Below are positions 1 through 64,000 of a stretch of DNA of 64,000 nt, piece by piece (position 1 is the stretch's first letter; each line of letters begins with the position of its first letter). Source of the stretch: Bradyrhizobium sp. B097 (lineage in GTDB: Bacteria > Pseudomonadota > Alphaproteobacteria > Rhizobiales > Xanthobacteraceae); assembly GCF_038957035.1 (NCBI RefSeq), contig NZ_CP152412.1, positions 6,072,501 to 6,136,500 of the forward strand, given 5' to 3'. Under the pieces are notes generated by a model that saw only the letters and a list, made by a program, of their open reading frames with translations, was not told the origin of the DNA and did no database searches. The position numbers and the translations under genes were made by a program.

Positions 1-2961
1 CAGCGGCAGCGGCACATCGTCGGGCAACCGCCGTACCGCCCACAGCGCCTCGCGGCGGTCGAGCCCGAGCGAGCGGAACGCATCGGCGTCGGCGAGCAGG
101 ATCAGCGCGCGCTTGGGGAGAGCGGTGTCGCGGGCGAAGTCCTCCAGCGACGTGAACGGCCGCCGGTTGCGCGCGGCGACGATGCGGTCGGCCCAGTCCA
201 ACTCATCTCCGACCGAGGCCGCGCGGGAGGTGGACGGGTTCCCTCCCCCCTTGCGGGGTCCGAGACGAGCGGAGCTCGCTCTCGAGGTTAGGGAGAGGGG
301 TAAGCCGCACGGGCGGTGGTCGTGGCTTACCCCTCTCTCCAACTCTCCCCCGCAAGGGGGGAGAGAGCCCATCCGTTCGTGCCTCCCTGACTCAGGTACG
401 TTTACGCTTCGCGCATTACGCAGCGTCTGCTGCATCCGCTTCAACCGCTCCTCGTCCTCATCCAGCCAGTGAAAGCCGTCGATCTGGCGGAAGCCGAGCC
501 GCACTGCGCAATGCTTCCCGTCGCGCTCCTCCAGCGTGTTCTGCGCAAAGCTGAAGGAGACATCGACCTCGCGCACCGTGACGTCGTTGTTGCGGGCGTC
601 GCCGACGATCTGCGCCGGGGCATAGAAGCCCATCGGCTGCGAGTTGAGCAGGCCGCAGCAGAACGCATCGGGATGATGGTGCTTCAGCCATGAGGAGATG
701 TAGACGAGTTGCGCGAAGCTCGCGGCATGGCTTTCCGGGAAACCGTAACTGCCAAAGCCCTTGATCTGATCGAAGCAGCTGCGGGCGAAATCCGGATCGT
801 AGCCGCGCGCGACCATGTTGCCGACCAGCTTCTCCTCATAGCTGCCGATGGTGCCGAGGTTGCGGAAGGTCGCCATCGAGCGGCGCAGGCCGTTAGCTTC
901 TTCCGAGGTGAAATGTGCCGCCTCGATCGCGATCCGCATCGCCTGCTCCTGGAACAACGGCACGCCGAGCGTCTTGTGCAGCACGTTGTAGAGCTCGTCC
1001 TTGTCACCCTGGTCCGGCGCCGGCGCTGGATAGCTGACCTTTTCCTGGCCGTTCCGCCGCCTGAGATAAGGATGCACCATGTCGCCCTGGATCGGACCCG
1101 GACGCACGATCGCGACCTCGATGACGAGATCGTAGAAGGTGCGCGGCCTCAAGCGCGGCAGCATGTTCATCTGGGCGCGGCTCTCGACCTGGAACACGCC
1201 GAGCGACTCGCCGCGGCACAGCATGTCGTAGACTTCTTTTTCGTCCTGCGGGACCGAGGCGAGCTCCCAGCGCTCGCCCTTGTGGTCATCGATCAGGTCG
1301 AAGCATTTGCGGATGCAGGTCAGCATGCCCAGCGCCAGCACGTCGACCTTCATCATATGAAGCGCGTCGACGTCGTCCTTGTCCCATTCGATGAAGGTGC
1401 GGTCGTCCATCGCGGCGTTGCCGATCGGCACATAGGTGTCGAGCCGGTCCTGGGTCAGTACATAGCCGCCGACATGCTGCGAGAGATGGCGCGGAAACTC
1501 GATCAGCTCGGTGGCGAGCTCGACCGCGAGGTTGATCATCGCGTTCTTCGGGTCCAACCCGGCCTGCCGCACCTGCATGTCGTTGAGGCCCTTGCCCCAG
1601 CTGCCCCACACGGTGTCGGCGAGCGCCGCGGTGACGTCCTCGGTCAGCCCGAAGGCCTTGCCGACGTCGCGGATCGCGCTGCGCGGTCGATAATGGATGA
1701 TGGTGGCGATGATCGCTGCACGGTGGCGGCCATAGCGGCGATAGACATACTGCATCACCTCCTCGCGCCGCGAATGCTCGAAATCGACGTCGATGTCGGG
1801 CGGCTCCAGCCGCTCCTTGGAGATGAAGCGCTCGAACAAGAGATCGACCTTGGTCGGATCGACCGAGGTGACGCCGAGCACGTAACACACCGCCGAATTG
1901 GCCGCCGAGCCCCGCCCCTGGCACAGGATGTTCTGGCTGCGCGCATAGTGCACGATGTCGTGCACGGTGAGGAAGTAATGCGCGTATTGCAGCTCGGCGA
2001 TCAGCGCGAGCTCCTTGTTCAGGGTGGCGCGAAGTTTTGCGTCAATCTCGCCGCCGAAATATTTGTCGACGCCGGCCCAGGTCAAATCCTCCAGATGCTG
2101 CTGCGCGGTCTTGCCCGGCGGCACCGGCTCGTCGGGATACTGGTATTTGAGCTGGTCGAGCGAGAAGGAGATGCGTTTCGCAAAGCGCATGGTCTCCGCG
2201 ATCGCGTCCGGCAGATCGCGGAACAGCCTGATCATCTCATGCGCCGGCTTGAGATGCCGCTCGGCATTGGCCTCGAGCCTGCGGCCGACAGCCTCGATCG
2301 TGGTCTTTTCGCGGATGCAGGTCAGCACGTCCTGCAGCGGGCGGCGCGCAGGATGGTGATAGAGCACCTCGTTGGTGGCAAGCAGCGGCACGCCGGCGTC
2401 AGTGGCGAGGCCATGCAGCCGCGCGAGGCGGCGCCTGTCGTCGCCGCGATAGAGCAGGCTTGCGGCCAGCCAGACGCCGTCGGCGGCGCTGGCCTTCAAT
2501 CGCGCGAGCAGATCAAGCGCTTTCTCCTCTTCGAAACGATGCGGCAGCGCCAGCACCAGAAGCTGGCCTTCGGCGAAATCGAGCAGATCGGACAGAGTGA
2601 GCCGGCAGTCGCCCTTCTCGATGCGTTCGCTGCCGCCGCCGCGCTTGCCGCGGGTGAGCAATTGGCAGAGCCGGCCATAGGCGGCGCGATCGCGCGGATA
2701 GACCAGGATATCGGGCGTGCCGTCGATGAAGACGATGCGGGCGCCGATCAGAAGCTTGGGCGGATGGGCGACCTTGTCGCTGTCGAGCTCCTTCCAGGCG
2801 CGCACCACGCCGGCCAGCGTGTTGTGATCGGCGAGCCCGATCACGGGAATCCCAAGTTCGCTCGCCTGATGCACATAGGCGCGCGGATCGGAGCCGCCGC
2901 GCAGGAAGGAGAAATTGCTGGTGATGCCGATCTCGGCATAATCGGGTAGAGGCGCGCTCAT
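1..2961 (-). CDS. dnaE2: Error-prone DNA polymerase DnaE2, 3' end outside the window
   Basis: This is the catalytic subunit of the error-prone translesion polymerase that works with ImuA and ImuB in damage-induced mutagenesis. The frame is open from the ATG at 2961 to base 1 (987 codons), so the C-terminus lies beyond the left edge. The N-terminus (SNFSFLRGGSDP, then GLADHNTL) is a PHP domain, and PDIDVDF near residue 390 is the C-family polymerase catalytic motif. The start overlaps the imuB stop as ATGA, which fixes it. About 50 residues near 860-910, rich in Gly, Ser, Pro and Arg and unlike DnaE2, are encoded by a palindromic repeat; the frame stays open through it and DnaE2-like sequence resumes at GDELDWADRIVAARNRRPF. 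Family assignment is secure; whether the interrupted protein works is unknown. Confidence 0.95.
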   Translation of the reverse strand, partial: MSAPLPDYAEIGITSNFSFLRGGSDPRAYVHQASELGIPVIGLADHNTLAGVVRAWKELDSDKVAHPPKLLIGARIVFIDGTPDILVYPRDRAAYGRLCQLLTRGKRGGGSERIEKGDCRLTLSDLLDFAEGQLLVLALPHRFEEEKALDLLARLKASAADGVWLAASLLYRGDDRRRLARLHGLATDAGVPLLATNEVLYHHPARRPLQDVLTCIREKTTIEAVGRRLEANAERHLKPAHEMIRLFRDLPDAIAETMRFAKRISFSLDQLKYQYPDEPVPPGKTAQQHLEDLTWAGVDKYFGGEIDAKLRATLNKELALIAELQYAHYFLTVHDIVHYARSQNILCQGRGSAANSAVCYVLGVTSVDPTKVDLLFERFISKERLEPPDIDVDFEHSRREEVMQYVYRRYGRHRAAIIATIIHYRPRSAIRDVGKAFGLTEDVTAALADTVWGSWGKGLNDMQVRQAGLDPKNAMINLAVELATELIEFPRHLSQHVGGYVLTQDRLDTYVPIGNAAMDDRTFIEWDKDDVDALHMMKVDVLALGMLTCIRKCFDLIDDHKGERWELASVPQDEKEVYDMLCRGESLGVFQVESRAQMNMLPRLRPRTFYDLVIEVAIVRPGPIQGDMVHPYLRRRNGQEKVSYPAPAPDQGDKDELYNVLHKTLGVPLFQEQAMRIAIEAAHFTSEEANGLRRSMATFRNLGTIGSYEEKLVGNMVARGYDPDFARSCFDQIKGFGSYGFPESHAASFAQLVYISSWLKHHHPDAFCCGLLNSQPMGFYAPAQIVGDARNNDVTVREVDVSFSFAQNTLEERDGKHCAVRLGFRQIDGFHWLDEDEERLKRMQQTLRNARSVNVPESGRHERMGSLPPCGGELERGVSHDHRPCGLPLSLTSRASSARLGPRKGGGNPSTSRAASVGDELDWADRIVAARNRRPFTSLEDFARDTALPKRALILLADADAFRSLGLDRREALWAVRRLPDDVPLPL
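240..366. repeat. Palindromic repeat element inside dnaE2
   Basis: A GC-rich palindromic element lies in frame within dnaE2. The outer arms (about 243-258 and 347-362) pair as CTCCCCCCTTGCGGGG with CCCCGCAAGGGGGGAG. A second nested inverted repeat pairs GGAGAGGGGTAAGCC (292-306) with GGCTTACCCCTCTC (324-337). The ends resemble those of the elements at 4475-4595 and 26336-26482, but the middle differs. No stop codon occurs in the dnaE2 frame. Confidence 0.8.
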
Positions 2962-4751
2962 GCGAACAGCCCGTGCACATACCAGTTGGCCGGGACCGGC
3001 TTGCCTTCCTCGTCGCGCAGCTCGCTCTCGTAGAGGCCGTCGCGAAAGATCCAGAAGCGCTGGCCCTCGGCATCCTCGACGCGGAAGTAATCGCGCGTCA
3101 GCGCCGCGCCGTCCTGCTTCCACCATTCCATCGCGATGCGCTCGGGGCCCTCGACCCGCACCACCGCATGCAAGGCGCGCCGCCAGGTGAACTGGTGCGG
3201 CGGGCCGTCCGGCACACTCGCGAACGGCACCTTGATCGGCTCGGGCCGCTCGAACAGCCTGAGCGGCCGCAGCGGCGGCTCGCCGGCGACGCGCTCCGGC
3301 CAGGCGGCCGCGCTGGCCGCGGCCAGATGATGCTGCGCCGGCAGCGCCAGCGCAGCGCGTTCGGGGATGTGGCTCTCCAGCGGCAGATGCACGACGACGC
3401 GTTTGCCCCCGATGCGGGCGGCGATGCGGTCGATCAGCGCCGAGATCTCGTCATTGTCGTGCACCGTGGTGTCGAGATCGCGCTGCTGCTGCACCACGAT
3501 TTCGGTACGCCCCGCGGCGAGGCGAATGAGATCGAAGCCGAAGCCGGGGTCGAGCGGATCGTTGAGCGCATCGAGCCGCTCGCGGAACAGGCGGTCGATC
3601 ATCTCCGGCCGCGTCACCGGCCGCCCGGTCTCGACCATGATCGCGCGCACCGCGCCGTCGGTGCGGAAGAAGCTCGCTTCCAGCTGCCGCGCGCCCTTGC
3701 CCTGCTTGTCCATCGCCGCAACCAGCGTCTTGGCAAGGCTTGAGAGCGTCAGCGCGATCACGGTGTCGGTCGCGATCGGCTCGGGGAAACGCTTCTCGAC
3801 GATGTAATCGGGCAGCGGCTTGCGCGGACTGATCGGGACATCGCCCCGCCCGAGCGCGTGGCCGAGCAGGGTCGTGAAATCAGCGCCGAACCGCGCCGAG
3901 ATCTCATGCGGCGCGCGCGAGGCGACATCGCCGATGGTCTTCAGGCCGGCGCGGCGCAGGCCGGTGGTGATTGTGGCATCGGCGCCGAGCGCCGACACCG
4001 GCAGCGGGCCGACCGCCTCCGCCTCTGCGCCATCGGCGATGATCTGCCCCGAGGTATAACGCGTCAGCGTGCGCGCCGCGATCGAGGTGCCGGCAATCGC
4101 CGCGCTGACGGCAAAGCCGCGCCGGCTCAGCGCATTGGTCACGATCTGCAGCAGCGCGCGCTCGCCACCGAACAGATGCGCGCAGCCGGTGATGTCGAGA
4201 AACAGCCCGTAAGGCGGATCGAGCGCGACCAGCGGCGTGAAGCGGTCGCACCAGTCGGCGATGTCATTCAGCGTCTTCAGATCGGCGGCGGGGTCGGCGT
4301 CGTAGACCGTAAGCTCCGGGCAGATCGCCCGCGCATTGGCAAGCGGCAGCCCGATCGACAGCCCGGCCCGCACCGCCGCCTCGTCGATCGCATGCAACAG
4401 GATCGCGTTGTGGTCCTTTGCGACGACGACGCTGGGGAGTTTTTGCACTTGCAGAAAGCGAGGTTCTTTCTTCGCCTCTCCCGCTTGCGGGGGAGGCCGG
4501 ATCGCATCGCGAGATGCGATCCGGGTGGGGGCTCTCTCCTCAGCGGGACTCGTGGCGAGACCCCCACCCCAACCCTCCCCCGCAAGCGGGAGAGGGAGCC
4601 CTACCACCGCCCGTGTGTCGGTTGGCACAACGGCATGCGCATCAGCTTGCGAGGCGATGTCCTGCGCGCGCTTGCGCTTGATGCGGTCGATGGGTAGGCG
4701 TGGCAGCCACAGGCTGAGGATACGCCGACGGTTCACTGAATTGGCACTCAT
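2958..4751 (-). CDS. imuB: ImuB, Y-family-like mutagenesis protein without a polymerase active site
   Basis: ImuB bridges the sliding clamp and DnaE2 in the ImuA-ImuB-DnaE2 mutasome. The 597-residue protein has the ImuB N-terminus (ILSLWLPRLPIDRIKRK) and the Y-family fold around LDITGCAHLFGGE, but lacks the DxD and SxDE metal-binding acids of active Y-family enzymes, as is known for ImuB. The ATG at 4751 (MSANSVNRRR) was chosen because the family sequence begins there; the frame stays open to 4847. The gene overlaps imuA by about 110 bp and dnaE2 by ATGA. Residues about 52-95 (PLPLAGEGWGGGL to RPPPQAGEAKK) are encoded by an inserted palindromic repeat separating the first strand region from PSVVVAKDHN. 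Confidence 0.93.
   Translation of the reverse strand: MSANSVNRRRILSLWLPRLPIDRIKRKRAQDIASQADAHAVVPTDTRAVVGLPLPLAGEGWGGGLATSPAEERAPTRIASRDAIRPPPQAGEAKKEPRFLQVQKLPSVVVAKDHNAILLHAIDEAAVRAGLSIGLPLANARAICPELTVYDADPAADLKTLNDIADWCDRFTPLVALDPPYGLFLDITGCAHLFGGERALLQIVTNALSRRGFAVSAAIAGTSIAARTLTRYTSGQIIADGAEAEAVGPLPVSALGADATITTGLRRAGLKTIGDVASRAPHEISARFGADFTTLLGHALGRGDVPISPRKPLPDYIVEKRFPEPIATDTVIALTLSSLAKTLVAAMDKQGKGARQLEASFFRTDGAVRAIMVETGRPVTRPEMIDRLFRERLDALNDPLDPGFGFDLIRLAAGRTEIVVQQQRDLDTTVHDNDEISALIDRIAARIGGKRVVVHLPLESHIPERAALALPAQHHLAAASAAAWPERVAGEPPLRPLRLFERPEPIKVPFASVPDGPPHQFTWRRALHAVVRVEGPERIAMEWWKQDGAALTRDYFRVEDAEGQRFWIFRDGLYESELRDEEGKPVPANWYVHGLFA
4475..4595. repeat. Palindromic repeat element inside imuB
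   Basis: This element is bounded by perfect 22-bp inverted repeats at 4475-4496 and 4574-4595 (core CTCTCCCGCTTGCGGGGGAG). It also contains a second perfect palindrome, CCGGATCGCATC-GCGA-GATGCGATCCGG, at 4497-4524. It lies wholly inside imuB and is read through without a stop. The inner palindrome recurs with small changes in the intergenic copy at 26336-26482, so this is a dispersed family. Confidence 0.88.
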
Positions 4752-5436
4752 CACACTTCCATTCCATGATCCATCGCCCGACCGGGCCATGACGATTGCG
4801 CACGAGTTCGGCCTCGAAGCGCGGCGCGCCCCAGGCGCTTGCGGCATGGCCGGGCGGCGAATGCGCCGCGCGCACGATCCAGCGCGTCTCCGCGGTCGAG
4901 GGGATCGGAGTCGCCGCGATCCGCAACACCAGCGCGGTGACGCCGGAGGCTTGCGCGGCCAGGGTCAGTTTGCGGCTGGCGACGAGATCGAGCTGGCGCG
5001 CATCGCCCCAGATTTCCAGCACGACCGCGCCGAGCGCATCGCAGGCGAGCGCGTCGGCCGCGGTGCGCAGGCCGCTGTCGACATCGGCGGCACGCACGGT
5101 GACCAAGAGGCGCGGATCGAGGCCGAGCTCGGCAAGCCCGCGCATCGACAGCGCGCCGTTTTCGCGATCGGAAAAATCCTGCCGCACCCAGACCAGCGGC
5201 TTGCGCGCTGACACCCGTCCGGCGAGCCCGGCGATGAAGCCGGTCGCCGCGCCGCCTTGATGACCGGCCGCGAACACCTCGTGCAGCGCGGCCGGTGCAA
5301 GCCCGCCGCGCAGCATCGCGTCTGCGCTCGTGTGTCCAAGCGCGATGCGGTTCCGCATCGCTGCCTCCGATGGCGCCTCGATGCGCGCGATGCTGCCGCG
5401 CAGAGACGCAAGCGTACCCGTGCGTGCGCCGTTCAT
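4642..5436 (-). CDS. imuA: ImuA, RecA-like mutagenesis protein
   Basis: This is the first gene of the imuA-imuB-dnaE2 SOS operon. The 264-residue product matches ImuA, a RecA/SulA-related protein whose alphaproteobacterial role is to support ImuB and DnaE2. The region LHEVFAAGHQGGAATGF corresponds to a degenerate P-loop, and ARQLDLVASRKLTLAAQASG is typical of the family. The ATG at 5436 (MNGARTG) is preceded by GGAAGGAGC at good spacing, so it is preferred over the start 18 bases upstream. The 3' end runs about 110 bp into imuB. A perfect LexA site lies 73 bp upstream, so SOS control is likely. Confidence 0.92.
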   Translation of the reverse strand: MNGARTGTLASLRGSIARIEAPSEAAMRNRIALGHTSADAMLRGGLAPAALHEVFAAGHQGGAATGFIAGLAGRVSARKPLVWVRQDFSDRENGALSMRGLAELGLDPRLLVTVRAADVDSGLRTAADALACDALGAVVLEIWGDARQLDLVASRKLTLAAQASGVTALVLRIAATPIPSTAETRWIVRAAHSPPGHAASAWGAPRFEAELVRNRHGPVGRWIMEWKCDECQFSEPSAYPQPVAATPTHRPHQAQARAGHRLAS

Positions 5437-5508
5437 TGCGCCGCTCCTTCCCAACCAAAATTTGAGGCCGTCACTGACCAGAACAGAGAACCAGGGACTG
5501 GCTCATTT

Positions 5509-5523
5509 GTTCATGATATGTTC
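5509..5523. promoter_or_regulatory. LexA (SOS) box between imuA and udgX
   Basis: The sequence GTTCATGATATGTTC is an exact match to the alphaproteobacterial LexA consensus GTTC-N7-GTTC. It lies 73 bp upstream of the imuA ATG and 110 bp upstream of the chosen udgX ATG. The 197-bp divergent gap could hold promoters for both, so the site may control imuA-imuB-dnaE2 and possibly udgX. The first is well supported by what is known of this operon; the second is inference. Confidence 0.88.
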
Positions 5524-5633
5524 TAATATAAAGCTAACAGGGCCCGCGGAGTCAATCGGATTGGTGAGCTCATCGATTCATGAATGAAATCAATGGGATT
5601 CAGCAGCCGCCGAAGCGGAAACGGAGCAATCGC

Positions 5634-7067
5634 ATGCGTATCATCGTGCTCGACAACGACACCGACTTCGAGGGCTGGCGCAAGGCCGCGCGGCGATTGG
5701 CGCTGAATGATGTGAAGCCTGCGGAGGTCACGTGGACCGTACGCAAGGACGACGAACTCTCGTCAGCCTCCTGCGTGAATGACTTGCCCGATGCGCCACA
5801 GGCGCGGTTCAACGTGACAGCCATTTTCGTCGAGCTCGCAAAGACCGCGATCCTGCATCGCAATGACACGCGCTTCTCCCTGCTCTATCGCCTGCTCTGG
5901 CGGCTGCGCAGCCACCATGATCTGCTCAGCGCGACTGATGATCCTGATGTGGCCGAGGTCCACGCGATGGCGCGCGCGGTCTATCGCGACATCGACAGGA
6001 TGCACGCGCAGCTCCGCTTCCGCGAGATCGGCCGCGAGCGGACGGCGCATTATGTCGCCTGGTTCGAGCCGGAGCATCGCATCGTCGAGTTCGCCGCACC
6101 TTTCTTCGCCGGCCGCTTCGCCGACATGCCGTGGTCGATTCTGACTCCCGACGTCTGCGCGCATTGGGACGGGCACGCGATCTCGATCTCGCCGGGCGTC
6201 GCCAAATCCGAGGTGCCGAGCGAGGATCGGCTCGAGGAGGCCTGGCGGCGTCATGACAACGGCCTCTTCAATCCCGCGCGGCTGAAAGTGATGGAGACGC
6301 CGCAGGCCTATTGGAGGAACCTGCCCGAGGACTCGATCATCAAGCCGCTGATCGAAGACGCCATGCGCATGACCAGCGGCCCCTTCATCGCACGCAAGGC
6401 GGCCGAGCCGCGGAAGCCGCAGGATGAGCCGATGGCCCGTAAGCAAACTCACGACACGCAAGCGCACGACACGATTGCTGCCTTGCGCGAAGAGGCCGCC
6501 GATTGCCGCGCCTGCCCGCTATGGAAGGACGCAACCCAGACCGTGTTCGGCGAAGGGCCGCAAAGCGCGACGCTGATGCTGGTCGGCGAGCAGCCCGGCG
6601 ACAAGGAAGATCTCGCAGGCCATCCCTTTGTCGGACCGGCCGGGCAGATGCTCGATCGCGCGCTTGAGGACGCCGGCATCGCGCGCGCCACGGTCTACAT
6701 CACCAACGCGGTGAAGCATTTCAAATTCGTGCCGCGCGGCAAGATCCGGCTGCACCAGAAGCCGGGCACACAGGAGATCCGCGCCTGCCGCCAGTGGTAC
6801 GCGCGCGAGCTCGACGCCATCAGGCCGGAACTCGTGGTGGCACTCGGCGCCACCGCAGCGCAGAGCGTGCTCGGCAAGATCACCCCGATCAACAAGAACC
6901 GCGGCCGCCTCATCGATCACGACGGAACCAAGGTGCTCGTCACCGTACATCCGTCCTACCTGTTGCGGCTGCCCGACGAGAAAGCCAAAACGCTGGAATA
7001 TCAGCGCTTTATTGACGACCTGAAAATTGCCGCAGATCAGTTGCGTAGTTCGGCCCGCGCGGCCTGA
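5634..7067 (+). CDS. udgX: UdgX-type uracil-DNA glycosylase/crosslinking protein with N-terminal DUF4130 domain
   Basis: The 477-residue protein fuses an N-terminal DUF4130-type domain of unknown activity (about 1-250) to a UdgX domain (about 280-477). UdgX excises uracil and stays covalently attached to the abasic site through a histidine in a short loop. Visible are the 4Fe-4S cysteines CRAC (C291, C294) and C385, the GEQPGDKEDLAG motif, TNAVKHFKF, the loop GKIRLHQKP with candidate nucleophile His374, and VTVHPSYLLR. The ATG at 5634 (MRIIVLD) has GGAG seven bases upstream and is preferred over the in-frame ATG at 5580. It is divergent from the SOS mutagenesis operon, consistent with a DNA-damage role. 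Family assignment is firm; SOS regulation is inferred. Confidence 0.9.
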   Translation: MRIIVLDNDTDFEGWRKAARRLALNDVKPAEVTWTVRKDDELSSASCVNDLPDAPQARFNVTAIFVELAKTAILHRNDTRFSLLYRLLWRLRSHHDLLSATDDPDVAEVHAMARAVYRDIDRMHAQLRFREIGRERTAHYVAWFEPEHRIVEFAAPFFAGRFADMPWSILTPDVCAHWDGHAISISPGVAKSEVPSEDRLEEAWRRHDNGLFNPARLKVMETPQAYWRNLPEDSIIKPLIEDAMRMTSGPFIARKAAEPRKPQDEPMARKQTHDTQAHDTIAALREEAADCRACPLWKDATQTVFGEGPQSATLMLVGEQPGDKEDLAGHPFVGPAGQMLDRALEDAGIARATVYITNAVKHFKFVPRGKIRLHQKPGTQEIRACRQWYARELDAIRPELVVALGATAAQSVLGKITPINKNRGRLIDHDGTKVLVTVHPSYLLRLPDEKAKTLEYQRFIDDLKIAADQLRSSARAA

Positions 7068-7364
7068 GTTGCGCCAATCCGGCGGAACCAGGGACAACAC
7101 TTCAACGTGAAATTGTTTCTGGACGCTGACAAAAACCTACAACCTTTAATTGATCCGTGGTACTGTGACGTGTTCCATAGGTATCGGGCGTCATGTTCAC
7201 GCCATGACGTACCTGAGGCGGGCGCGCTGCGCGGTTTGCTAGCCCCAATCGTGCGGCGCGCCACCTCATCTCGCACTCCCCTCCTCACTCACCTGCTCGC
7301 AGCACGCGCCGGATGGCTGGTGACTAGCGTCGTGGGCGTCCGGGTAGAGACATGTAAATATCCT
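7068..7364. other. Intergenic stretch, no convincing gene
   Basis: This gap separates the ends of the converging udgX and HMA-CDF genes. It is visibly more AT-rich than its surroundings. Two open frames of 83 and 89 codons cross it on opposite strands, but neither has a ribosome binding site, a recognisable motif or normal codon use. I see no terminator hairpin, repeat or RNA gene. Confidence 0.5.
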
Positions 7365-8234
7365 CTAAGCTTTTGATCGTTGAGGATTGGCCGACGGGGC
7401 GTTGCTCAGGTCGTTTCGTGCGTCCCGTATGATGGCAAAGGACGACTGCAGAAACAGAGCGGCAATGACGACCGCCACGACCAAGTCGGGCCACGGCGTT
7501 TGCGTCCAGGCAACCAGCAGCGCGGCGATCACGACCGCGACGTTACCGATGGCATCGTTGCGGCTGAACAGCCACACCGCACGCACGTTAGCGTCCCCGT
7601 GCCGGTGCGGAAGGAGCACCACCGCAGCCATCACGTTCACGACAAGTCCAACGAGGGCGAGTATCCCCATCAGCTGAGCTTCCGGCTCATGCTGCACCAC
7701 CACGCGATAGGCCGTCACGACGAGAACTCCGGCTCCCAAAATGCCCAAGAAGATTCCCTGTAGCAAAGCGGCCTTGGCGCGCGCCGCCAACCCCCAGCCC
7801 ACCGCGACCAGTCCCAGAAACGAGATCACGCCATCGCCGATGAAATCGAGCGCATCGGCCTTCACCGATTGCGAGCCGGCGAGGAAGCCGCCGACGATCT
7901 CGATGACGCCATAGCCGGCATTCAACAGAACCACGATCCAAAGGGCACGCTTGTAGGCCGGCGACACATGCGAGAGGTCCGGTACCTTGTCGTCCTCGTC
8001 TGCATCGATGCGCGCGAGCCGGTAGCCGAGCCCGGTGATCGAGCGCTCGACCTCGAGCAGCGGTGCCGTCCCGTCTTCCGTCCGAAGGGTCATCTCCTGG
8101 GATGCGATCGAAACCCTCGCATCCCGCACGCCAGCGACCGACCGCGCCGCGGCTTCGACCTTGGCAGCACAGGCCGAGCAATCCATGCCCGTGACGCGGT
8201 AGCGCACGGCTTCGGCTATGTCGGTCTTCGTCAT
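7365..8234 (-). CDS. Cation diffusion facilitator with N-terminal heavy-metal-associated domain
   Basis: This predicted inner-membrane metal exporter is the last gene of the czc-type operon. Residues 1-75 form an HMA domain with the metal-binding GMDCSAC motif (C19, C22); residues 95-280 form a CDF transporter with about six membrane segments. In the two positions that bind transported metal in CDF proteins it has D130-xxx-D134 and D227-xxx-N231, so one expected Asp is Asn. A His-containing loop (HRHGD) lies between helices. The ATG at 8234 has GAGG eight bases upstream; an ATG two codons earlier has poor spacing. Zn, Co or Cd is the likely substrate from context. The metal and direction of transport are inferred. 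Confidence 0.85.
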   Translation of the reverse strand: MTKTDIAEAVRYRVTGMDCSACAAKVEAAARSVAGVRDARVSIASQEMTLRTEDGTAPLLEVERSITGLGYRLARIDADEDDKVPDLSHVSPAYKRALWIVVLLNAGYGVIEIVGGFLAGSQSVKADALDFIGDGVISFLGLVAVGWGLAARAKAALLQGIFLGILGAGVLVVTAYRVVVQHEPEAQLMGILALVGLVVNVMAAVVLLPHRHGDANVRAVWLFSRNDAIGNVAVVIAALLVAWTQTPWPDLVVAVVIAALFLQSSFAIIRDARNDLSNAPSANPQRSKA

Positions 8235-8263
8235 TCGCATATCCTCGCATCGCGTCCTTGAGC

Positions 8264-12780
<4,517 letters not shown>

Positions 12781-12784
<4 letters not shown>

Positions 12785-14052
12785 CTTGAGCTCTCACGCG
12801 CGAGCGAAAATGGATTGCCGACGAGCCCTTCAATGGTCGCGACGGCAATGTGGAAGTTCTGCAAGGCCTCCTGCTCACGCAGCCGCGCCTGAGCGAGGCT
12901 TGCCTGAGCGTCCAGCACTTCGAGGAGCGAGAAGCGGCCTTGGCTATAACCGTCAGAAATGGCTTGGCTCGCTTGCTCCGCTTTCGGGATCGCGACTTCG
13001 CGAAGGACAGTAAGCTCCCTCAGTGAGCCCTGCACCGAATCGTAGGCCCGGCCTGCAATCACGATCAGCGTGTTCCGGGCTGCTTCGCGCTCTGCCCTGG
13101 TCTTCGCCAGGCTCTCCTGGGCGGACAGGATATTGCCTTGGTTCTGGTCGAACACCGGGATCGGCACCGAGAACGTCAGTCGGACGGCATCGTCGTTGGT
13201 CTCGTTGAAATGCCGCCACCCGGCAGCAATCGTGACGTCCGGATAGGGCTTCAGCCGTGCCAGCAGAAGTTGCGCGTTCCGCTGCGCATAGACCGCGGTC
13301 CAGCGCACCAGCTGCGGATTCGCGTCGATCGCCGCCACGATCGCCTTGAAGGCCTGCGGCTGTCCGGTGGCGTCGAGCCGCCCGGAGACGGCGGCGAATT
13401 TCGGCGCCGTATCGCCCATGAGAACTGCCAGTTCGCGCCGCGCACTGGCGAGGGTCGATCGGACGCGTTCGCGATCCGCCTTGACCAGGGCGGAGGCCAC
13501 TTCGGCCCGGCCGGTCTCCGCCGGCGAGGATGCGCCTGCCTCGACGCGCCGCTGTAGCAGCGGGGTCAACTTGTCGATGGCTGCGACCTGTTCATCCAGA
13601 ATCTGAATTCGGCGCTGCCCGCCCAGCACGTTCAGGAATGCGATGGCAGTCTCAGAGAGAACTTCCAGCCGGACCGCCTGACGCTGGATCGCCGCCGACT
13701 GGACACCGGCCGCGCCGGCCGCAATGCGAGCCTCTCGCTTCCCGAACCATTCGAATGCCTGGCTGATCTGCAAGGTGGTTTCGGCGGATTTGGTCCCCCG
13801 AAACTTGCCCGTGCCGAAGGAATTGTCCTGTTCGTAGGACACCTCAGGATTGAGCAGCGCGCCTGCCTGGATGCGTTGACCGGCGGCAATCCCCACGTCC
13901 CGCTCGGCCGCCGTGAGACGCGGGCTAGCCGCGAGTGCACGCGCGAGCGCGTCCCTCATCGTCAGGGTTTGCGAATGTGAAGCGCTCGCCAGCCACGGGC
14001 TGAACAGAAATACCATCGCCCACGCAAGAAGCGTGGCCTTCTTCCGAAACAT
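12781..14052 (-). CDS. czcC: TolC-family outer-membrane channel of heavy-metal efflux
   Basis: This is the outer-membrane factor of the tripartite exporter. The 423-residue protein has a signal peptide (MFRKKATLLAWAMVFLF... ASASHSQ) followed by two repeats of the long alpha-hairpin plus beta pattern of TolC-type proteins (MRDALARALAASPRLTAAERD, later GRFSLLEVLDAQASLAQAR). It is upstream of the adaptor and overlaps it by 4 bp. An AGGT sequence eight bases upstream supports the ATG at 14052. Confidence 0.92.
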
Positions 14053-14108
14053 GAGCAGTTACCTGACCAAGCAGAACAATCGAGCGCTCGCGCGCTCCGA
14101 ACAGGCGC

Positions 14109-14495
14109 TCAGGCAGGGTACTTGGGCGGCGGCGTATCGAGCCCCGGATGATCCTCAAGAAGGAAGTTCGGCGTGGCGTATGTCGGTGGGATCGACTTTG
14201 CCGCCCGCTCCCCGACCAGGACGGGCGGCGGAACGAGCAAGGGAACACACGTGTAGCAATGATCTACGACCGTGACAGGAGGCTTCTTCGTATCCTGGTC
14301 GGATTGACCGGCCACGGCTGCAAATTCGAGTTGTTCGACCTGCTCAGCCGACGCAAGCGTCTCCCCCGCACAGGCAATTTCTCCAGCAACACCAACGACG
14401 ATATACGCAAATGCAAGACAAACGGTCAGCAGCCCGCGCAGCGCAGGTGCAAAGGGACGCCGTTTTTGGCCGACTTTCGGTTTCATCGAGGACAT
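14109..14495 (-). CDS. Small exported or membrane protein heading the czc-type operon
   Basis: The product (128 residues from the ATG at 14495) has one strongly hydrophobic segment (LLTVCLAFAYIVVGVAGEIACAG), then a soluble tail with an HCYTC motif and several prolines (LLVPPPVLVG). It is 57 bp upstream of the channel gene on the same strand and is probably the first gene of the operon. The HCxxC motif could bind metal, but I do not recognise a named family. The start is uncertain: ATG codons at 14495 and 14486 both lack a clear ribosome binding site. Confidence 0.65.
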   Translation of the reverse strand: MSSMKPKVGQKRRPFAPALRGLLTVCLAFAYIVVGVAGEIACAGETLASAEQVEQLEFAAVAGQSDQDTKKPPVTVVDHCYTCVPLLVPPPVLVGERAAKSIPPTYATPNFLLEDHPGLDTPPPKYPA

Positions 14496-14840
14496 CGGAT
14501 AGCAAGGACGGCGGTCGAACACTACCACAAATCCGGCCTTTCAGGACGCGGTTCACACGAATGAGCACCGCATGCGCCGACCCGGTCGCGCGGCCAATGT
14601 CCCGATCCCCTCATTGTCTTGCGACGCGAAATCCAGACCGACAGTCTCGCGCGTGATCCACCTCACTGTTGCTGAAGATTGCCACGAGGCCGCGAAGGCC
14701 CGTGCACCGTCAATGCATTGCACAAAAAATTCGGCCCTCTTTCCACCGCCACGGTCAAACCAGCCCGTCTCACGGCCCTGATTTCAATTGCTTGTCATAT
14801 GCATCGATCAAAATCAGAGGCATTGGGACAGGAGTTTACC
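14496..14840. promoter_or_regulatory. Divergent promoter region between the czc-type operon and pit
   Basis: About 345 bp separate the small exported protein gene (minus) and the phosphate transporter (plus). The stretch must hold promoters for both. An AT-richer part lies around 14770-14825. I see no strong inverted repeat resembling a MerR- or ArsR-type metal operator and no regulator gene in the cluster. One open frame (from 14679) runs into pit but has no ribosome binding site. Confidence 0.5.
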
Positions 14841-16463
14841 ATGAGCGATATGGCGTTACCCGGCTCGATCGAGCCCGCCCTGAAAAAGGGTCCGGACCTC
14901 GACAAGGGCTTCCACCCTATGACGGGGATCATTTATTTGGGCGTGGTCGCAGCCGCGCTGCTGTTCGTTGCCTACAGCATCTATGCCGACGTCGACGCCA
15001 CCGGCACGCGCGTCACGTCGTTCCTGCCCTACATCATGCTGTTCGTCGCGCTGCTGATCGCGCTCGGCTTCGAATTCGTCAACGGCTTCCACGACACCGC
15101 CAACGCGGTCGCCACCGTGATCTACACCCGCTCGCTGCCGGCGCATATCGCCGTGGTCTGGTCGGGCATGTTCAACCTGTTCGGCGTGCTGCTCTCGAGC
15201 GGCGCCGTCGCGTTCGGCATCGTGTCGCTGCTTCCGGTCGAACTGATCCTGCAGGTCGGCTCCAGCGCCGGCTTTGCAATGGTGTTCGCGCTGCTGATCG
15301 CCGCCATCATCTGGAATCTCGGCACCTGGTGGCTCGGCCTGCCGGCCTCGAGCTCGCACACCCTGATCGGTTCGATCATGGGCGTCGGCATCACCAACGC
15401 GCTGCTGCGCGGCCGCGACGGCACCTCCGGTGTTGACTGGTCGCAGGCGACCAACATCGCCAAGGCGCTGCTGCTGTCGCCGCTGTTCGGCTTCGCGCTC
15501 GCCGCCGGCCTGCTCTACATCCTCAAGATCGTGCTGGCGCGTGCGACGCCCGCGCTGTTCGGCGAGCCGGTCGGCGACCAGCCGCCGCCGTGGTGGATCC
15601 GCGGCATCCTGATCCTGACCTGCACACTGGTCAGCTTCTTCCACGGCTCGAACGACGGCCAGAAGGGCATGGGCCTGATCATGCTGATCCTGATCGGCAC
15701 CGTGCCGACCGCATACGCGCTGAACCGCGCGCTGCCCGCGAGCCAGATCGAGCAGTTTGCCGCGCACTCCACCTCGGCCAGCAAGGTCATTGAAGGCAAG
15801 GCCGCCGGTTACAACGTGATCGGCAATCCGCGCCCGGCCGTGACCAACTACGTCGCGCAGCACCAGATCAACGAAGGCACCTATCCGTCGCTGGCGGTGC
15901 TGGTGCGCGACATCGGACAGCAGGTCGCCCAGTATGGCTCGCTGGCCAAGTTCCCGGCTGACGCGGTCGGCAACACCCGTAACGACATGTACCTGGCGTC
16001 CGAGGCGATCCGCTTCCTGATGAAGGACAAGGAAGCCGAGCTGACCGCCGCCGACGTCGCCACGCTGAACCAGTACAAGGGCTCGCTCGATGCCGCGACC
16101 AAGTTCATCCCGAGCTGGGTGAAGTTCGCCGTCGCGATCGCGCTCGGCCTCGGCACCATGGTCGGCTGGAAGCGTATCGTCGTCACCGTCGGCGAGAAGA
16201 TCGGCAAGACCCACCTGACCTACGCGCAGGGCGCCTGCGCCGAGATCACGGCGGCCGCGACGATCGCGGCGGCTGACGGCTACGGCCTGCCGGTCTCGAC
16301 CACGCACGTGCTGTCGTCGGGCATCGCGGGCACCATGGCCGCCAACGGCTCCGGTCTGCAATGGGCGACGATCCGCAACATCGCGATGGCCTGGGTGCTG
16401 ACCCTGCCGGCCGCGATGATCCTCTCGGGCTGTCTGTACTACGTGTTCTACCACGTGTTCTGA
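14841..16463 (+). CDS. Inorganic phosphate transporter, PiT family
   Basis: This is a low-affinity, ion-coupled phosphate permease of the inner membrane. The 540-residue protein shows both PiT repeats: NGFHDTANAVATVIYTRSLP near the N-terminus with SSSHTLIGSIMG, and the second half with FFHGSNDGQKGMGLI and PVSTTHVLSSGIAG. The PiT-type central soluble insertion (about residues 285-410) is present. The ATG at 14841 has GGGACAGGAG just upstream. A rho-independent terminator follows the stop. Some family members also move metal-phosphate complexes, so its position beside a metal efflux operon may be more than chance, but this is inference. Confidence 0.93.
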   Translation: MSDMALPGSIEPALKKGPDLDKGFHPMTGIIYLGVVAAALLFVAYSIYADVDATGTRVTSFLPYIMLFVALLIALGFEFVNGFHDTANAVATVIYTRSLPAHIAVVWSGMFNLFGVLLSSGAVAFGIVSLLPVELILQVGSSAGFAMVFALLIAAIIWNLGTWWLGLPASSSHTLIGSIMGVGITNALLRGRDGTSGVDWSQATNIAKALLLSPLFGFALAAGLLYILKIVLARATPALFGEPVGDQPPPWWIRGILILTCTLVSFFHGSNDGQKGMGLIMLILIGTVPTAYALNRALPASQIEQFAAHSTSASKVIEGKAAGYNVIGNPRPAVTNYVAQHQINEGTYPSLAVLVRDIGQQVAQYGSLAKFPADAVGNTRNDMYLASEAIRFLMKDKEAELTAADVATLNQYKGSLDAATKFIPSWVKFAVAIALGLGTMVGWKRIVVTVGEKIGKTHLTYAQGACAEITAAATIAAADGYGLPVSTTHVLSSGIAGTMAANGSGLQWATIRNIAMAWVLTLPAAMILSGCLYYVFYHVF

Positions 16464-16499
16464 TGCCGACAGGCTTTCGGCGCGGCAACGCGCCGGACG

Positions 16500-16534
16500 A
16501 AGGCCCGCACCATTGGTGCGGGCCTTTTGCTTTT
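16500..16534 (+). terminator. Rho-independent terminator after pit
   Basis: A 12-bp stem (AAGGCCCGCACC with GGTGCGGGCCTT) and a 3-base loop are followed by TTGCTTTT. It lies between the converging pit and LysR genes and can serve pit directly; AA-rich sequence on its left flank may allow weaker function on the other strand. Confidence 0.85.
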
Positions 16535-16550
16535 GACGGTCGCGGCGCGC

Positions 16551-17459
16551 TCAGGCGGCGTACACTTTCGCGACCTCCGCCAGCAGGCCGCGAACCCATT
16601 TGTGCAGGCCTGATTTGGTTGTCCGGGCGCTCCAGTACATGTCGATCGAGATCGGCACGCGGAACGGCAGCGACGCGACATGCAGGCCGCCGCGCATCGC
16701 CCGCGCCAGGTGATGCGGGATGGTCGCAACCAGCCTTGTGCCGGCGACGATGCGCTCCAGGCTGTCGTGGTTCGGAAGGCTGACCGCGGGCTCAATCTCG
16801 ATCTCCCTCGCCTTCAGCGCCTCGAGATAAAGCGGCTGCCACTCGCCGCTATGGGTGATGAAGACATGCTCGGCCTTGGCATAGGCCGACAGTGCGATCC
16901 GGCCGCGCGCCAGCGGATTGGCCGGATCCATCACGCAGACATAGTGATCGGTGAGGATGTGGCGCCGAAAGAAGCTTTCGCCGACCACCCCGACCGGACC
17001 GAGCACGATGTCGCACTGGTTCTGCTTGAGATGGATGTCGCCATGGCCCGCGGCATCGAGCAGGACGAGACGGACCCGTGGTGCGCCGGCACGCAGCCAT
17101 GCACTGAACTGCGGCATCAGGGTCTGGCGTTCGTGATAGTTGCAGGAGATCGTCACGCTGCCCTGCGCCGTCGCCGGATCGAATTCGGCCGGTGAGGCAA
17201 GCCCGTCGATCTCGCCGATCATGTCCCGCGCCCAGCTGACCAGCGCCGCGCAGCGTTCGGTGGCGGTCACGCCGTTGCCGTTGCGGACGAACAAGGGATC
17301 ACCGAGCGCGCCGCGCAGCCGCTCGACCGCGTAGCTGATGGTAGACTGGTTGACGTCGAGCCGCTTGGCCGTCGCCGAGAACGACTGCAGGTCGTAGACC
17401 AGCACAAGCGTCCGCAAGGTCCCGATGTCGATCGGATCGATCGAGGAATTGGCCGCCAC
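16551..17459 (-). CDS. LysR-family transcriptional regulator
   Basis: The 302-residue protein has a typical LysR N-terminal helix-turn-helix (residues 13-70: LRTLVLVYDLQSFSATAKRL, NQSTISYAVERLRGALGDPLFVR) and a periplasmic-binding-protein-like effector domain. It is divergent from a cytochrome P450 gene across a 138-bp gap holding a perfect 8-bp inverted repeat, so it probably controls that gene and itself. The sequence resembles the NodD/NahR-like branch in layout. The effector is unknown. Confidence 0.9.
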   Translation of the reverse strand: MAANSSIDPIDIGTLRTLVLVYDLQSFSATAKRLDVNQSTISYAVERLRGALGDPLFVRNGNGVTATERCAALVSWARDMIGEIDGLASPAEFDPATAQGSVTISCNYHERQTLMPQFSAWLRAGAPRVRLVLLDAAGHGDIHLKQNQCDIVLGPVGVVGESFFRRHILTDHYVCVMDPANPLARGRIALSAYAKAEHVFITHSGEWQPLYLEALKAREIEIEPAVSLPNHDSLERIVAGTRLVATIPHHLARAMRGGLHVASLPFRVPISIDMYWSARTTKSGLHKWVRGLLAEVAKVYAA

Positions 17460-17512
17460 GCTGCACCTCCCGCCTTGCTGGCGGCCCAGCCTACCACGAG
17501 GTCATGGAATAT

Positions 17513-17540
17513 TTCGATGGCTGATATCAATCCCATCGAA
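17513..17540. promoter_or_regulatory. Candidate LysR operator
   Basis: TTCGATGG (17513-17520) and CCATCGAA (17533-17540) form a perfect 8-bp inverted repeat with a 12-bp spacer containing GATATC. It lies in the LysR-P450 divergent gap, 58 bp from the P450 ATG and 54 bp from the regulator start, which suits a LysR-type recognition site. Assignment rests on position and symmetry only. Confidence 0.65.
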
Positions 17541-17597
17541 TTGAGTGATTACGGCCCGAGGCGCTAGCCTTCGCAAAAAAGCGCTCCGGGAGGACCA

Positions 17598-18779
17598 ATG
17601 ACCAGCACCGTGCCCATCGTCACCGACATCGCGTATCAGGATCTGCTCGACGACCCCTATCCGATCTTCCGCCGCCTGCGCGAGCTGGCGCCGGCGGTGT
17701 TCGTCGAGCCGGCGAAGCTGACGCTGGTGACGCGCTTCGACGACATCGTGCGGATCGAGCGCGATCCCGCGACCTACTCGGCCGACAATCCGACCTCGCT
17801 GGTCAACAAGGTGATGGGGCCGACCTTCATGCGCAAGGACGGCGCCGAGCACGCGATCGGCCGCAAGGCGATCGAGCCCTCGTTCCGCCCCGCCACGATC
17901 AAGGAGTATTGGGCGCCGAAATTCACCGCGATCGCGCAAGAGCTGATCGATGACCTGTCCGCGGCCGATCAGGTCGATCTGTTCTCGGCGCTGGCCGCGC
18001 CGATGGCCTCGCGCAGCCTGATGGCGATGATCGGCTTTCGCGCGATGCCGTGGCAGACCCTGGCCGACTGGTCGCAGGCGCTGATCGACGGCGCGGGCAA
18101 TTACGCGGCCGATGCCGGGATCGAGCGCAAGGCGATGCAGGCCAGCGCCGATGTCGACGCCGCGATCGACGCGGTGCTCGATGATCACCGCAGCAACCCC
18201 AACCCCTCGATCCTGTCCTCGATGGTCAACGCCGATCCGCCGATGCCGATCGAGGGCATCCGCGCCAACATCAAGGTGATCATCGGCGGCGGACTGAACG
18301 AGCCGCGCGACGCGATCCTGACCCTCGTGCTCGGTCTCCTACAAAACCCGGCGCAGAAAGACAGCGTGCTGGCAACGCCGGAACTATGGCCCGCTGCGCT
18401 CGAGGAAGCGGTGCGCTGGATCTCGCCGATCGGCATGTATCCGCGCCGCGTCACGCGCGATGTCGATCTTTCCGGCACCACGTTGCCTGAGGGCCTTCAG
18501 ATCGGGCTCTGCGTCGGCGCGGCGAACCGCGACGGCAACCGCTTCGCTGCACCCGATCGTTTTGATGTGATGCGACCGAAGCAATCGCATCTGGCGTTCG
18601 GCGCCGGACCGCATTTCTGCGCCGGCACTTGGGTGTCGCGGCTCACGGTCGGCAAGATCGTGGTGCCGATGCTGTTCGCCCGCTTGCGCAACTTGCGCCT
18701 CCGCGCGGAGGCACCGCCTGTCGTCCGCGGCTGGGTGTTCCGCGGACCGGTGATGCTGCCGGTGCGGTGGGATGCGTGA
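17598..18779 (+). CDS. Cytochrome P450 with unusual I-helix
   Basis: This soluble bacterial P450 monooxygenase has 393 residues, normal for the class. The haem-binding loop is FGAGPHFCAGTWVSR (Cys341) and the ExxR pair is E270/R273. The I-helix reads GGGLNEPRDAI (about 230-240): the conserved acid is Glu235, but the usual oxygen-activating Thr is Pro236. No ferredoxin or reductase gene is adjacent, so redox partners must be elsewhere. The start at 17598 is preceded by GGGAGGACCA. It is divergent from a LysR regulator that may respond to its substrate, which is unknown. Confidence 0.92.
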   Translation: MTSTVPIVTDIAYQDLLDDPYPIFRRLRELAPAVFVEPAKLTLVTRFDDIVRIERDPATYSADNPTSLVNKVMGPTFMRKDGAEHAIGRKAIEPSFRPATIKEYWAPKFTAIAQELIDDLSAADQVDLFSALAAPMASRSLMAMIGFRAMPWQTLADWSQALIDGAGNYAADAGIERKAMQASADVDAAIDAVLDDHRSNPNPSILSSMVNADPPMPIEGIRANIKVIIGGGLNEPRDAILTLVLGLLQNPAQKDSVLATPELWPAALEEAVRWISPIGMYPRRVTRDVDLSGTTLPEGLQIGLCVGAANRDGNRFAAPDRFDVMRPKQSHLAFGAGPHFCAGTWVSRLTVGKIVVPMLFARLRNLRLRAEAPPVVRGWVFRGPVMLPVRWDA

Positions 18780-18992
18780 GGTCGTCCGGGACGCGGACTC
18801 ATCAAGCCGCAGCCAGACGCGACGCCCTCGGCCGGCCCCGGCCTACGGCCACAAGCGGACATCACCTGTCGGCTCCCCCGTTCAATCCGCCGAAACTGGC
18901 CCAAAGCGGACGTGTTTGAGCGTGCAGAAGTTGCCAATTCCAGGAGAACTCGCGTATGCACTATGTGTAGGGTCGTAGTGTGAGCAATTCAA

Positions 18993-19964
18993 ATGGCGAT
19001 AGAGCTGAGGGGCGCGAGCGGCGAGGGATTTGCGACGTTTGCCGCTGACGGTCGCGTGTTGGATTCCTGGTTTCTTCAGCTGCGCCTGGTCGCGGAGGCC
19101 GACAAGGCGGCAACGGTACGGCTGACGAAGGACGAGATCAACAGATCGCTGGGTGAGTCGGCAGACGGATATGCGCGACACGACGACGTCCGCAATGTCG
19201 ACATCGTTCCAATCCGTACGGAAATTGGCTCCCTTGCATCTGCGCCGACTGATGTGCACGACGCATATCTTCGACTCCATCTCCTGAGCCACCGGGTCGT
19301 TCAGCCGAATTGCCTGAACCTAGATGGAATTTTCAGTCTGTTACCCAACGTTGCCTGGACGACCCTCGGTCCCTGTGAATGCTCTCGTGTACCGGACGCA
19401 CGACTGACAGCACGAAAGCGTGCCCTCGCGTTTGAGGTGACAGGCATCGATAAGTTTCCGCGCATGACCGACTATGTGACGCCTGCGGACGTGAGAATTG
19501 CAGATGCGGATCGCGTAAGGCTCGGAGCCTACCTGGCTCCGGGCACGACCGTCATGCATGAAGGCTTTTGCAATTTTAATGCAGGTACGCTCGGTCCCTG
19601 CATGGTCGAAGGCCGGATCAGCGCCGGTGTGGTTGTGGGAAGCGGCAGCGACGTTGGTGGCGGAGCGTCGATCATGGGCACTCTGTCCGGGGGCGGGAAA
19701 GAGCGGATTACAGTTGGTGAACGCTGCCTGATCGGAGCCAACGCCGGTATCGGCATTTCATTGGGTGACGATTGTATCGTCGAGGCGGGCTGTTATGTCA
19801 CGGCAGGCGCGCGCATCCTTTTGGAAGATGGCCGAGTGCTGAAAGCCAAAGAACTCTCAGGCCAGAAGGGCCTTCTGTTTCGTCGCAATTCCCAGAGCGG
19901 CGCTCTCGAGGCAACCAGACGCACCGCAAATTGGGACGGCCTCAACTCGCAACTTCACGGCTAG
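18993..19964 (+). CDS. dapD: Tetrahydrodipicolinate N-succinyltransferase, actinobacterial type
   Basis: The 323-residue protein matches the DapD form of Corynebacterium and Mycobacterium, which succinylates tetrahydrodipicolinate in lysine and diaminopimelate synthesis. The match runs along the whole chain: LRLHLLSHRV, NLDGIFSLL, DKFPRMTDYV, DADRVRLGAYLAPGTTVMHEG, NFNAGTLG, MVEGRISAGV, DVGGGASIMGTLSGGG, LGDDCIVEAG and LLFRR. Left-handed beta-helix hexapeptides occupy about 170-285. Alphaproteobacterial DapD is normally a different, roughly 280-residue form. The gene is less GC-rich than its neighbours, has a weak ribosome binding site and stands alone between intergenic stretches, which suggests horizontal gain. 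Confidence 0.88.
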   Translation: MAIELRGASGEGFATFAADGRVLDSWFLQLRLVAEADKAATVRLTKDEINRSLGESADGYARHDDVRNVDIVPIRTEIGSLASAPTDVHDAYLRLHLLSHRVVQPNCLNLDGIFSLLPNVAWTTLGPCECSRVPDARLTARKRALAFEVTGIDKFPRMTDYVTPADVRIADADRVRLGAYLAPGTTVMHEGFCNFNAGTLGPCMVEGRISAGVVVGSGSDVGGGASIMGTLSGGGKERITVGERCLIGANAGIGISLGDDCIVEAGCYVTAGARILLEDGRVLKAKELSGQKGLLFRRNSQSGALEATRRTANWDGLNSQLHG

Positions 19965-20100
19965 GCAGCGCACTCGAAAGAAGTCGTCGGCGACATGTGG
20001 TGCGTCAGCGACGTCGCGTTCTGACGCCTCGCGTCATTTGCTGCTGCTGCAATTGCCAGCCAACGGGTCGCGCGAACGCGCGCCCGATGACAGGCTCCGC

Positions 20101-20193
20101 GAAGCAATCCATCTCTTCGCTCGCTGAGCCATGGATTGCTTCGTCGCTGCGCTCCCTTGCGCAAACGCTTCGCGTTTGTCGCAGACAATGACG
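20101..20193. repeat. Composite palindromic intergenic repeat
   Basis: GAAGCAATCCAT (20101-20112) pairs with ATGGATTGCTTC (20131-20142). A second hairpin, GCAAACGC-TTC-GCGTTTGT, follows at about 20161-20179, and the element ends in GACAATGACG. Elements with a GGATTGCTTCG...AATGACG pattern are common between genes in Bradyrhizobium-like genomes. It lies between dapD and the M20 hydrolase gene and contains no gene. Confidence 0.7.
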
Positions 20194-20226
20194 ATTGAAA
20201 GGTAGCGCAGCGACCAACAGCAAAGA

Positions 20227-21399
20227 TCACGCCGCCAGCGCGTCCTCCACGATCTTCACGAAGTACGACGTACCGAACACGATCGCCTCGTCGTTGAAAT
20301 TATAGGCGGGGTGATGCAGGCCGGCGCTGTCGCCGTTGCCGCAGAAGATGAAGGCGCCGGGCCGCGCTTCCAGCATGTACGAAAAATCCTCGCCGCCCAT
20401 CAGCGGCGGCATCGGATGCACGTTGCCGTCGCCGGCCACCTCCTTGGCGATGCGGGTCGCGAATTCGGTCTGCGATGCGTGGTTGACGGTGACGGGATAG
20501 CCGCGCTTGTAATCGAGATCGATCCGCGCGCCGGTCAGTTGCGCCACGCCCTTGACCACTTCACCGATGCGCTTCTCGATCAATTGCCGGACTTCCGGGG
20601 TCAGGGTGCGGACGGTGCCGCGCAAGACCGCGGTCTGCGGAATCACGTTGCGGGCATTGCCGGCGTGGAATTCGCAGATCGAGATCACGGCGGAATCGAG
20701 CGGATCGACGCTGCGCGACACGATCGACTGCAGCGCGGTGATCAGCTGCGCGCCGACCATCACCGAATCGATGCACTTGTGCGGCCGCGCGGCGTGGCCG
20801 CCGAGCCCTTCGATATTGATATTGACCTCGTCGGTCGACGCCATGATTGGGCCGGAGCGGATCGCGAACGAGCCGATCGGAATCCCCGGACCGTTGTGCA
20901 TGCCGTAAACCTGCTGGACGCCGAAGCGGTCCATCAGGCCGTCCTTGATCATGGCGGCCGCGCCGGCCCCGCCCTCCTCGGCCGGCTGGAAGATCACGAC
21001 CGCATCGCCGGCGAAATTGCGCGTCTCGGCGAGATAGCGTGCCGCGCCGAGCAGCATCGCGGTGTGGCCGTCGTGGCCGCAGGCGTGCATCTTGCCCGGC
21101 GTCTTCGAGGCGTAAGGCAGGTTGGTTTCCTCGTGGATCGGCAGCGCGTCCATGTCGGCGCGCAGGCCGATCACCTTGACGTCGCCCTTGGCCGCCCCCT
21201 TCTTGCCCTTGATGACCCCGACCACGCCGGTCTTGCCGAGCCCGGTCACGACCTCGTCGCAGCCGAATTCCCTGAGACGGTCGGCCACGAATGATGCTGT
21301 GCGGTGCACGTCATACAGCAGTTCGGGGTTTTCGTGGATGTTGCGGCGCCAGGCCTGGATATCGGGTTGCAGATCGGCGACGCGGTTGACGATGGGCAT
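20227..21399 (-). CDS. Cytoplasmic M20-family amidohydrolase (hippurate hydrolase/aminoacylase-like)
   Basis: The 390-residue enzyme belongs to the M20D metallo-amidohydrolases that cleave N-acyl amino acids and related amides. Visible features are RRNIHENPELLYDVHRTA, the metal-ligand motif MHACGHDGHTAMLLG, the catalytic pair in QPAEEGGAGA and the late ligand region MGGEDFSYMLEARPG. There is no signal peptide. The frame is open to 21696, but homology starts at MPIVNRVADLQPDIQ, so the ATG at 21399 was chosen. The exact substrate cannot be read from sequence. Confidence 0.9.
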   Translation of the reverse strand: MPIVNRVADLQPDIQAWRRNIHENPELLYDVHRTASFVADRLREFGCDEVVTGLGKTGVVGVIKGKKGAAKGDVKVIGLRADMDALPIHEETNLPYASKTPGKMHACGHDGHTAMLLGAARYLAETRNFAGDAVVIFQPAEEGGAGAAAMIKDGLMDRFGVQQVYGMHNGPGIPIGSFAIRSGPIMASTDEVNINIEGLGGHAARPHKCIDSVMVGAQLITALQSIVSRSVDPLDSAVISICEFHAGNARNVIPQTAVLRGTVRTLTPEVRQLIEKRIGEVVKGVAQLTGARIDLDYKRGYPVTVNHASQTEFATRIAKEVAGDGNVHPMPPLMGGEDFSYMLEARPGAFIFCGNGDSAGLHHPAYNFNDEAIVFGTSYFVKIVEDALAA

Positions 21400-21681
21400 G
21401 AGAATCCTGGCCTCAGAGGTTGGACGTAAGTCCTGTCTAGCATGCAAGAGGCGGTCCACCCAACAGATGTGGCATGCCTCTGGCTTGGGCCCTGCATTCG
21501 CAAATGGGATGCCGAATGTGCCCAGGACGTGGGGCCGGGCAACCTTGCGTCTGTTCGCCAATATCCAGCCCGACAGGATCGCATCCGACCAAAGCCTAAT
21601 AGTGCCGGGGATATCCCATGCGGATACTACTTGAGGTTTCCGCACCGAAATCCTCCAGCCTTCAAAGAAGGGCGCGGCTGC

Positions 21682-22107
21682 ATGACGCCGGATCAAGCGG
21701 TCTTGTTCTCCACCATCATCCTGCTGGTGCCGATGGGCTACTTCCTGCTCGCGGCTCCCGCGTTCCTGCTCGTGAAGCTCGACGTTCCGCCCGTCACCCG
21801 CCTGCTGCGCGGCATGTTCAATGCCTACTTCCTGGTGCTGACGGTCTCGGGTGCGATCGGGACGCTCGCCTTTGCCGCCGCGGGCCGGCCGGCCGTCGCG
21901 CTTGGCATCGCCTTGATCGCGGCATTCGCGATGCTGGCGCGCCGATGGTTCCTGCGGCGGCTCGATGCCGAGGCGGACGCGCGAGACTCAGGTGATCCGA
22001 CCGCGGTGCGGCGGCTCCGCCGGCTGCATTGGGGCGGCATGCTGTGCAACGCGGTTCAGGTGTTCGTACTGGTCGGCAGCATTCCCTATATGGCGCCGCT
22101 GCCTTGA
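21682..22107 (+). CDS. Small integral membrane protein of unknown function
   Basis: The 141-residue product has about four predicted membrane helices: residues 8-32 (FSTIILLVPMGYFLLAAPAF), 46-65, 69-85 and 117-135. A charged segment with several Arg and Asp (RRLDAEADARDSGDPTAVRRLRR) lies before the last helix. The ATG at 21682 has AAGAAGGG upstream. It stands alone, transcribed away from the M20 gene. I do not recognise a named family. Confidence 0.72.
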   Translation: MTPDQAVLFSTIILLVPMGYFLLAAPAFLLVKLDVPPVTRLLRGMFNAYFLVLTVSGAIGTLAFAAAGRPAVALGIALIAAFAMLARRWFLRRLDAEADARDSGDPTAVRRLRRLHWGGMLCNAVQVFVLVGSIPYMAPLP

Positions 22108-22228
22108 TCGAATTTTGCTCCGCCTCTCCCATATCCGCTTACGGCGCGGACGATCATACGCCGCGTCCGCTTTGCCCTCGAAACGAGGCGCAGAGCAAGA
22201 TCCGTTCTCGCCACGCGGAGCCTGCTCG

Positions 22229-22855
22229 CTATGCGTCGCGTTTCCGATGCGGATCGTATTTCGAAAGTACGTCCTTGAGGTAATCCCGGCTCTTCCACTC
22301 CGGTGCGGGCGGCTCGTAGCCGGGCCGAGGAACGAACGGATTCGCCGGCGAATCCGCTGACGCGCTCATCATGTCCGGAATGTAGCGCGGGCAATTCGGG
22401 AAGATTTCGCATTTGACGCTGACGACAAGCTTCGCACCATGATGCCGGGCAAGCGTTTCCGCGCCGTCGTGGATCGTTGCCTTGCCTCGGATGCGCGCGC
22501 GAAACGTCTTGCCGTCGAGGCGCACAAACAGCAACCCGACGTTCGGGTTGCGGTGAATATTGCCGAGTGTACGGTACATGTTGTTGCCGTCATACTCAGG
22601 GTATTCAAGCGTGTCGGGCCCGGTGATCCTCACGAAGCCGGGATCGCCGCAACGCATCGAACAATCGACATTGTCCTGATAGCTCGTCGCGATGAAAAAG
22701 AATCGCGTCTCCTCGATGAGCTTGCGCTCCTGTTCCCAGAATTCGAAGTGGAGACGATGCTTCTCGAGGCCGTCGGCGACGCGACGACCGTCGAAGCGGT
22801 CCTGCAACTCACGCATTCCGTCGTGGTAGAAAGGGGCGCGAACGGGATCTGCCAC
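22229..22855 (-). CDS. Pyridoxamine 5'-phosphate oxidase-family flavin protein
   Basis: The 208-residue protein has the split-barrel flavin-binding fold: FFFIATSYQDNVDCSMRCGDPGFVRI, YPEYDGNNMYRTLGNIHRNPNVGLLFV and later CPRYIPDM. This branch usually binds FMN or F420-like flavins and is annotated only as PPOX-family; it should not be read as the vitamin B6 enzyme. A GTG start at 22855 is preferred because GGAGGAG lies just upstream; the nearest ATG is 13 codons inside. It converges with the small membrane protein gene. Substrate unknown. Confidence 0.82.
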   Translation of the reverse strand: MADPVRAPFYHDGMRELQDRFDGRRVADGLEKHRLHFEFWEQERKLIEETRFFFIATSYQDNVDCSMRCGDPGFVRITGPDTLEYPEYDGNNMYRTLGNIHRNPNVGLLFVRLDGKTFRARIRGKATIHDGAETLARHHGAKLVVSVKCEIFPNCPRYIPDMMSASADSPANPFVPRPGYEPPAPEWKSRDYLKDVLSKYDPHRKRDA

Positions 22856-22960
22856 AGGACTCCTCCAGCAAGTTGAGCAACCGGTCTGCAAGTTTTGGCA
22901 CGGCGAGAATATGCGGCGCAACGGCAGCAGAATCTCCTGGGCGCGCCCGGCCGCAGACCG

Positions 22961-24298
22961 CTAGTTTCCTCGCGCCTGCCGGTCGAACGCGCTCAACACG
23001 GCAAGCGTCATGGCCTCGACACCGGTCTTGATGGTCGGCTCCGGCACCGGCGCGAACAGCGGCGAGTGGTTGGTCGGCAATGGCGGGCCGCTGCCTGCCC
23101 GCGCCGCGGCAACGCGCTCCGGCTCGTAGACACCGATGTTGAAGAACATCGACGGCACCCCGGCACTGACGAATTCCGAATAATCCTCGCTGGGCGTGCC
23201 GGGCGGCGAGGTTGCGAACTTGTCGCCAAACGCCGCCTTCAGCACCTTTTCCGCCGTGCCGACCACGTCGGGATCGTTGATCACGGCCTTGGTCCCTTCG
23301 GCGAGGTTGATCTCAGGCTCCGGCGCATTCGACATGGCGGCGACCGCCTTTGCCGTCCGCTCGATGCCGGCAAGCATCTTCGCGCGCACCTCGGGCTTGA
23401 AGGTGCGAATGGTGCCGAGCAGCACCACATCGTCAGGAATGATGTTTGACGCGGTACCGCCGTGAATTGCGCCGATGCTAACCACGCCGAATTCGGTCGG
23501 GTCCTTTTCGCGGCTGATCACGCTCTGAACGTCGACGACAAAGCGCGCGGCCATCATCACGGGATCGATGGTCGCCTGCGGTACCGCACCGTGCCCGCCG
23601 CGGCCACGGAATTTGATGTAGAGGCCATCGGCGGCGGATGAGCCGATCCCGACGCGATAGCGCACCGTTCCATAGGCGAACGGGCCATCGTGCAGGGCGA
23701 AGCCGAAATTCGGCTTTGGAAATTTCGTGAACAGACCATCCGCCAGCATCGCCTTGGCGCCCGCCACGATCTCTTCAGCCGGCTGGGCGATGAACATCAG
23801 CGTGCCGTGCCATTGGTCTTTCAGGCCGACCAGCGTCTTGGCCGCGCCCACCCAGCTCGCCATGTGGATGTCGTGGCCGCAGCTGTGGGCCACGAAGGTT
23901 TCCCGTCCCTGCCAGATCGTCTTGTCGTGGCTGGCATAGGGAAGGCCGGTCTTCTCTTCCATCGGCAGCGCATCGAGCTCGGTGCGCACCATGATGGTGG
24001 GGCCCTCGCCGTTCCTGTAGATCGCGACCAGCCCGGTCTTGCCGACGTGCTCCGTCACCTCGAAGCCCAGCGCCCGCATCTCGGCAGCCAGTTTGGCCGC
24101 GGTCTTCTCCTCCTGAAACGCGATCTCGGGATGGGCGTGAAGATCCTTGTAGAGCGCGTCGAGCTTCGGATAGTCCGCCTCGACCGACTTCTCGATTGCG
24201 CCCTTCAGCGCGGCGACATCGAGTTCAGCATTGGCTCGCAGCGGCAATGACGCGCAGAGCGCGGCGGACGCAAGTAGCGTGAGAACAATCCTGTTCAT
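22961..24298 (-). CDS. Exported M20-family amidohydrolase
   Basis: This 445-residue M20D amidohydrolase has a clear signal peptide (MNRIVLTLLASAALCASLPLRANA), so it should act in the periplasm. Metal-site motifs are present: HAHPEIAFQEE, VAHSCGHDIHMASWVG, QPAEEIVAGA and SEDYSEF near the C-terminus. It is a distant relative of the cytoplasmic enzyme at 20227-21399, not a tandem copy. It likely hydrolyses N-acylated amino acids or peptides; the precise substrate is unknown. Confidence 0.9.
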   Translation of the reverse strand: MNRIVLTLLASAALCASLPLRANAELDVAALKGAIEKSVEADYPKLDALYKDLHAHPEIAFQEEKTAAKLAAEMRALGFEVTEHVGKTGLVAIYRNGEGPTIMVRTELDALPMEEKTGLPYASHDKTIWQGRETFVAHSCGHDIHMASWVGAAKTLVGLKDQWHGTLMFIAQPAEEIVAGAKAMLADGLFTKFPKPNFGFALHDGPFAYGTVRYRVGIGSSAADGLYIKFRGRGGHGAVPQATIDPVMMAARFVVDVQSVISREKDPTEFGVVSIGAIHGGTASNIIPDDVVLLGTIRTFKPEVRAKMLAGIERTAKAVAAMSNAPEPEINLAEGTKAVINDPDVVGTAEKVLKAAFGDKFATSPPGTPSEDYSEFVSAGVPSMFFNIGVYEPERVAAARAGSGPPLPTNHSPLFAPVPEPTIKTGVEAMTLAVLSAFDRQARGN

Positions 24299-24416
24299 GG
24301 CAATCGCTCCAACCGAAACCCGGATACTGCACCCCGAGCGCCAGGTCGGGCCCGGCTGCGCGATCTAAGCAGGCCAGGTGATCGGAAACAATGGCTGATC
24401 CAGAGCGTGTGCGCAC

Positions 24417-25187
24417 CTAGCCCGAGGTGAGCATCTGGCTGCGGATCTCCTGTGCGGTGCGGCGCAGCGGCAGCAGAAATTTCTTGCGCGCGCCGGCCTC
24501 GCTGACCGTGCCGGAGATCGTATTGACGCTGAGCGCCGCGACCACCGCACCGGCCGGGTCGCGCAAGGGCACCGCGATGCCGCAGATCGCGGGATCGAGC
24601 TCGCCGTCGACCCAGGCGTAGCCGTCGCTCTCGACCCGCGCGAGCAATTCGCCGAGACGCTCCGGATCGGTCACGGTGCGCGGCATGACCTGCTTGAAGC
24701 CGCCGGTCGCAAGATAAGCTTCGCGGGTGCCGGGCGGCAGCGCCGCGAGCATGACGCGGCCGAGCGACACCAGATGCGCGGGCAGCCGGCTGCCGACGCC
24801 GAGATTGGCCGACAGAATCCGCCGCGCCGGCAGACGCAGCGCATAGACGATCTCGTCCTCATCGAGCACCGCCATCGCGCAGGACTCGCCGATCTCGTTG
24901 CGCAGATTCTCCAGCGCGCGCTGCGCATGCGCCCAGTAAGGCAATGCATTGAGATAGGACAGGCCGAGCCCGAGCGCGCGCGGCCGCAAGCTGAAATAGC
25001 GTCCATCGGAGGCGCAATATTTCAGCGCCACCAGGGTCGCGAGAATGCGGCGTGCGGTGGCGCGGTTGAGACCGGCGGTGTCGGCGGCCTCCGCTAGAGT
25101 GTGCCGGCCCGGCGGCTTGCCGAGCGCCTCGATGATCGAGAAACCGCGCGCGATCGCGCGCACGAAGCCGTCACTCTCTTTGCTCAT
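24417..25187 (-). CDS. IclR-family transcriptional regulator
   Basis: The 256-residue protein has the IclR winged helix (residues 8-65: AIARGFSIIEALG, LAEAADTAGLNRATARRILATLVAL) and the C-terminal effector domain (PAHLVSLGRVMLAALPP, DGELDPAICGIAVPLRDPAG). It resembles the PcaR/PobR branch that controls catabolic genes. It is divergent from two MaoC-like genes, and the gap carries three related half-sites, so it probably controls the 25-30 kb cluster. The effector is unknown. Confidence 0.92.
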   Translation of the reverse strand: MSKESDGFVRAIARGFSIIEALGKPPGRHTLAEAADTAGLNRATARRILATLVALKYCASDGRYFSLRPRALGLGLSYLNALPYWAHAQRALENLRNEIGESCAMAVLDEDEIVYALRLPARRILSANLGVGSRLPAHLVSLGRVMLAALPPGTREAYLATGGFKQVMPRTVTDPERLGELLARVESDGYAWVDGELDPAICGIAVPLRDPAGAVVAALSVNTISGTVSEAGARKKFLLPLRRTAQEIRSQMLTSG

Positions 25188-25309
25188 GGCGTCATCTGGT
25201 TCGGGCTGTCGTTCTGCTCATCACATCGCAGCTCGCATGGCTGCCTGCGCATGACGCGGCGCTGCCCGCTTGTCAGGGGCTCCCGACCGCGCTAGCGTCA
25301 ATTCACACA

Positions 25310-25335
25310 GCGAATGAACTGTTCGCCTGGCGAAC
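25310..25335. promoter_or_regulatory. Candidate IclR operator with three half-sites
   Basis: GTTCGC-CTG-GCGAAC (25321-25335) is a perfect palindrome, and a third half-site GCGAA (25310-25314) pairs with the same TTCGC (25322-25326) across 7 bp. Three spaced half-sites in this arrangement resemble known operators of PcaU/PobR-type IclR proteins. The site is 21 bp upstream of the first MaoC-like ATG, where it may overlap the promoter. Confidence 0.72.
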
Positions 25336-25356
25336 TGAATAGCAGGAGGATCCTCG

Positions 25357-25848
25357 ATGGCGCAAGCAGAAAGTTCTGCGGCCACCCCGTTCGAAACCGA
25401 TTTCTGGAAGGACGCGAAGCTGCGCAAGGTGTGGGACGACATCGTCCCCGGCGAGCCGCGCAAGACGCTGCCCTACCTGCTCACGCAGGACGCGATCGCG
25501 CTGTACTGCCGTGCGGTCGGCGAGACCAATCCGCTCTATCTCGACGAGGCGGCCGCGAAGGCCGGCCCCTATGGCGGCCTGATCGCGCCGCCCGCGATCC
25601 ATATCCTGCTGATGTTCGCCTGCACGCCGGCCGACGACTGGATGCGCTCGCCGGGCACCGTCAATGCCGGACAGTCCTGGAGCTACAACATCCCCGCCCG
25701 TCCCGGCGACACCATCACCCTGCAGGCCCGCGCGCTCGACAAGTTCATCAAGCGCGAGCGGCTGTTCGTGGTGCACGACAACGTCTTCTTCAACCAGCAT
25801 GGCGACGTGATCTGCTCGGGTCGCGGCCAAACCATCCGTCCGATGTAA
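25357..25848 (+). CDS. MaoC-like protein, FAS1-type N-terminal dehydratase half
   Basis: The 163-residue hot-dog-fold protein resembles MaoC_dehydrat_N domains. It contains YCRAVGETNPLYLDEAAA and YGGLIAPPAIHILLM; Tyr occupies the place of the His in active R-hydratases (NPLYLD against NPxHxD), as is usual in the non-catalytic half. The next gene, 11 bp downstream, encodes the half with the His, so the two probably make a heteromeric acyl-CoA hydratase. AGGAGGATCCTCG precedes the ATG. Confidence 0.85.
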   Translation: MAQAESSAATPFETDFWKDAKLRKVWDDIVPGEPRKTLPYLLTQDAIALYCRAVGETNPLYLDEAAAKAGPYGGLIAPPAIHILLMFACTPADDWMRSPGTVNAGQSWSYNIPARPGDTITLQARALDKFIKRERLFVVHDNVFFNQHGDVICSGRGQTIRPM

Positions 25849-25859
25849 GGAGGATCACG

Positions 25860-26309
25860 ATGACCCCAGCGAATTTCGATGCTCTCAAGGCCGGCGACAC
25901 CATCGACGGCCCCGCCTTCGCCGTCTCACGCGAATCGATCCGCCTGTTCTGCGATGCATCGCTCGACTACAACCCGCTGCATCTCGACGACAACTACATG
26001 AAGGGCGACTTCGGCAAGACCAATTTCGGCGGCATCATCATGCATGGCATGAACAATTTCGGCCTGATCTCGCGCATGCTGACCGACTGGGCGACACCTG
26101 CCGGAGCGATCCATCGCCGGCTCGAGACGCGCTGGCTGAAGCCGGTGAAGCCCGGCGACACCATCCGCCCCGCCGGCACCATCAAGGCCAAGCAGACCAC
26201 CGCGAAGTCACGCTGGGTGCTGGTCGACGTCGCCGTGCAGAACCAGCGCGGCGAGACGGTCGCGGCCGGCGAAGCGATGCTGGAGTTTCCCGGCGCGAAG
26301 GCGGGCTAG
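25860..26309 (+). CDS. MaoC-like acyl-CoA hydratase, catalytic half
   Basis: The 149-residue protein has the R-hydratase motif (DASLDYNPLHLDDNYM, then FGGIIMHGMNN) with the catalytic Asp and His in place. It follows the other MaoC-like gene by 11 bp and has GGAGGATCACG before its ATG, so the pair is an operon. Hydration or dehydration of an enoyl-CoA intermediate in the catabolic route of this cluster is the likely role; the substrate is unknown. Confidence 0.87.
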   Translation: MTPANFDALKAGDTIDGPAFAVSRESIRLFCDASLDYNPLHLDDNYMKGDFGKTNFGGIIMHGMNNFGLISRMLTDWATPAGAIHRRLETRWLKPVKPGDTIRPAGTIKAKQTTAKSRWVLVDVAVQNQRGETVAAGEAMLEFPGAKAG

Positions 26310-26335
26310 CCGCGCGTATTTCGATCAGAGCAACG

Positions 26336-26482
26336 GGCTCCCGCCCCGCGTGCGGGGAGAGGCCGGAACGCATCGCCAGATGCGTTCCGGGTGAGGGGGA
26401 GCTTCCGCGAGCGCAGCTATCACCCTGTATGCGGAAGCAGCCCCTCACCCCAGCCCTCTCCCCGTAAGAACAGGGGCGAGGG
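26336..26482. repeat. Intergenic copy of the palindromic repeat found in imuB
   Basis: CCGGAACGCATC-GCCA-GATGCGTTCCGG (26363-26390) matches the inner palindrome of the imuB element with compensating base changes, and the flanks (GGGGAGAGG on the left, CCCTCTCCCCG on the right) match its outer ends. It fills most of the 237-bp gap between the second MaoC-like gene and the MFS gene. Confidence 0.82.
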
Positions 26483-26546
26483 AACGCTGCGCCCGCGCGG
26501 CGCCAATACACCTAACGACCAAAACAAAATCACTGAGGAGACTTTC

Positions 26547-27854
26547 ATGCAGGATGCGGCCCAATCGCGGCTCTATGGACGGATCGCCCGGCGCCTGATC
26601 CCGTTCCTGCTGGCGTGCTACACGGTGGCGATCATCGATCGTTTCAACATCGGCTTTGCCAAGTTACAATTCCTGCACGACCTCAACATCGATGACGCGG
26701 TGTTCGGGCTTGCCGCCGGCATCTTCTCGGTCGGCTATGTCGCGCTCGAAGTGCCGAGCAATCTGCTGCTGGTCAGGATCGGCGTCCGCAAGACGCTGCT
26801 GCGCATCATGGTGCTGTGGGGTGCTGTGACCGTGCTGCTCGCGCTGGTGCAGAACCAGTATCACCTCTATCTGCTGCGCTTCCTGCTCGGCGCCGCCGAG
26901 GGCGGCTTCTTCCCCGGCATCCTGTATTACCTGACACTGTGGTTTCCGGATCGCGTGCGCGGCCGCATGACCAGCCTGTTCGTGATGGCGGTGCCGCTCG
27001 GCGGCGTCATCGCGGGACCGTTGTCGGGCCTGATCATGGACCACATGCAAGGCGTCCACGGCCTGCATGGCTGGCAATGGCTGTTCATCCTCGAAGGCGT
27101 TCCAGCCGTGCTGCTCGGCGTCGCCGCATATCTTGCTCTCGCCGACGGGCCACAGGCCGCGAGCTGGCTCAGCGCCGATGAGCGACGACAGGTCGCAAGC
27201 GATCTCGCCCGCGATCGCGCCGCCGCCCCTAACACGACAAGCAGCTTCGCGGCCGCGCTGCGCGAGCCGCGCGTCTATCTGCTGTCCTTCATCTATTTCG
27301 CGTTCTTCTGTTCGCTCAACACCATCCTGTTGTGGACGCCGACGCTGCTGAAGCGCGTCGGCGTGGCGACCACCACCGAGATCGGCTGGCTGAGCGGCGC
27401 AATCTCGGTCGCGTCGGCCATCGGCATGGTCGCCATCGGCTACAGTTCCGATCGCACGCGGGAACGGCGCTGGCACGTGGTCGCTTGCGGCCTCGTCGCG
27501 GCGGCGTGCTTCATCGCCCTGCAGGCCGCGCAGGGCAGCATCCTGCTGACCGTGACCCTGCTCGCCATCGCCTCGATCGGCATCTTTGCGATTCTCTCCC
27601 TGTTCTGGACCATTCCGAACGCGATGCTGGAAGGCAGCGCCGCAGCGGGCGGCATCGCGCTGATCAGCGCGATCGGCTCGTTCGGCGGCGCAGTGTGCCC
27701 TGCCCTGATCGGCTGGATGAATGTCGCGACCGGGAGCATCTACGCACCGCTCGCCCTCGTCGGTGCGCTGCTCGCGATCGGTATGCTGACGCTGATCCTC
27801 TGTGTGCCGCGGCCCGGACCCGAGGTCACACTCGCCGAACCGAGCCGTCCCTGA
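26547..27854 (+). CDS. MFS transporter, anion:cation symporter type
   Basis: The 435-residue membrane protein has about 12 helices and matches the ACS family that imports organic acids (tartrate, phthalate and similar). Typical signatures are IDRFNIGFAKLQF, GYVALEVPSNLLL, RFLLGAAEGGFFPGILYYLTLWFP and the central DRTRERR loop. GAGGAGACTTTC precedes the ATG at 26547. It sits within the IclR cluster, so it probably imports the compound that cluster degrades. Confidence 0.9.
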   Translation: MQDAAQSRLYGRIARRLIPFLLACYTVAIIDRFNIGFAKLQFLHDLNIDDAVFGLAAGIFSVGYVALEVPSNLLLVRIGVRKTLLRIMVLWGAVTVLLALVQNQYHLYLLRFLLGAAEGGFFPGILYYLTLWFPDRVRGRMTSLFVMAVPLGGVIAGPLSGLIMDHMQGVHGLHGWQWLFILEGVPAVLLGVAAYLALADGPQAASWLSADERRQVASDLARDRAAAPNTTSSFAAALREPRVYLLSFIYFAFFCSLNTILLWTPTLLKRVGVATTTEIGWLSGAISVASAIGMVAIGYSSDRTRERRWHVVACGLVAAACFIALQAAQGSILLTVTLLAIASIGIFAILSLFWTIPNAMLEGSAAAGGIALISAIGSFGGAVCPALIGWMNVATGSIYAPLALVGALLAIGMLTLILCVPRPGPEVTLAEPSRP

Positions 27855-27953
27855 TCATCCAGCGCACGCCCGGTATCCACCGCCGGGCTTGTCTCGACCG
27901 GCTGCGTCTGACTAATAGACGCGTAACAAAAGGCGCTTGCCGGGAACGAGGAC

Positions 27954-29573
27954 ATGCCGCGAAGGCTCGAAGGTGATTTCGACTACATTATCGTCGGCGC
28001 AGGCACGGCGGGCTGCATTATGGCCAACCGCCTGTCGGCCGATCCGAAGAAGCGCGTGCTGCTGCTGGAAGCCGGAGGCAAGGACAACTGGATCTGGTTT
28101 CACATCCCGGTCGGCTATCTCTTCGCGATCGGCAATCCGCGCTCGGACTGGATGTTCAAGACCGAGGCCGAGCCCGGCCTCAACGGCCGTGCGCTCGCCT
28201 ATCCGCGCGGCAAGGTGATCGGCGGCTCGTCGGCGATCAACGCCATGATCTCGATGCGCGGCCAGGCCGCGGACTACGATCACTGGCGGCAGCTCGGCCT
28301 CACCGGCTGGAGCTACAGCGACGTGCTGCCGGCATTCAAGCGGCTGGAGGATCACTTTCTCGGCGAAAGCGAGCATCACGGTGTCGGCGGCGGCTGGCGC
28401 ATCGAGGCGCCACGGCTGTCGTGGCAGATCCTCGATGCGGTCGGCGATGCCGCCGAGGAGATGGGCATCAAGCGGATTCCCGACTTCAACACCGGCGACA
28501 ATGAGGGCACCAGCTACTTCCACGTCAACCAGAAGCGCGGGCGGCGCTGGTCGTCGGCGCGCGGGTTCCTCAAGCCGGTGTTGAACCGCAGCAATCTGCG
28601 GCTCGAGACCGACGTGCTGGTCGACCGCCTGATCATCGAGAGCGGCCGCGCCGCCGGCGTCGAGTTCCGTCAGGGCAACGAGACGGTAGAAGCGCGCGCC
28701 AAAGGCGAAGTGATTCTCTGCGCCGGCTCGATCGGCACCACGCAGGTGCTGCATCGCTCCGGCATCGGCCCGTCCGAATGGCTGTCTCCGCTCGGCATCG
28801 ACATCGTGGCTGACGTGCAGGGCATCGGCCATAATTTGCAGGACCATCTGCAGCAGCGCGCGATCTACAAGGTATCGGGCGTGCGCACGCTGAACGAGAC
28901 TTACTACAACCTCGTGCGCCGCGGCCTGATGGGCCTCGACTACGCGTTCCGCCGCCGCGGCCCGCTGACCATGGCGCCGTCGCAGCTCGGCATCTTCACG
29001 CGCTCGGATGCGACGCGCTCGCGCGCCAACATCCAGTTCCATGTGCAGCCGCTGTCGCTCGACAAGTTCGGCGACCCGCTGCATCGCTTCCCCGCGATCA
29101 CGGTGAGCGCCTGCAATCTGCAGCCGACCTCGCGCGGTACCGTCCGCATCCGCTCGACCGCGCCCGACGACAAGCCGTCGATCGCGCCGAATTACCTGTC
29201 GACCGAGGACGATCGCCAGGTCGCGGCCGACGCGATCCGCACCACGCGCAGACTGATGAAGCAGAAGGCGCTTGAGAAATATCGTCCCGAGGAATTCCTG
29301 CCCGGCCCCTCGGTCGGCGATGACGACGCCTCGCTCGCCAAGGCCGCCGGCGACATCGGCACCACGATCTTCCACCCCGTCGGCACCGCGAAGATGGGAA
29401 CAGCCAACGATCCGATGGCTGTCGTCGACGAACGCCTGCGCTTCTACGGCCTCAACGGCCTGCGCATCGCGGATGCCTCCGTGATGCCGACCATCACCTC
29501 CGGCAACACCAACACGCCGACCGCGATGATCGCCGAGAAGGCCGCGGCGATGATCCTGCAGGATGCGCGATAG
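27954..29573 (+). CDS. GMC-family flavin alcohol dehydrogenase/oxidase
   Basis: The 539-residue FAD enzyme of the glucose-methanol-choline family oxidises a primary or secondary alcohol. It shows the Rossmann motif VGAGTAGCIMANRLS (about 14-28), the GMC signature PRGKVIGGSSAINAMI, and the C-terminal catalytic region FHPVGTAKMG (His near 474) followed by SGNTNTPTAMIAEKAA. CGAGGAC lies just before the ATG. It overlaps the following hydrolase frame closely, indicating co-transcription. The true substrate is not evident; choline is unlikely because no betaine genes are present. Confidence 0.92.
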   Translation: MPRRLEGDFDYIIVGAGTAGCIMANRLSADPKKRVLLLEAGGKDNWIWFHIPVGYLFAIGNPRSDWMFKTEAEPGLNGRALAYPRGKVIGGSSAINAMISMRGQAADYDHWRQLGLTGWSYSDVLPAFKRLEDHFLGESEHHGVGGGWRIEAPRLSWQILDAVGDAAEEMGIKRIPDFNTGDNEGTSYFHVNQKRGRRWSSARGFLKPVLNRSNLRLETDVLVDRLIIESGRAAGVEFRQGNETVEARAKGEVILCAGSIGTTQVLHRSGIGPSEWLSPLGIDIVADVQGIGHNLQDHLQQRAIYKVSGVRTLNETYYNLVRRGLMGLDYAFRRRGPLTMAPSQLGIFTRSDATRSRANIQFHVQPLSLDKFGDPLHRFPAITVSACNLQPTSRGTVRIRSTAPDDKPSIAPNYLSTEDDRQVAADAIRTTRRLMKQKALEKYRPEEFLPGPSVGDDDASLAKAAGDIGTTIFHPVGTAKMGTANDPMAVVDERLRFYGLNGLRIADASVMPTITSGNTNTPTAMIAEKAAAMILQDAR

Positions 29574-29580
29574 AGCGACG

Positions 29581-30498
29581 ATGAACTCCAGCAAGCGCAT
29601 TCTCGTTGGCGATGCCGGCGCGCAGATCGCGCTGGCACGATGGGGCGAGCCGGCCTCCGCCAAGCCGCCGGCGCTGCTGCTGCACGGCACCGGTTTTGTC
29701 GCCGAAGTGTGGACCGAGGTCGCCGAAGCGCTGGCCGCCGACTACACCGTCTATGCGCTCGACCGCCGCGGCCACGGCCTGAGCCACAAGCCGCCGGCCG
29801 ACCGCTACCAGTTCCAGGATTTCGCCGACGACGTCTGCATGGTGGTCGAACGCCTCGACCTTCAGAACATTTACGGCATCGGCCATAGCGCCGGCGCGAC
29901 CGACCTGATGCTCGCAACGAAGCTGATGCCGGACCGCTTCGCGCGGCTGTTCGTGGCGGAGCCGACCGCGATGGATCCGCACGCGCCGCGCACCGGTGGC
30001 CTGAGCGAGATCGCGAACGCATCGGTGCAGGGCGTGCTGCGCCGCCGCGCCGAATTCGACAATGCCGACGATTTGTTCCGGCGATTGCGCGCCGCGCCGG
30101 CGTTCGCGCCGTGGACCGAGCCGTCGCTGTGGGCCTATATCCATCACGGTTTTGCGCGGCTCGACGACGGCCGCATGCAGCTGCGCTGCACGCCCGAGAT
30201 CGAGTCGGCACTGCTTGGACCGATCTTCCAGGCCATGGAGCAGATCTACACCGGCGATGCGCGCGGCAATCCGTTCCCGTGGTTCTCCGACATCGCCTGC
30301 CCGGTCTGCATCGCCACGGCTGAACAGTCATGGCCGGTCTACAAGGAGATGGCCGATCGCGCCGCCGCCCTGATCCCGCACGCCAGCCGCTGGACTTTCG
30401 CGAACGTTGGCCATTGCGTCGCGCAGGAGGCGCCGGAGTTGATGGTTGCAGCGATCAGGACGTTTGCCGGGCGGGCGGGCCGCGAGGCCTTCCCATAG
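29581..30498 (+). CDS. Alpha/beta hydrolase
   Basis: The 305-residue enzyme has the oxyanion motif LLLHGTGF, the nucleophile elbow GIGHSAGA (Ser103) and a C-terminal catalytic His in VGHCVAQEAP. The DRRGHGLSHK segment is typical of esterases and C-C bond hydrolases. The start lies 8 bp after the GMC stop; an alternative start 18 bases upstream overlaps that gene. It is the last gene of the catabolic cluster. Substrate unknown. Confidence 0.88.
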   Translation: MNSSKRILVGDAGAQIALARWGEPASAKPPALLLHGTGFVAEVWTEVAEALAADYTVYALDRRGHGLSHKPPADRYQFQDFADDVCMVVERLDLQNIYGIGHSAGATDLMLATKLMPDRFARLFVAEPTAMDPHAPRTGGLSEIANASVQGVLRRRAEFDNADDLFRRLRAAPAFAPWTEPSLWAYIHHGFARLDDGRMQLRCTPEIESALLGPIFQAMEQIYTGDARGNPFPWFSDIACPVCIATAEQSWPVYKEMADRAAALIPHASRWTFANVGHCVAQEAPELMVAAIRTFAGRAGREAFP

Positions 30499-30612
30499 GC
30501 GCCCTAGGTCCGCATCGGCCTCGAAAACCGAAGCGAGATGGGTCCAGGCCAGGTCTGTGCTGGACCTGGACGATACTGACCAGTTGCGCGCCGACGGCAA
30601 CCGAACGTCACG

Positions 30613-30828
30613 TCATCGCCGATCGTCGAGTTGCTTCACCGAATAGGCCGGTGCGCGCACTGGCTGGATCGTCAGCCGATAGGCGATCAGGTTGGTGCCA
30701 TCAAATGCTTCAAGCAAATAGTCGCAAACGGGACAGTGATACTCACCCTTGGCGCCGGGTTCGGACCATAGCTCCAACCGCCGGAAACCTGCGCCACAGC
30801 ACGCGCACGTTACATCCGCTTTCCGCAC
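30613..30828 (-). CDS. Small zinc-ribbon protein
   Basis: The 71-residue protein has two Cys pairs suited to zinc binding (C8-xx-C11 in CACCGAGF and C32-xx-C35 in HCPVCDYLLE) followed by a short beta-rich tail (IAYRLTIQPVR). Proteins of this size and pattern occur in many Bradyrhizobium-like genomes without known function. It is transcribed alone, towards the hydrolase gene. Confidence 0.75.
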   Translation of the reverse strand: MRKADVTCACCGAGFRRLELWSEPGAKGEYHCPVCDYLLEAFDGTNLIAYRLTIQPVRAPAYSVKQLDDRR

Positions 30829-31244
30829 GTTCGTTCTCTCCCCGATGCCAACTGTGCAAGAACACGGCCAAGCGATCGAGATTGGAGAGAAGCCCAGCAG
30901 AATGTCGCCTGCGAGGCTGATGTCTCCGAACCCGTCCTCATCATCGCCGCTGCAAATCGCGGGGTTCTGCGTTACGGAACACCTCGGATCGAGGTTGGTT
31001 CAACTATTCCGACTGCGCACGGCCGCAAGCGAAAAAACGTTGGTCAACTCGGCAATGGATGGGGCTGTCGCCTGACTGAGAGGTGACACGACAAGTCACG
31101 TAACCTCCGAAGTCCAGCATTCTAAGCAGGGCCGCTTCGACAGCAAAGTGCAGATTGTGCCTGAGGCGATTTGATAGCAGGCGCCTGTCGCGGTTGCGCG
31201 AAAGCGCCCGCGGAACCCGGCATCTCGAACGCGATTGCGTTCCG
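30829..31244. other. Intergenic stretch, no convincing gene
   Basis: Between the zinc-ribbon gene and the FixK-type box there are about 415 bp. A 108-codon plus-strand frame (30749-31075) has no ribosome binding site and no recognisable domain. I see no repeat or RNA gene. The right end leads into the promoter of the Gly-rich protein gene. Confidence 0.5.
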
Positions 31245-31258
31245 TTGATCTACATCAA
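31245..31258 (+). promoter_or_regulatory. FixK/FNR box upstream of the Gly-rich protein gene
   Basis: TTGATCTACATCAA is a perfect TTGAT-N4-ATCAA dyad, the binding pattern of FixK2/FNR-type regulators. Its centre is about 71 bp upstream of the ATG at 31323. A class II promoter (site at -41) would start transcription near 31293, leaving a leader of about 30 bases that contains GGGAGGACACGCC. Confidence 0.85.
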
Positions 31259-31322
31259 CCCGGTGCACTTGGTGTGATGCAGTTTCACGGTTCGCAACCT
31301 CGTCCGCTAGGGAGGACACGCC

Positions 31323-31811
31323 ATGCTTCGTTGTATCCTCGCCGCTCTGGCAGTTCTGCTTCTCGTTGCTGTCTGCCTCGTTCCTGATGACGCCTATGCC
31401 CGCCGTGGAGGAGGCGGCGGCTTCCGCGGCGGCGGGGGCGGCGGCGGCGGATTTCACGGCGGTGGGATGCGTGGCGGCGGCATGCATGCCGGCGCCGGAA
31501 GGATGCATGCCGGAAGGATCCATGGCGGAGGATATCGCGCTGCCGGCCGCCCGCGCCCCTCACATCCGATCGCCGGCCGTCCGGGCTATCCGGGCCGACC
31601 GATTGCGGGACGCCCTGGCCGCCCGGTCGCCGGCTATCCCGGTTATGGCGGCGGCTACTATCGACCCGGCTGGGGCTATGGTGCTGCGGCGGCCGGCGCC
31701 GCGGCCGCGGCTGGCGCGTACTATGGCAGCTATGGCTACTACGGCAACCAGGGCTGCTATCATGATCGATACGGTCAAATGATCTGCCCGCAACAGCAGT
31801 ATCAATACTGA
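31323..31811 (+). CDS. Exported Gly/Ala-rich, His- and Tyr-containing protein
   Basis: The 162-residue product has a signal peptide (MLRCILAALAVLLLVAVCLV, cleaved after AYA) and then low-complexity sequence: Gly tracts with Arg, Phe, His and Met, a Pro-Gly-Arg repeat zone (about 75-105), and an Ala/Tyr-rich end finishing in CYHDRYGQMICPQQ. The two Cys could form a disulfide. GGGAGGACACGCC precedes the ATG and a perfect FixK-type box lies upstream. Such proteins are often annotated as surface or stress proteins; the function is unknown. Confidence 0.8.
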   Translation: MLRCILAALAVLLLVAVCLVPDDAYARRGGGGGFRGGGGGGGGFHGGGMRGGGMHAGAGRMHAGRIHGGGYRAAGRPRPSHPIAGRPGYPGRPIAGRPGRPVAGYPGYGGGYYRPGWGYGAAAAGAAAAAGAYYGSYGYYGNQGCYHDRYGQMICPQQQYQY

Positions 31812-31839
31812 TCCGGCTGGGCAGTCGTTGGACGGTTGG

Positions 31840-32943
31840 TCAAACCGGAGCGTGCGATCCCGGCGGCACCATGTACAGCGTCATGGCAAAAATCGCATAG
31901 ATCAGCACGAGCAAGGCGCCAATGAACCATGCCGACCGTCCGCTGTTGGTGATGAAGCAGGACGTCACGGAAGCGATCATGACCATCGTCACGGCGCCCG
32001 GCCAGAACTGCAAGTCCATCGGCTTCGGACCGATGACATAGCTTAGAAGAACCAGCGCCGGCGCCACGAACAGGGCGATTTGCGAAGCGCTTCCGAGCGC
32101 GATGCTGACGCTCATGTCGAGCCGGTTCTTGCGCGCCGCGGAGAATGCCACCGCCATTTCCGCCGCGGCGCCGACCAGCGCGACGATGATGAAACCGACG
32201 AACGCCGGACTCAATCCCAGCGTCTCGCCTGCTTTCTGCACCGAACTCACGAATATCTCGCTGACCAGGGCAACCAGCACCGTAACCCCGAGAAGCGTAC
32301 CCAACGCAAGTCCGATCGGCCAGCCGGCGCCGCCGGTCTCGCCATGCTCCTCGCTTGCGAACAGCTCCTTGTGGGTCTTGAGCGAGAACAGCAGGCCCAG
32401 CCCGTAGGCACTTATCAGCAGCACGGCGAGGCCCGTGCTGAGGGTCAGCGCCATGGCTTGGCCGCGTGCCGGATCAAGGTCGGCGACGGCGGAGGGGGCG
32501 AGCAGCGCAATCGTGGCCATCAGCAGCAACGCCGCGTACATCCTCCCGCCTGCCCGATTATACTCCTGAACGTGATGGCGGAGCCCGCCGAGCAGGAACG
32601 ATGCGCCAAGCATGAAGAGCGAGTTGGTGACAATGGCACCGGCGATCGATGCCTTGACCAGCATGTATTCTCCGGCATGTAACGCTGCGATCGCGATGAT
32701 CAGCTCGGTCAGATTTCCCAAGGTTGCGTTGAGCAGGCCTCCGATGGCATCGCCCGTTTTCTCCGCGACGCTCTCCGTCGCGTGGCTGAGAAGGGCAGCC
32801 AATGGCACGATGGCCAGGACAGCGAGCACGAACAGCGCCGTATGGGCGGACGGAGCTGCCGTTTCGACCGCCAGTACGATCGGTACGAAGATCAACATCC
32901 AAAGCAGTGGATTATGTCGTATTTCCTTGAGCAGAAGATGCAT
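31840..32943 (-). CDS. Ca2+/H+ antiporter, CaCA family (ChaA/Cax type)
   Basis: The 367-residue membrane protein has about 11 helices in two halves, each with a CaCA alpha-repeat: NATLGNLTELIIAI and VGAAAEMAVAFSAARKNRLDMS. It should export Ca2+ (or Na+/K+) in exchange for protons. The ATG at 32943 is preferred over a GTG at 32976 because the FixK-type box at 33004-33017 would place the transcription start near 32969. It converges with the Gly-rich protein gene. Confidence 0.9.
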   Translation of the reverse strand: MHLLLKEIRHNPLLWMLIFVPIVLAVETAAPSAHTALFVLAVLAIVPLAALLSHATESVAEKTGDAIGGLLNATLGNLTELIIAIAALHAGEYMLVKASIAGAIVTNSLFMLGASFLLGGLRHHVQEYNRAGGRMYAALLLMATIALLAPSAVADLDPARGQAMALTLSTGLAVLLISAYGLGLLFSLKTHKELFASEEHGETGGAGWPIGLALGTLLGVTVLVALVSEIFVSSVQKAGETLGLSPAFVGFIIVALVGAAAEMAVAFSAARKNRLDMSVSIALGSASQIALFVAPALVLLSYVIGPKPMDLQFWPGAVTMVMIASVTSCFITNSGRSAWFIGALLVLIYAIFAMTLYMVPPGSHAPV

Positions 32944-33003
32944 GGTACCGCCCGGTCGAAACGATTTGGACAGCACCTTTTGATCACCACGGACCGCTCG
33001 ATC

Positions 33004-33017
33004 TTGATCTAGCTCAA
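33004..33017 (-). promoter_or_regulatory. FixK/FNR box upstream of the Ca2+/H+ antiporter
   Basis: TTGATCTAGCTCAA fits TTGA-N6-TCAA. Its centre is about 67 bp upstream of the antiporter ATG at 32943, consistent with a class II FixK/FNR promoter on the minus strand. Confidence 0.8.
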
Positions 33018-33117
33018 TCCGTCACCGTCGCCTCGCCGGCCACGGCTTGAGCCAGGCCGGCCTACGCGAAGTCCCACGGCATTTCCCGAACGGTCAGAAG
33101 CGCGTCCATATTTCTCT

Positions 33118-33131
33118 TTGACCTAGATCAA
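33118..33131 (+). promoter_or_regulatory. FixK/FNR box upstream of the decayed LTXXQ-like gene and uspA
   Basis: TTGACCTAGATCAA fits TTGA-N6-TCAA. A start of transcription about 41 bp from its centre would fall near 33166, just before a good ribosome binding site (AGGAG at 33187-33191). The box therefore probably drives the damaged gene and the downstream uspA. Confidence 0.78.
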
Positions 33132-33200
33132 CCTGCGGCTGACCAGCTTGTGGGTTTCTTCTCGCGGACATCCACGATAGCAGCTCAGGAGTTCGCAACG

Positions 33201-33673
33201 ACGAGGAACGCAGCCGCCGTAGCGATTGTATTTTTGGTGACGACCTCGTCTCTCGCCTTCGCAGCAGAGACATCCCCGACTGTCGGCGTAGCGTCACCCA
33301 GCGCCGCCGACCTCAAGAGCCTGACCGACATGCGCGTCGGCATCGTCAAAGCCGCCCTGCAACTCACCCCCGATCAGGAGAAATACTGGCCGGCCATCGA
33401 GGATGCGATCCGTACACGGGCGAAAAATCGGCAGCCCGGCTGGAGCGGATTGCCGAATTGCACGAGAACGGCGCGATGGACGGTCTTCATGACGGCAATC
33501 CGGTCGAGATGATGCAACGCAGGGCGGACCGGCTGATTCAACGTGGGACCGACCTCAAGAAGCTCTCCGATGCCTGGGAGCCGCTGTACAAGACATTGAG
33601 CGATGACCAGAAGCGAAGGATGGCCTTCGTGTCGTTCGCCGTCATGCGTCGCTCTTCGCTTGCGAATTCCTGA
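33201..33673 (+). pseudogene. Decayed Spy/CpxP-like (LTXXQ) periplasmic protein gene
   Basis: The product would be a small exported protein: a signal peptide (RNAAAVAIVFLVTTSSLAFA), then LTDMRVGIVKAALQLTPDQEKYW, an LTXXQ-type motif. Two lesions are visible. AGGAG at 33187-33191 is followed ten bases later by ACG, not ATG, at 33201; the only upstream in-frame start is a GTG at 33150 without a ribosome binding site. Near 33437 one base appears lost: the frame leaves AKNRQ, while the +1 frame resumes with RLERIAELHENGAMDGLHDG and runs to 33673. A sequencing error could explain the second lesion but not the first. uspA follows after 20 bp. Confidence 0.75.
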
Positions 33674-33693
33674 AACACCACGGGAGTTGAAGC

Positions 33694-34122
33694 ATGTACC
33701 GGCATATTCTCATCCCGACCGATGGGTCGGAACTAGCGAAGCATGGTATCGCCCAAGGGATGGCGCTCGCAAAATCCATCGGAGCCAAGGTCTCCGTGAT
33801 TTTCGCCGTCGAGCCGTTTTCAGAACTGACGGGGCATTTCCGTGACACGATCGCCAACTATGCCGAGATGCGGAAAGAGCAGGCCACGAAAGCGCTGAAC
33901 GACGCGGCGAATGCGGCCAGGGAAGCCGGCGTTCCCTGCGAGACGGTGCTGGCGGAGCACGGGCAGCCCCATCAAGCGATCATCGCGGCGGCTGCGGACA
34001 GGGGTTGCGATCTCATTGTCATGTCGTCGCATGGACGCAGTGGACTCTCCGTGCTTCTGATCGGCAGTGTGACAAACAAGGTGTTGGCGCAGGCAAAAAC
34101 CCCCGTGCTGGTTTGTCCGTGA
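33694..34122 (+). CDS. Universal stress protein UspA family
   Basis: The 142-residue single-domain protein has the UspA fold: HILIPTDGSELAKHG at the N-terminus and the nucleotide-loop sequence SSHGRSGLSVLLIGSVTNKVL at the C-terminus, with Ser where the first Gly of the ATP motif often stands. It lies 20 bp after the decayed LTXXQ-like gene, under the FixK-type box at 33118-33131, so low-oxygen induction is likely. Confidence 0.92.
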   Translation: MYRHILIPTDGSELAKHGIAQGMALAKSIGAKVSVIFAVEPFSELTGHFRDTIANYAEMRKEQATKALNDAANAAREAGVPCETVLAEHGQPHQAIIAAAADRGCDLIVMSSHGRSGLSVLLIGSVTNKVLAQAKTPVLVCP

Positions 34123-34179
34123 ATGATCAGACGCTTGACGATGAGAACGTCAACGCGCGCCGCCCGCCAAATGAAAACG

Positions 34180-34200
34180 CCGTCCCCTTGCGGGGGACGG
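34180..34200 (-). terminator. Terminator of the His-rich protein gene
   Basis: CCGTCCCC and GGGGACGG form an 8-bp stem with a 5-base loop. On the minus strand the stem is followed by CGTTTTCATTT, giving a T-rich tail, so it suits the minus-strand His-rich gene ending at 34230. There is no T-tract on the plus side for uspA. Confidence 0.65.
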
Positions 34201-34229
34201 CGGAAGCCACTCACGCAGTACTGGAACGT

Positions 34230-34448
34230 TTATTGGTGTTCGCCGTGGTGCTCGGCGTGATGCCGGCTGGCCTCGGTGTGGTGATGCTGGGCATGGCTGG
34301 CGTGACCATGGGCGCTGTGGGCGTGATGCGCCGCCTTGTGGTGATCGCCGGCTTCGTGGTGCTTGGCGGCTTCGCGATGATGACGCGCCGCGTGTTCGTG
34401 ATGCTCAGCTGCCTTGTGGTGATGCTCAACGCCTGCGTGGTCGCTCAT
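34230..34448 (-). CDS. Small His-rich repeat protein
   Basis: The 72-residue product is built from HHxxAAxHH-type repeats (HHHKAAEHHEHAARHHREAAKHH) and contains about one third His. It has no signal peptide. GGGAGATCTTC precedes the ATG at 34448; longer in-frame starts lack support. Such proteins could bind Ni, Zn or Cu, but no function is established. It sits beside uspA and converges with it. Confidence 0.75.
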   Translation of the reverse strand: MSDHAGVEHHHKAAEHHEHAARHHREAAKHHEAGDHHKAAHHAHSAHGHASHAQHHHTEASRHHAEHHGEHQ

Positions 34449-34610
34449 GAAGATCTCCCGGTGTGGCGAGTGAAGTCCGCCATTCTTATGCAGGAGCGCT
34501 GACATTATGCTGACGGCAGCAAGACAGCTGTGTTGCGGTTGTTCATCTATGTTGCAGGGCATCGCCATGTTGCGGCGCGCATCAGCGCCGCTGCACCGGT
34601 CGGCCGCCGC

Positions 34611-35018
34611 TCATTCCGGCGGCGGAAAGCGCTCGACGGTCGGCAGCTCATGCGCCGCTTCCATCCAGCGCAGCCGCTCCGCGACCTGGATATGCATCGT
34701 GGCCGGCACCGCATCGGGATCGTCATAGGTGCCGCTCTGGATGTCGATGAACCCGGGCAACATGTTGCCATTGGTGTAGAAAAGCCCGGTGCCGCAGTTC
34801 GCGCAGAATTGCCGCCGGCCCTGCTCGGAGGACCGGTAGATGCTGGGCTGCCCCTTGGTCACCTTGACCATGCCTTCTGCGACCATCACCCAGCCGACCA
34901 TCGGCGCGCCGGCATGGCGCCGGCAATCGGTGCAATGACACAGCGCATGGACGACCGGTTCCCCGGTCACCTCGTAACGAATCTCGCCGCAGTGACAGCC
35001 GCCGGTGACGCCAGCCAT
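34611..35018 (-). CDS. GFA-family zinc protein
   Basis: The 135-residue protein belongs to the glutathione-dependent formaldehyde-activating (Gfa/CENP-V) fold. The zinc Cys pattern is complete: GGCHCGEIRYEV, CHCTDCRRHAGAP and FCANCGTGLF. GGAGG at good spacing precedes the ATG at 35018. Despite the family name, most members are not shown to act on formaldehyde; substrate unknown. Confidence 0.88.
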   Translation of the reverse strand: MAGVTGGCHCGEIRYEVTGEPVVHALCHCTDCRRHAGAPMVGWVMVAEGMVKVTKGQPSIYRSSEQGRRQFCANCGTGLFYTNGNMLPGFIDIQSGTYDDPDAVPATMHIQVAERLRWMEAAHELPTVERFPPPE

Positions 35019-35268
35019 GTTTTCCTCCGACTGATCAGTGGTTTGCCGGGTCGATAGCGTTGCAGGCCCCAAACTTTCAATGGCGCATCTTGCCCTTGCG
35101 TCCACCTGTCGCGCCGGCCGTATGTCTGCTCATGTCGCGGCCGGCTTTCCGGCTCTCACGAAATCGTCATCCCGGCCCTCAACCCCTCCAAAGCCCCGGG
35201 AATAAACCCTTAGGCCCGCTGATCACCTTCCCGGAAACCCAATCCCTGGGCCCAACGGGAGACTTGCT

Positions 35269-36222
35269 ATGAGCGGACACGATCACGATCACCACGATGA
35301 AGAGAAAGGCGTCAGCCGACGCAAGGTGCTGGAATGCATGACCTGGGCCGGCACCGGCGTACTCTGGACGGTTACCGGCGGCGTGCCGCATTCACTCGGC
35401 ATCGTCGGCTCGGCAGCCGCAGCCGAAGCTGCCACCGGCATGACCTTCATGCAGATCAGCGACAGCCATGTCGGCTTCGACAAGCCGGCCAACCCGAACG
35501 CCATCGGCACGCTTGAGGAGGCCATCAACAAGGTCCGGGCGATGCAGGTCAAGCCGTCGTTCATGATCCACACCGGCGACATCACGCATCTGTCGAAGGC
35601 GTCCGAATTCGACGACGCCGATCGCATCATCTCGCAGGCCAAGCTCGACGTGCATTACGTGCCGGGCGAGCACGACTTCATCGACGAGGAGGTCAAGCTC
35701 TACAAGGAGCGTTACGGCAAGGGCACCAAGGGTCCGGGCTACTACTCCTTCGACGCCGGCGGCGTGCATTTCGTCGGCCTCGTCAACGTCGTCGACCTCA
35801 AGGGCGGCGGCCTCGGCAATCTGGGCAACGAGCAGCTCGAATGGCTCGAGAACGACCTCAAGGGCCGCTCGAAGTCGACGCCGATCGTACTGTTCGCCCA
35901 CATCCCGCTGTGGACGGTCTATCCGCAATGGGGCTGGGGCACCGAGGACGGCGCCCGCGCGCTGGAATACGTCAAGGGCTTCGGCTCGGTCACCGTGCTG
36001 AACGGCCACATCCACCAGGTGATGCAGAAGGTCGAGGGCAACGTCACCTTCCACACCGCGCGCTCGACGGCCTTCCCGCAGCCGGCGCCGGGTGCCGCGC
36101 CCTCGCCCGGCCCGATGAAGGTCGAGGATGCCAAGCTGCGCAGCATGCTCGGCGTCGCCAGCATCAACTTCAAGCAGAACAGCCAGCCGCTGGCGATCAT
36201 CGACACGCCGTTGCAGGGCTAA
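35269..36222 (+). CDS. Tat-exported calcineurin-like metallophosphoesterase
   Basis: The 317-residue protein has a His/Asp-rich N-terminus (SGHDHDHHDEE), a twin-arginine signal (SRRKVLECMTWAGTGVLW) and then a metallophosphoesterase domain: QISDSHVGF, HTGDITH, PGEHDF (Glu where most members have Asn), FAHIPLW and NGHIHQ. It is the first gene of a four-gene operon with a cupredoxin, an ECF sigma factor and its anti-sigma. Export folded with its metal ions fits the Tat signal. Phosphoesterase activity is inferred; the substrate is unknown. Confidence 0.88.
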   Translation: MSGHDHDHHDEEKGVSRRKVLECMTWAGTGVLWTVTGGVPHSLGIVGSAAAAEAATGMTFMQISDSHVGFDKPANPNAIGTLEEAINKVRAMQVKPSFMIHTGDITHLSKASEFDDADRIISQAKLDVHYVPGEHDFIDEEVKLYKERYGKGTKGPGYYSFDAGGVHFVGLVNVVDLKGGGLGNLGNEQLEWLENDLKGRSKSTPIVLFAHIPLWTVYPQWGWGTEDGARALEYVKGFGSVTVLNGHIHQVMQKVEGNVTFHTARSTAFPQPAPGAAPSPGPMKVEDAKLRSMLGVASINFKQNSQPLAIIDTPLQG

Positions 36223-36234
36223 GGGACGAGACCG

Positions 36235-36558
36235 ATGAGTTCGATCAATCGACGCGACTTCGGTACAGCCGTGGTCGCCGCCATGCTGCTGCCCATCACG
36301 GCGGCCCGCGCCGAAGACGTCGCGGTCCACATCGACAACTTCTCGTTCGCGCCGAACCCGCTCGACGTGAAGGTCGGTACCACCGTGACCTGGACCAACC
36401 GCGACGACATCCCGCACACCGTGGTGTGCGCGGGCAAGTTCCGCTCCAAGACCATGGATACCGACGGCACCTTCTCGTTCACCTTCACGGAGCCCGGCGA
36501 GTACAAGTATTTCTGCTCGCTGCATCCGCACATGACAGGCAGTATCAAGGTTGGGTAA
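36235..36558 (+). CDS. Tat-exported cupredoxin (type 1 copper protein)
   Basis: The 107-residue protein has a short twin-arginine signal (INRRDFGTAVVAAMLL) and a plastocyanin/amicyanin-like domain. The copper ligands are all visible: His61 in DIPHTV and Cys94, His97 and Met100 in YFCSLHPHMTG. It likely carries electrons or copper in the periplasm. It follows the metallophosphoesterase by 12 bp and precedes the sigma factor gene. Confidence 0.92.
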   Translation: MSSINRRDFGTAVVAAMLLPITAARAEDVAVHIDNFSFAPNPLDVKVGTTVTWTNRDDIPHTVVCAGKFRSKTMDTDGTFSFTFTEPGEYKYFCSLHPHMTGSIKVG

Positions 36559-36652
36559 CGTGACCACCCATACGATCACAGCCATGCCCGGCCGGTGGCC
36601 CTCCGCCCCCGGCCGGGCACAAGCCGTCTCTCGACATGCCGGACAGGACACG

Positions 36653-37210
36653 ATGGTTGTCAAAGCGTCGCAGGACGATCCCGAAAAGGCGCGGCGCTTC
36701 CGCGAAGCCGCGCTGCCGTACCTTGACGACGCCTATACCCTGGCACGCTACCTGCTGCGCGATGCCGCCGACGCCGAAGATGCTGTGCAGGAATGCTATC
36801 TGCGCGCCTACAAGCATTTCGCCAGCTACCGGGGACCTGCGATGAAGCCGTGGCTGTTTGCGATCTTGCGCAATGTCTGCCGCGCCGAATATGCACGCCG
36901 CAAGACCGCCCCCACCGCGGTCGAGGAGCTGCCCGAAGGCGGCGATCAGACCCCGCTGTGGAACGAGGCGCCGGAGACACCGGAAAAGCAGCTGCTGCGT
37001 CGCTTCGACGGCGACACCGTGCGCAAGCTGGTCGCGGCGCTCGCCGAGCCGTTCCGCGAGACCTTTGTGCTCAGGGAAATCCAGAATCTTTCTTACCGCG
37101 AGATCGCCGATGTCGCCGCCGTGCCTGTCGGCACCGTGATGTCCCGCCTCGCACGCGCCCGCGCCATGCTGCGATCGGCCTGGCTCGCGGAACAGGAGCA
37201 AGTGAAATGA
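36653..37210 (+). CDS. ECF sigma factor
   Basis: The 185-residue sigma factor has region 2 (ARYLLRDAADAEDAVQECYLRAYKHF, then MKPWLFAILRNVCRAEYARR) and region 4 (ETFVLREIQNLSYREIADVAAVPVGTVMSRLARAR). The ATG at 36653 has AGGACACG just upstream. It overlaps the anti-sigma gene by ATGA, so the two are translationally coupled. It probably drives its own operon in response to an envelope or redox signal. I could not assign the promoter with confidence. Confidence 0.93.
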   Translation: MVVKASQDDPEKARRFREAALPYLDDAYTLARYLLRDAADAEDAVQECYLRAYKHFASYRGPAMKPWLFAILRNVCRAEYARRKTAPTAVEELPEGGDQTPLWNEAPETPEKQLLRRFDGDTVRKLVAALAEPFRETFVLREIQNLSYREIADVAAVPVGTVMSRLARARAMLRSAWLAEQEQVK

Positions 37211-37971
37211 ATTGCGAGGAAGCCGAAGTGCTGGTCCACGCGCTGATCGACGGCGAACTCGATGCCGGCCATGCGCGCGAAGTGGAAGCCCATATCGAGG
37301 GTTGCGCGCATTGCGCCGCCCTGATGAAGGAGTATCAGGAGATCCGCCAGGCGATCGCCGAGAGCGACGTGCGCTACAAGGCGCCGCTCGAGCTGCGCCG
37401 CAAGATCGAGAAGGCGTTGCCGCAACCGCAGGCGGCGCCGACCCGGCGTTCGGTGCTGCGCGGCTTCGCGATGGGCTCCGCCGTGTCGGCGATGGCCGCG
37501 ACCGGCCTCGTCGCGATCGTGCTGCGCAATGACGACGAGCAGCGCATCGAGAACGAGGTGGTGTCGGCGCATCTGCGCTCGCTGCAGGCCGGCCACCTGA
37601 TCGACGTGGTCTCGACCGATCAGCATACGGTCAAGCCCTGGTTCAACGGCAAGCTCGACGTCTCGCCGCCGGTGATCGATCTCACCGCACAGGGCTTTAC
37701 CTTGATCGGCGGCCGGCTCGACTACGTCAACGCCCGCGAGATCGGCGCCGTGGTCTACAAGCGGCGCCAGCACGTCATCAACCTGTTCGTGGCGCAGACC
37801 GCGAACACCGAACGGAAGTCCGCGAAGATCTCGACCTTGCAGGGCTTCAACATCCGGCGCTGGAGCGACCGCGGCCTGAATTACTGGGCGGTCAGCGATC
37901 TCGGCGCCGATGAATTGACGGAGTTCGGCGACAAGTTCGAGGGCGCGATGCGTGCGAACAAGGAGGGGTGA
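37207..37971 (+). CDS. Membrane anti-sigma factor with zinc-finger (ZAS) domain
   Basis: The 254-residue protein starts with a zf-HC2/ZAS domain (His29-xxx-Cys33-xx-Cys36 in AHIEGCAHC) that binds the sigma factor, has one membrane segment (about 88-104, SAVSAMAATGLVAIVL) and a C-terminal extracytoplasmic domain (VSTDQHTVKPWFNGKLDVSP, GGRLDYVNAREIGAVVYKRRQHVINLFV). This layout is that of transmembrane anti-sigma factors that release their sigma on a redox or envelope signal. It is the last gene of the operon. Confidence 0.92.
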   Translation: MNCEEAEVLVHALIDGELDAGHAREVEAHIEGCAHCAALMKEYQEIRQAIAESDVRYKAPLELRRKIEKALPQPQAAPTRRSVLRGFAMGSAVSAMAATGLVAIVLRNDDEQRIENEVVSAHLRSLQAGHLIDVVSTDQHTVKPWFNGKLDVSPPVIDLTAQGFTLIGGRLDYVNAREIGAVVYKRRQHVINLFVAQTANTERKSAKISTLQGFNIRRWSDRGLNYWAVSDLGADELTEFGDKFEGAMRANKEG

Positions 37972-37977
37972 GGACTT

Positions 37978-38063
37978 GTAGCCCGGATGGAGCGAAGCGA
38001 AATCCGGGAACAGTCTCGCAAGGATTGAGAACCCCGGATTTCGCTTCGCTGCATCCGGGCTAC
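37978..38063. repeat. Inverted intergenic repeat between the anti-sigma gene and hpnO
   Basis: GTAGCCCGGATGGAGCGAAG with its continuation (37978-38008) pairs almost perfectly over about 30 bp with 38032-38063, which ends in CATCCGGGCTAC; the loop is about 23 bp. The GTAGCCCGGATG...CATCCGGGCTAC pattern is a frequent dispersed element in proteobacterial genomes. Here it separates the converging anti-sigma and hpnO genes and may act as a bidirectional terminator. Confidence 0.8.
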
Positions 38064-38073
38064 GGGTTCGAGC

Positions 38074-39465
38074 TTACGCCGACTTGCGCACCGCGTTGTC
38101 GACCAGCGTCTTGCCGAGCGACCAGATCGCGCCGGGCACCTTGTGGCTGCCGGCGATCACGTCGTCGAACGACTTCTCGATCCAGCTGCAATCCTCTTCG
38201 GTGATCACGAGCGGCGGCAACAGCTTGATGGTGTGGAGGCCGTGGCCGGCGACCTGGGTCAGGATCTTGTGATCCTTGAACAGCGGCACCGTGATCAGCT
38301 GGCAGAACAGGCCCTTGTTGGCGGTCTCCAGCAGATTCCACGACGCCTTGAGCCGCAGCGATTTCGGCGGACCGAACTCGACCCCGATCATCAGGCCCTT
38401 GCCGCGGACTTCCTTCATCAGCTCATAGCCCGGCACCATGCGCGTCAGCGCAAGGCGGAGCTCGGCGCCGCGTTTGGCGGCGTTCTCGACGAGCTTCTCG
38501 GCCTTGATGACATCGAGCGTGGCGATGCCGGCGGCCATCGCCAGATCGTTCTTGGCGAAGGTCGAACCGTGCACGACGGCGCGATCCATCTGGTTGAAGA
38601 TCTTGTCGAAGATGCTCTTGCGCGTCAGCAGCGCGCCGATCGGCACGTGGCCGCCGGAGAGTGCCTTCGCCAGCAGCACCATGTCGGGCTCGATGCCCCA
38701 GTGCTCGATCGCGAGGAACTTGCCGGTGCGGCCGATGCCGGTCTGGATCTCGTCGGCGATGAACAGCGTGCCGTATTTGCGGCACAGCGCCAGCGCGCCG
38801 GGCAGGAACTCGTCGGTGGGCATGTTGACGCCCTTGCCCTGGATCGGCTCGACGATGAATGCGCCGACCTGGCGCGACGACAGCGCTTTTTCGAGCGCTT
38901 CGAGATCGTTGAAGGGGATCGCGGTGCAGCCCGGCAACAGCGGCTCGAAGCCGCTGCGGAAATTCGTATCATCGGTCAGCGATAGCGCGCCGTAGGACAG
39001 GCCGTGGAACGAATGCCCGCAATAGACGATGCCGGGGCGGCCGGTGGCGCCACGCGCGAACTTGATCGCCGCTTCGACGGTTTCGGCACCGGAATTGGCG
39101 AAAAACACCTTGTCCAGATATGGGACATATTCCAAAAGCCGTTCCGCGAGCACGCCGGCGAGCGTAGAGACGTCGAGCTGCACCAGATTCGGCAGATCGG
39201 CGTCGAGCACGCTCTTCAGCGCCTTGCGCAGGTCCGGATGATTGCGACCAATCGCAAAAACGCCAAATCCGCTCAATAGATCGAGGTAACGAGCCCCCTG
39301 ACGATCGAAGAGGTATTGACCTTGCCCCTTCTGGAAGCCGACGTCATAGCCGATGGTCTTGAGGACGCGAACGAGCTGCTCGTTGAGGTGTCGCGTGTGC
39401 ATGGCACCGCGCTGCCCCTCTCGCTCCACAAAAATCTCGGAAACGTCTAAATTGGAACTTACCAT
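38074..39465 (-). CDS. hpnO: Hopanoid aminotransferase HpnO (class III, PLP)
   Basis: HpnO converts the side-chain aldehyde of ribosylhopane into aminobacteriohopanetriol. The 463-residue protein is a class III PLP aminotransferase: [46 protein letters not shown] (Asp238) and the PLP lysine in [16 protein letters not shown] (Lys267). The assignment to HpnO rather than a generic aminotransferase rests on its place beside hpnN and the hpn genes. The start ([12 protein letters not shown]) at 39465 may be 63 bases too long, as [10 protein letters not shown] is an alternative. Confidence 0.85.
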
Positions 39466-39567
39466 TCGTTACATACGTCGGTTGATGGCCATCTCGTCAA
39501 CTTAAAACGCTCGCTAGCGGCGTTTTGACCCCCGCTCGGATCGTCTAGTTAAGCACAGGTTTGGACC

Positions 39568-40224
39568 ATGTTGCACTGCCCAAGAACTTTCGCGCGTACA
39601 ATAGCCTTTTCAGGTTTATTTTTGGCCACCGTATTATCACCGGCACTTGCAGCGGACCCGACCGGCGACTGGAAGGTCGCCGACGGCGTCGCCACCATCC
39701 GCGTCGCCCAGTGCAATGGCAACATGTGGGGTGCGGTGTCCTGGGAAAAAACCCCCGGCGGCAAGGATAAGAACAATCCTGATCCGGCGAAGCAAAGCAG
39801 GCCTACGCTCGGCATGCCGATCCTGATCGACATGAAGAAGAAGGCCGGCGCCGACGCGTGGGAAGGCCAAGTCTACAACGCGAAGGACGGCCAGCTCTAC
39901 AGCTCGACCATCAAGCCCGTCGGCACCGATCAGCTCGAGATCCAGGGCTGCGTGCTCGGCTTCCTCTGTGGCGGCGAGACCTGGACCCGCGTCGGTCCGC
40001 CGATCCCGGTCAGCGTCGCCGGCAACCCTCCTGCCGCGGGCAGCCCTGCAGCGAAGGGCGCCCTGCCCAAATCGGCAGCGCCGCAGAAGACCACCGGCGC
40101 CGTGGCGCCTGCCACCAAGCCGGGGCAAAAGCAGGCAGCAAATGCCCCAGGCAGCGCCAATGCGTCGGCTGACGTCGTGGGCGATATCTGCCTGCTCCCG
40201 GACATCGCGCGACCGACGCATTAG
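39568..40224 (+). CDS. Exported DUF2147 protein
   Basis: The 218-residue product has a signal peptide (TIAFSGLFLATVLSPALAAD), then a DUF2147 beta-barrel-like domain (GDWKVADGVATIRVAQCNGNMWGAVSW, EGQVYNAKDGQLYSSTIK, GCVLGFLCGGETWTR) and a Pro/Ala/Lys-rich tail of about 65 residues. Two to three Cys may form disulfides. DUF2147 has no settled function. It lies between hpnO and hpnN, converging with hpnN. Confidence 0.82.
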   Translation: MLHCPRTFARTIAFSGLFLATVLSPALAADPTGDWKVADGVATIRVAQCNGNMWGAVSWEKTPGGKDKNNPDPAKQSRPTLGMPILIDMKKKAGADAWEGQVYNAKDGQLYSSTIKPVGTDQLEIQGCVLGFLCGGETWTRVGPPIPVSVAGNPPAAGSPAAKGALPKSAAPQKTTGAVAPATKPGQKQAANAPGSANASADVVGDICLLPDIARPTH

Positions 40225-40357
40225 CAGAGGCCAGCTGGCGGCGCCGCACGCGGTCGCGCGCGAGCACGCCTGCTGTTTCGGGACGTTGACGCCTGCCTGA
40301 ATTAGGGCTCGGCGGCGACTTGCCGCCAAGCCTCATCGACGCCGGATCGCCTGCGCG

Positions 40358-42973
40358 TCAGGTGACGTCGTTGGCGATATCCTCCTCCTTGAGGGCCTCG
40401 CGCGGCTTGCCCATCAGAGCCGGCTGGAACAGCAACACCGCCGCGAGCGTGGTGACGAGCGAGAGCGCGAGCAGCTTGCCCATGCTCGCAGTGCCGGGAT
40501 GACTGGACAGCCACAGGCTGCCGAACGCGGTCGCCGTGGTCAGCGCGCTGAAAAAGATCGCACGCGTCAGGCTCGACTGCAGCAGGTTCGTCCTGCCCTG
40601 CCGCCATGCCGTGACATAGTAGATCTTGAACGCGACGCCGACGCCGAGCAGCAGCGGCAGCGCGACGATGTTGGCGAAGTTGAGCGGCAGTCCGATCAGC
40701 ACGCAGATCTCCAGCGTGACGATGCCGGCGACCAGGAGCGGCACCAGCGTCATCAGCACGTCGACGACGCGGCGCAGCGTCAGCCACAGCAACAGGCCGA
40801 TCGTGACCAGCGCCAGGATGCCGGCGTGGATGAACGCATTCACGATGACATCGCCCGACTTCAGGATCGAGACCGGCCCGCCGATCGCGGTCGGCTCGGC
40901 GGCGAGCACGGCGTCGGCAAAGCGGCGCAGATTGTCGTTGTCGTTGGGATCGCCCTTCGGCTCGACCTCGACACGCATCAGGCCGTCCTTGGTCTTCCAG
41001 CTCGCGACCAGTTCCGGCGGCAGGTTCTGCAGCGTGACGGTCTGGGCCTGCAGCGTGTTGCGGAGCTGGTCGAACACGATCTTCATCGGCGCGACGAAGA
41101 CGTCCTGCGCCTTGTCGCGGATGGACTGGTTCGAATCGGCCAGCTTCTGCAGGGCGTCGGCGAGCCGGCGCGCGGCAACCGCGCCCGCCCCCTTGCCGTC
41201 GCCCGCGGTCCTGCGCAGGCTGTCGACCGAGCTCTTCAGCGACTCGACATTCTCCTGATCCGACGGCGCCGGATCGACCGAGTCGGGGTTGAGCGCGGGG
41301 CCGAGCGTCTTGGCGGCCTGCGCGATCAGCTTCAGCTTGGCCGGCTGATCATTAGGCACGAAGCTTTCGAGCGACATCACGCGCGAGACTTCGGGCAGCT
41401 TCTCGAGCTTGGCCTCGATCTTCTTGGCGTCGGCCTCCGAGCGCGTCATCACGTTGATGGCGTTGGCGCCGGTGTTCGGATCGTTTCTCAGGTCGAGGAA
41501 GGTCGCGATCGATTCCGCGTGCTTGTTGCGCAGATTGATCGGGTTGAAGTCGAACTTCATGTAGTGCAGCAGCGGCAGGCCCGCGACCGTGACCAGGATC
41601 GTGCCGACGATGATCGGGACGCGATGCTTTTCGAGGAAGTGATCGAGCGGCGCCAGGAAGGCGTAGCCGACCGGCTCCTTCTCTCCAGGCGGATTGAGCA
41701 GATCGAGCAGCGCCGGCAGCACCGTGATGCTGGTGATGAAGGCCACCAGCATGCCGGCGCCGGCGATCTTGCCGAGTTCGGAGATGCCCTTGTAGTCGGT
41801 CGGCAGGAAGCACAGGAAGCCGGCCGCGGTCGCCATCGCCGCGAGCGACAGCGGCACCGCCGAGCGGCGCGCGGCGTTTTCCAGCGCCAGCGTCAGGTTA
41901 TCGTTCTTGTAACGCTCGGAGCGGTAGCGGACGCTGAACTGGATGCCGAAGTCGACGCCGAGGCCAACGAACAGCACCGCGAAGGCGATCGAAAGCAGGT
42001 TCAGCGATCCGACCATCATCAGGCCGACCGCCGTGGTGAGGGCAAGACCGATGAACAGGTTCACGAACACCGCGAAGATGATCTTGCCGGAATGCAGCGC
42101 CAGCCAGAGGATGATCAGCACGATCACCACGGTGCCGATGCCGTTGCGGATCGCGCCGTCCTGCACGGTGGCGTATTCCTCGTTGGCGATCGGCACGGGT
42201 CCGGTCAGGCGGACGCGCGCATGATACTCGGTCGGGAATTTCAGGTCGGCCGCCGCCTGCCGGATCGCATCGGTTGCGTCCTTGCCCGGCTCCAGCGCCG
42301 AATAGTCGATGATCGGCTTGATCTCGATGAAGGCGCGCTTGTCCGAATCGGTCAGCGGCTTGTCGCTGGTAAGCTCACGCCAAGAGAAGGTCGCGTTGCC
42401 CTTGGCGAGGACGGTCTCGACGGTCTCGGAGATCAGGTTGAAGGGCGGAGCGGCGTTGTCGAGCTTGACCTGTCCGCGCTTGACGCCGGCAAGGCCGGTC
42501 TCGAGCGCACCGGTCAGTCCGCGAATTGAAGGGTCGCCGGCCATGATCTCGATCAGCGGCGCGGCCGCTTCGAGCTGGCCCGTGACCTTGCCGACCTCTT
42601 CGGTCGGCAGGAACAGCAAGCCGTTCTTCTCGAAGAATTCGCCGGAGCCGAGCGCGGTGATCGCCTCGAAGTTCTTCTTGTCGGCCTGCAGCTTCGCGGT
42701 GAGCGCCTTCGCGGCCGAGCTGGTCAGCTCGGGCGTCGCCGCCTCGACGACAGCCAGGATCAGCCGCTCGCGGTCGAAGGCTTCCTCGAACTGATTGTCA
42801 CGCTTGCGCCAATCCAGATCCGGCGAGATCAGCTTGTTGATGTCGGTGTTGATCGAGAAGTTGCGAGCCGTGTAGAAGCCGGCGCCGATCGACAGCAGCA
42901 CCGAGAGAATGACAACCGGAAGGGCAAAACGCGTACAGGTCCTAACAACGGAGACGACAATATTTGTCAGCAC
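40358..42973 (-). CDS. hpnN: HpnN, hopanoid-transporting RND/MMPL membrane protein
   Basis: HpnN moves hopanoids from the inner to the outer membrane. The 871-residue protein has the two-halved RND layout: one N-terminal helix (FALPVVILSVLLSIGAGF), a periplasmic loop, five helices (including VLFVGLGVDFGIQFSVRYRSER), then the repeat ending with FFSALTTATAFGSLWLSSHPG. A GTG at 42973 (MLTNIVVSV) was chosen since homology starts there; upstream frame to 43093 lacks family sequence. It is divergent from ispH-hpnH. Confidence 0.92.
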   Translation of the reverse strand: MLTNIVVSVVRTCTRFALPVVILSVLLSIGAGFYTARNFSINTDINKLISPDLDWRKRDNQFEEAFDRERLILAVVEAATPELTSSAAKALTAKLQADKKNFEAITALGSGEFFEKNGLLFLPTEEVGKVTGQLEAAAPLIEIMAGDPSIRGLTGALETGLAGVKRGQVKLDNAAPPFNLISETVETVLAKGNATFSWRELTSDKPLTDSDKRAFIEIKPIIDYSALEPGKDATDAIRQAAADLKFPTEYHARVRLTGPVPIANEEYATVQDGAIRNGIGTVVIVLIILWLALHSGKIIFAVFVNLFIGLALTTAVGLMMVGSLNLLSIAFAVLFVGLGVDFGIQFSVRYRSERYKNDNLTLALENAARRSAVPLSLAAMATAAGFLCFLPTDYKGISELGKIAGAGMLVAFITSITVLPALLDLLNPPGEKEPVGYAFLAPLDHFLEKHRVPIIVGTILVTVAGLPLLHYMKFDFNPINLRNKHAESIATFLDLRNDPNTGANAINVMTRSEADAKKIEAKLEKLPEVSRVMSLESFVPNDQPAKLKLIAQAAKTLGPALNPDSVDPAPSDQENVESLKSSVDSLRRTAGDGKGAGAVAARRLADALQKLADSNQSIRDKAQDVFVAPMKIVFDQLRNTLQAQTVTLQNLPPELVASWKTKDGLMRVEVEPKGDPNDNDNLRRFADAVLAAEPTAIGGPVSILKSGDVIVNAFIHAGILALVTIGLLLWLTLRRVVDVLMTLVPLLVAGIVTLEICVLIGLPLNFANIVALPLLLGVGVAFKIYYVTAWRQGRTNLLQSSLTRAIFFSALTTATAFGSLWLSSHPGTASMGKLLALSLVTTLAAVLLFQPALMGKPREALKEEDIANDVT

Positions 42974-43425
42974 TTCGTTTCTTTCTAATCTCAGGGAAGC
43001 ATGGCCGAAAACGCCCGCTCTGTAGCGGAGTTCCCGGGACCGATCTAATGTTGTTTTGTTACCTTCCTCGTCGAGATGGCGAGGAGGTTCCAAACCACAG
43101 GAACGGCCACGAGTCGCCGGTATAGACCGCAGGAGTGGGCGATAAAGTGACGAACAAGTGAGGGAGACGGACGGTCGCAGGACCCAAAATCCATACCATA
43201 TTACCTCAATCCCCTCACTTGACTGGCTACTGATCCGCTCGAAGCGCTACCTTTTTGCCACAAATCCCTGTATTTCCACGCCCTTGAGGGCGCGGATCTC
43301 GTGCAGGACCTGAGATGGTGCGGACATTGCAACGGAAGTTGCGGCGTCCGACTGAGTGGAGTGCGTTGCCGAAAAGGCCGCAGGGCATGGAATGAGATTG
43401 GTGCAATTTGCGTAACGGACGACCT
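42974..43425. promoter_or_regulatory. Divergent promoter region of hpnN and ispH-hpnH
   Basis: This stretch of about 450 bp is the only space for the promoters of hpnN (minus) and ispH-hpnH (plus). It contains AT-richer patches near 43030-43060 and 43180-43215. I see no convincing EcfG-type (GGAAC-N17-CGTT) or FixK-type site and no real gene. Confidence 0.5.
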
Positions 43426-44352
43426 ATGGAAGTGTTTCTTGCCCAGCCGCGCGGCTTTTGCGCGGGCGTTGTGCGCGCGATCGAAATCGTCGAACGCGCG
43501 CTGCAGAAGTATGGCCCGCCGGTCTACGTCCGCCACGAGATCGTTCACAACAAATACGTGGTCGAAAGCCTGAAGAAGAAGGGCGCGATCTTCGTCGAGG
43601 ACCTGTCGGAAGTGCCGGCCAAGGCGGTGACCGTCTTCAGTGCCCATGGCGTCGCCAGGAGCGTCGAGGAGGAGGCGGAGGCCCGCGACCTGCCCGTGCT
43701 CAATGCCACCTGCCCGCTCGTCACCAAGGTCCACAACCAGGGCAAGCGCTATATCTCGAGGGGCCGTGCCCTGATCCTGATCGGGCATGCCGGCCATCCC
43801 GAGGTCGAGGGAACCATGGGGCAGGTTCCGGGGCCGGTCCTTTTGGTCCAGAGCGTTCAGGATGTGGCGGAATTGCGGCTGCCGACCGACGCCCCCGTCG
43901 CCTATATCACCCAGACCACCCTGTCCGTGGACGACACCAGGGACATCATTGCGGCCCTTCAGGCAAAATTTACAGATATTCAAGGCCCGGACATCAGGGA
44001 TATCTGCTATGCGACACAGAACCGCCAATCTGCGGTAAGGGACCTGAGTAAGCTGGTGGACGTCATTTTGGTGGTGGGGGCCGCCAATAGTTCCAACTCG
44101 AACAGGCTTCGTGAGATCGGCACCGAGGTTGGTGTCGCGAGTTATCTCATTGCCGATGGGAGCGAGCTCAACCCGGATTGGCTGAAGGATGCGAAGGCCG
44201 TCGGCATTACGGCGGGTGCATCGGCACCTGAGGTTTTGGTCGACGATGTCATCGAGGCCCTGCGGCGCATCGGACCGGTGTCGGTCTCGGTCGTTCCGGG
44301 CCGAGAAGAGAATATCGAATTCCGGCTGCCGGCCGAACTGACTGCGGGCTGA
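43426..44352 (+). CDS. ispH: 4-Hydroxy-3-methylbut-2-enyl diphosphate reductase IspH, hopanoid-cluster copy
   Basis: IspH makes IPP and DMAPP in the last step of the MEP pathway. The 308-residue protein has the three iron-sulfur Cys (Cys12 in GFCAGV, Cys96 in NATCPLV, Cys194 in [10 protein letters not shown]), the substrate His41, His74 and His124, and Glu126 (HPEVEGT). The ATG at 43426 ([10 protein letters not shown]) fits the family start. It is 45 bp upstream of hpnH and so tied to hopanoid synthesis; such genomes often carry a second ispH elsewhere, which cannot be seen here. Confidence 0.95.
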
Positions 44353-44397
44353 TCTGAACCCACTTCCCTTTGATAAGTGCAGAAAGAAAATCGTCTA

Positions 44398-45558
44398 ATG
44401 GCTATACCGTTCTTCAAGGAAATGCGTATCGGCGGTTATCTGATCAAGCAGAAGCTGCTTGGCCGCAAACGCTATCCGCTCGTGCTGATGCTGGAACCGC
44501 TGTTCCGTTGCAACCTCGCCTGCGTTGGCTGCGGCAAGATCGATTATCCCGATGCGATCCTCAATCGCCGCATGACCGCGCAGGAATGCTGGGACGCGGC
44601 CGACGAATGCGGCGCGCCGATGGTGGCGATCCCGGGCGGCGAGCCGCTGATCCACAAGGAGATCGGCGAGATCGTGCGCGGCCTCGTGGCGCGCAAGAAG
44701 TTCGTCTCGCTGTGCACCAATGCGCTGCTGCTCGAGAAGAAGCTCGATCTGTTCGAGCCGTCGCCCTATTTGTTCTTCTCGGTGCATCTCGACGGCCTGA
44801 AGGACCATCACGACAAGGCGGTGTCGCAGAAGGGCGTGTTCGATCGCGCCGTCTCCGCGATCAAGGCGGCGAAGGCGCGCGGCTTCACGGTCAACGTCAA
44901 CGCCACGATCTTCGACGGCCATCCGGCCGAGGAGATCGCCAAATTCCTCGACTTCACCACCGAGCTCGGCGTCGGCGTCTCGATGTCGCCGGGTTACGCC
45001 TATGAGCGTGCGCCCGATCAGGAGCACTTCCTCAACCGCACCAAGACCAAGAAGCTGTTCCGCGACGTCTTTGCGCTCGGCAAGGGCAAGAAGTGGAACT
45101 TCATGCATTCTGGCCTGTTCCTCGACTTCCTCGCCGGCAACCAGGAATACGAGTGCACGCCCTGGGGCATGCCGGCGCGCAACATCTTCGGCTGGCAGAA
45201 GCCCTGCTATCTGCTCGGTGAAGGCTACGCCAAGACCTTCAAGGAGCTGATGGACACCACCGATTGGGAGACCTACGGCACCGGCAAGTACGAGAAGTGC
45301 GCCGACTGTATGGCCCATTGCGGTTACGAGCCGACCGCGGCGACCGCTGCGATCAACAATCCGCTGAAGGCGATGTGGGTCGCGCTGCGCGGCATCAAGA
45401 CCACGGGCCCGATGGCGCCGGAGATCGACATGACGAAGCAGCGTCCGGCGCAGTACATCTTCGCCGAGCAGGTCCAGAAGAAGCTCTCGGAGATTCGCCG
45501 CGACGAGGCGACTGCCGCCGCTGCGAAGCAGCAGCAGAAGGCTTCCACCGCCGCCTGA
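44398..45558 (+). CDS. hpnH: HpnH, radical SAM adenosylhopane synthase
   Basis: HpnH joins the 5'-deoxyadenosyl radical to diploptene to make adenosylhopane, the first step of side-chain building. The 386-residue protein has the radical SAM motif RCNLACVGCGKI (CxxxCxxC), the GGEPL motif (IPGGEPLIHKEI) and a C-terminal Cys cluster (CADCMAHCGYEP). The ATG at 44398 (MAIPFFKEMR) fits the family start. A strong terminator follows. It is on the strand opposite to hpnC-shc-hpnG. Confidence 0.95.
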   Translation: MAIPFFKEMRIGGYLIKQKLLGRKRYPLVLMLEPLFRCNLACVGCGKIDYPDAILNRRMTAQECWDAADECGAPMVAIPGGEPLIHKEIGEIVRGLVARKKFVSLCTNALLLEKKLDLFEPSPYLFFSVHLDGLKDHHDKAVSQKGVFDRAVSAIKAAKARGFTVNVNATIFDGHPAEEIAKFLDFTTELGVGVSMSPGYAYERAPDQEHFLNRTKTKKLFRDVFALGKGKKWNFMHSGLFLDFLAGNQEYECTPWGMPARNIFGWQKPCYLLGEGYAKTFKELMDTTDWETYGTGKYEKCADCMAHCGYEPTAATAAINNPLKAMWVALRGIKTTGPMAPEIDMTKQRPAQYIFAEQVQKKLSEIRRDEATAAAAKQQQKASTAA

Positions 45559-45588
45559 TGCTCCATGTGAGCGGAGAGCAGAACGAAC

Positions 45589-45622
45589 AAGGGCCTCGGT
45601 TCAGCGAACCGGGGCCCTTTTT
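45589..45622 (+). terminator. Rho-independent terminator after hpnH
   Basis: AAGGGCCTCGGTTC pairs with GAACCGGGGCCCTT around an AGC loop, with one mismatch, and TTT follows. It lies between the converging hpnH and DUF2520 genes and can act in both directions. Confidence 0.88.
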
Positions 45623-45628
45623 CGTGGA

Positions 45629-46525
45629 TCAGGATGCCGCCTGCTCTTGCCGGGTTCGGAGTAGCAGCTGTTCGATCTCGGCGGCGCGCGGAGCGCTGAG
45701 TGTGCCACGCTCGATCCCGAGCGGGACATTGCGGAGAGCCAGTTCGCGATACAACGCGCCCGAGGCGGGAAAGCGCTCGTCCAGGGCCCGCAGGTGCTTG
45801 ACGATCGTTCCAACGTCGCCGCGCGCCACGCAGCCACCCATGCCGTTGGCGAGGCCGCCGTCGAGAACGGCCGCGACGGTGCCCCGCAGCAGCGGCATCA
45901 TGGCGCGCAGCGCATCGGCCTCGCTGGCGCCAAAGCTCTTCCAGAGCTCGACGCCTTCCCTGAGCAGCGAGATCAGGAACGGACCGACATAGTAGGCCGA
46001 GGCATGATAGAGCGCCCGCACGCCGGCCGGCAGCGCCAATGGCTCGCAGCCGATGCTGGTGGCGAACCGTTCAAGGTCGTGCCGGAAGTCGCCTTCTGCC
46101 TCGATGCCGACAGTGCATCCGCGCAGCCCCTCGAGCGCGACGTCGGGATTTGCAAACATCTGCATTGGATGAAACCCGCCGGTCGCGGCGCCCGCGGAGC
46201 GCGCATGATCGAGCGCCGCCAGTTCGGTCGCGCCGCTGCAATGGACCACGCGGTGACGCGGCTCCCAGCTCAGACCGCGGCAGACCGGCAGGATCGCGTC
46301 GTCGCTTACCGTGAGGAAGACCATGTCGCAGTTGTCCACGACCTGCTGAGCGTCGGTCATCGGCCGTGCCGACGGGATGCGGGATCCGAGACGCCGCGCG
46401 GCATCGGGACCGCGGTTGTAGAAGGCTGCGACGTTCAAATCCGCGCGGGCGAACGCCGGCGCGAGCGTCTGGGCCACGCGGCCGGCACCGATGAAGCCGA
46501 TCCGCAACGCCCGCGACGCGCTCAT
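45629..46525 (-). CDS. Rossmann-fold DUF2520 oxidoreductase-like protein
   Basis: The 298-residue protein has an N-terminal NAD(P)-binding fold (IGFIGAGRVAQTLAPAFAR, residues 9-27) and a C-terminal DUF2520 helical domain. The pattern (HCSGATELAALDHA, GFHPMQMFANPD) resembles 6-phosphogluconate or ketopantoate reductase-like enzymes. It overlaps the aldolase gene by ATGA as the last gene of a TetR-led operon. The reaction is unknown. Confidence 0.88.
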   Translation of the reverse strand: MSASRALRIGFIGAGRVAQTLAPAFARADLNVAAFYNRGPDAARRLGSRIPSARPMTDAQQVVDNCDMVFLTVSDDAILPVCRGLSWEPRHRVVHCSGATELAALDHARSAGAATGGFHPMQMFANPDVALEGLRGCTVGIEAEGDFRHDLERFATSIGCEPLALPAGVRALYHASAYYVGPFLISLLREGVELWKSFGASEADALRAMMPLLRGTVAAVLDGGLANGMGGCVARGDVGTIVKHLRALDERFPASGALYRELALRNVPLGIERGTLSAPRAAEIEQLLLRTRQEQAAS

Positions 46526-47364
46526 TGCGCATAGCTCCCGTCGATGCGGTCGAGCCTGCGCCGCAGCGCCGGCCATTCCAGCAATCCGTAACCGGCCTCC
46601 AGATTTTGCGCCGCTTCATTCAGCACCGGATTGGTGTCGCGCTCATTGTCCAGCGTGATCTCGGTGCCGGCAAAGCAGGTCACCGTGTTGCCGATCGCCA
46701 GTTCGCTCGGCGCGTGCAGCGGTCGGCCGCAGCCGAGCGCATCGACCTGGATCCGGCAGGCCTGCTCCAGCCAGTAGATCGCATTGAACGCCTGCGGAAT
46801 GGTGTTGCCGCAGACCAGCAGGCCATGATTGCGCAACACCAGCACGTCGTTGCGGCCGAGATCGGCGACGACCCGGTCGCATTCGTCGCGGTCGATCGCC
46901 GGCCCCTCGAAGTCGTGATAGCCGATCCGCCCGTGAAACCGCATTGCCGTCTGCGACAGCGGAAGCAGTCCTTCGGCAAGCGTACTGACCGCAGTCCCTG
47001 CCCGGGTGTGGGTATGCAGGACGCATTTCACGTCGGGCCGTGCACGGTGGATCGGGGCATGCAGATAGAAGCCGGCCACGTTGACGTTGTAGCCGTGGTC
47101 GGGCTGCAGCAAGGTCCGGCCCTCGATGTCGATCTTGACGAGGCTCGACGCCGTGATCTCCTCATAGAGCATGCCGTACGGATTGATCAGATACCGATCG
47201 TCATGCCCCGGGACCTGCGCGCTGATGTGGTTGTAGATCAGGTCGGTCATTCCATAGAGCGCGACCAGGCGGTAGCACGCCGCGAGATCGACCCGCATCG
47301 CCCACTCCTCTTCTCCGACGATGGCCCTGACGTCGCTGACGGCACAAACTTCGGTCTGACGCAT
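46522..47364 (-). CDS. Class II aldolase/adducin-family protein
   Basis: The 280-residue protein has the class II aldolase zinc site: HTHT in CVLHTHTRAGTA, and a later His in LRNHGLLVCG. Family members cleave or decarboxylate sugar phosphates and related 2-keto compounds, and some are decarboxylases. The ATG at 47364 (MRQTEVCAV) lies 13 bp after the acyl-CoA dehydrogenase stop. The combination with an AidB-like dehydrogenase and DUF2520 is unusual; substrate unknown. Confidence 0.88.
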   Translation of the reverse strand: MRQTEVCAVSDVRAIVGEEEWAMRVDLAACYRLVALYGMTDLIYNHISAQVPGHDDRYLINPYGMLYEEITASSLVKIDIEGRTLLQPDHGYNVNVAGFYLHAPIHRARPDVKCVLHTHTRAGTAVSTLAEGLLPLSQTAMRFHGRIGYHDFEGPAIDRDECDRVVADLGRNDVLVLRNHGLLVCGNTIPQAFNAIYWLEQACRIQVDALGCGRPLHAPSELAIGNTVTCFAGTEITLDNERDTNPVLNEAAQNLEAGYGLLEWPALRRRLDRIDGSYAQ

Positions 47365-47377
47365 ATGACTGGGACCC

Positions 47378-49066
47378 TTAGTGACGGATGACGGAGGCGC
47401 GTTCGACGACCTTGCCAAGGCCGTCCGACGACGGAAGCGTGCCGAACACATGCATCCCGTCCGCGCCAAGTCTGGATTGCGCGAAGAGATCGGCGGCGGT
47501 GGCATCGCCATGCCGCAACATCTCGGCCGCCTGCAACGCATGCGCCATGCGGGTGACCAGCGCCCGCGCATGCCCGTCGTCCGGATATCGTGCCAGCAAG
47601 CGATCCGCGAGATCGTCCATGTACCGGTCATAGACCGCATTGAGGCCCCTGCTCGCACGCAGTTCGTCGACGAACGCGTCCCGGCAATTTGCATCCCGTT
47701 GCATGGCGCGCAGCACATCCATGCACATCATGTTGGAGGTGCCTTCCCAGATCGAATTGAGCGGCGCCTCGCGATAGAGCCGCGCCATCGCATTCTCCAT
47801 GATGAAGCCGTTGCCGCCATGCACCTGCAGGCACTCATAGGTGAAGGCCGGCGCACGCTGGCAATTCCAGAACTTCACCACGGGAGTGGCGACCCGCGCC
47901 AGCAGCCGCTCGTGGTCGCTCGTCTGCAGGCCGTCGGTCGCACGCGCGACGCGAAATGCGCCCAGCATCGCCGCCTCGCTCTCGAGTGCGAGGTCGGCGA
48001 GCACGTTGCGCTGCATCGGGAGCTCGGCCGTCGGCTTGCCGAACGCGGTTCGCGTTTGTGCATGGTTCAGTGCCAGGCTCAACGCCTGCCGCATCAGCCC
48101 GGCGGAGCCGACCGCGAAATCCAGCCGGGTCAAATGAGCATGCGAAAGGATCTCCGCGATGCCGCGGCCTTCCTCACCGACCAGGATCGACCACGTATCG
48201 TGGTACTCGATCTCGCTCGATGCGTTCGAGCGGTTGCCGCACTTGTCCTTCAGGCGCTGAATGTGGATGCGGTTGGCGCTGCCGTCCGGCAACAGGCGCG
48301 GCACGAACAGGCAACTGACGCCGGATTGGGTGCGCGCCAGCGTGTAGAATCCATCGGCGACCGGCACCGAGAAAAACCATTTGTGACCGCTGATCGCATA
48401 GATCTCGCCATGCGCGCCGCGCTCGACGAAGCGCGCGGCGGTCTGGGTCTCACGCAGATCGGAGCCACCCTGCTTCTCGGTCATCGCATAGCCGATCACC
48501 GCCGCACGCTTGACCTCGATCGGAAGCCGGCGCGGATCGTAGTCCGCCGCCAGCGTTCGTTCCCGCCACAGACTGAATTGCGGCTTGCCGGAAAACCCGG
48601 CGATCGCGGCGTACGCCATCCCGGTCGGACAACCGACACCGTTCTCGATCTGATTCCAGAGATAGCTCAGCGCCGCGCGCGCCAGATGGCCATGTGGCTC
48701 GGACGTCGACCAGGCCAGGCTATGGACCTCGCTCTGGAACGCCAGCGCCATCAATTGATGCCATGCCGGATGAAACTCGACCCAATCATTGCGATTGCCA
48801 TACCGGTCATGGGTCAAGAGCTTCGGCTCGTGCTCATTGGCAAGCCGCGCGGCCTCCTGCACAGCTTCGCTGCCGGCATGGGCCCCGAGCGCCGAAAGCC
48901 TGTCCTTCGCCCATGGCACCATCCTTGCGATCAGATCGCTCAACGCGCGGTCGTCATCGAACGCGTTGAAGCCTGTGGCTAGCCGCGCCTGATTGCGGAC
49001 TTCATGAGAAGCGAACGCACTGGTTTTCGCTTCCGCGACGGCAACCGGCTGGACACGCGCATTCAT
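47378..49066 (-). CDS. AidB-like acyl-CoA dehydrogenase
   Basis: The 562-residue flavin protein matches the AidB branch of acyl-CoA dehydrogenases in length and motifs: AMTEKQGGSDLRETQT, SGHKWFFSVPVADGF, RLDFAVGSAGLMRQALS and QVHGGNGFIMENAMARLYREAPLNSIWEGTSNMM. E. coli AidB is linked to alkylation damage, but other members act on acyl-CoA. Here the operon (TetR, aldolase, DUF2520) suggests metabolism rather than DNA repair. It overlaps the TetR gene by ATGA. Confidence 0.9.
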   Translation of the reverse strand: MNARVQPVAVAEAKTSAFASHEVRNQARLATGFNAFDDDRALSDLIARMVPWAKDRLSALGAHAGSEAVQEAARLANEHEPKLLTHDRYGNRNDWVEFHPAWHQLMALAFQSEVHSLAWSTSEPHGHLARAALSYLWNQIENGVGCPTGMAYAAIAGFSGKPQFSLWRERTLAADYDPRRLPIEVKRAAVIGYAMTEKQGGSDLRETQTAARFVERGAHGEIYAISGHKWFFSVPVADGFYTLARTQSGVSCLFVPRLLPDGSANRIHIQRLKDKCGNRSNASSEIEYHDTWSILVGEEGRGIAEILSHAHLTRLDFAVGSAGLMRQALSLALNHAQTRTAFGKPTAELPMQRNVLADLALESEAAMLGAFRVARATDGLQTSDHERLLARVATPVVKFWNCQRAPAFTYECLQVHGGNGFIMENAMARLYREAPLNSIWEGTSNMMCMDVLRAMQRDANCRDAFVDELRASRGLNAVYDRYMDDLADRLLARYPDDGHARALVTRMAHALQAAEMLRHGDATAADLFAQSRLGADGMHVFGTLPSSDGLGKVVERASVIRH

Positions 49067-49707
49067 GCGGAAACTCTCGATACAGGGGTCAATTCAGGCG
49101 CGGGATGGCGAAACAGCATGCGCGCGGAAAGCCCCGCGATCGTCTGAGCGATCGCCTTTGCCGCGTCGGAGTCCGGGGCTGCTTCGGGCGCCAGCGGACC
49201 AACCAGCGCCTCCATGAAGGCGCCGGCCACGCAGGATGCCGCGACATTCGCATCGATATCGACGAACTCGCCGTTGGCGATGCCGCGCCGAACCAGCCTT
49301 GCGATCTGGTCGGCCAAGGCCGCCCGGTATTTCAGGCGCGCCGCGTCGATCTCGGGCTCACAGGGTTCGGCGATCAACGCATAGGCCAGACGGCGGCCGC
49401 GCATCGCCCGGACCGAGAAGGTGTAGATCGCGTCCACCAGACACTGGGACGCGGATCCCTCCGCCTCGACGATCGCGGCGACAACGGCCACCTCGCGCTC
49501 GGAAACCAGGGCGAGCACCTGCGCGTAGAGGTCCGCCTTCGAGTCGAAGTAACGATACACGCTGCCCGTGGCCACGCCGGCCCGTGAGGCGATCAGGGCG
49601 ATCTGGGCGTCCTTCCACCCACTCAGCGCCACGGCGTCCCTGGCGGCATCCAGAATGCGGGCCTTGGTCTCGACGAGTTGGTTGAGGCGAACCGCCGCGA
49701 TTGCCAT
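49063..49707 (-). CDS. TetR-family transcriptional regulator
   Basis: The 214-residue protein has a TetR helix-turn-helix (KARILDAARDAVALSGW, IASRAGVATGSVYRYFDSKADLYAQVL) and a diverged ligand-binding domain. It is the first gene of the four-gene operon, so it likely represses that operon and itself. ATTCATGAAT at 49719-49728 just upstream is a short palindrome that could be part of its operator. Confidence 0.9.
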   Translation of the reverse strand: MAIAAVRLNQLVETKARILDAARDAVALSGWKDAQIALIASRAGVATGSVYRYFDSKADLYAQVLALVSEREVAVVAAIVEAEGSASQCLVDAIYTFSVRAMRGRRLAYALIAEPCEPEIDAARLKYRAALADQIARLVRRGIANGEFVDIDANVAASCVAGAFMEALVGPLAPEAAPDSDAAKAIAQTIAGLSARMLFRHPAPELTPVSRVSA

Positions 49708-50002
49708 CGTGAACCTTAATTCATGAATACAGGATCATAATTCATATTCGGTCGAATGGCGGTATCTGTCAAGCAGCCACGGGGGGGCGGCCCGAGGTCG
49801 CAGGACGGCGCACCCCGCCCGCGGACGCTGCACCTCGGCTTGCAGGACCAATGATCGTCGGAGACTTGCCGTGCCACGCGCATGCAGGAACAGGCCTCGG
49901 CGTCACCCGCAAGCCGGCAAATGCACGCCCGGCAAATCGCCCGCTGAACGCCCAGAACCCGGACCGGCGTGACATCGAACCAAACCATCAGGCACCAAAG
50001 CA
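49708..50002. other. Intergenic stretch upstream of the TetR operon
   Basis: This interval of about 295 bp should contain the promoter of the TetR-led operon at its left end (AT-rich, 49710-49755, with ATTCATGAAT and a repeated AATTCAT). The rest is GC-rich, and the open frames on both strands have no ribosome binding site or recognisable motif. Confidence 0.5.
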
Positions 50003-50033
50003 AAAGGCCCGATCGCGATGCGATCGGGCCTTT
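50003..50033 (-). terminator. Rho-independent terminator after hpnG
   Basis: AAAGGCCCGATCG and CGATCGGGCCTTT form a perfect 13-bp stem with a 5-base loop. On the minus strand it is followed by TTGCTTTGG, so it closes the hpnC-hpnD-hpnE-shc-hpnG operon. It can also work on the plus strand (ATTTTGG follows). Confidence 0.9.
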
Positions 50034-50092
50034 ATTTTGGGCTTGATTGTTTTGAGTCTGGTGCGGCGCCGTCCCGGCCCGGGACAGCTGGA

Positions 50093-50848
50093 TCAGGCCG
50101 CCTTCGCCACCAGGACGTCGTCCACCGGCATCAGCACGTCGCTGCCGAGCAGGAAGCCGCGGCAGCTGCGCAGCGAGCGCAGCGCGCGATTGAAATCGAT
50201 TCCGGTCGACACCAGCGCCCGCAGCGTCCGCGGATTGCGCACGATGCCGCGCAGCACCTTGCGCAGGTCGATGTCGCCGTTCGGCTTCACCGCGGATTTC
50301 GCAAGCTCGGGCAGCGCCCGGTGCGCGGGATCGCTGATCACGCGCAGCGCGGCGAACGGAACGCCCGCCTTGGCGGCATAGGCTGCCGCGATGTGGCTTT
50401 CCATGTCGACTGCGGCTGCGCCCGTCATCGAGCGCAGGGCGGCCTTGCAGGCCTTCGCCGCGATCACCTGTTCGACGCCGGCAAGCCCGCCGCGGACGAT
50501 CCGGCGGCGCTTCAGCGCGGCGCTCGCGATCATCTCTTCGTTCAGGGCGGATGCGGCCAGGAAACGGGTATCGCCGGACATCACTTCGGTCGCGACCACG
50601 ACGTCGCCCGACTTCAGCGACGGATCGAGCCCGCCGGCCACGCCGAACGAAATCACGCCACGGAAGCTCGTCGGATCCAGCGTCGCCAGCAATTCACGCA
50701 GCTGCTGCGGATCGCTCGAGCTGCAGATCACGATCATGCCGGGACCGGCTGCGATGCGGGCCTCCTGCACCAATCCAGTCACAATCAATACCGGCCGAGG
50801 ATCAATTCTACTGCCCACGGTCTCGGCGGCCCCCGCCTCAACAATCAC
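50093..50848 (-). CDS. hpnG: HpnG, adenosylhopane nucleoside phosphorylase
   Basis: HpnG removes adenine from adenosylhopane to give phosphoribosylhopane. The 251-residue protein belongs to the purine nucleoside phosphorylase/nucleosidase fold: GVISFGVAGGLDPSLKSGDVVVA, AAAVDMESHIAAAYAAKAGVPFAALRVISD (with the MES motif). It overlaps the shc stop by ATGA and is followed by a strong terminator. It is the last gene of the squalene-hopene operon. Confidence 0.93.
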   Translation of the reverse strand: MIVEAGAAETVGSRIDPRPVLIVTGLVQEARIAAGPGMIVICSSSDPQQLRELLATLDPTSFRGVISFGVAGGLDPSLKSGDVVVATEVMSGDTRFLAASALNEEMIASAALKRRRIVRGGLAGVEQVIAAKACKAALRSMTGAAAVDMESHIAAAYAAKAGVPFAALRVISDPAHRALPELAKSAVKPNGDIDLRKVLRGIVRNPRTLRALVSTGIDFNRALRSLRSCRGFLLGSDVLMPVDDVLVAKAA

Positions 50849-52806
50849 ATCCCGACCCCTACCACCCTGCTATTGGTGCTTCTCAAATTCCGATACCGCG
50901 CCAGCGCCCAGAGCGGAAAGAACTTCGAGTAGCCATGATATCGCAAGTAAAATACCCGCGGAAACCCCGTAGCTGTGTATCGCTGCTCGTCCCACAGCCC
51001 TTTTTCCGTCTGTGTTGCCTTTAGGTACTCCACCCCCCGCGCAACGGCGGGATTTTCGACCTCTCCGGCCGCCATCAATCCAAGCAAGGCCCATGCCGTT
51101 TGCGAGGAGGTCGACGGCGCAACTTCATAACCCTTGTAATCCAGCCGGTAACTGACGGCGTCCTCGCCCCAGCCGCCGTCCTGATTCTGGACTGACGCCA
51201 GCCAATCGACCGCTTTCCGAATCATCGGGTCGTTGCGATCGACCCCTGCGACATTTAGCGCGGAGAGCACCGACCAGGTGCCGTAGACGTAATTCAGGCC
51301 CCAGCGGCCGTACCAGGAGCCCTCGGCCAGCTGGGTGCGGCGCAGATAGGCAACGCCGTCGGCCATCGCCTTGTTGCTCTCCGCGGTCTCGCCGAGCTGG
51401 CCCAGCATCGAGATGCAGCGCGCCGTGACATCCTCGGTCGGCGGATCGAGCAAGGCGCCGTGATCGGAGAACGGGATGTTGTTGAGGTAATATTCGAGGT
51501 TGTTGGCGTCGAACGCCGCCCAGCCGCCGTCGCGGCTCTGCAGCCCCTCGATCCACTCGCGGCCGCGCGCGATCGCCTCGTCATATTCCCTGGTTCCGCT
51601 ATGACGCCGCACGCGGTCCATCGCCATCACGACCACGGCGGTGTCGTCGAGATCGGGATAGTGATCGTTGTTGTACTGGAACGCCCAGCCGCCGGGGCGG
51701 ACATCCGGCGCTTTGACCGCCCAGTCGCCCTTCAGCTCCAGCACCTGGCGCGGCTTCAGCCAGTCGAGGCCCTGCTTGGCCTTGGCGAGCGTATCCTCGC
51801 CGCCCGCTTCCTGCAGCGCATGACAGGTCAGCGCGGTGTCCCACACCGGCGAGACGCAGGGCTGGCAATAGGCCTCGTCGTCGCGGATCACGAGCAGCTT
51901 GTCGATGCCGCGGCGGGTGACGGCGCGCGGCGGGAAATCCTCGTCCTTGCCGAGAGCCTCATACATCATGACGATGTTGGCCATCGGCGGATAGATCGCG
52001 CCCATGCCGTCTTCGCCGTTCAACCGCTCTTCGGTGAAGGCGAGCGCGGCGTCGATCGCGCGCTGGCGCAGGCGCTTCGGAAACATCGGCTCGATCACGC
52101 GCAGCACGGCGTCGAGCGAGCGGAACAGATAGAACCAGCTCGCGCTCTGATGCGGCGCCTTCGGCGCCATGCGGACTGATCTCGGATCCTCCAGGAACAG
52201 TTCGTCGATGCCGACGCCCTTCGGATTCTTGGCGCGCGGCTTCAGCGCGGCGAGCACCATCAGCGGCACCATGGTGGTGCGCGCCCAGTAGGAGATCTTG
52301 TTGATGTGGAACGGCGACCACATCGGCAGCAGCATGATCTCGATCGGCAGCACCGGCGTCGCGCGCCAGGTCACGACGCCATAGAGCGCGAGCAGGAAGC
52401 GCGTGAACACGTTGCTGCCCGAGGCTCCGCCGCGCGAACGGATCGCCTCGCGCGCCCGCACCATGTGCGGCGCGTCGACGGAATCGCCGATCATCTTCAG
52501 CGCGAAGTACGACTTCACGCTGGCGCTCATGTCGAACGGGCCGTCATGCACCAGCGGCCAGCCGCCATGCGCGCCCTGGACGCGGCGCAGATAGTTGCCG
52601 AGCTTGGCCTCGAGCGCGGCGTCGACGGGCTCGGCCAGATAGTGACGCAGCAGGATGTACTCGGCCGGAATGGTGCTGTCGGCCTCGAGCTCGAATATCC
52701 AGTGCCCGTCGGACTGGCGATAGCCGAGCAGCGCTTCGGTTGCCTTGGAGATGCTCTTCTCCAGCGCGACCGGATCGACTGCGACGCTGTGATTTCTCGA
52801 AAGCAT
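50845..52806 (-). CDS. shc: Squalene-hopene cyclase
   Basis: Shc (HpnF) cyclises squalene to hopene and diplopterol on the membrane. The 653-residue protein has the catalytic DLDDTA motif (DLDD at 385-388) and several QW repeats (QSDGHWIFEL, QSRDGGWAAFD, QNQDGGWGE). The ATG at 52806 (MLSRNHSVAV) was chosen from GAGCGA spacing; another ATG lies seven codons upstream. About 165 bp separate it from hpnE, the only long gap in the operon. Confidence 0.95.
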   Translation of the reverse strand: MLSRNHSVAVDPVALEKSISKATEALLGYRQSDGHWIFELEADSTIPAEYILLRHYLAEPVDAALEAKLGNYLRRVQGAHGGWPLVHDGPFDMSASVKSYFALKMIGDSVDAPHMVRAREAIRSRGGASGSNVFTRFLLALYGVVTWRATPVLPIEIMLLPMWSPFHINKISYWARTTMVPLMVLAALKPRAKNPKGVGIDELFLEDPRSVRMAPKAPHQSASWFYLFRSLDAVLRVIEPMFPKRLRQRAIDAALAFTEERLNGEDGMGAIYPPMANIVMMYEALGKDEDFPPRAVTRRGIDKLLVIRDDEAYCQPCVSPVWDTALTCHALQEAGGEDTLAKAKQGLDWLKPRQVLELKGDWAVKAPDVRPGGWAFQYNNDHYPDLDDTAVVVMAMDRVRRHSGTREYDEAIARGREWIEGLQSRDGGWAAFDANNLEYYLNNIPFSDHGALLDPPTEDVTARCISMLGQLGETAESNKAMADGVAYLRRTQLAEGSWYGRWGLNYVYGTWSVLSALNVAGVDRNDPMIRKAVDWLASVQNQDGGWGEDAVSYRLDYKGYEVAPSTSSQTAWALLGLMAAGEVENPAVARGVEYLKATQTEKGLWDEQRYTATGFPRVFYLRYHGYSKFFPLWALARYRNLRSTNSRVVGVGM

Positions 52807-52971
52807 TTCGCTCGATATCCTCTTCATTGCGGACCGGCTGATCGAAAGCCGCGGCCCGCTCCAGAGCATGGTCCGATTGCATCGGATCACGCTCTTGTCC
52901 GTTTGTTTGGTCGCGTTTTCTTCACGCGAACCGGTAACCACCTCGCTCGAAAACGCTCCAACAGGTCGAAT

Positions 52972-54222
52972 CTAACGCCTGGCCAGAACCAGATCTGCGG
53001 CGCGATCACCCGACCGCACCGACCCCTCGATGGTTGCCGGCAACCCGGTAGCAGTCCAGTCGCCGGCAAGGAACAGGTTTTTTTGCGCCGTCGCGGGCCC
53101 CGGACGCAGGGCGTTCTGCTCCGGCGTCGCCTCAAATGTGGCGCGGCGCTCGCGCACGATCTGCCACGGCGGCAGGTCGCCGGAAACGCCGGATGCCTTG
53201 CAGATGTCCCTCCAGATCGCCTGCGCGAGCTCCTCGCGCGGCATGTCGACCAGGCGGTCGCCGTTGCTGATCGTCACCGAAAGCCGCTGCGGGAACGCGA
53301 ACAGCCACTCCACGAGGCCGCCGACCACGCCGACAATGGGCGCAGCGTCGCGCGGCGGATCGACGCGGAAATGCGCGTTCACGATGGCGCGGAATCTGGT
53401 CGGGGTTTTCAGGCCGGGCAGCAGGGTTGCGGCCGCGCGCGGCGGCACCGCGAGCACCACGGCATCGTCGGCCGCCAGCGCGATCTTGTCGCCACCGCCG
53501 AAGTCGAGCTCACCGATGCGATCACCCGACATGCCAAGCGTACGCAATTCGTGACTGAACTGGACGCTGTGGCCCCGCTCCTGCAACAGCTTCACGGCCG
53601 GCTCGATCAGCACCGAGCTCAGGCCGTCGCGCGCGATCAGCGGACGGCAGGCCTGCCCGCCGGCGAGCAGCGTCTCGCGCACGATGGCGCCGGCAAGCCC
53701 GGCCGAGCCCTCCGGCGGATCGACGTTCAACGCGGCGAGCAGCAGCGGCTGCACCAGGCGGTCATACAGCGTGCCCTTGCAGGGAATGGTGTTGCCGACC
53801 AGCGCCTCGGTGCCGGCCCAGGCCAGCGGCGCCAATGCGAGATAATCGCGCAAGGTCGTGTCGGGGACGCGGCGCGCCTCGTCGAACACCCACAGCGGCA
53901 GGCGGGAATCGCCGAGATCGAGCTGCCAGCGCTGGCCGGTGGCCAGATCGACGAACGGAAACTGCGCGCGCGCAGGTCCCACGAGGCCGGCCTCGGTGCC
54001 GATCGAACGCGCGTAGCTTAGCGCGTGGCGGTTGCCCGACAGCAGCAGATGGTTGCCGTTGTCGATGGTGAGATTGGTGGCGGCGTCGAAATAGGAGCGG
54101 CAGCGGCCGCCGGCCTGCTGCGTCGCCTCGTGGACGGCAACCTTGTAGCCGCCATTGGCGAGCCGCACGGCCGCGGAGAGGCCGGAAATACCGGCACCGA
54201 TGATATGAACGGTCTTTTGCAT
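52972..54222 (-). CDS. hpnE: HpnE, FAD-dependent squalene-forming desaturase-like enzyme
   Basis: HpnE reduces hydroxysqualene to squalene in the HpnCDE pathway. The 416-residue protein has the N-terminal FAD dinucleotide motif IIGAGISGLSAAVRLA (Gly9, Gly11, Gly14), EATQQAGGRCRS, and the C-terminal FAD-binding end LFLAGDWTATGLPATIEGSVRSG. It shares one base with the hpnD stop (TGATG), indicating translational coupling. Confidence 0.94.
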   Translation of the reverse strand: MQKTVHIIGAGISGLSAAVRLANGGYKVAVHEATQQAGGRCRSYFDAATNLTIDNGNHLLLSGNRHALSYARSIGTEAGLVGPARAQFPFVDLATGQRWQLDLGDSRLPLWVFDEARRVPDTTLRDYLALAPLAWAGTEALVGNTIPCKGTLYDRLVQPLLLAALNVDPPEGSAGLAGAIVRETLLAGGQACRPLIARDGLSSVLIEPAVKLLQERGHSVQFSHELRTLGMSGDRIGELDFGGGDKIALAADDAVVLAVPPRAAATLLPGLKTPTRFRAIVNAHFRVDPPRDAAPIVGVVGGLVEWLFAFPQRLSVTISNGDRLVDMPREELAQAIWRDICKASGVSGDLPPWQIVRERRATFEATPEQNALRPGPATAQKNLFLAGDWTATGLPATIEGSVRSGDRAADLVLARR

Positions 54223-55058
54223 CAGATGATCGCGTAACGAAGAAGAATGCCGATCTTGGCTGCCTTGGACACACGCACCGGCTCACGCGGAGCGGCGAAG
54301 CCTCGCGCGATCAGGAGATCGAGGATCGCGCGGTAGTATTTCGACATGATCCGCGGCGCGCGCACGGCGCGGCGCGAATTGCGCTTCATGATCTCGTCGG
54401 ACTTCTGGAAGTGCATCTTGGCGCGCTCGGCAAGCGGCGCGCATACTTTCGGCAGCGCGCGGTCGGCGGTGACGCGGGCCGGATCATTGTTGGTGATGCC
54501 GGCGTGCCAGAGCCATTCGCGCGGCAGATAGAGCCGGCCGAGACCGGCATCCTCGTCGATGTCGCGCAGGATGTTGGTGAGCTGCAGCGCGCGGCCGAGA
54601 TGGTAGGCGAGCTGGATGCCGTCCTCCTCGGGCAGGCCGAACACGCGCACCGACAGCCGGCCGACCGCGCTCGCGACGCGATCGCAATACAAATCGAGCG
54701 TCGCAAGATCGGGCGCGCGGATGTCCTGCGGCACGTCCATCTCCATGCCGTCGACGATCGCGACGAAATCCTCGCGCTTCAGGCCGAAGGCCTTCACCGA
54801 CGCGACATAGTCCCTCAGCCGCTCCGGCGGATGCCCCGCATAGAGCGCATCGATATCTTCGCGCCACCGCTGCAAGGCGGCCAGGCGCTCCGGCCGCGGA
54901 CCGTCGGAATCGGCGATGTCGTCGACCTGCCGGCAGAAGCTGTAGATCTGGAACATCGCCTCGCGCTGCGCGTGCGGCAGGATGCGCATCGCGGCATAGA
55001 ACGAGCTGCCCGACGCGGTGCTTCCATAATTTGCGTTGGCCGCCGCCTCAGCACTCAT
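54222..55058 (-). CDS. hpnD: HpnD, presqualene diphosphate synthase
   Basis: HpnD condenses two farnesyl diphosphates to presqualene diphosphate. The 278-residue protein has both prenyl-diphosphate Asp motifs of the squalene/phytoene synthase family: DDIAD (Asp46, Asp50) and NILRDIDED (Asp166, Asp170), plus GRLYLP. It overlaps hpnC by ATGA and hpnE by one base. HpnC and HpnD are paralogues; the order hpnC-hpnD-hpnE supports the naming. Confidence 0.94.
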   Translation of the reverse strand: MSAEAAANANYGSTASGSSFYAAMRILPHAQREAMFQIYSFCRQVDDIADSDGPRPERLAALQRWREDIDALYAGHPPERLRDYVASVKAFGLKREDFVAIVDGMEMDVPQDIRAPDLATLDLYCDRVASAVGRLSVRVFGLPEEDGIQLAYHLGRALQLTNILRDIDEDAGLGRLYLPREWLWHAGITNNDPARVTADRALPKVCAPLAERAKMHFQKSDEIMKRNSRRAVRAPRIMSKYYRAILDLLIARGFAAPREPVRVSKAAKIGILLRYAII

Positions 55059-55933
55059 GCCCCTGCCGCCGTCTTGGAGACCGCCCGCCGTCCGATCGCC
55101 CGCCGCGCGGTTTCGCCGGCGACGCCGCCGAGGCTCTGCAGCAGCAATTCGACCGGGCTCAGATGCACGCGCTCGCTGAGCGGATCGCGCACCTTAAGCA
55201 GGTTGACGATCTTGTCGGCAAACGCCTGGATCACCGATATCTCGAGCCCGAGCCGGAAATCCTTCACTTCGGCGGCGAGCGACTTGCTCTGGTCGAGCAG
55301 CGCCGCGGTGCGCAGCGCCAGCGCCTGCAGGCATTTGAGCAGGGCCGGCTGCGACTTCGCCTCGCCGAGCATCTCGACGGTCGCACCCGTAGCGGCCAGC
55401 GCATCGCGCGGCAGATAGACGCGGTTCAGGTTGCGGTAGTCCTTGCCGCAATCCTGGAGATGATTGTTGATCTGCAGGCCAGCGCAGAGCGCATCCGACG
55501 CTGCCCAGGTCGAGGTGTCCTCGCCATGGACGTCGAGCATGAAGCGCCCGACAGGCATCGCCGAGTACCGGCAATAGTCGATCACGTCCTCCCAGTTCTC
55601 GTAACGCAACTTGGTGACGTCGAGGCGGAACGCTACCAGCACGTCGAGTGCGTGCCGCGGCGGCATGCCGCGCTCGGCAAAGGCGCGGCGCAGGCTGACG
55701 GCCTCCTTCTGGCTATCGCCATTGCCGAGCAGCTCGGCCTCCATGAGGTCGAGATAGCGCAGCTTCTCTTCGGCGGGCAGCGTGGCGTGATCGGCGATAT
55801 CGTCGGCGGTGCGGACGAAATTATAGAAGGCCAGGATCAGGGCACGATGCCGCGGATGAATGATCCACGACGCGACCGGAAAATTCTCGTCGCGGTGGGT
55901 CTTTCCGGATCGCAGGTCGCTCGCGGTGGTCAT
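55055..55933 (-). CDS. hpnC: HpnC, hydroxysqualene synthase
   Basis: HpnC converts presqualene diphosphate to hydroxysqualene. The 292-residue protein is a squalene/phytoene synthase homologue with DDIAD (Asp44-Asp48) and NHLQDCGKD (Asp161, Asp165) and RVYLP. It is the first gene of the hpnC-hpnD-hpnE-shc-hpnG operon; the promoter must lie in the 196-bp gap upstream (55934-56129), in which I see no clear regulator site. Confidence 0.94.
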   Translation of the reverse strand: MTTASDLRSGKTHRDENFPVASWIIHPRHRALILAFYNFVRTADDIADHATLPAEEKLRYLDLMEAELLGNGDSQKEAVSLRRAFAERGMPPRHALDVLVAFRLDVTKLRYENWEDVIDYCRYSAMPVGRFMLDVHGEDTSTWAASDALCAGLQINNHLQDCGKDYRNLNRVYLPRDALAATGATVEMLGEAKSQPALLKCLQALALRTAALLDQSKSLAAEVKDFRLGLEISVIQAFADKIVNLLKVRDPLSERVHLSPVELLLQSLGGVAGETARRAIGRRAVSKTAAGA

Positions 55934-56129
55934 GGGAAATTTGGGCTACACTGGTCATGGCACGACGCAGGCGCGGACGGTCAGGCGCATGCGGGGGATT
56001 TGCGAGCCCCATATAGGGGAATACGCCACCAAAACCAATGCTATCTGTGACCGCCAGCATATGTAACCGCGGCCGGCATGGCTGCCAGCCGCGGCATTGA
56101 TAGCGGTCCCTTGAGACCTGAATTCGGTC

Positions 56130-56366
56130 TTATTGGCCGTGGGTCTTCAGCACCTGGTCGCAGGCGGCGCTGATCTTGCTGCGGTTCTGCTGCAGGCAGG
56201 CGAGGATGGTGAAGTCGCCCTGATCGATCACGGCGCGGCAGTGACGCTGCACGTCGCGCGTGCAGGCCTTCTGCTCATCGGGCGTACCGCGCCCTTGCTG
56301 CTGGGCGAAGGCGCTAGACGAGAGCGGGATCGACAACAGGGCAACAGCCAGGAGAAATTTACGCAT
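56130..56366 (-). CDS. Small exported four-cysteine protein
   Basis: The 78-residue product has a signal peptide (MRKFLLAVALLSIPLSSSAFA) and a mature part with four Cys (35, 43, 57 and 69) spaced C-x7-C-x13-C-x11-C (KACTRDVQRHCRAV, ILACLQQNRSKISAACD). This resembles Cys-rich-repeat periplasmic proteins, likely disulfide-bonded. It is a single gene upstream of hpnC on the same strand. Function unknown. Confidence 0.8.
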   Translation of the reverse strand: MRKFLLAVALLSIPLSSSAFAQQQGRGTPDEQKACTRDVQRHCRAVIDQGDFTILACLQQNRSKISAACDQVLKTHGQ

Positions 56367-56756
56367 CGTATTCCTTCATTTCCGACAGCAGAAAATCTGT
56401 TCCCGAAACGCGTTTCGGCATGGCCGGGACGGATTTTGGGGATTGCAGACGCCACGTAACGCGGCAACGGATTGACGACAAGCACTGCTAAATGCGGCTA
56501 AATTTGCGGCGCTGTAAACCCCCGATTAAGCCATTGATTTAACACAAGGATTCATGCCATCACTTTGTCGCGTTTGGGTATTGCGGATCATACTCGCGCA
56601 AAGCTACATGCCATCATGAGGCCAATGGTTTCTGATTCTGTTCGATGACAACTGGGCTCGCGCACGCCGCTTCTGTCGTTTGAACCTAACATTCTTGGGT
56701 GACACTAAACCTTCGATGCGGCGAGACGCTTTCTTGCGAAAGAAGCGTTGATTTTG
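56367..56756. other. Intergenic stretch between two small exported-protein genes
   Basis: About 390 bp separate the divergent four-Cys protein gene and the 57-kb exported protein gene. The middle (56460-56600) is AT-richer and must hold the promoters. I see no hairpin, repeat, FixK or LexA box, and no convincing open frame. Confidence 0.5.
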
Positions 56757-57275
56757 ATGGGAAAATTCACAATGAAACTGTTTGGTTCCAGCCTTTATGG
56801 TCAGGCCCTCAGAGCCGTGGGCGTCGGCGCCGCACTGATGCTGTCGGCCTCCGCGGTCCATGCCCAGGCCAACGGTCCGTTTGCCGGTTTTGCCGGCTCG
56901 TGGACCGGAACGGGCACGGTGGCGTTGTCCAACGGCACGACCGAACGGATTCGTTGCAAGGCGGATTACAAGGTCGCGCCATCGGGCATGAACCTGAAGC
57001 AGTCGCTGCATTGCGCCAGCGACAGCTACAAGTTCGACCTCTCCAGCGACGTCACCAGCCAGGGCGACCGGATCTCCGGCAACTGGAGCGAGGCAAGCCG
57101 CAACATCTTCGGTAATTTGCAGGGCACCGCAGGCGGCGGGCGGATCGACGTGTTCGTCGAGGCCTCCGGCTTTGCCGCCAACCTGAACCTGCAGACCAAC
57201 GGCTCCAAGCAGGTCGTGCAGATCGATTCCAAGGGTGAGATCCGCGGCGTCACGATCACGATGACGAAGACCTGA
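56757..57275 (+). CDS. Small exported protein of unknown function
   Basis: The product (172 residues from the ATG at 56757, 167 from the ATG at 56772) has a signal peptide (AVGVGAALMLSASAVHAQA) and a beta-strand-rich mature domain (FAGSWTGTGTVALSNGTTERIRCKADY, SGNWSEASRNIFGNLQG, ITMTKT) with two Cys. It resembles lipid-binding-like periplasmic barrels common in Rhizobiales, without an assigned role. A strong bidirectional terminator follows. Confidence 0.78.
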   Translation: MGKFTMKLFGSSLYGQALRAVGVGAALMLSASAVHAQANGPFAGFAGSWTGTGTVALSNGTTERIRCKADYKVAPSGMNLKQSLHCASDSYKFDLSSDVTSQGDRISGNWSEASRNIFGNLQGTAGGGRIDVFVEASGFAANLNLQTNGSKQVVQIDSKGEIRGVTITMTKT

Positions 57276-57302
57276 CGTTCCCGACCGATTTCGCCGGCCA
57301 AT

Positions 57303-57347
57303 AAAAAGGCCCGGTTCCGAACGCCCCGGAACCGGGCCTTTTATTTT
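57303..57347. terminator. Bidirectional rho-independent terminator
   Basis: AAAGGCCCGGTTCC and GGAACCGGGCCTTT form a perfect 14-bp stem around a 9-base loop, with TATTTT on the plus side and a T-rich flank (TTTTAT) on the minus side. It separates the converging exported-protein gene and the MMPL transporter gene. Confidence 0.9.
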
Positions 57348-57354
57348 CGATCAA

Positions 57355-59739
57355 TCAAGCCTTCTCGATCGGCGCCGGTTGCCCGCCCTTGCCGCGCAGC
57401 TTTTGCGACAGGTTGATCAGGAACATTGAGGTCGGCCGCAGGATGAAGAGGTCCGCGACCAGGGCCGCGACCATCGAGAACGCGCTGAGCCAGCCGAACA
57501 GCCGCAGCGACGGCAGGTCGGAGAACACGGTGACGACGAGGCCGCAGGCCAGCACCACCGTGGTCAGGATCAGCGCGGGACCGACCAGCACCGTGGCGCG
57601 CTCCACCGCAAGCTCCGGCGTGACACCGGGCTTGGTCTCCAGCCGCAGGCGATTGAGGAAGTGGATGGTGGCGCTGAGGCCGAGGCCGAACGACACGGTC
57701 AATGCCACCACGCTGGCGAATTGCAGCCCCTCCCCGAGCAGCCACAGCACCGTGCCTGACAGCACCACCGGGAAGATGCCGGGCAGGATGCAGGAGAACA
57801 TCACCACGACCGAGCGGAACGCGAGCCCGATGAAGATCGCGACCAGCGCGAACTCCACGGTGAGGCCGCGGTTGAGCTTCTCGATCATGTTGGCGCTGTT
57901 GCGCGCGGCAATCACCGACAGGCCGGTGACCGCGATCTCGTAGCCGGGATGCTCGGCGCGCACCTTGTCCAGCGAATGATCGAGCTTGTTGACCACCGGA
58001 AGCAGCTGGCTCGAATCGAGATCCGGGACACGGCCCGACACCACGACGGCATCCTGATCCTTCGAGATGAAGCGGCGCACGAGATGCTCGGGAATCACGC
58101 TGACATATTCCTTCAGCGTGGCGACATCGTTGCTGCCGGCCTTCTCGGCGAGCCAGCGCCGCAGGGTTTCCAGCGACCAGACGTTGCCGACGCCGGCGCT
58201 GTCCTCGACCATCGCATGAACGTCGGCGATCGTCTTCAGCGTCTCCGGCGAGTAGAGCGATTGGCCCTTGGGAAATTCGATCAGCACATCGACCGGATTG
58301 GCGCCGGTCAGCTTGGCGTCGAGCCGGCTCGACGCCTCCACCGCCTGCCGCTTGTCCGGCACCTGGTCGGCGAGCCGGTAACGCGGCTCGAGATTGGCGT
58401 AGATGATGCCGAGGCCGCCGACGACGATCAGCGCAAGCAGGCTGAACAACCCGGGACGGCCGACCATCCGCACCGCGATCCAGTAGCAGAAATTGCGCAG
58501 CGCTTGCACGCCGGCGTCCGCACTCTGGAACTTGACCGCGAAGACCTTCTCGTTGCGCACCAGCAGGATGCCGAACACCGGCACCAGCGAGAGCACCGCG
58601 ACCAGCGCGATGATGGTCGCCGCAAGCCCGGCCTCGCCGAACTTGCGGATCAGGTCGGAATCCGAGAACTGTAGCGCAATGAAGGAAATGCCCGCCGTAC
58701 CGTGCGTCAGCACGCAGGCCGGGCCGACCACCAGCACCGCGTTCTTGAACGCGGTGAACTTGTCCTGGCCCGCGATCAGCCGGTCGCGTGCCGCGAATGT
58801 CAGCTGCATCGAGTCGGAGAAGCTGATCACCATGATGAGCGGCGTCATCACGTTGAGGAACATGTTGAGATTGAAATTGGCCCAGCCGAGGCCGCCAAGC
58901 GCGAGCAGGATCGCGATCATCGGCGGGAACGCCGCCGCCACCATGAAGGATATCTTGCGGAAGAAGATGATGGCGATGACGCAGCCGGCGAGGATGCCGA
59001 GGATGTTGTAGGTCAGGCCGTCGCGCTCGACCGCATTGCGGATCTCGAGCTGCATGACCGGCACGCCGGACAGCTGGGCATTGAGCCCGCTGCCGCTGAG
59101 ATCGTCGGCCATGATCTTCCTGATGTCGCCGACCACCTTGCTGAGCTTGTTGCTGCCGACCACCTCCGGCTCGAGCGACAGCACGACCAGCGCGAGCGTG
59201 CCGTCCTCCGACAACAGCTTGCCGCGGATGATCTCGTTGCTTTTGACGGTCTCGACGAACTTGTCGTAGGCCGCGCCCTCGGGGAGTTCATTCGGGAATA
59301 GCGCCGCCGGCAGCTTGCCGGGCTCCGGCGCCTGGCGTGCCGAGAACAGCGACACCAAGCCGCGCACGCCCTCGACGAGCTGCAGGTCTGTGACCATGTC
59401 ACGGAGCTTGCCGAGATTGTCGCGTTCGAGCAGCGTCTTGCCTTCGACCACGACGAGGACGTCGAACTCGGTCGCCGGGAAGCGCTTGGTCACCGCCTCA
59501 TATTGCTTGTAGTCCTTGGATTCGGAACGGAACAGCTGCGACAGCGAATCGTCGATCTTGATCCGATGCACGCCGAACACCGCACCGATCAGCAACAGGA
59601 CGAGCACGATGCAGGACAGGATCGGCGCCCGCATCGGGATCAGGCCGAGACGCTCGATCCCGAACGCGATGCTGGGGCCCGTCCGCGGTTCTTCGACCTT
59701 CTCGACGTGGACCTGACTTTCGGAGTTCTTTTCGAGCAT
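57355..59739 (-). CDS. Second RND/MMPL-family membrane transporter in the hopanoid region
   Basis: The 794-residue protein has the RND/MMPL two-repeat layout: one N-terminal helix (APILSCIVLVLLLIGAVFGV), a periplasmic loop, five helices (MVISFSDSMQLTFAARDRL), and a repeat (SFGLGLSATIHFLNRLRLE). It resembles HpnN in architecture but is about 80 residues shorter and clearly divergent. GGACAGGGC precedes the ATG. Its place between hpnC and eutC-hpnP suggests hopanoid or lipid transport; this is inference. Confidence 0.88.
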   Translation of the reverse strand: MLEKNSESQVHVEKVEEPRTGPSIAFGIERLGLIPMRAPILSCIVLVLLLIGAVFGVHRIKIDDSLSQLFRSESKDYKQYEAVTKRFPATEFDVLVVVEGKTLLERDNLGKLRDMVTDLQLVEGVRGLVSLFSARQAPEPGKLPAALFPNELPEGAAYDKFVETVKSNEIIRGKLLSEDGTLALVVLSLEPEVVGSNKLSKVVGDIRKIMADDLSGSGLNAQLSGVPVMQLEIRNAVERDGLTYNILGILAGCVIAIIFFRKISFMVAAAFPPMIAILLALGGLGWANFNLNMFLNVMTPLIMVISFSDSMQLTFAARDRLIAGQDKFTAFKNAVLVVGPACVLTHGTAGISFIALQFSDSDLIRKFGEAGLAATIIALVAVLSLVPVFGILLVRNEKVFAVKFQSADAGVQALRNFCYWIAVRMVGRPGLFSLLALIVVGGLGIIYANLEPRYRLADQVPDKRQAVEASSRLDAKLTGANPVDVLIEFPKGQSLYSPETLKTIADVHAMVEDSAGVGNVWSLETLRRWLAEKAGSNDVATLKEYVSVIPEHLVRRFISKDQDAVVVSGRVPDLDSSQLLPVVNKLDHSLDKVRAEHPGYEIAVTGLSVIAARNSANMIEKLNRGLTVEFALVAIFIGLAFRSVVVMFSCILPGIFPVVLSGTVLWLLGEGLQFASVVALTVSFGLGLSATIHFLNRLRLETKPGVTPELAVERATVLVGPALILTTVVLACGLVVTVFSDLPSLRLFGWLSAFSMVAALVADLFILRPTSMFLINLSQKLRGKGGQPAPIEKA

Positions 59740-59936
59740 GCCCTGTCCAGTTCTGAAAACGGCTCAATCTGTCTAGCTTGGGTCGAGGGGCGCGAATGAG
59801 GCGGGTGAGCGCGGCTTATCGGCGCTAGTCCTTGAAAACACGCGAATATTGACCGGCGCGTGTTTTACCTGTCTGCACCTTTGCTCGCAAGCGCGAGGGT
59901 AGAACCAAATCGGCGGGGAACCGTTGATCCCCACTA

Positions 59937-60731
59937 TTAAGTATCTGATTTGTCACACCCTGGAAGCGCATTCTGTGACGATCCACCGCCGCTTTCATCT
60001 TTCAACGCGACCCCGGTGATCTGGCGCGCCAGCCCCTCGCGCACAAGCCACGCGATCCTGAATGCGGCTTCCGGATAGCTCAGGCCGGCACGGTGGATGT
60101 TGGAGATGCAGTTGCGATCGGCATCGGTGAGGCCGATCCGCGGCGCGAAGGTGAGATAGGCGCCAAGGCTGTCCGGCGCTGACAGGCCGGGCCGTTCGCC
60201 GATCAGCATCACCAGCATGCGCGCGCCGACGATGGCGCCGATCTCGTCACCGAGCGCGACGCGCGCGCCTGACGCGACGATCACCGCACCAGCGTCGATC
60301 TTGTCGGCCGCAAGCCGCGGCACGAGATGCCGGATCAATTCGACGGCGTGCACATTGACCGCGGTCGGCGACAGGCCGTCGCCGATCACAATCGCGCAGG
60401 AGCATGCGGTGATGCCGCACCCTTCCAGCGACCGCCGCGATGCTGAGTCCAGCATGCGTCCGAGATCGGGCCGGCGCAGATAGTCGCGCCGGACGGGCGC
60501 CTGGCTCGACACCTCGCGCGGCGTGATGCCAAGGCTGGCAAGACCGGCCGTAATGCCGCTGACATTGAAGGCCGCGTGAACGGCGTCGCGGGCGCGGGCG
60601 TGATCGAGCGTAAACGAGAGCAGCGCATCGGTCGGCAGGCTGGCCCCGAACCGGCCGAGGCCGACGCGCGCCGGCGTGAGGTCGCGCAAATCGGAAAGCG
60701 ACGGGGGCGATGGCGCCGGCGGTGTCGTCAT
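59937..60731 (-). CDS. eutC: Ethanolamine ammonia-lyase small subunit EutC
   Basis: EutC is the small subunit of adenosylcobalamin-dependent ethanolamine ammonia-lyase, which splits ethanolamine to acetaldehyde and ammonia. The 264-residue protein shows [51 protein letters not shown] and [16 protein letters not shown]. The ATG at 60731 lies 4 bp after the hpnP stop, so it is translated with hpnP, not next to its partner eutB. Confidence 0.92.
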
Positions 60732-60735
60732 GCTG

Positions 60736-62322
60736 TCATTCGGCGGGTACGGAAGCCTCGCGCAACCGGATCGAGTAGTTCGAGGCGTTCTGCCGGCCGC
60801 TGGAGGCTGCGCGCGCAAACGTGATCAGATGATGCGCAACCAGCGTCGCCGAGATCAGCCCTTCGATGTCGCCGCGCTTGAGCCGGCCGAGCGCAAACTT
60901 CCAGAACACGCGCTTGTAGTCGCCGAGCACGCCGACCTTCCAGAAGATGTTGCGCAGCATGATCAAGCCGCGCCGGATGTTGGCCCAGCTCTTCATCTCC
61001 GGGCTGACCGGCACCTTGATGCGGTTGGCATAGGTGTAGTTGCATTGATGCAAATAGCGCTCGAACAGCTTCTCGGGCTGGTAGGCGATCTCCATGCATT
61101 TGCGCCAGGAACTGACCACGTCCTCGTAGGGCAGCAGGAACTCGACATTGGAGTCGCGGCCCTCGTCATGGACCAGCCGTCCTGCCTTTTCGAGTCGATC
61201 CCACAGCGGCGTCTTCGGCAGCGCCTGCAGCAGGTTGATGGTGAGGAGCGGAATCCGGGACTCCTCGACGAAGGAGAGCAGCGCGTCAGCGGTCTGGGGC
61301 TTGTCGGTATCGAGCCCCATGATGATGCCGGAGACGACCTCCATGCCGAAGGAGTTGATGGTGCGCACGCCCTCCAGGATCGGAACCATCATGTTCTGAT
61401 CCTTGTGCATGGCCTTCAGCGCGTCGGGATCGGGCGTCTCGATGCCGACGAAGATCGTCACGAAGAAGGCCTCGCGCATCTTCTCCAGGATCTCGGGGCG
61501 CTTGGCGATGTTGAGCGTCGCCTCGCAGGCGAGCCGCGTGACATAGCCGGTCCGCTTCTGCCACTCGATCAGATGCGGCAGCAGATCGCTCGCCGCCTTG
61601 CGGTTGCCGATGAAATTGTCGTCGACGAAATAGACGGTGTCGGTCGCGCCGCAGGCACGCAGCTTGTCGAGTTCGGCGATGATCTGCTGCGGCGACTTCA
61701 GCCGCGGATTGCGGCCATAGAGCCCGGGGATGTCGCAGAACTCGCACTGATAGGGGCAGCCCGACGAGAACTGAATGCTGCCGAGGAAGTACTTCTTGGT
61801 CTCGGCGAGCTCATAGGCCGGCAGCGGGAATTCCGTCATGGGCAGGCGGTCGATGGTCTTCAGCACCACCTGCTCGTCGGGGCGGCTGGTGTCCTGCTCC
61901 AGACGCTTGATCAGCTCATTGGTCGCATCGCCGAGCTCGCCGACGTGAAGGTAGTCGAATGAGGGATAGTAGTCCGGACAAGCACTGACCGATGGGCCGC
62001 CGATTGCGACCACCAGGTCGTGGTCATGCGCGCGGTGGCAGATATCGTTCATCTGCTGGCGCTGGATGTGCATACCGCTGACGAACACGGCTTCCGCCCA
62101 CTCGAAATCCTCCGCCGCGGCCGGACGCAGGTTCTCGTCGACGAAACGGACCTGCCAGTTCTCGGGGAGGTATGCGGCGATCAGCAGCAGGCCCTGCGGC
62201 GGCATGAACGCCTTGACGCCGTCGGTCAGAGGATAGGAGTGCTCGAAGGTCCCAAAAGACGACGTATAGCGCGGAAAGACGCAGAGGATACGCCGTGCTG
62301 TCTTTATGCCCTCAGCTCTCAT
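60736..62322 (-). CDS. hpnP: HpnP, hopanoid C-2 methylase (B12-binding radical SAM)
   Basis: HpnP adds the C-2 methyl group of 2-methylhopanoids. The 528-residue protein has an N-terminal B12-binding-like region, the radical SAM motif [15 protein letters not shown] (Cys189, Cys193, Cys196) and a C-terminal DUF4070-type domain. The ATG at 62322 ([21 protein letters not shown]) was chosen over a TTG upstream. It lies between eutB (128 bp upstream) and eutC (4 bp downstream). The gap before it could hold a promoter, but I find no EcfG-type site. Confidence 0.88.
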
Positions 62323-62450
62323 CAATCGACCCCGAAGCACCCGCAAATCTAACCATAGCGTGGAACGCTGGGCCAGAAATTCTTCAACATTGTGGCGCTT
62401 ACCAACGTCACAACGATGAGATAGTTGCTCTGCAGAATTTCGCTATCCCG

Positions 62451-63833
62451 TCAGGTCAAAAGCCTGGCGGCGAGGTCGGGCAGCTGCCCCGCATCGGCAA
62501 CGAGGCGGAAATCCCGCCCCGCAAGGCCGACGCGCGCCAGCCAGTCGTCGAATTCGGGCGCCCGCTTCAGGCCGAACAGGTCGCGGACGTAGAGCGCATC
62601 GTGAAACGATGTCGACTGATAGTTCAGCATCACGTCATCGGCGCCCGGCACGCCCATGATGAAGTTCACGCCGGCCGCCGCAAGCAGCGTCAGCAGATTG
62701 TCCATGTCGTCCTGATCGGCCTCGGCGTGGTTGGTATAGCAGACGTCGATCCCGAGCGGCAGGCCGAGCAGCTTGCCGCAGAAATGGTCCTCGAGCCCGG
62801 CGCGGATGATTTCCTTGCCGTCATAGAGGTATTCCGGACCGATGAAGCCGACCACGCTGTTGACGAGCAGCGGATCGAAGGCCCGCGCCACCGCATAGGC
62901 CCGCGCCTCGCAGGTCTGCTGGTCGACCTGGTGATGGGCGTTGGCCGACAGTGCCGAGCCTTGCCCGGTCTCGAAATACATGACGTTGTCGCCGACCGTG
63001 CCGCGGCGGAGCGACAGCCCGGCTTCCCGTGCCTCCCGGAGCAACGAGAGGTCGACGCCGAAACTGCGGTTCGCCGCCTCAGTGCCTGCGATCGACTGGA
63101 ACACGAGATCGACCGGCAGCCCCTGCCCGATCAGGCCGAGCGTGGTCGTAACATGGGTCAGCACGCAGCCCTGCGTCGGAATCCCGAGCCGGGTGATGAC
63201 GTCGTCCAGCAGCCGCAGCAGGGTGCCGATGACGTTCGGATCGTCGCTCGCCGGATTGATGCCGATGCAGGCATCGCCGGATCCGAGCAGCAGCCCGTCG
63301 AGGATCGAGGCGGTGATGCCCTTGGCATCGTCGAACGGATGATTCGGCTGCAGCCGCGTGCTCATGCGCCCGCGCAAGCCGATGGTGTTGCGGAAGCGGG
63401 TCGTCACCTCGCATTTCTTCGCAACCAGGATCAGATCCTGGTTGCGCATCAGCTTCGACACCGCCGCCACCATCTCCGGCGTGATGCCGCGCGAGATCCG
63501 GTTGATCGCGTCTCCAGTGGCGGCATCCGAAAGCAGCCAGTCGCGGAAGCCGCCCACGGTGAGCGACGACACCGGCAGGAAGCCGGCAACGTCGTGGCTG
63601 TCGAGGATCAGGCGGGTGACTTCGTCGTCCTCATAGGGGATGACCGGCTCATCGAGGAATTGCTTGAGCGGAACGTTGGCAAGCGCCAGCCGCGCGGCGA
63701 TCATCTCCGCGGCGCTGTCGGCCGCGATGCCGGCCAGGCGGTCGCCCGACCGCGGCGGCGAGGCCTTGGCAAGCAGGATGCGCAGATCGTCGAATGCATA
63801 ATTGGTGGCGTCGATGGTGTGACGATAGAGCAT
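62451..63833 (-). CDS. eutB: Ethanolamine ammonia-lyase large subunit EutB
   Basis: EutB is the catalytic subunit of ethanolamine ammonia-lyase. The 460-residue protein has the expected length and sequence: LANVPLKQFLDEPVIPYEDDEVTRL, RGRMSTRLQPNHPFDD, GDACIGINPASDDPN, HHQVDQQTCEARAYAVAR and GVPGADDVMLNYQSTSFHD. It is the first gene of eutB-hpnP-eutC on the minus strand. No other eut genes or microcompartment shell genes are in the window. I see no B12 riboswitch box in the sequence to the right edge. Confidence 0.93.
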   Translation of the reverse strand: MLYRHTIDATNYAFDDLRILLAKASPPRSGDRLAGIAADSAAEMIAARLALANVPLKQFLDEPVIPYEDDEVTRLILDSHDVAGFLPVSSLTVGGFRDWLLSDAATGDAINRISRGITPEMVAAVSKLMRNQDLILVAKKCEVTTRFRNTIGLRGRMSTRLQPNHPFDDAKGITASILDGLLLGSGDACIGINPASDDPNVIGTLLRLLDDVITRLGIPTQGCVLTHVTTTLGLIGQGLPVDLVFQSIAGTEAANRSFGVDLSLLREAREAGLSLRRGTVGDNVMYFETGQGSALSANAHHQVDQQTCEARAYAVARAFDPLLVNSVVGFIGPEYLYDGKEIIRAGLEDHFCGKLLGLPLGIDVCYTNHAEADQDDMDNLLTLLAAAGVNFIMGVPGADDVMLNYQSTSFHDALYVRDLFGLKRAPEFDDWLARVGLAGRDFRLVADAGQLPDLAARLLT

Positions 63834-64000
63834 GGGGATTCGCGTCGAGGCTGGGGACGGCGTAACCTAGCACCTCTTTGCGAAAGTCGTGCCATCAGCT
63901 TCGCCCGGTGCGCCGGGGGATGTTGATGAATGATGATGATGGCGGTCCGTCATTCAACACGACGGCAAGCCGCCGCCATTCGGTCGCCTCGGAGCATCTC

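Follow-up and report, generated by a model that had tools for sequence, protein, structure and literature searches.

Palindromic repeats inside bacterial genes have precedents. Passages of a 2013 survey (PMC3733652) report REPs within repair genes, including those for DnaE2, UvrABCD, RecBCD and Pol I, state that in many species repair genes are the only tagged genes, find a chance origin of these insertions hard to believe, and assign RPE-4 and RPE-6 to the CGTC-tag superfamily. According to a section of a MITE review (PMC10969869), Rickettsia palindromic elements (RPEs) are palindromes of about 100–150 bp that stay open and add peptides to unrelated proteins, and nearly half of the R. conorii copies lie in genes. 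Br-REP1 and Br-REP2 of Bradyrhizobium japonicum USDA 110 are described, in the parts of the 2016 report drawn on here (PMC5082802), from intergenic regions and 3'-UTRs; one palindrome flanking Br-REP1 is mentioned there as abundant in some bradyrhizobia, e.g. B. elkanii.

We analysed a 64,000-nucleotide stretch of Bradyrhizobium sp. B097 (NZ_CP152412.1, positions 6,072,501 to 6,136,500), hereafter the window, in which a palindromic element that we call A-type lies in frame within imuB (Table 1). ImuB is treated in passages of the literature as a catalytically dead subunit of the mutasome. Like the tagged REPs of 2013, the elements studied here are small palindromic repeats that appear to be translated inside repair genes, and the E-type insert of dnaE2 shares their CGTC tag and CCA tail. 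Unlike them, A-type elements lack tags where tested, and ImuB has 0 matches in the main text of the survey (PMC3733652). Moreover, our material is an ortholog series in which one loop per gene has been colonised repeatedly by several families. Insertions of REPs into repair genes have been known since 2013; the ortholog series of filled and empty loops is newly documented here. Neither palindromic repeats within imuB nor such a Bradyrhizobium series are reported in the titles and abstract openings of the best-ranked open-licence literature. Most accounts of intragenic palindromes concern single cases, and the several dozen genomes compared here, with empty, filled, doubly filled and scarred loops, make it testable how selfish repeats turn into protein sequence, and whether the repair-gene tagging of 2013 reflects chance, tolerance or feedback.

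The first-pass annotation of the window had likened the imuB element to RPEs. The likeness holds for the mode of life: a dispersed palindromic element is inserted in frame and adds a peptide. It does not extend to the genic share, which is a few per cent here and gathered in repair genes (152 of 158 repeat intervals lie outside genes), as opposed to nearly half. With MITEs and REPINs the A-type element shares terminal inverted repeats, high copy number and a lack of coding capacity of its own, and it has two marks of a MITE, terminal inverted repeats and multiple copies. REPINs require a RAYT, and a RAYT (Y1_Tnp) search of the genome gave 0 matches; the same search was positive in 5 of 14 named control genomes. 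The 8 nt that precede the left arm, the one side covered, contain GTAG 0, CTAC 0, CGTC 1 and GACG 0 times in 44 matches. Since neither tag was present where tested and no RAYT matched, we regard the A-type element as MITE/REP-like, with no known mover.

The E-type insert of dnaE2 has the features of a CGTC-REP, namely a CGTC or TGTC tag, a stem beginning with AT and a CCA tail. The stem is kept in 17 of 30 E-like dnaE2 linkers, the other 13 being without a complete stem; among these 17 the tag is CGTC in 8 and TGTC in 5, the remaining 4 (CGAG or ATGG) resemble the facing unit, and 12 have the CCA tail. By eye, the E-type insert also reads like the arm of Br-REP2 (TCATTCCGGGGC...CCCGGAAT). The copies of interest here lie inside genes, whereas Br-REP1 and Br-REP2 are described as intergenic or in 3'-UTRs in the parts cited (PMC5082802). 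The Br-REP1 core CCGGAATCTCGAGATTCCGG differs from the A-type core CCGGATCGCATC-n-GATGCGATCCGG, and we do not count the A-type element as a member; within 2 substitutions, the Br-REP1 core occurs 7 times in 2.86 Mb of sampled genome, and 2 of these sites are close to an A-type arm core.

Structure and genomic copies of the imuB element

The two terminal arms of the imuB element (4475–4496 and 4574–4595, 22 nt each) are 100% complementary, and the inner palindrome has a 12-nt stem (4497–4508 with 4513–4524) that is 100% paired, exactly as first annotated. Each arm is a hairpin in itself, and a GTGGGGG...CCCCCAC palindrome also lies between the arms, alongside 4497–4524. The flanks seem to contain a longer imperfect inverted repeat, and the ends of the element are therefore blurred. 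An Rfam search of the element returned no family, only two chance-level matches below the gathering score. The initial survey of the window had found this element and missed the B-type element in dnaE2 (236–370).

Table 1. Repeat elements and the genes that carry them. Positions refer to the window unless a genome position or another locus is named.
Feature	Location	Strand	Remarks
imuB, Y-family polymerase homolog	2958..4751	minus	ATG at 4751, stop at 2958
A-type palindromic element inside imuB	4475..4595	minus	121 bp; about 44 residues including edges, LPLPLAGEGWGGG...RIASRDAIRPPPQAGE
Left arm (gene-sense 5')	4574..4595	minus	near-perfect hairpin CCTCTCCCGC-TT-GCGGGGGAGG
Inner palindrome	4497..4524	minus	CCGGATCGCATC-TCGC-GATGCGATCCGG
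Right arm (gene-sense 3')	4475..4496	minus	CCTCCCCCGCAAGCGGGAGAGG
Diverged intergenic relative of the A-type element	26345..26469	minus	nhmmer E 2.7e-10
dnaE2, error-prone polymerase	1..2957	minus	open frame continues beyond the window into L239
B-type palindromic element inside dnaE2	236..370	minus	in frame, read as SLPPCGGELERGVSHDHRPCGLPLSLTSRASSARLGPRKGGGN
Small palindromic inset in right arm of dnaE2 element	260..285	minus	8 extra codons versus relatives
uvrD with E-type-like insert between motifs II and III	genome positions 2851751-2854588 (end of L148 and L023)		
Ligase-associated DNA-damage DEXH helicase, repeat-derived insert between motifs I and Ia	L259:3-1935	minus	
Indolepyruvate ferredoxin oxidoreductase, A-type in-frame insert	L004:2-2206	plus	NF009589; sole non-repair case found

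Across the whole 9.25-Mb single-contig genome, the arm pattern with at most 2 mismatches is found 164 times on the forward and 173 times on the reverse strand, and the reversed pattern, used as a control in the same search, 0 times on either. The A-type element is thus repeated far beyond chance. Because the pattern is nearly its own reverse complement, one site is usually counted on both strands, and the true number of arm sites should be about half of 337; in the 2.86-Mb sample, 40 + 42 matches correspond to 43 distinct sites. Scoring of 40 out of 199 candidates gave at least 40 near-full-length matches at 85–100% identity, the imuB element included. A profile search of the 31% genome sample recovered 35 copies, 25 of them full-length by the cut of the script, which translates into roughly a hundred A-type copies in the genome, a few per cent of them genic. 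An alignment of 30 genome copies yields a tight consensus. The "same inner palindrome" that had been annotated between genes at 26363–26390 belongs to a diverged relative (Table 1). Its core reads CCGGAACGCATC as against CCGGATCGCATC in the imuB element, so that the sameness is loose.

Reading frame of imuB across the insert

The host gene combines Y-family IMS domains with a dnaE2 neighbour, as expected of imuB; DnaE2 of a near relative (L046) matches NF004225. The insert lies between the conserved motifs RRRILSLWLPRLPIDRIKR and PSVVVAKDHNA. The frame is open across the whole element, and the IMS and IMS_C domains follow downstream. In 17 sequences, the 17 codons before the linker show 0.007, 0.007 and 0.102 differences at the first, second and third codon position, and the 60 codons after it show 0.045, 0.017 and 0.206. 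Linkers with A-type inserts (6 sequences) have a flat profile of 0.080, 0.092 and 0.130, and the B-type, dnaE2 E-type and dnaE2 B-type linker sets are similarly flat. Codons on either side of the insert are thus under strong protein-level constraint, less strict after it than before. The imuA open frame (4642–5454) overlaps the first imuB codons; the upstream constraint would be that of imuB itself, because the free position differs in the imuA register, as judged from the coordinates. Beside imuA, on the plus strand, lies a gene (5580–7067) that reads like a fusion of DUF4130 with a uracil-DNA glycosylase, which we take to be UdgX-like.

With change falling mostly at third positions both before and after the insert, ribosomes would have to cross it to make ImuB. 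By all the sequence evidence, the element is translated as part of ImuB, as had been proposed for about 44 residues. The amino acids that it encodes matter little, with a peptide that drifts almost neutrally while selection holds the frame. We compared 69 loci, the window and 68 named ones: 61 have an intact imuB frame, 1 has a broken one, 1 is masked, and 6, which lack one of the flanking motifs, were not assessable. The frame is hence kept in 61 of 62 readable loci, which, together with the predominance of third-position change, argues against the idea that the gene is frameshifted or silent. The dnaE2 frame is intact in 58 of the 69 loci and broken in 0, with 11 not assessable. The only readable broken imuB is that of Bradyrhizobium tropiciagri SEMIA 6148 (L095, about 4250–4384), where the break falls inside the element; this may reflect either genuine loss or an error in sequencing. 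The imuB linker of RD5-C2 (L046), a near relative whose imuB match has 98% identity, is hidden by a run of N, possibly an assembly gap at the repeat. An AlphaFold model of ImuB built from 26 sequences had a mean pLDDT of 43.8, too poor for placing the loop.

Loop states in imuB and dnaE2 of relatives

The named loci nearest to the window are from Bradyrhizobium, the nearest clade presumably being the elkanii group. Relatives without the imuB element have a non-repeat loop of 12–26 residues or a deletion scar at this place. Alignment with them therefore speaks against the idea that the insert corresponds to residues of another origin shared by all close relatives, and agrees with the earlier proposal that the in-frame insert would be a source of new protein sequence. 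We scored linkers for repeat matches against the sample of the B097 genome, with 59 imuB and 58 dnaE2 linkers parsed (one of the 59, the mis-parsed imuB linker of L086, was excluded from the repeat library). Linkers of up to 29 aa, 31 of the 59 in imuB, have 0 matches; 29 of these are the scar-free loops of 12–26 residues, and the others are the scars of L053 and L071. Two further imuB scars of 31–33 aa have 2 matches each, and all 25 imuB linkers of 34–101 aa have at least 3. Similarly, the 14 dnaE2 linkers of up to 27 residues have 0 matches; of the 44 longer ones, 43 show at least 4, and that of L092 none.

Several repeat families occupy the same loops. In imuB we distinguish types A (LPLPLAGE...), B (SPPLRGRVGERG...LTLPRKGGG), C (KAFSSEVGTGS), D (SPQRGEVDL) and F, with D nested inside A in L049; in dnaE2, types E (SFRGARSANPES...PRND), A, B, D and F occur, and several A and B inserts have E remnants on their left edge. 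Three scars (L040, L053, L071) are joined at CCCGC, the product that would be expected of a deletion between the CCCGC repeats of both arms. On a quick 53-row tree of linker-free ImuB and DnaE2, at least 14 state changes are required in imuB and 24 in dnaE2, counts that may be raised by composite labels and by allele exchange between strains (the dnaE2 type of the window, L038 and L047, a variant outside the regular expression, was assigned to B by hand). Across species, one imuB loop is thus occupied by different repeat families, turned over by nested insertion and deletion.

Genic A-type copies with both arms (10 in imuB, 6 in dnaE2) share the same arm phase in 16 of 16 cases, with an arm-to-arm distance divisible by 3, and by their peptides they share the same orientation. 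The A-type copy of the oxidoreductase gene has an arm spacing of 99. Spacing is divisible by 3 in 18 of 41 distinct non-genic pairs, from which duplicates and the oxidoreductase-gene copy were removed (Fisher test against the 16 of 16 genic copies, P-value 5e-5, uncorrected for kinship). The shared frame of the genic copies may reflect peptide tolerance or common descent, and related sequences are not independent of each other in any of these counts.

Host genes and competing explanations

Our genome sample consists of 140 stretches of 20 kb and the window (2.864 Mb, 31% of the genome). It was searched with a repeat library limited to the families found in imuB and dnaE2 linkers, and genes were called with a home-made program (84% coding in a first run on 1.66 Mb). 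Of 158 repeat intervals, 152 lie outside called genes, 5 within and 1 across an edge (L231). The five are in imuB, dnaE2, uvrD (two pieces) and one doubtful gene (L193). Another 60 loci, some of which overlap the sample, gave 89 intervals, with 80 outside genes, 1 overlapping and 8 within: imuB, dnaE2 twice (one site), uvrD, a helicase twice, an oxidoreductase and a C-terminal tail. The 68 named loci contain 102 intervals, 53 of them in dnaE2, 30 in imuB and 19 outside genes, and none was found in any other called gene. Taken together, the three sets yield five genes with interior copies, namely imuB, dnaE2, uvrD, the ligase-associated helicase and indolepyruvate ferredoxin oxidoreductase, and four of the five interior targets are therefore repair genes. 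Leaving aside imuB as given, 3 of 4 would be repair genes with a probability of about 3e–5 if 2% of genes are repair genes, a share that we assumed. The tally leaves out two long open frames (437 aa at 2684900 and 335 aa at 8527366) from a screen in which 150 of 239 candidates were scored. The recurrence across several repair genes had been missed in the first interpretation of the locus; what that interpretation had right was an in-frame, apparently translated insert that brings a new peptide.

Several candidates were rejected. The PolA element lies only next to the stop codon, and an element likewise follows the stop codon of a 702-aa open frame at 2759077. In L193 (an MFS protein) the repeat is upstream of the domain within the open frame. 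L231 and L246 show overlap of the 3' end of the gene only, L250 concerns the C-terminal tail of a DUF559 protein, and the repeats of L118 and L217 are both between genes.

In UvrD the insert lies between DEYQDTN and GDDDQSIY; the corresponding turn of PcrA (1pjr) is one or two residues long. All of the best 120 of 7999 scored UvrD homologs could be parsed, 22 with linkers of 53–54 residues and 98 with 64–97. The helicase is best matched by TIGR04121 (741 bits versus a cut-off of 850, the fragment being partial), and its full-length relatives bear that name. Its insert is located between GAGKT and LYISPLKALA, where mycobacterial Lhr (chain of 5v9x) has a short connection; 112 of 121 sequences could be parsed, with linkers of 35–110 residues and several different peptides among homologs. 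We searched these linkers by tblastn against the B097 genome sample and the named loci, imuB and dnaE2 linkers included. At least 3 matches were found for none of the short linkers (0/27 in the helicase, 0/21 in UvrD) and for most of the long ones (62/81 and 65/98, respectively); the repeat origin is weak for 19 long helicase and 33 long UvrD linkers. Outside the B097 genome this origin is judged from peptide matches, since only proteins were compared there. Each of the four repair proteins, ImuB, DnaE2, UvrD and the helicase, thus has one linker with repeat-derived or repeat-like peptides of several kinds, which differ between species.

We consider it probable that tolerant flexible loops, combined with selection on the frame, host a dispersed MITE/REP-like repeat. 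A repeat of concatenated palindromes has been inserted in frame into the ImuB linker, between RRRILSLWLPRLPIDRIKR and PSVVVAK. Insertion would occur everywhere, and selection would purge it from almost all genes. The loops would tolerate extra flexible residues, and a first element would enlarge the permissive target for later ones. The excess of repair and mutasome enzymes could arise from their large size, modular build and only occasional use; a mildly hampering insert in such an enzyme might survive long enough to be trimmed. The oxidoreductase case fits tolerance better than a repair-specific cause. The hits do not extend to every repair gene: UvrA shows no repeat in a 3.3-kb stretch that covers 977 residues of its 1037-residue open frame, and PolA has an element only beside its stop codon. 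Tolerance alone does not account for four of five interior targets being DNA-repair genes. We entertain, tentatively and with less than even confidence, that unrelated palindromic repeats in this genus, where they enter genes, settle preferentially in enzymes of repair and mutagenesis, in a co-evolution with feedback in which each enzyme offers one long-lived landing-pad loop that is overwritten time and again. If true, each insertion would feed back on repair, mutation rate or repeat survival.

Inserts could also serve adaptive tuning: they would change how active or abundant the mutasome and repair helicases are, or how these bind their partners, to the benefit of lineages that adjust their mutation rate; a bulky loop or a strong mRNA hairpin in the coding region would be the means, and gain and loss of elements a slow switch. 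Mutagenesis or repair is the function of four of the five genes, state changes and deletion scars are frequent, and the mRNA hairpins are very strong (sense strand of the window at 4440–4640, –128.7 kcal/mol, z = –8.8; dnaE2 hairpin, z = –8.4). A similar suggestion is made in passages of the 2013 REP paper (PMC3733652). We nevertheless rate this as unlikely, given the little amino-acid constraint in insert-bearing linkers, the acceptance of several families in the same role, and the different frames in which the E-type is read in dnaE2 and UvrD. A direct adaptive role is not needed, though the data leave room for one.

Feedback or targeting would mean that repair genes are induced during damage, when repeats move, or that weakened repair helps repeats to spread or persist, with hitch-hiking. 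Several repeat families cluster in repair genes, comparable lists come from other phyla in the passages of 2013 (PMC3733652), and adjacent imuB and dnaE2 are both hit in one genome. Both are presumably SOS genes. The lack of a known mover, with 0 Y1_Tnp/RAYT matches in a genome search that proved positive in 5 of 14 control genomes, makes this quite improbable.

The segment might also be absent from the protein, with translation starting downstream of the insert and the open frame arising by chance in a GC-rich repeat. Among the 41 distinct non-genic copies, 27–33 are indeed open in any one of the six frames, so that reading through the A-type repeat is usually possible whatever the frame, and of the 120 best ImuB homologs 45 lack the conserved N-terminal motif in their annotation. 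The third-position change upstream of the insert in the imuB frame and the frame kept in 61 of 62 loci make a skipped segment very hard to maintain, and in DnaE2, UvrD and the helicase the inserts lie between conserved motifs, where a downstream start would lose conserved domains. In 27 of the 45 homologs the repeat peptide is found within the first 75 residues. With the motif missing and the repeat peptide so near the start, the database starts of these homologs are, in practical terms, probably misannotated. That the linkers are old protein sequence from which the dispersed repeats were copied out, as the commonness of long linkers in Bradyrhizobium might suggest, is scarcely credible given the short repeat-free linkers in imuB of Afipia, Tardiphaga and other Bradyrhizobium and in some UvrD and helicase relatives, the several families and nested copies in one loop, and the overwhelmingly intergenic location of the repeats.

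The arms of A-type and B-type elements contain nested insets of about eight codons (SEASEARSR, KSELRSSR, PRRAELAL, SRASSARLG). These insets occur in both imuB and dnaE2, in the imuB linkers of L031, L039, L041 and L079 and at 260–285 of the window.
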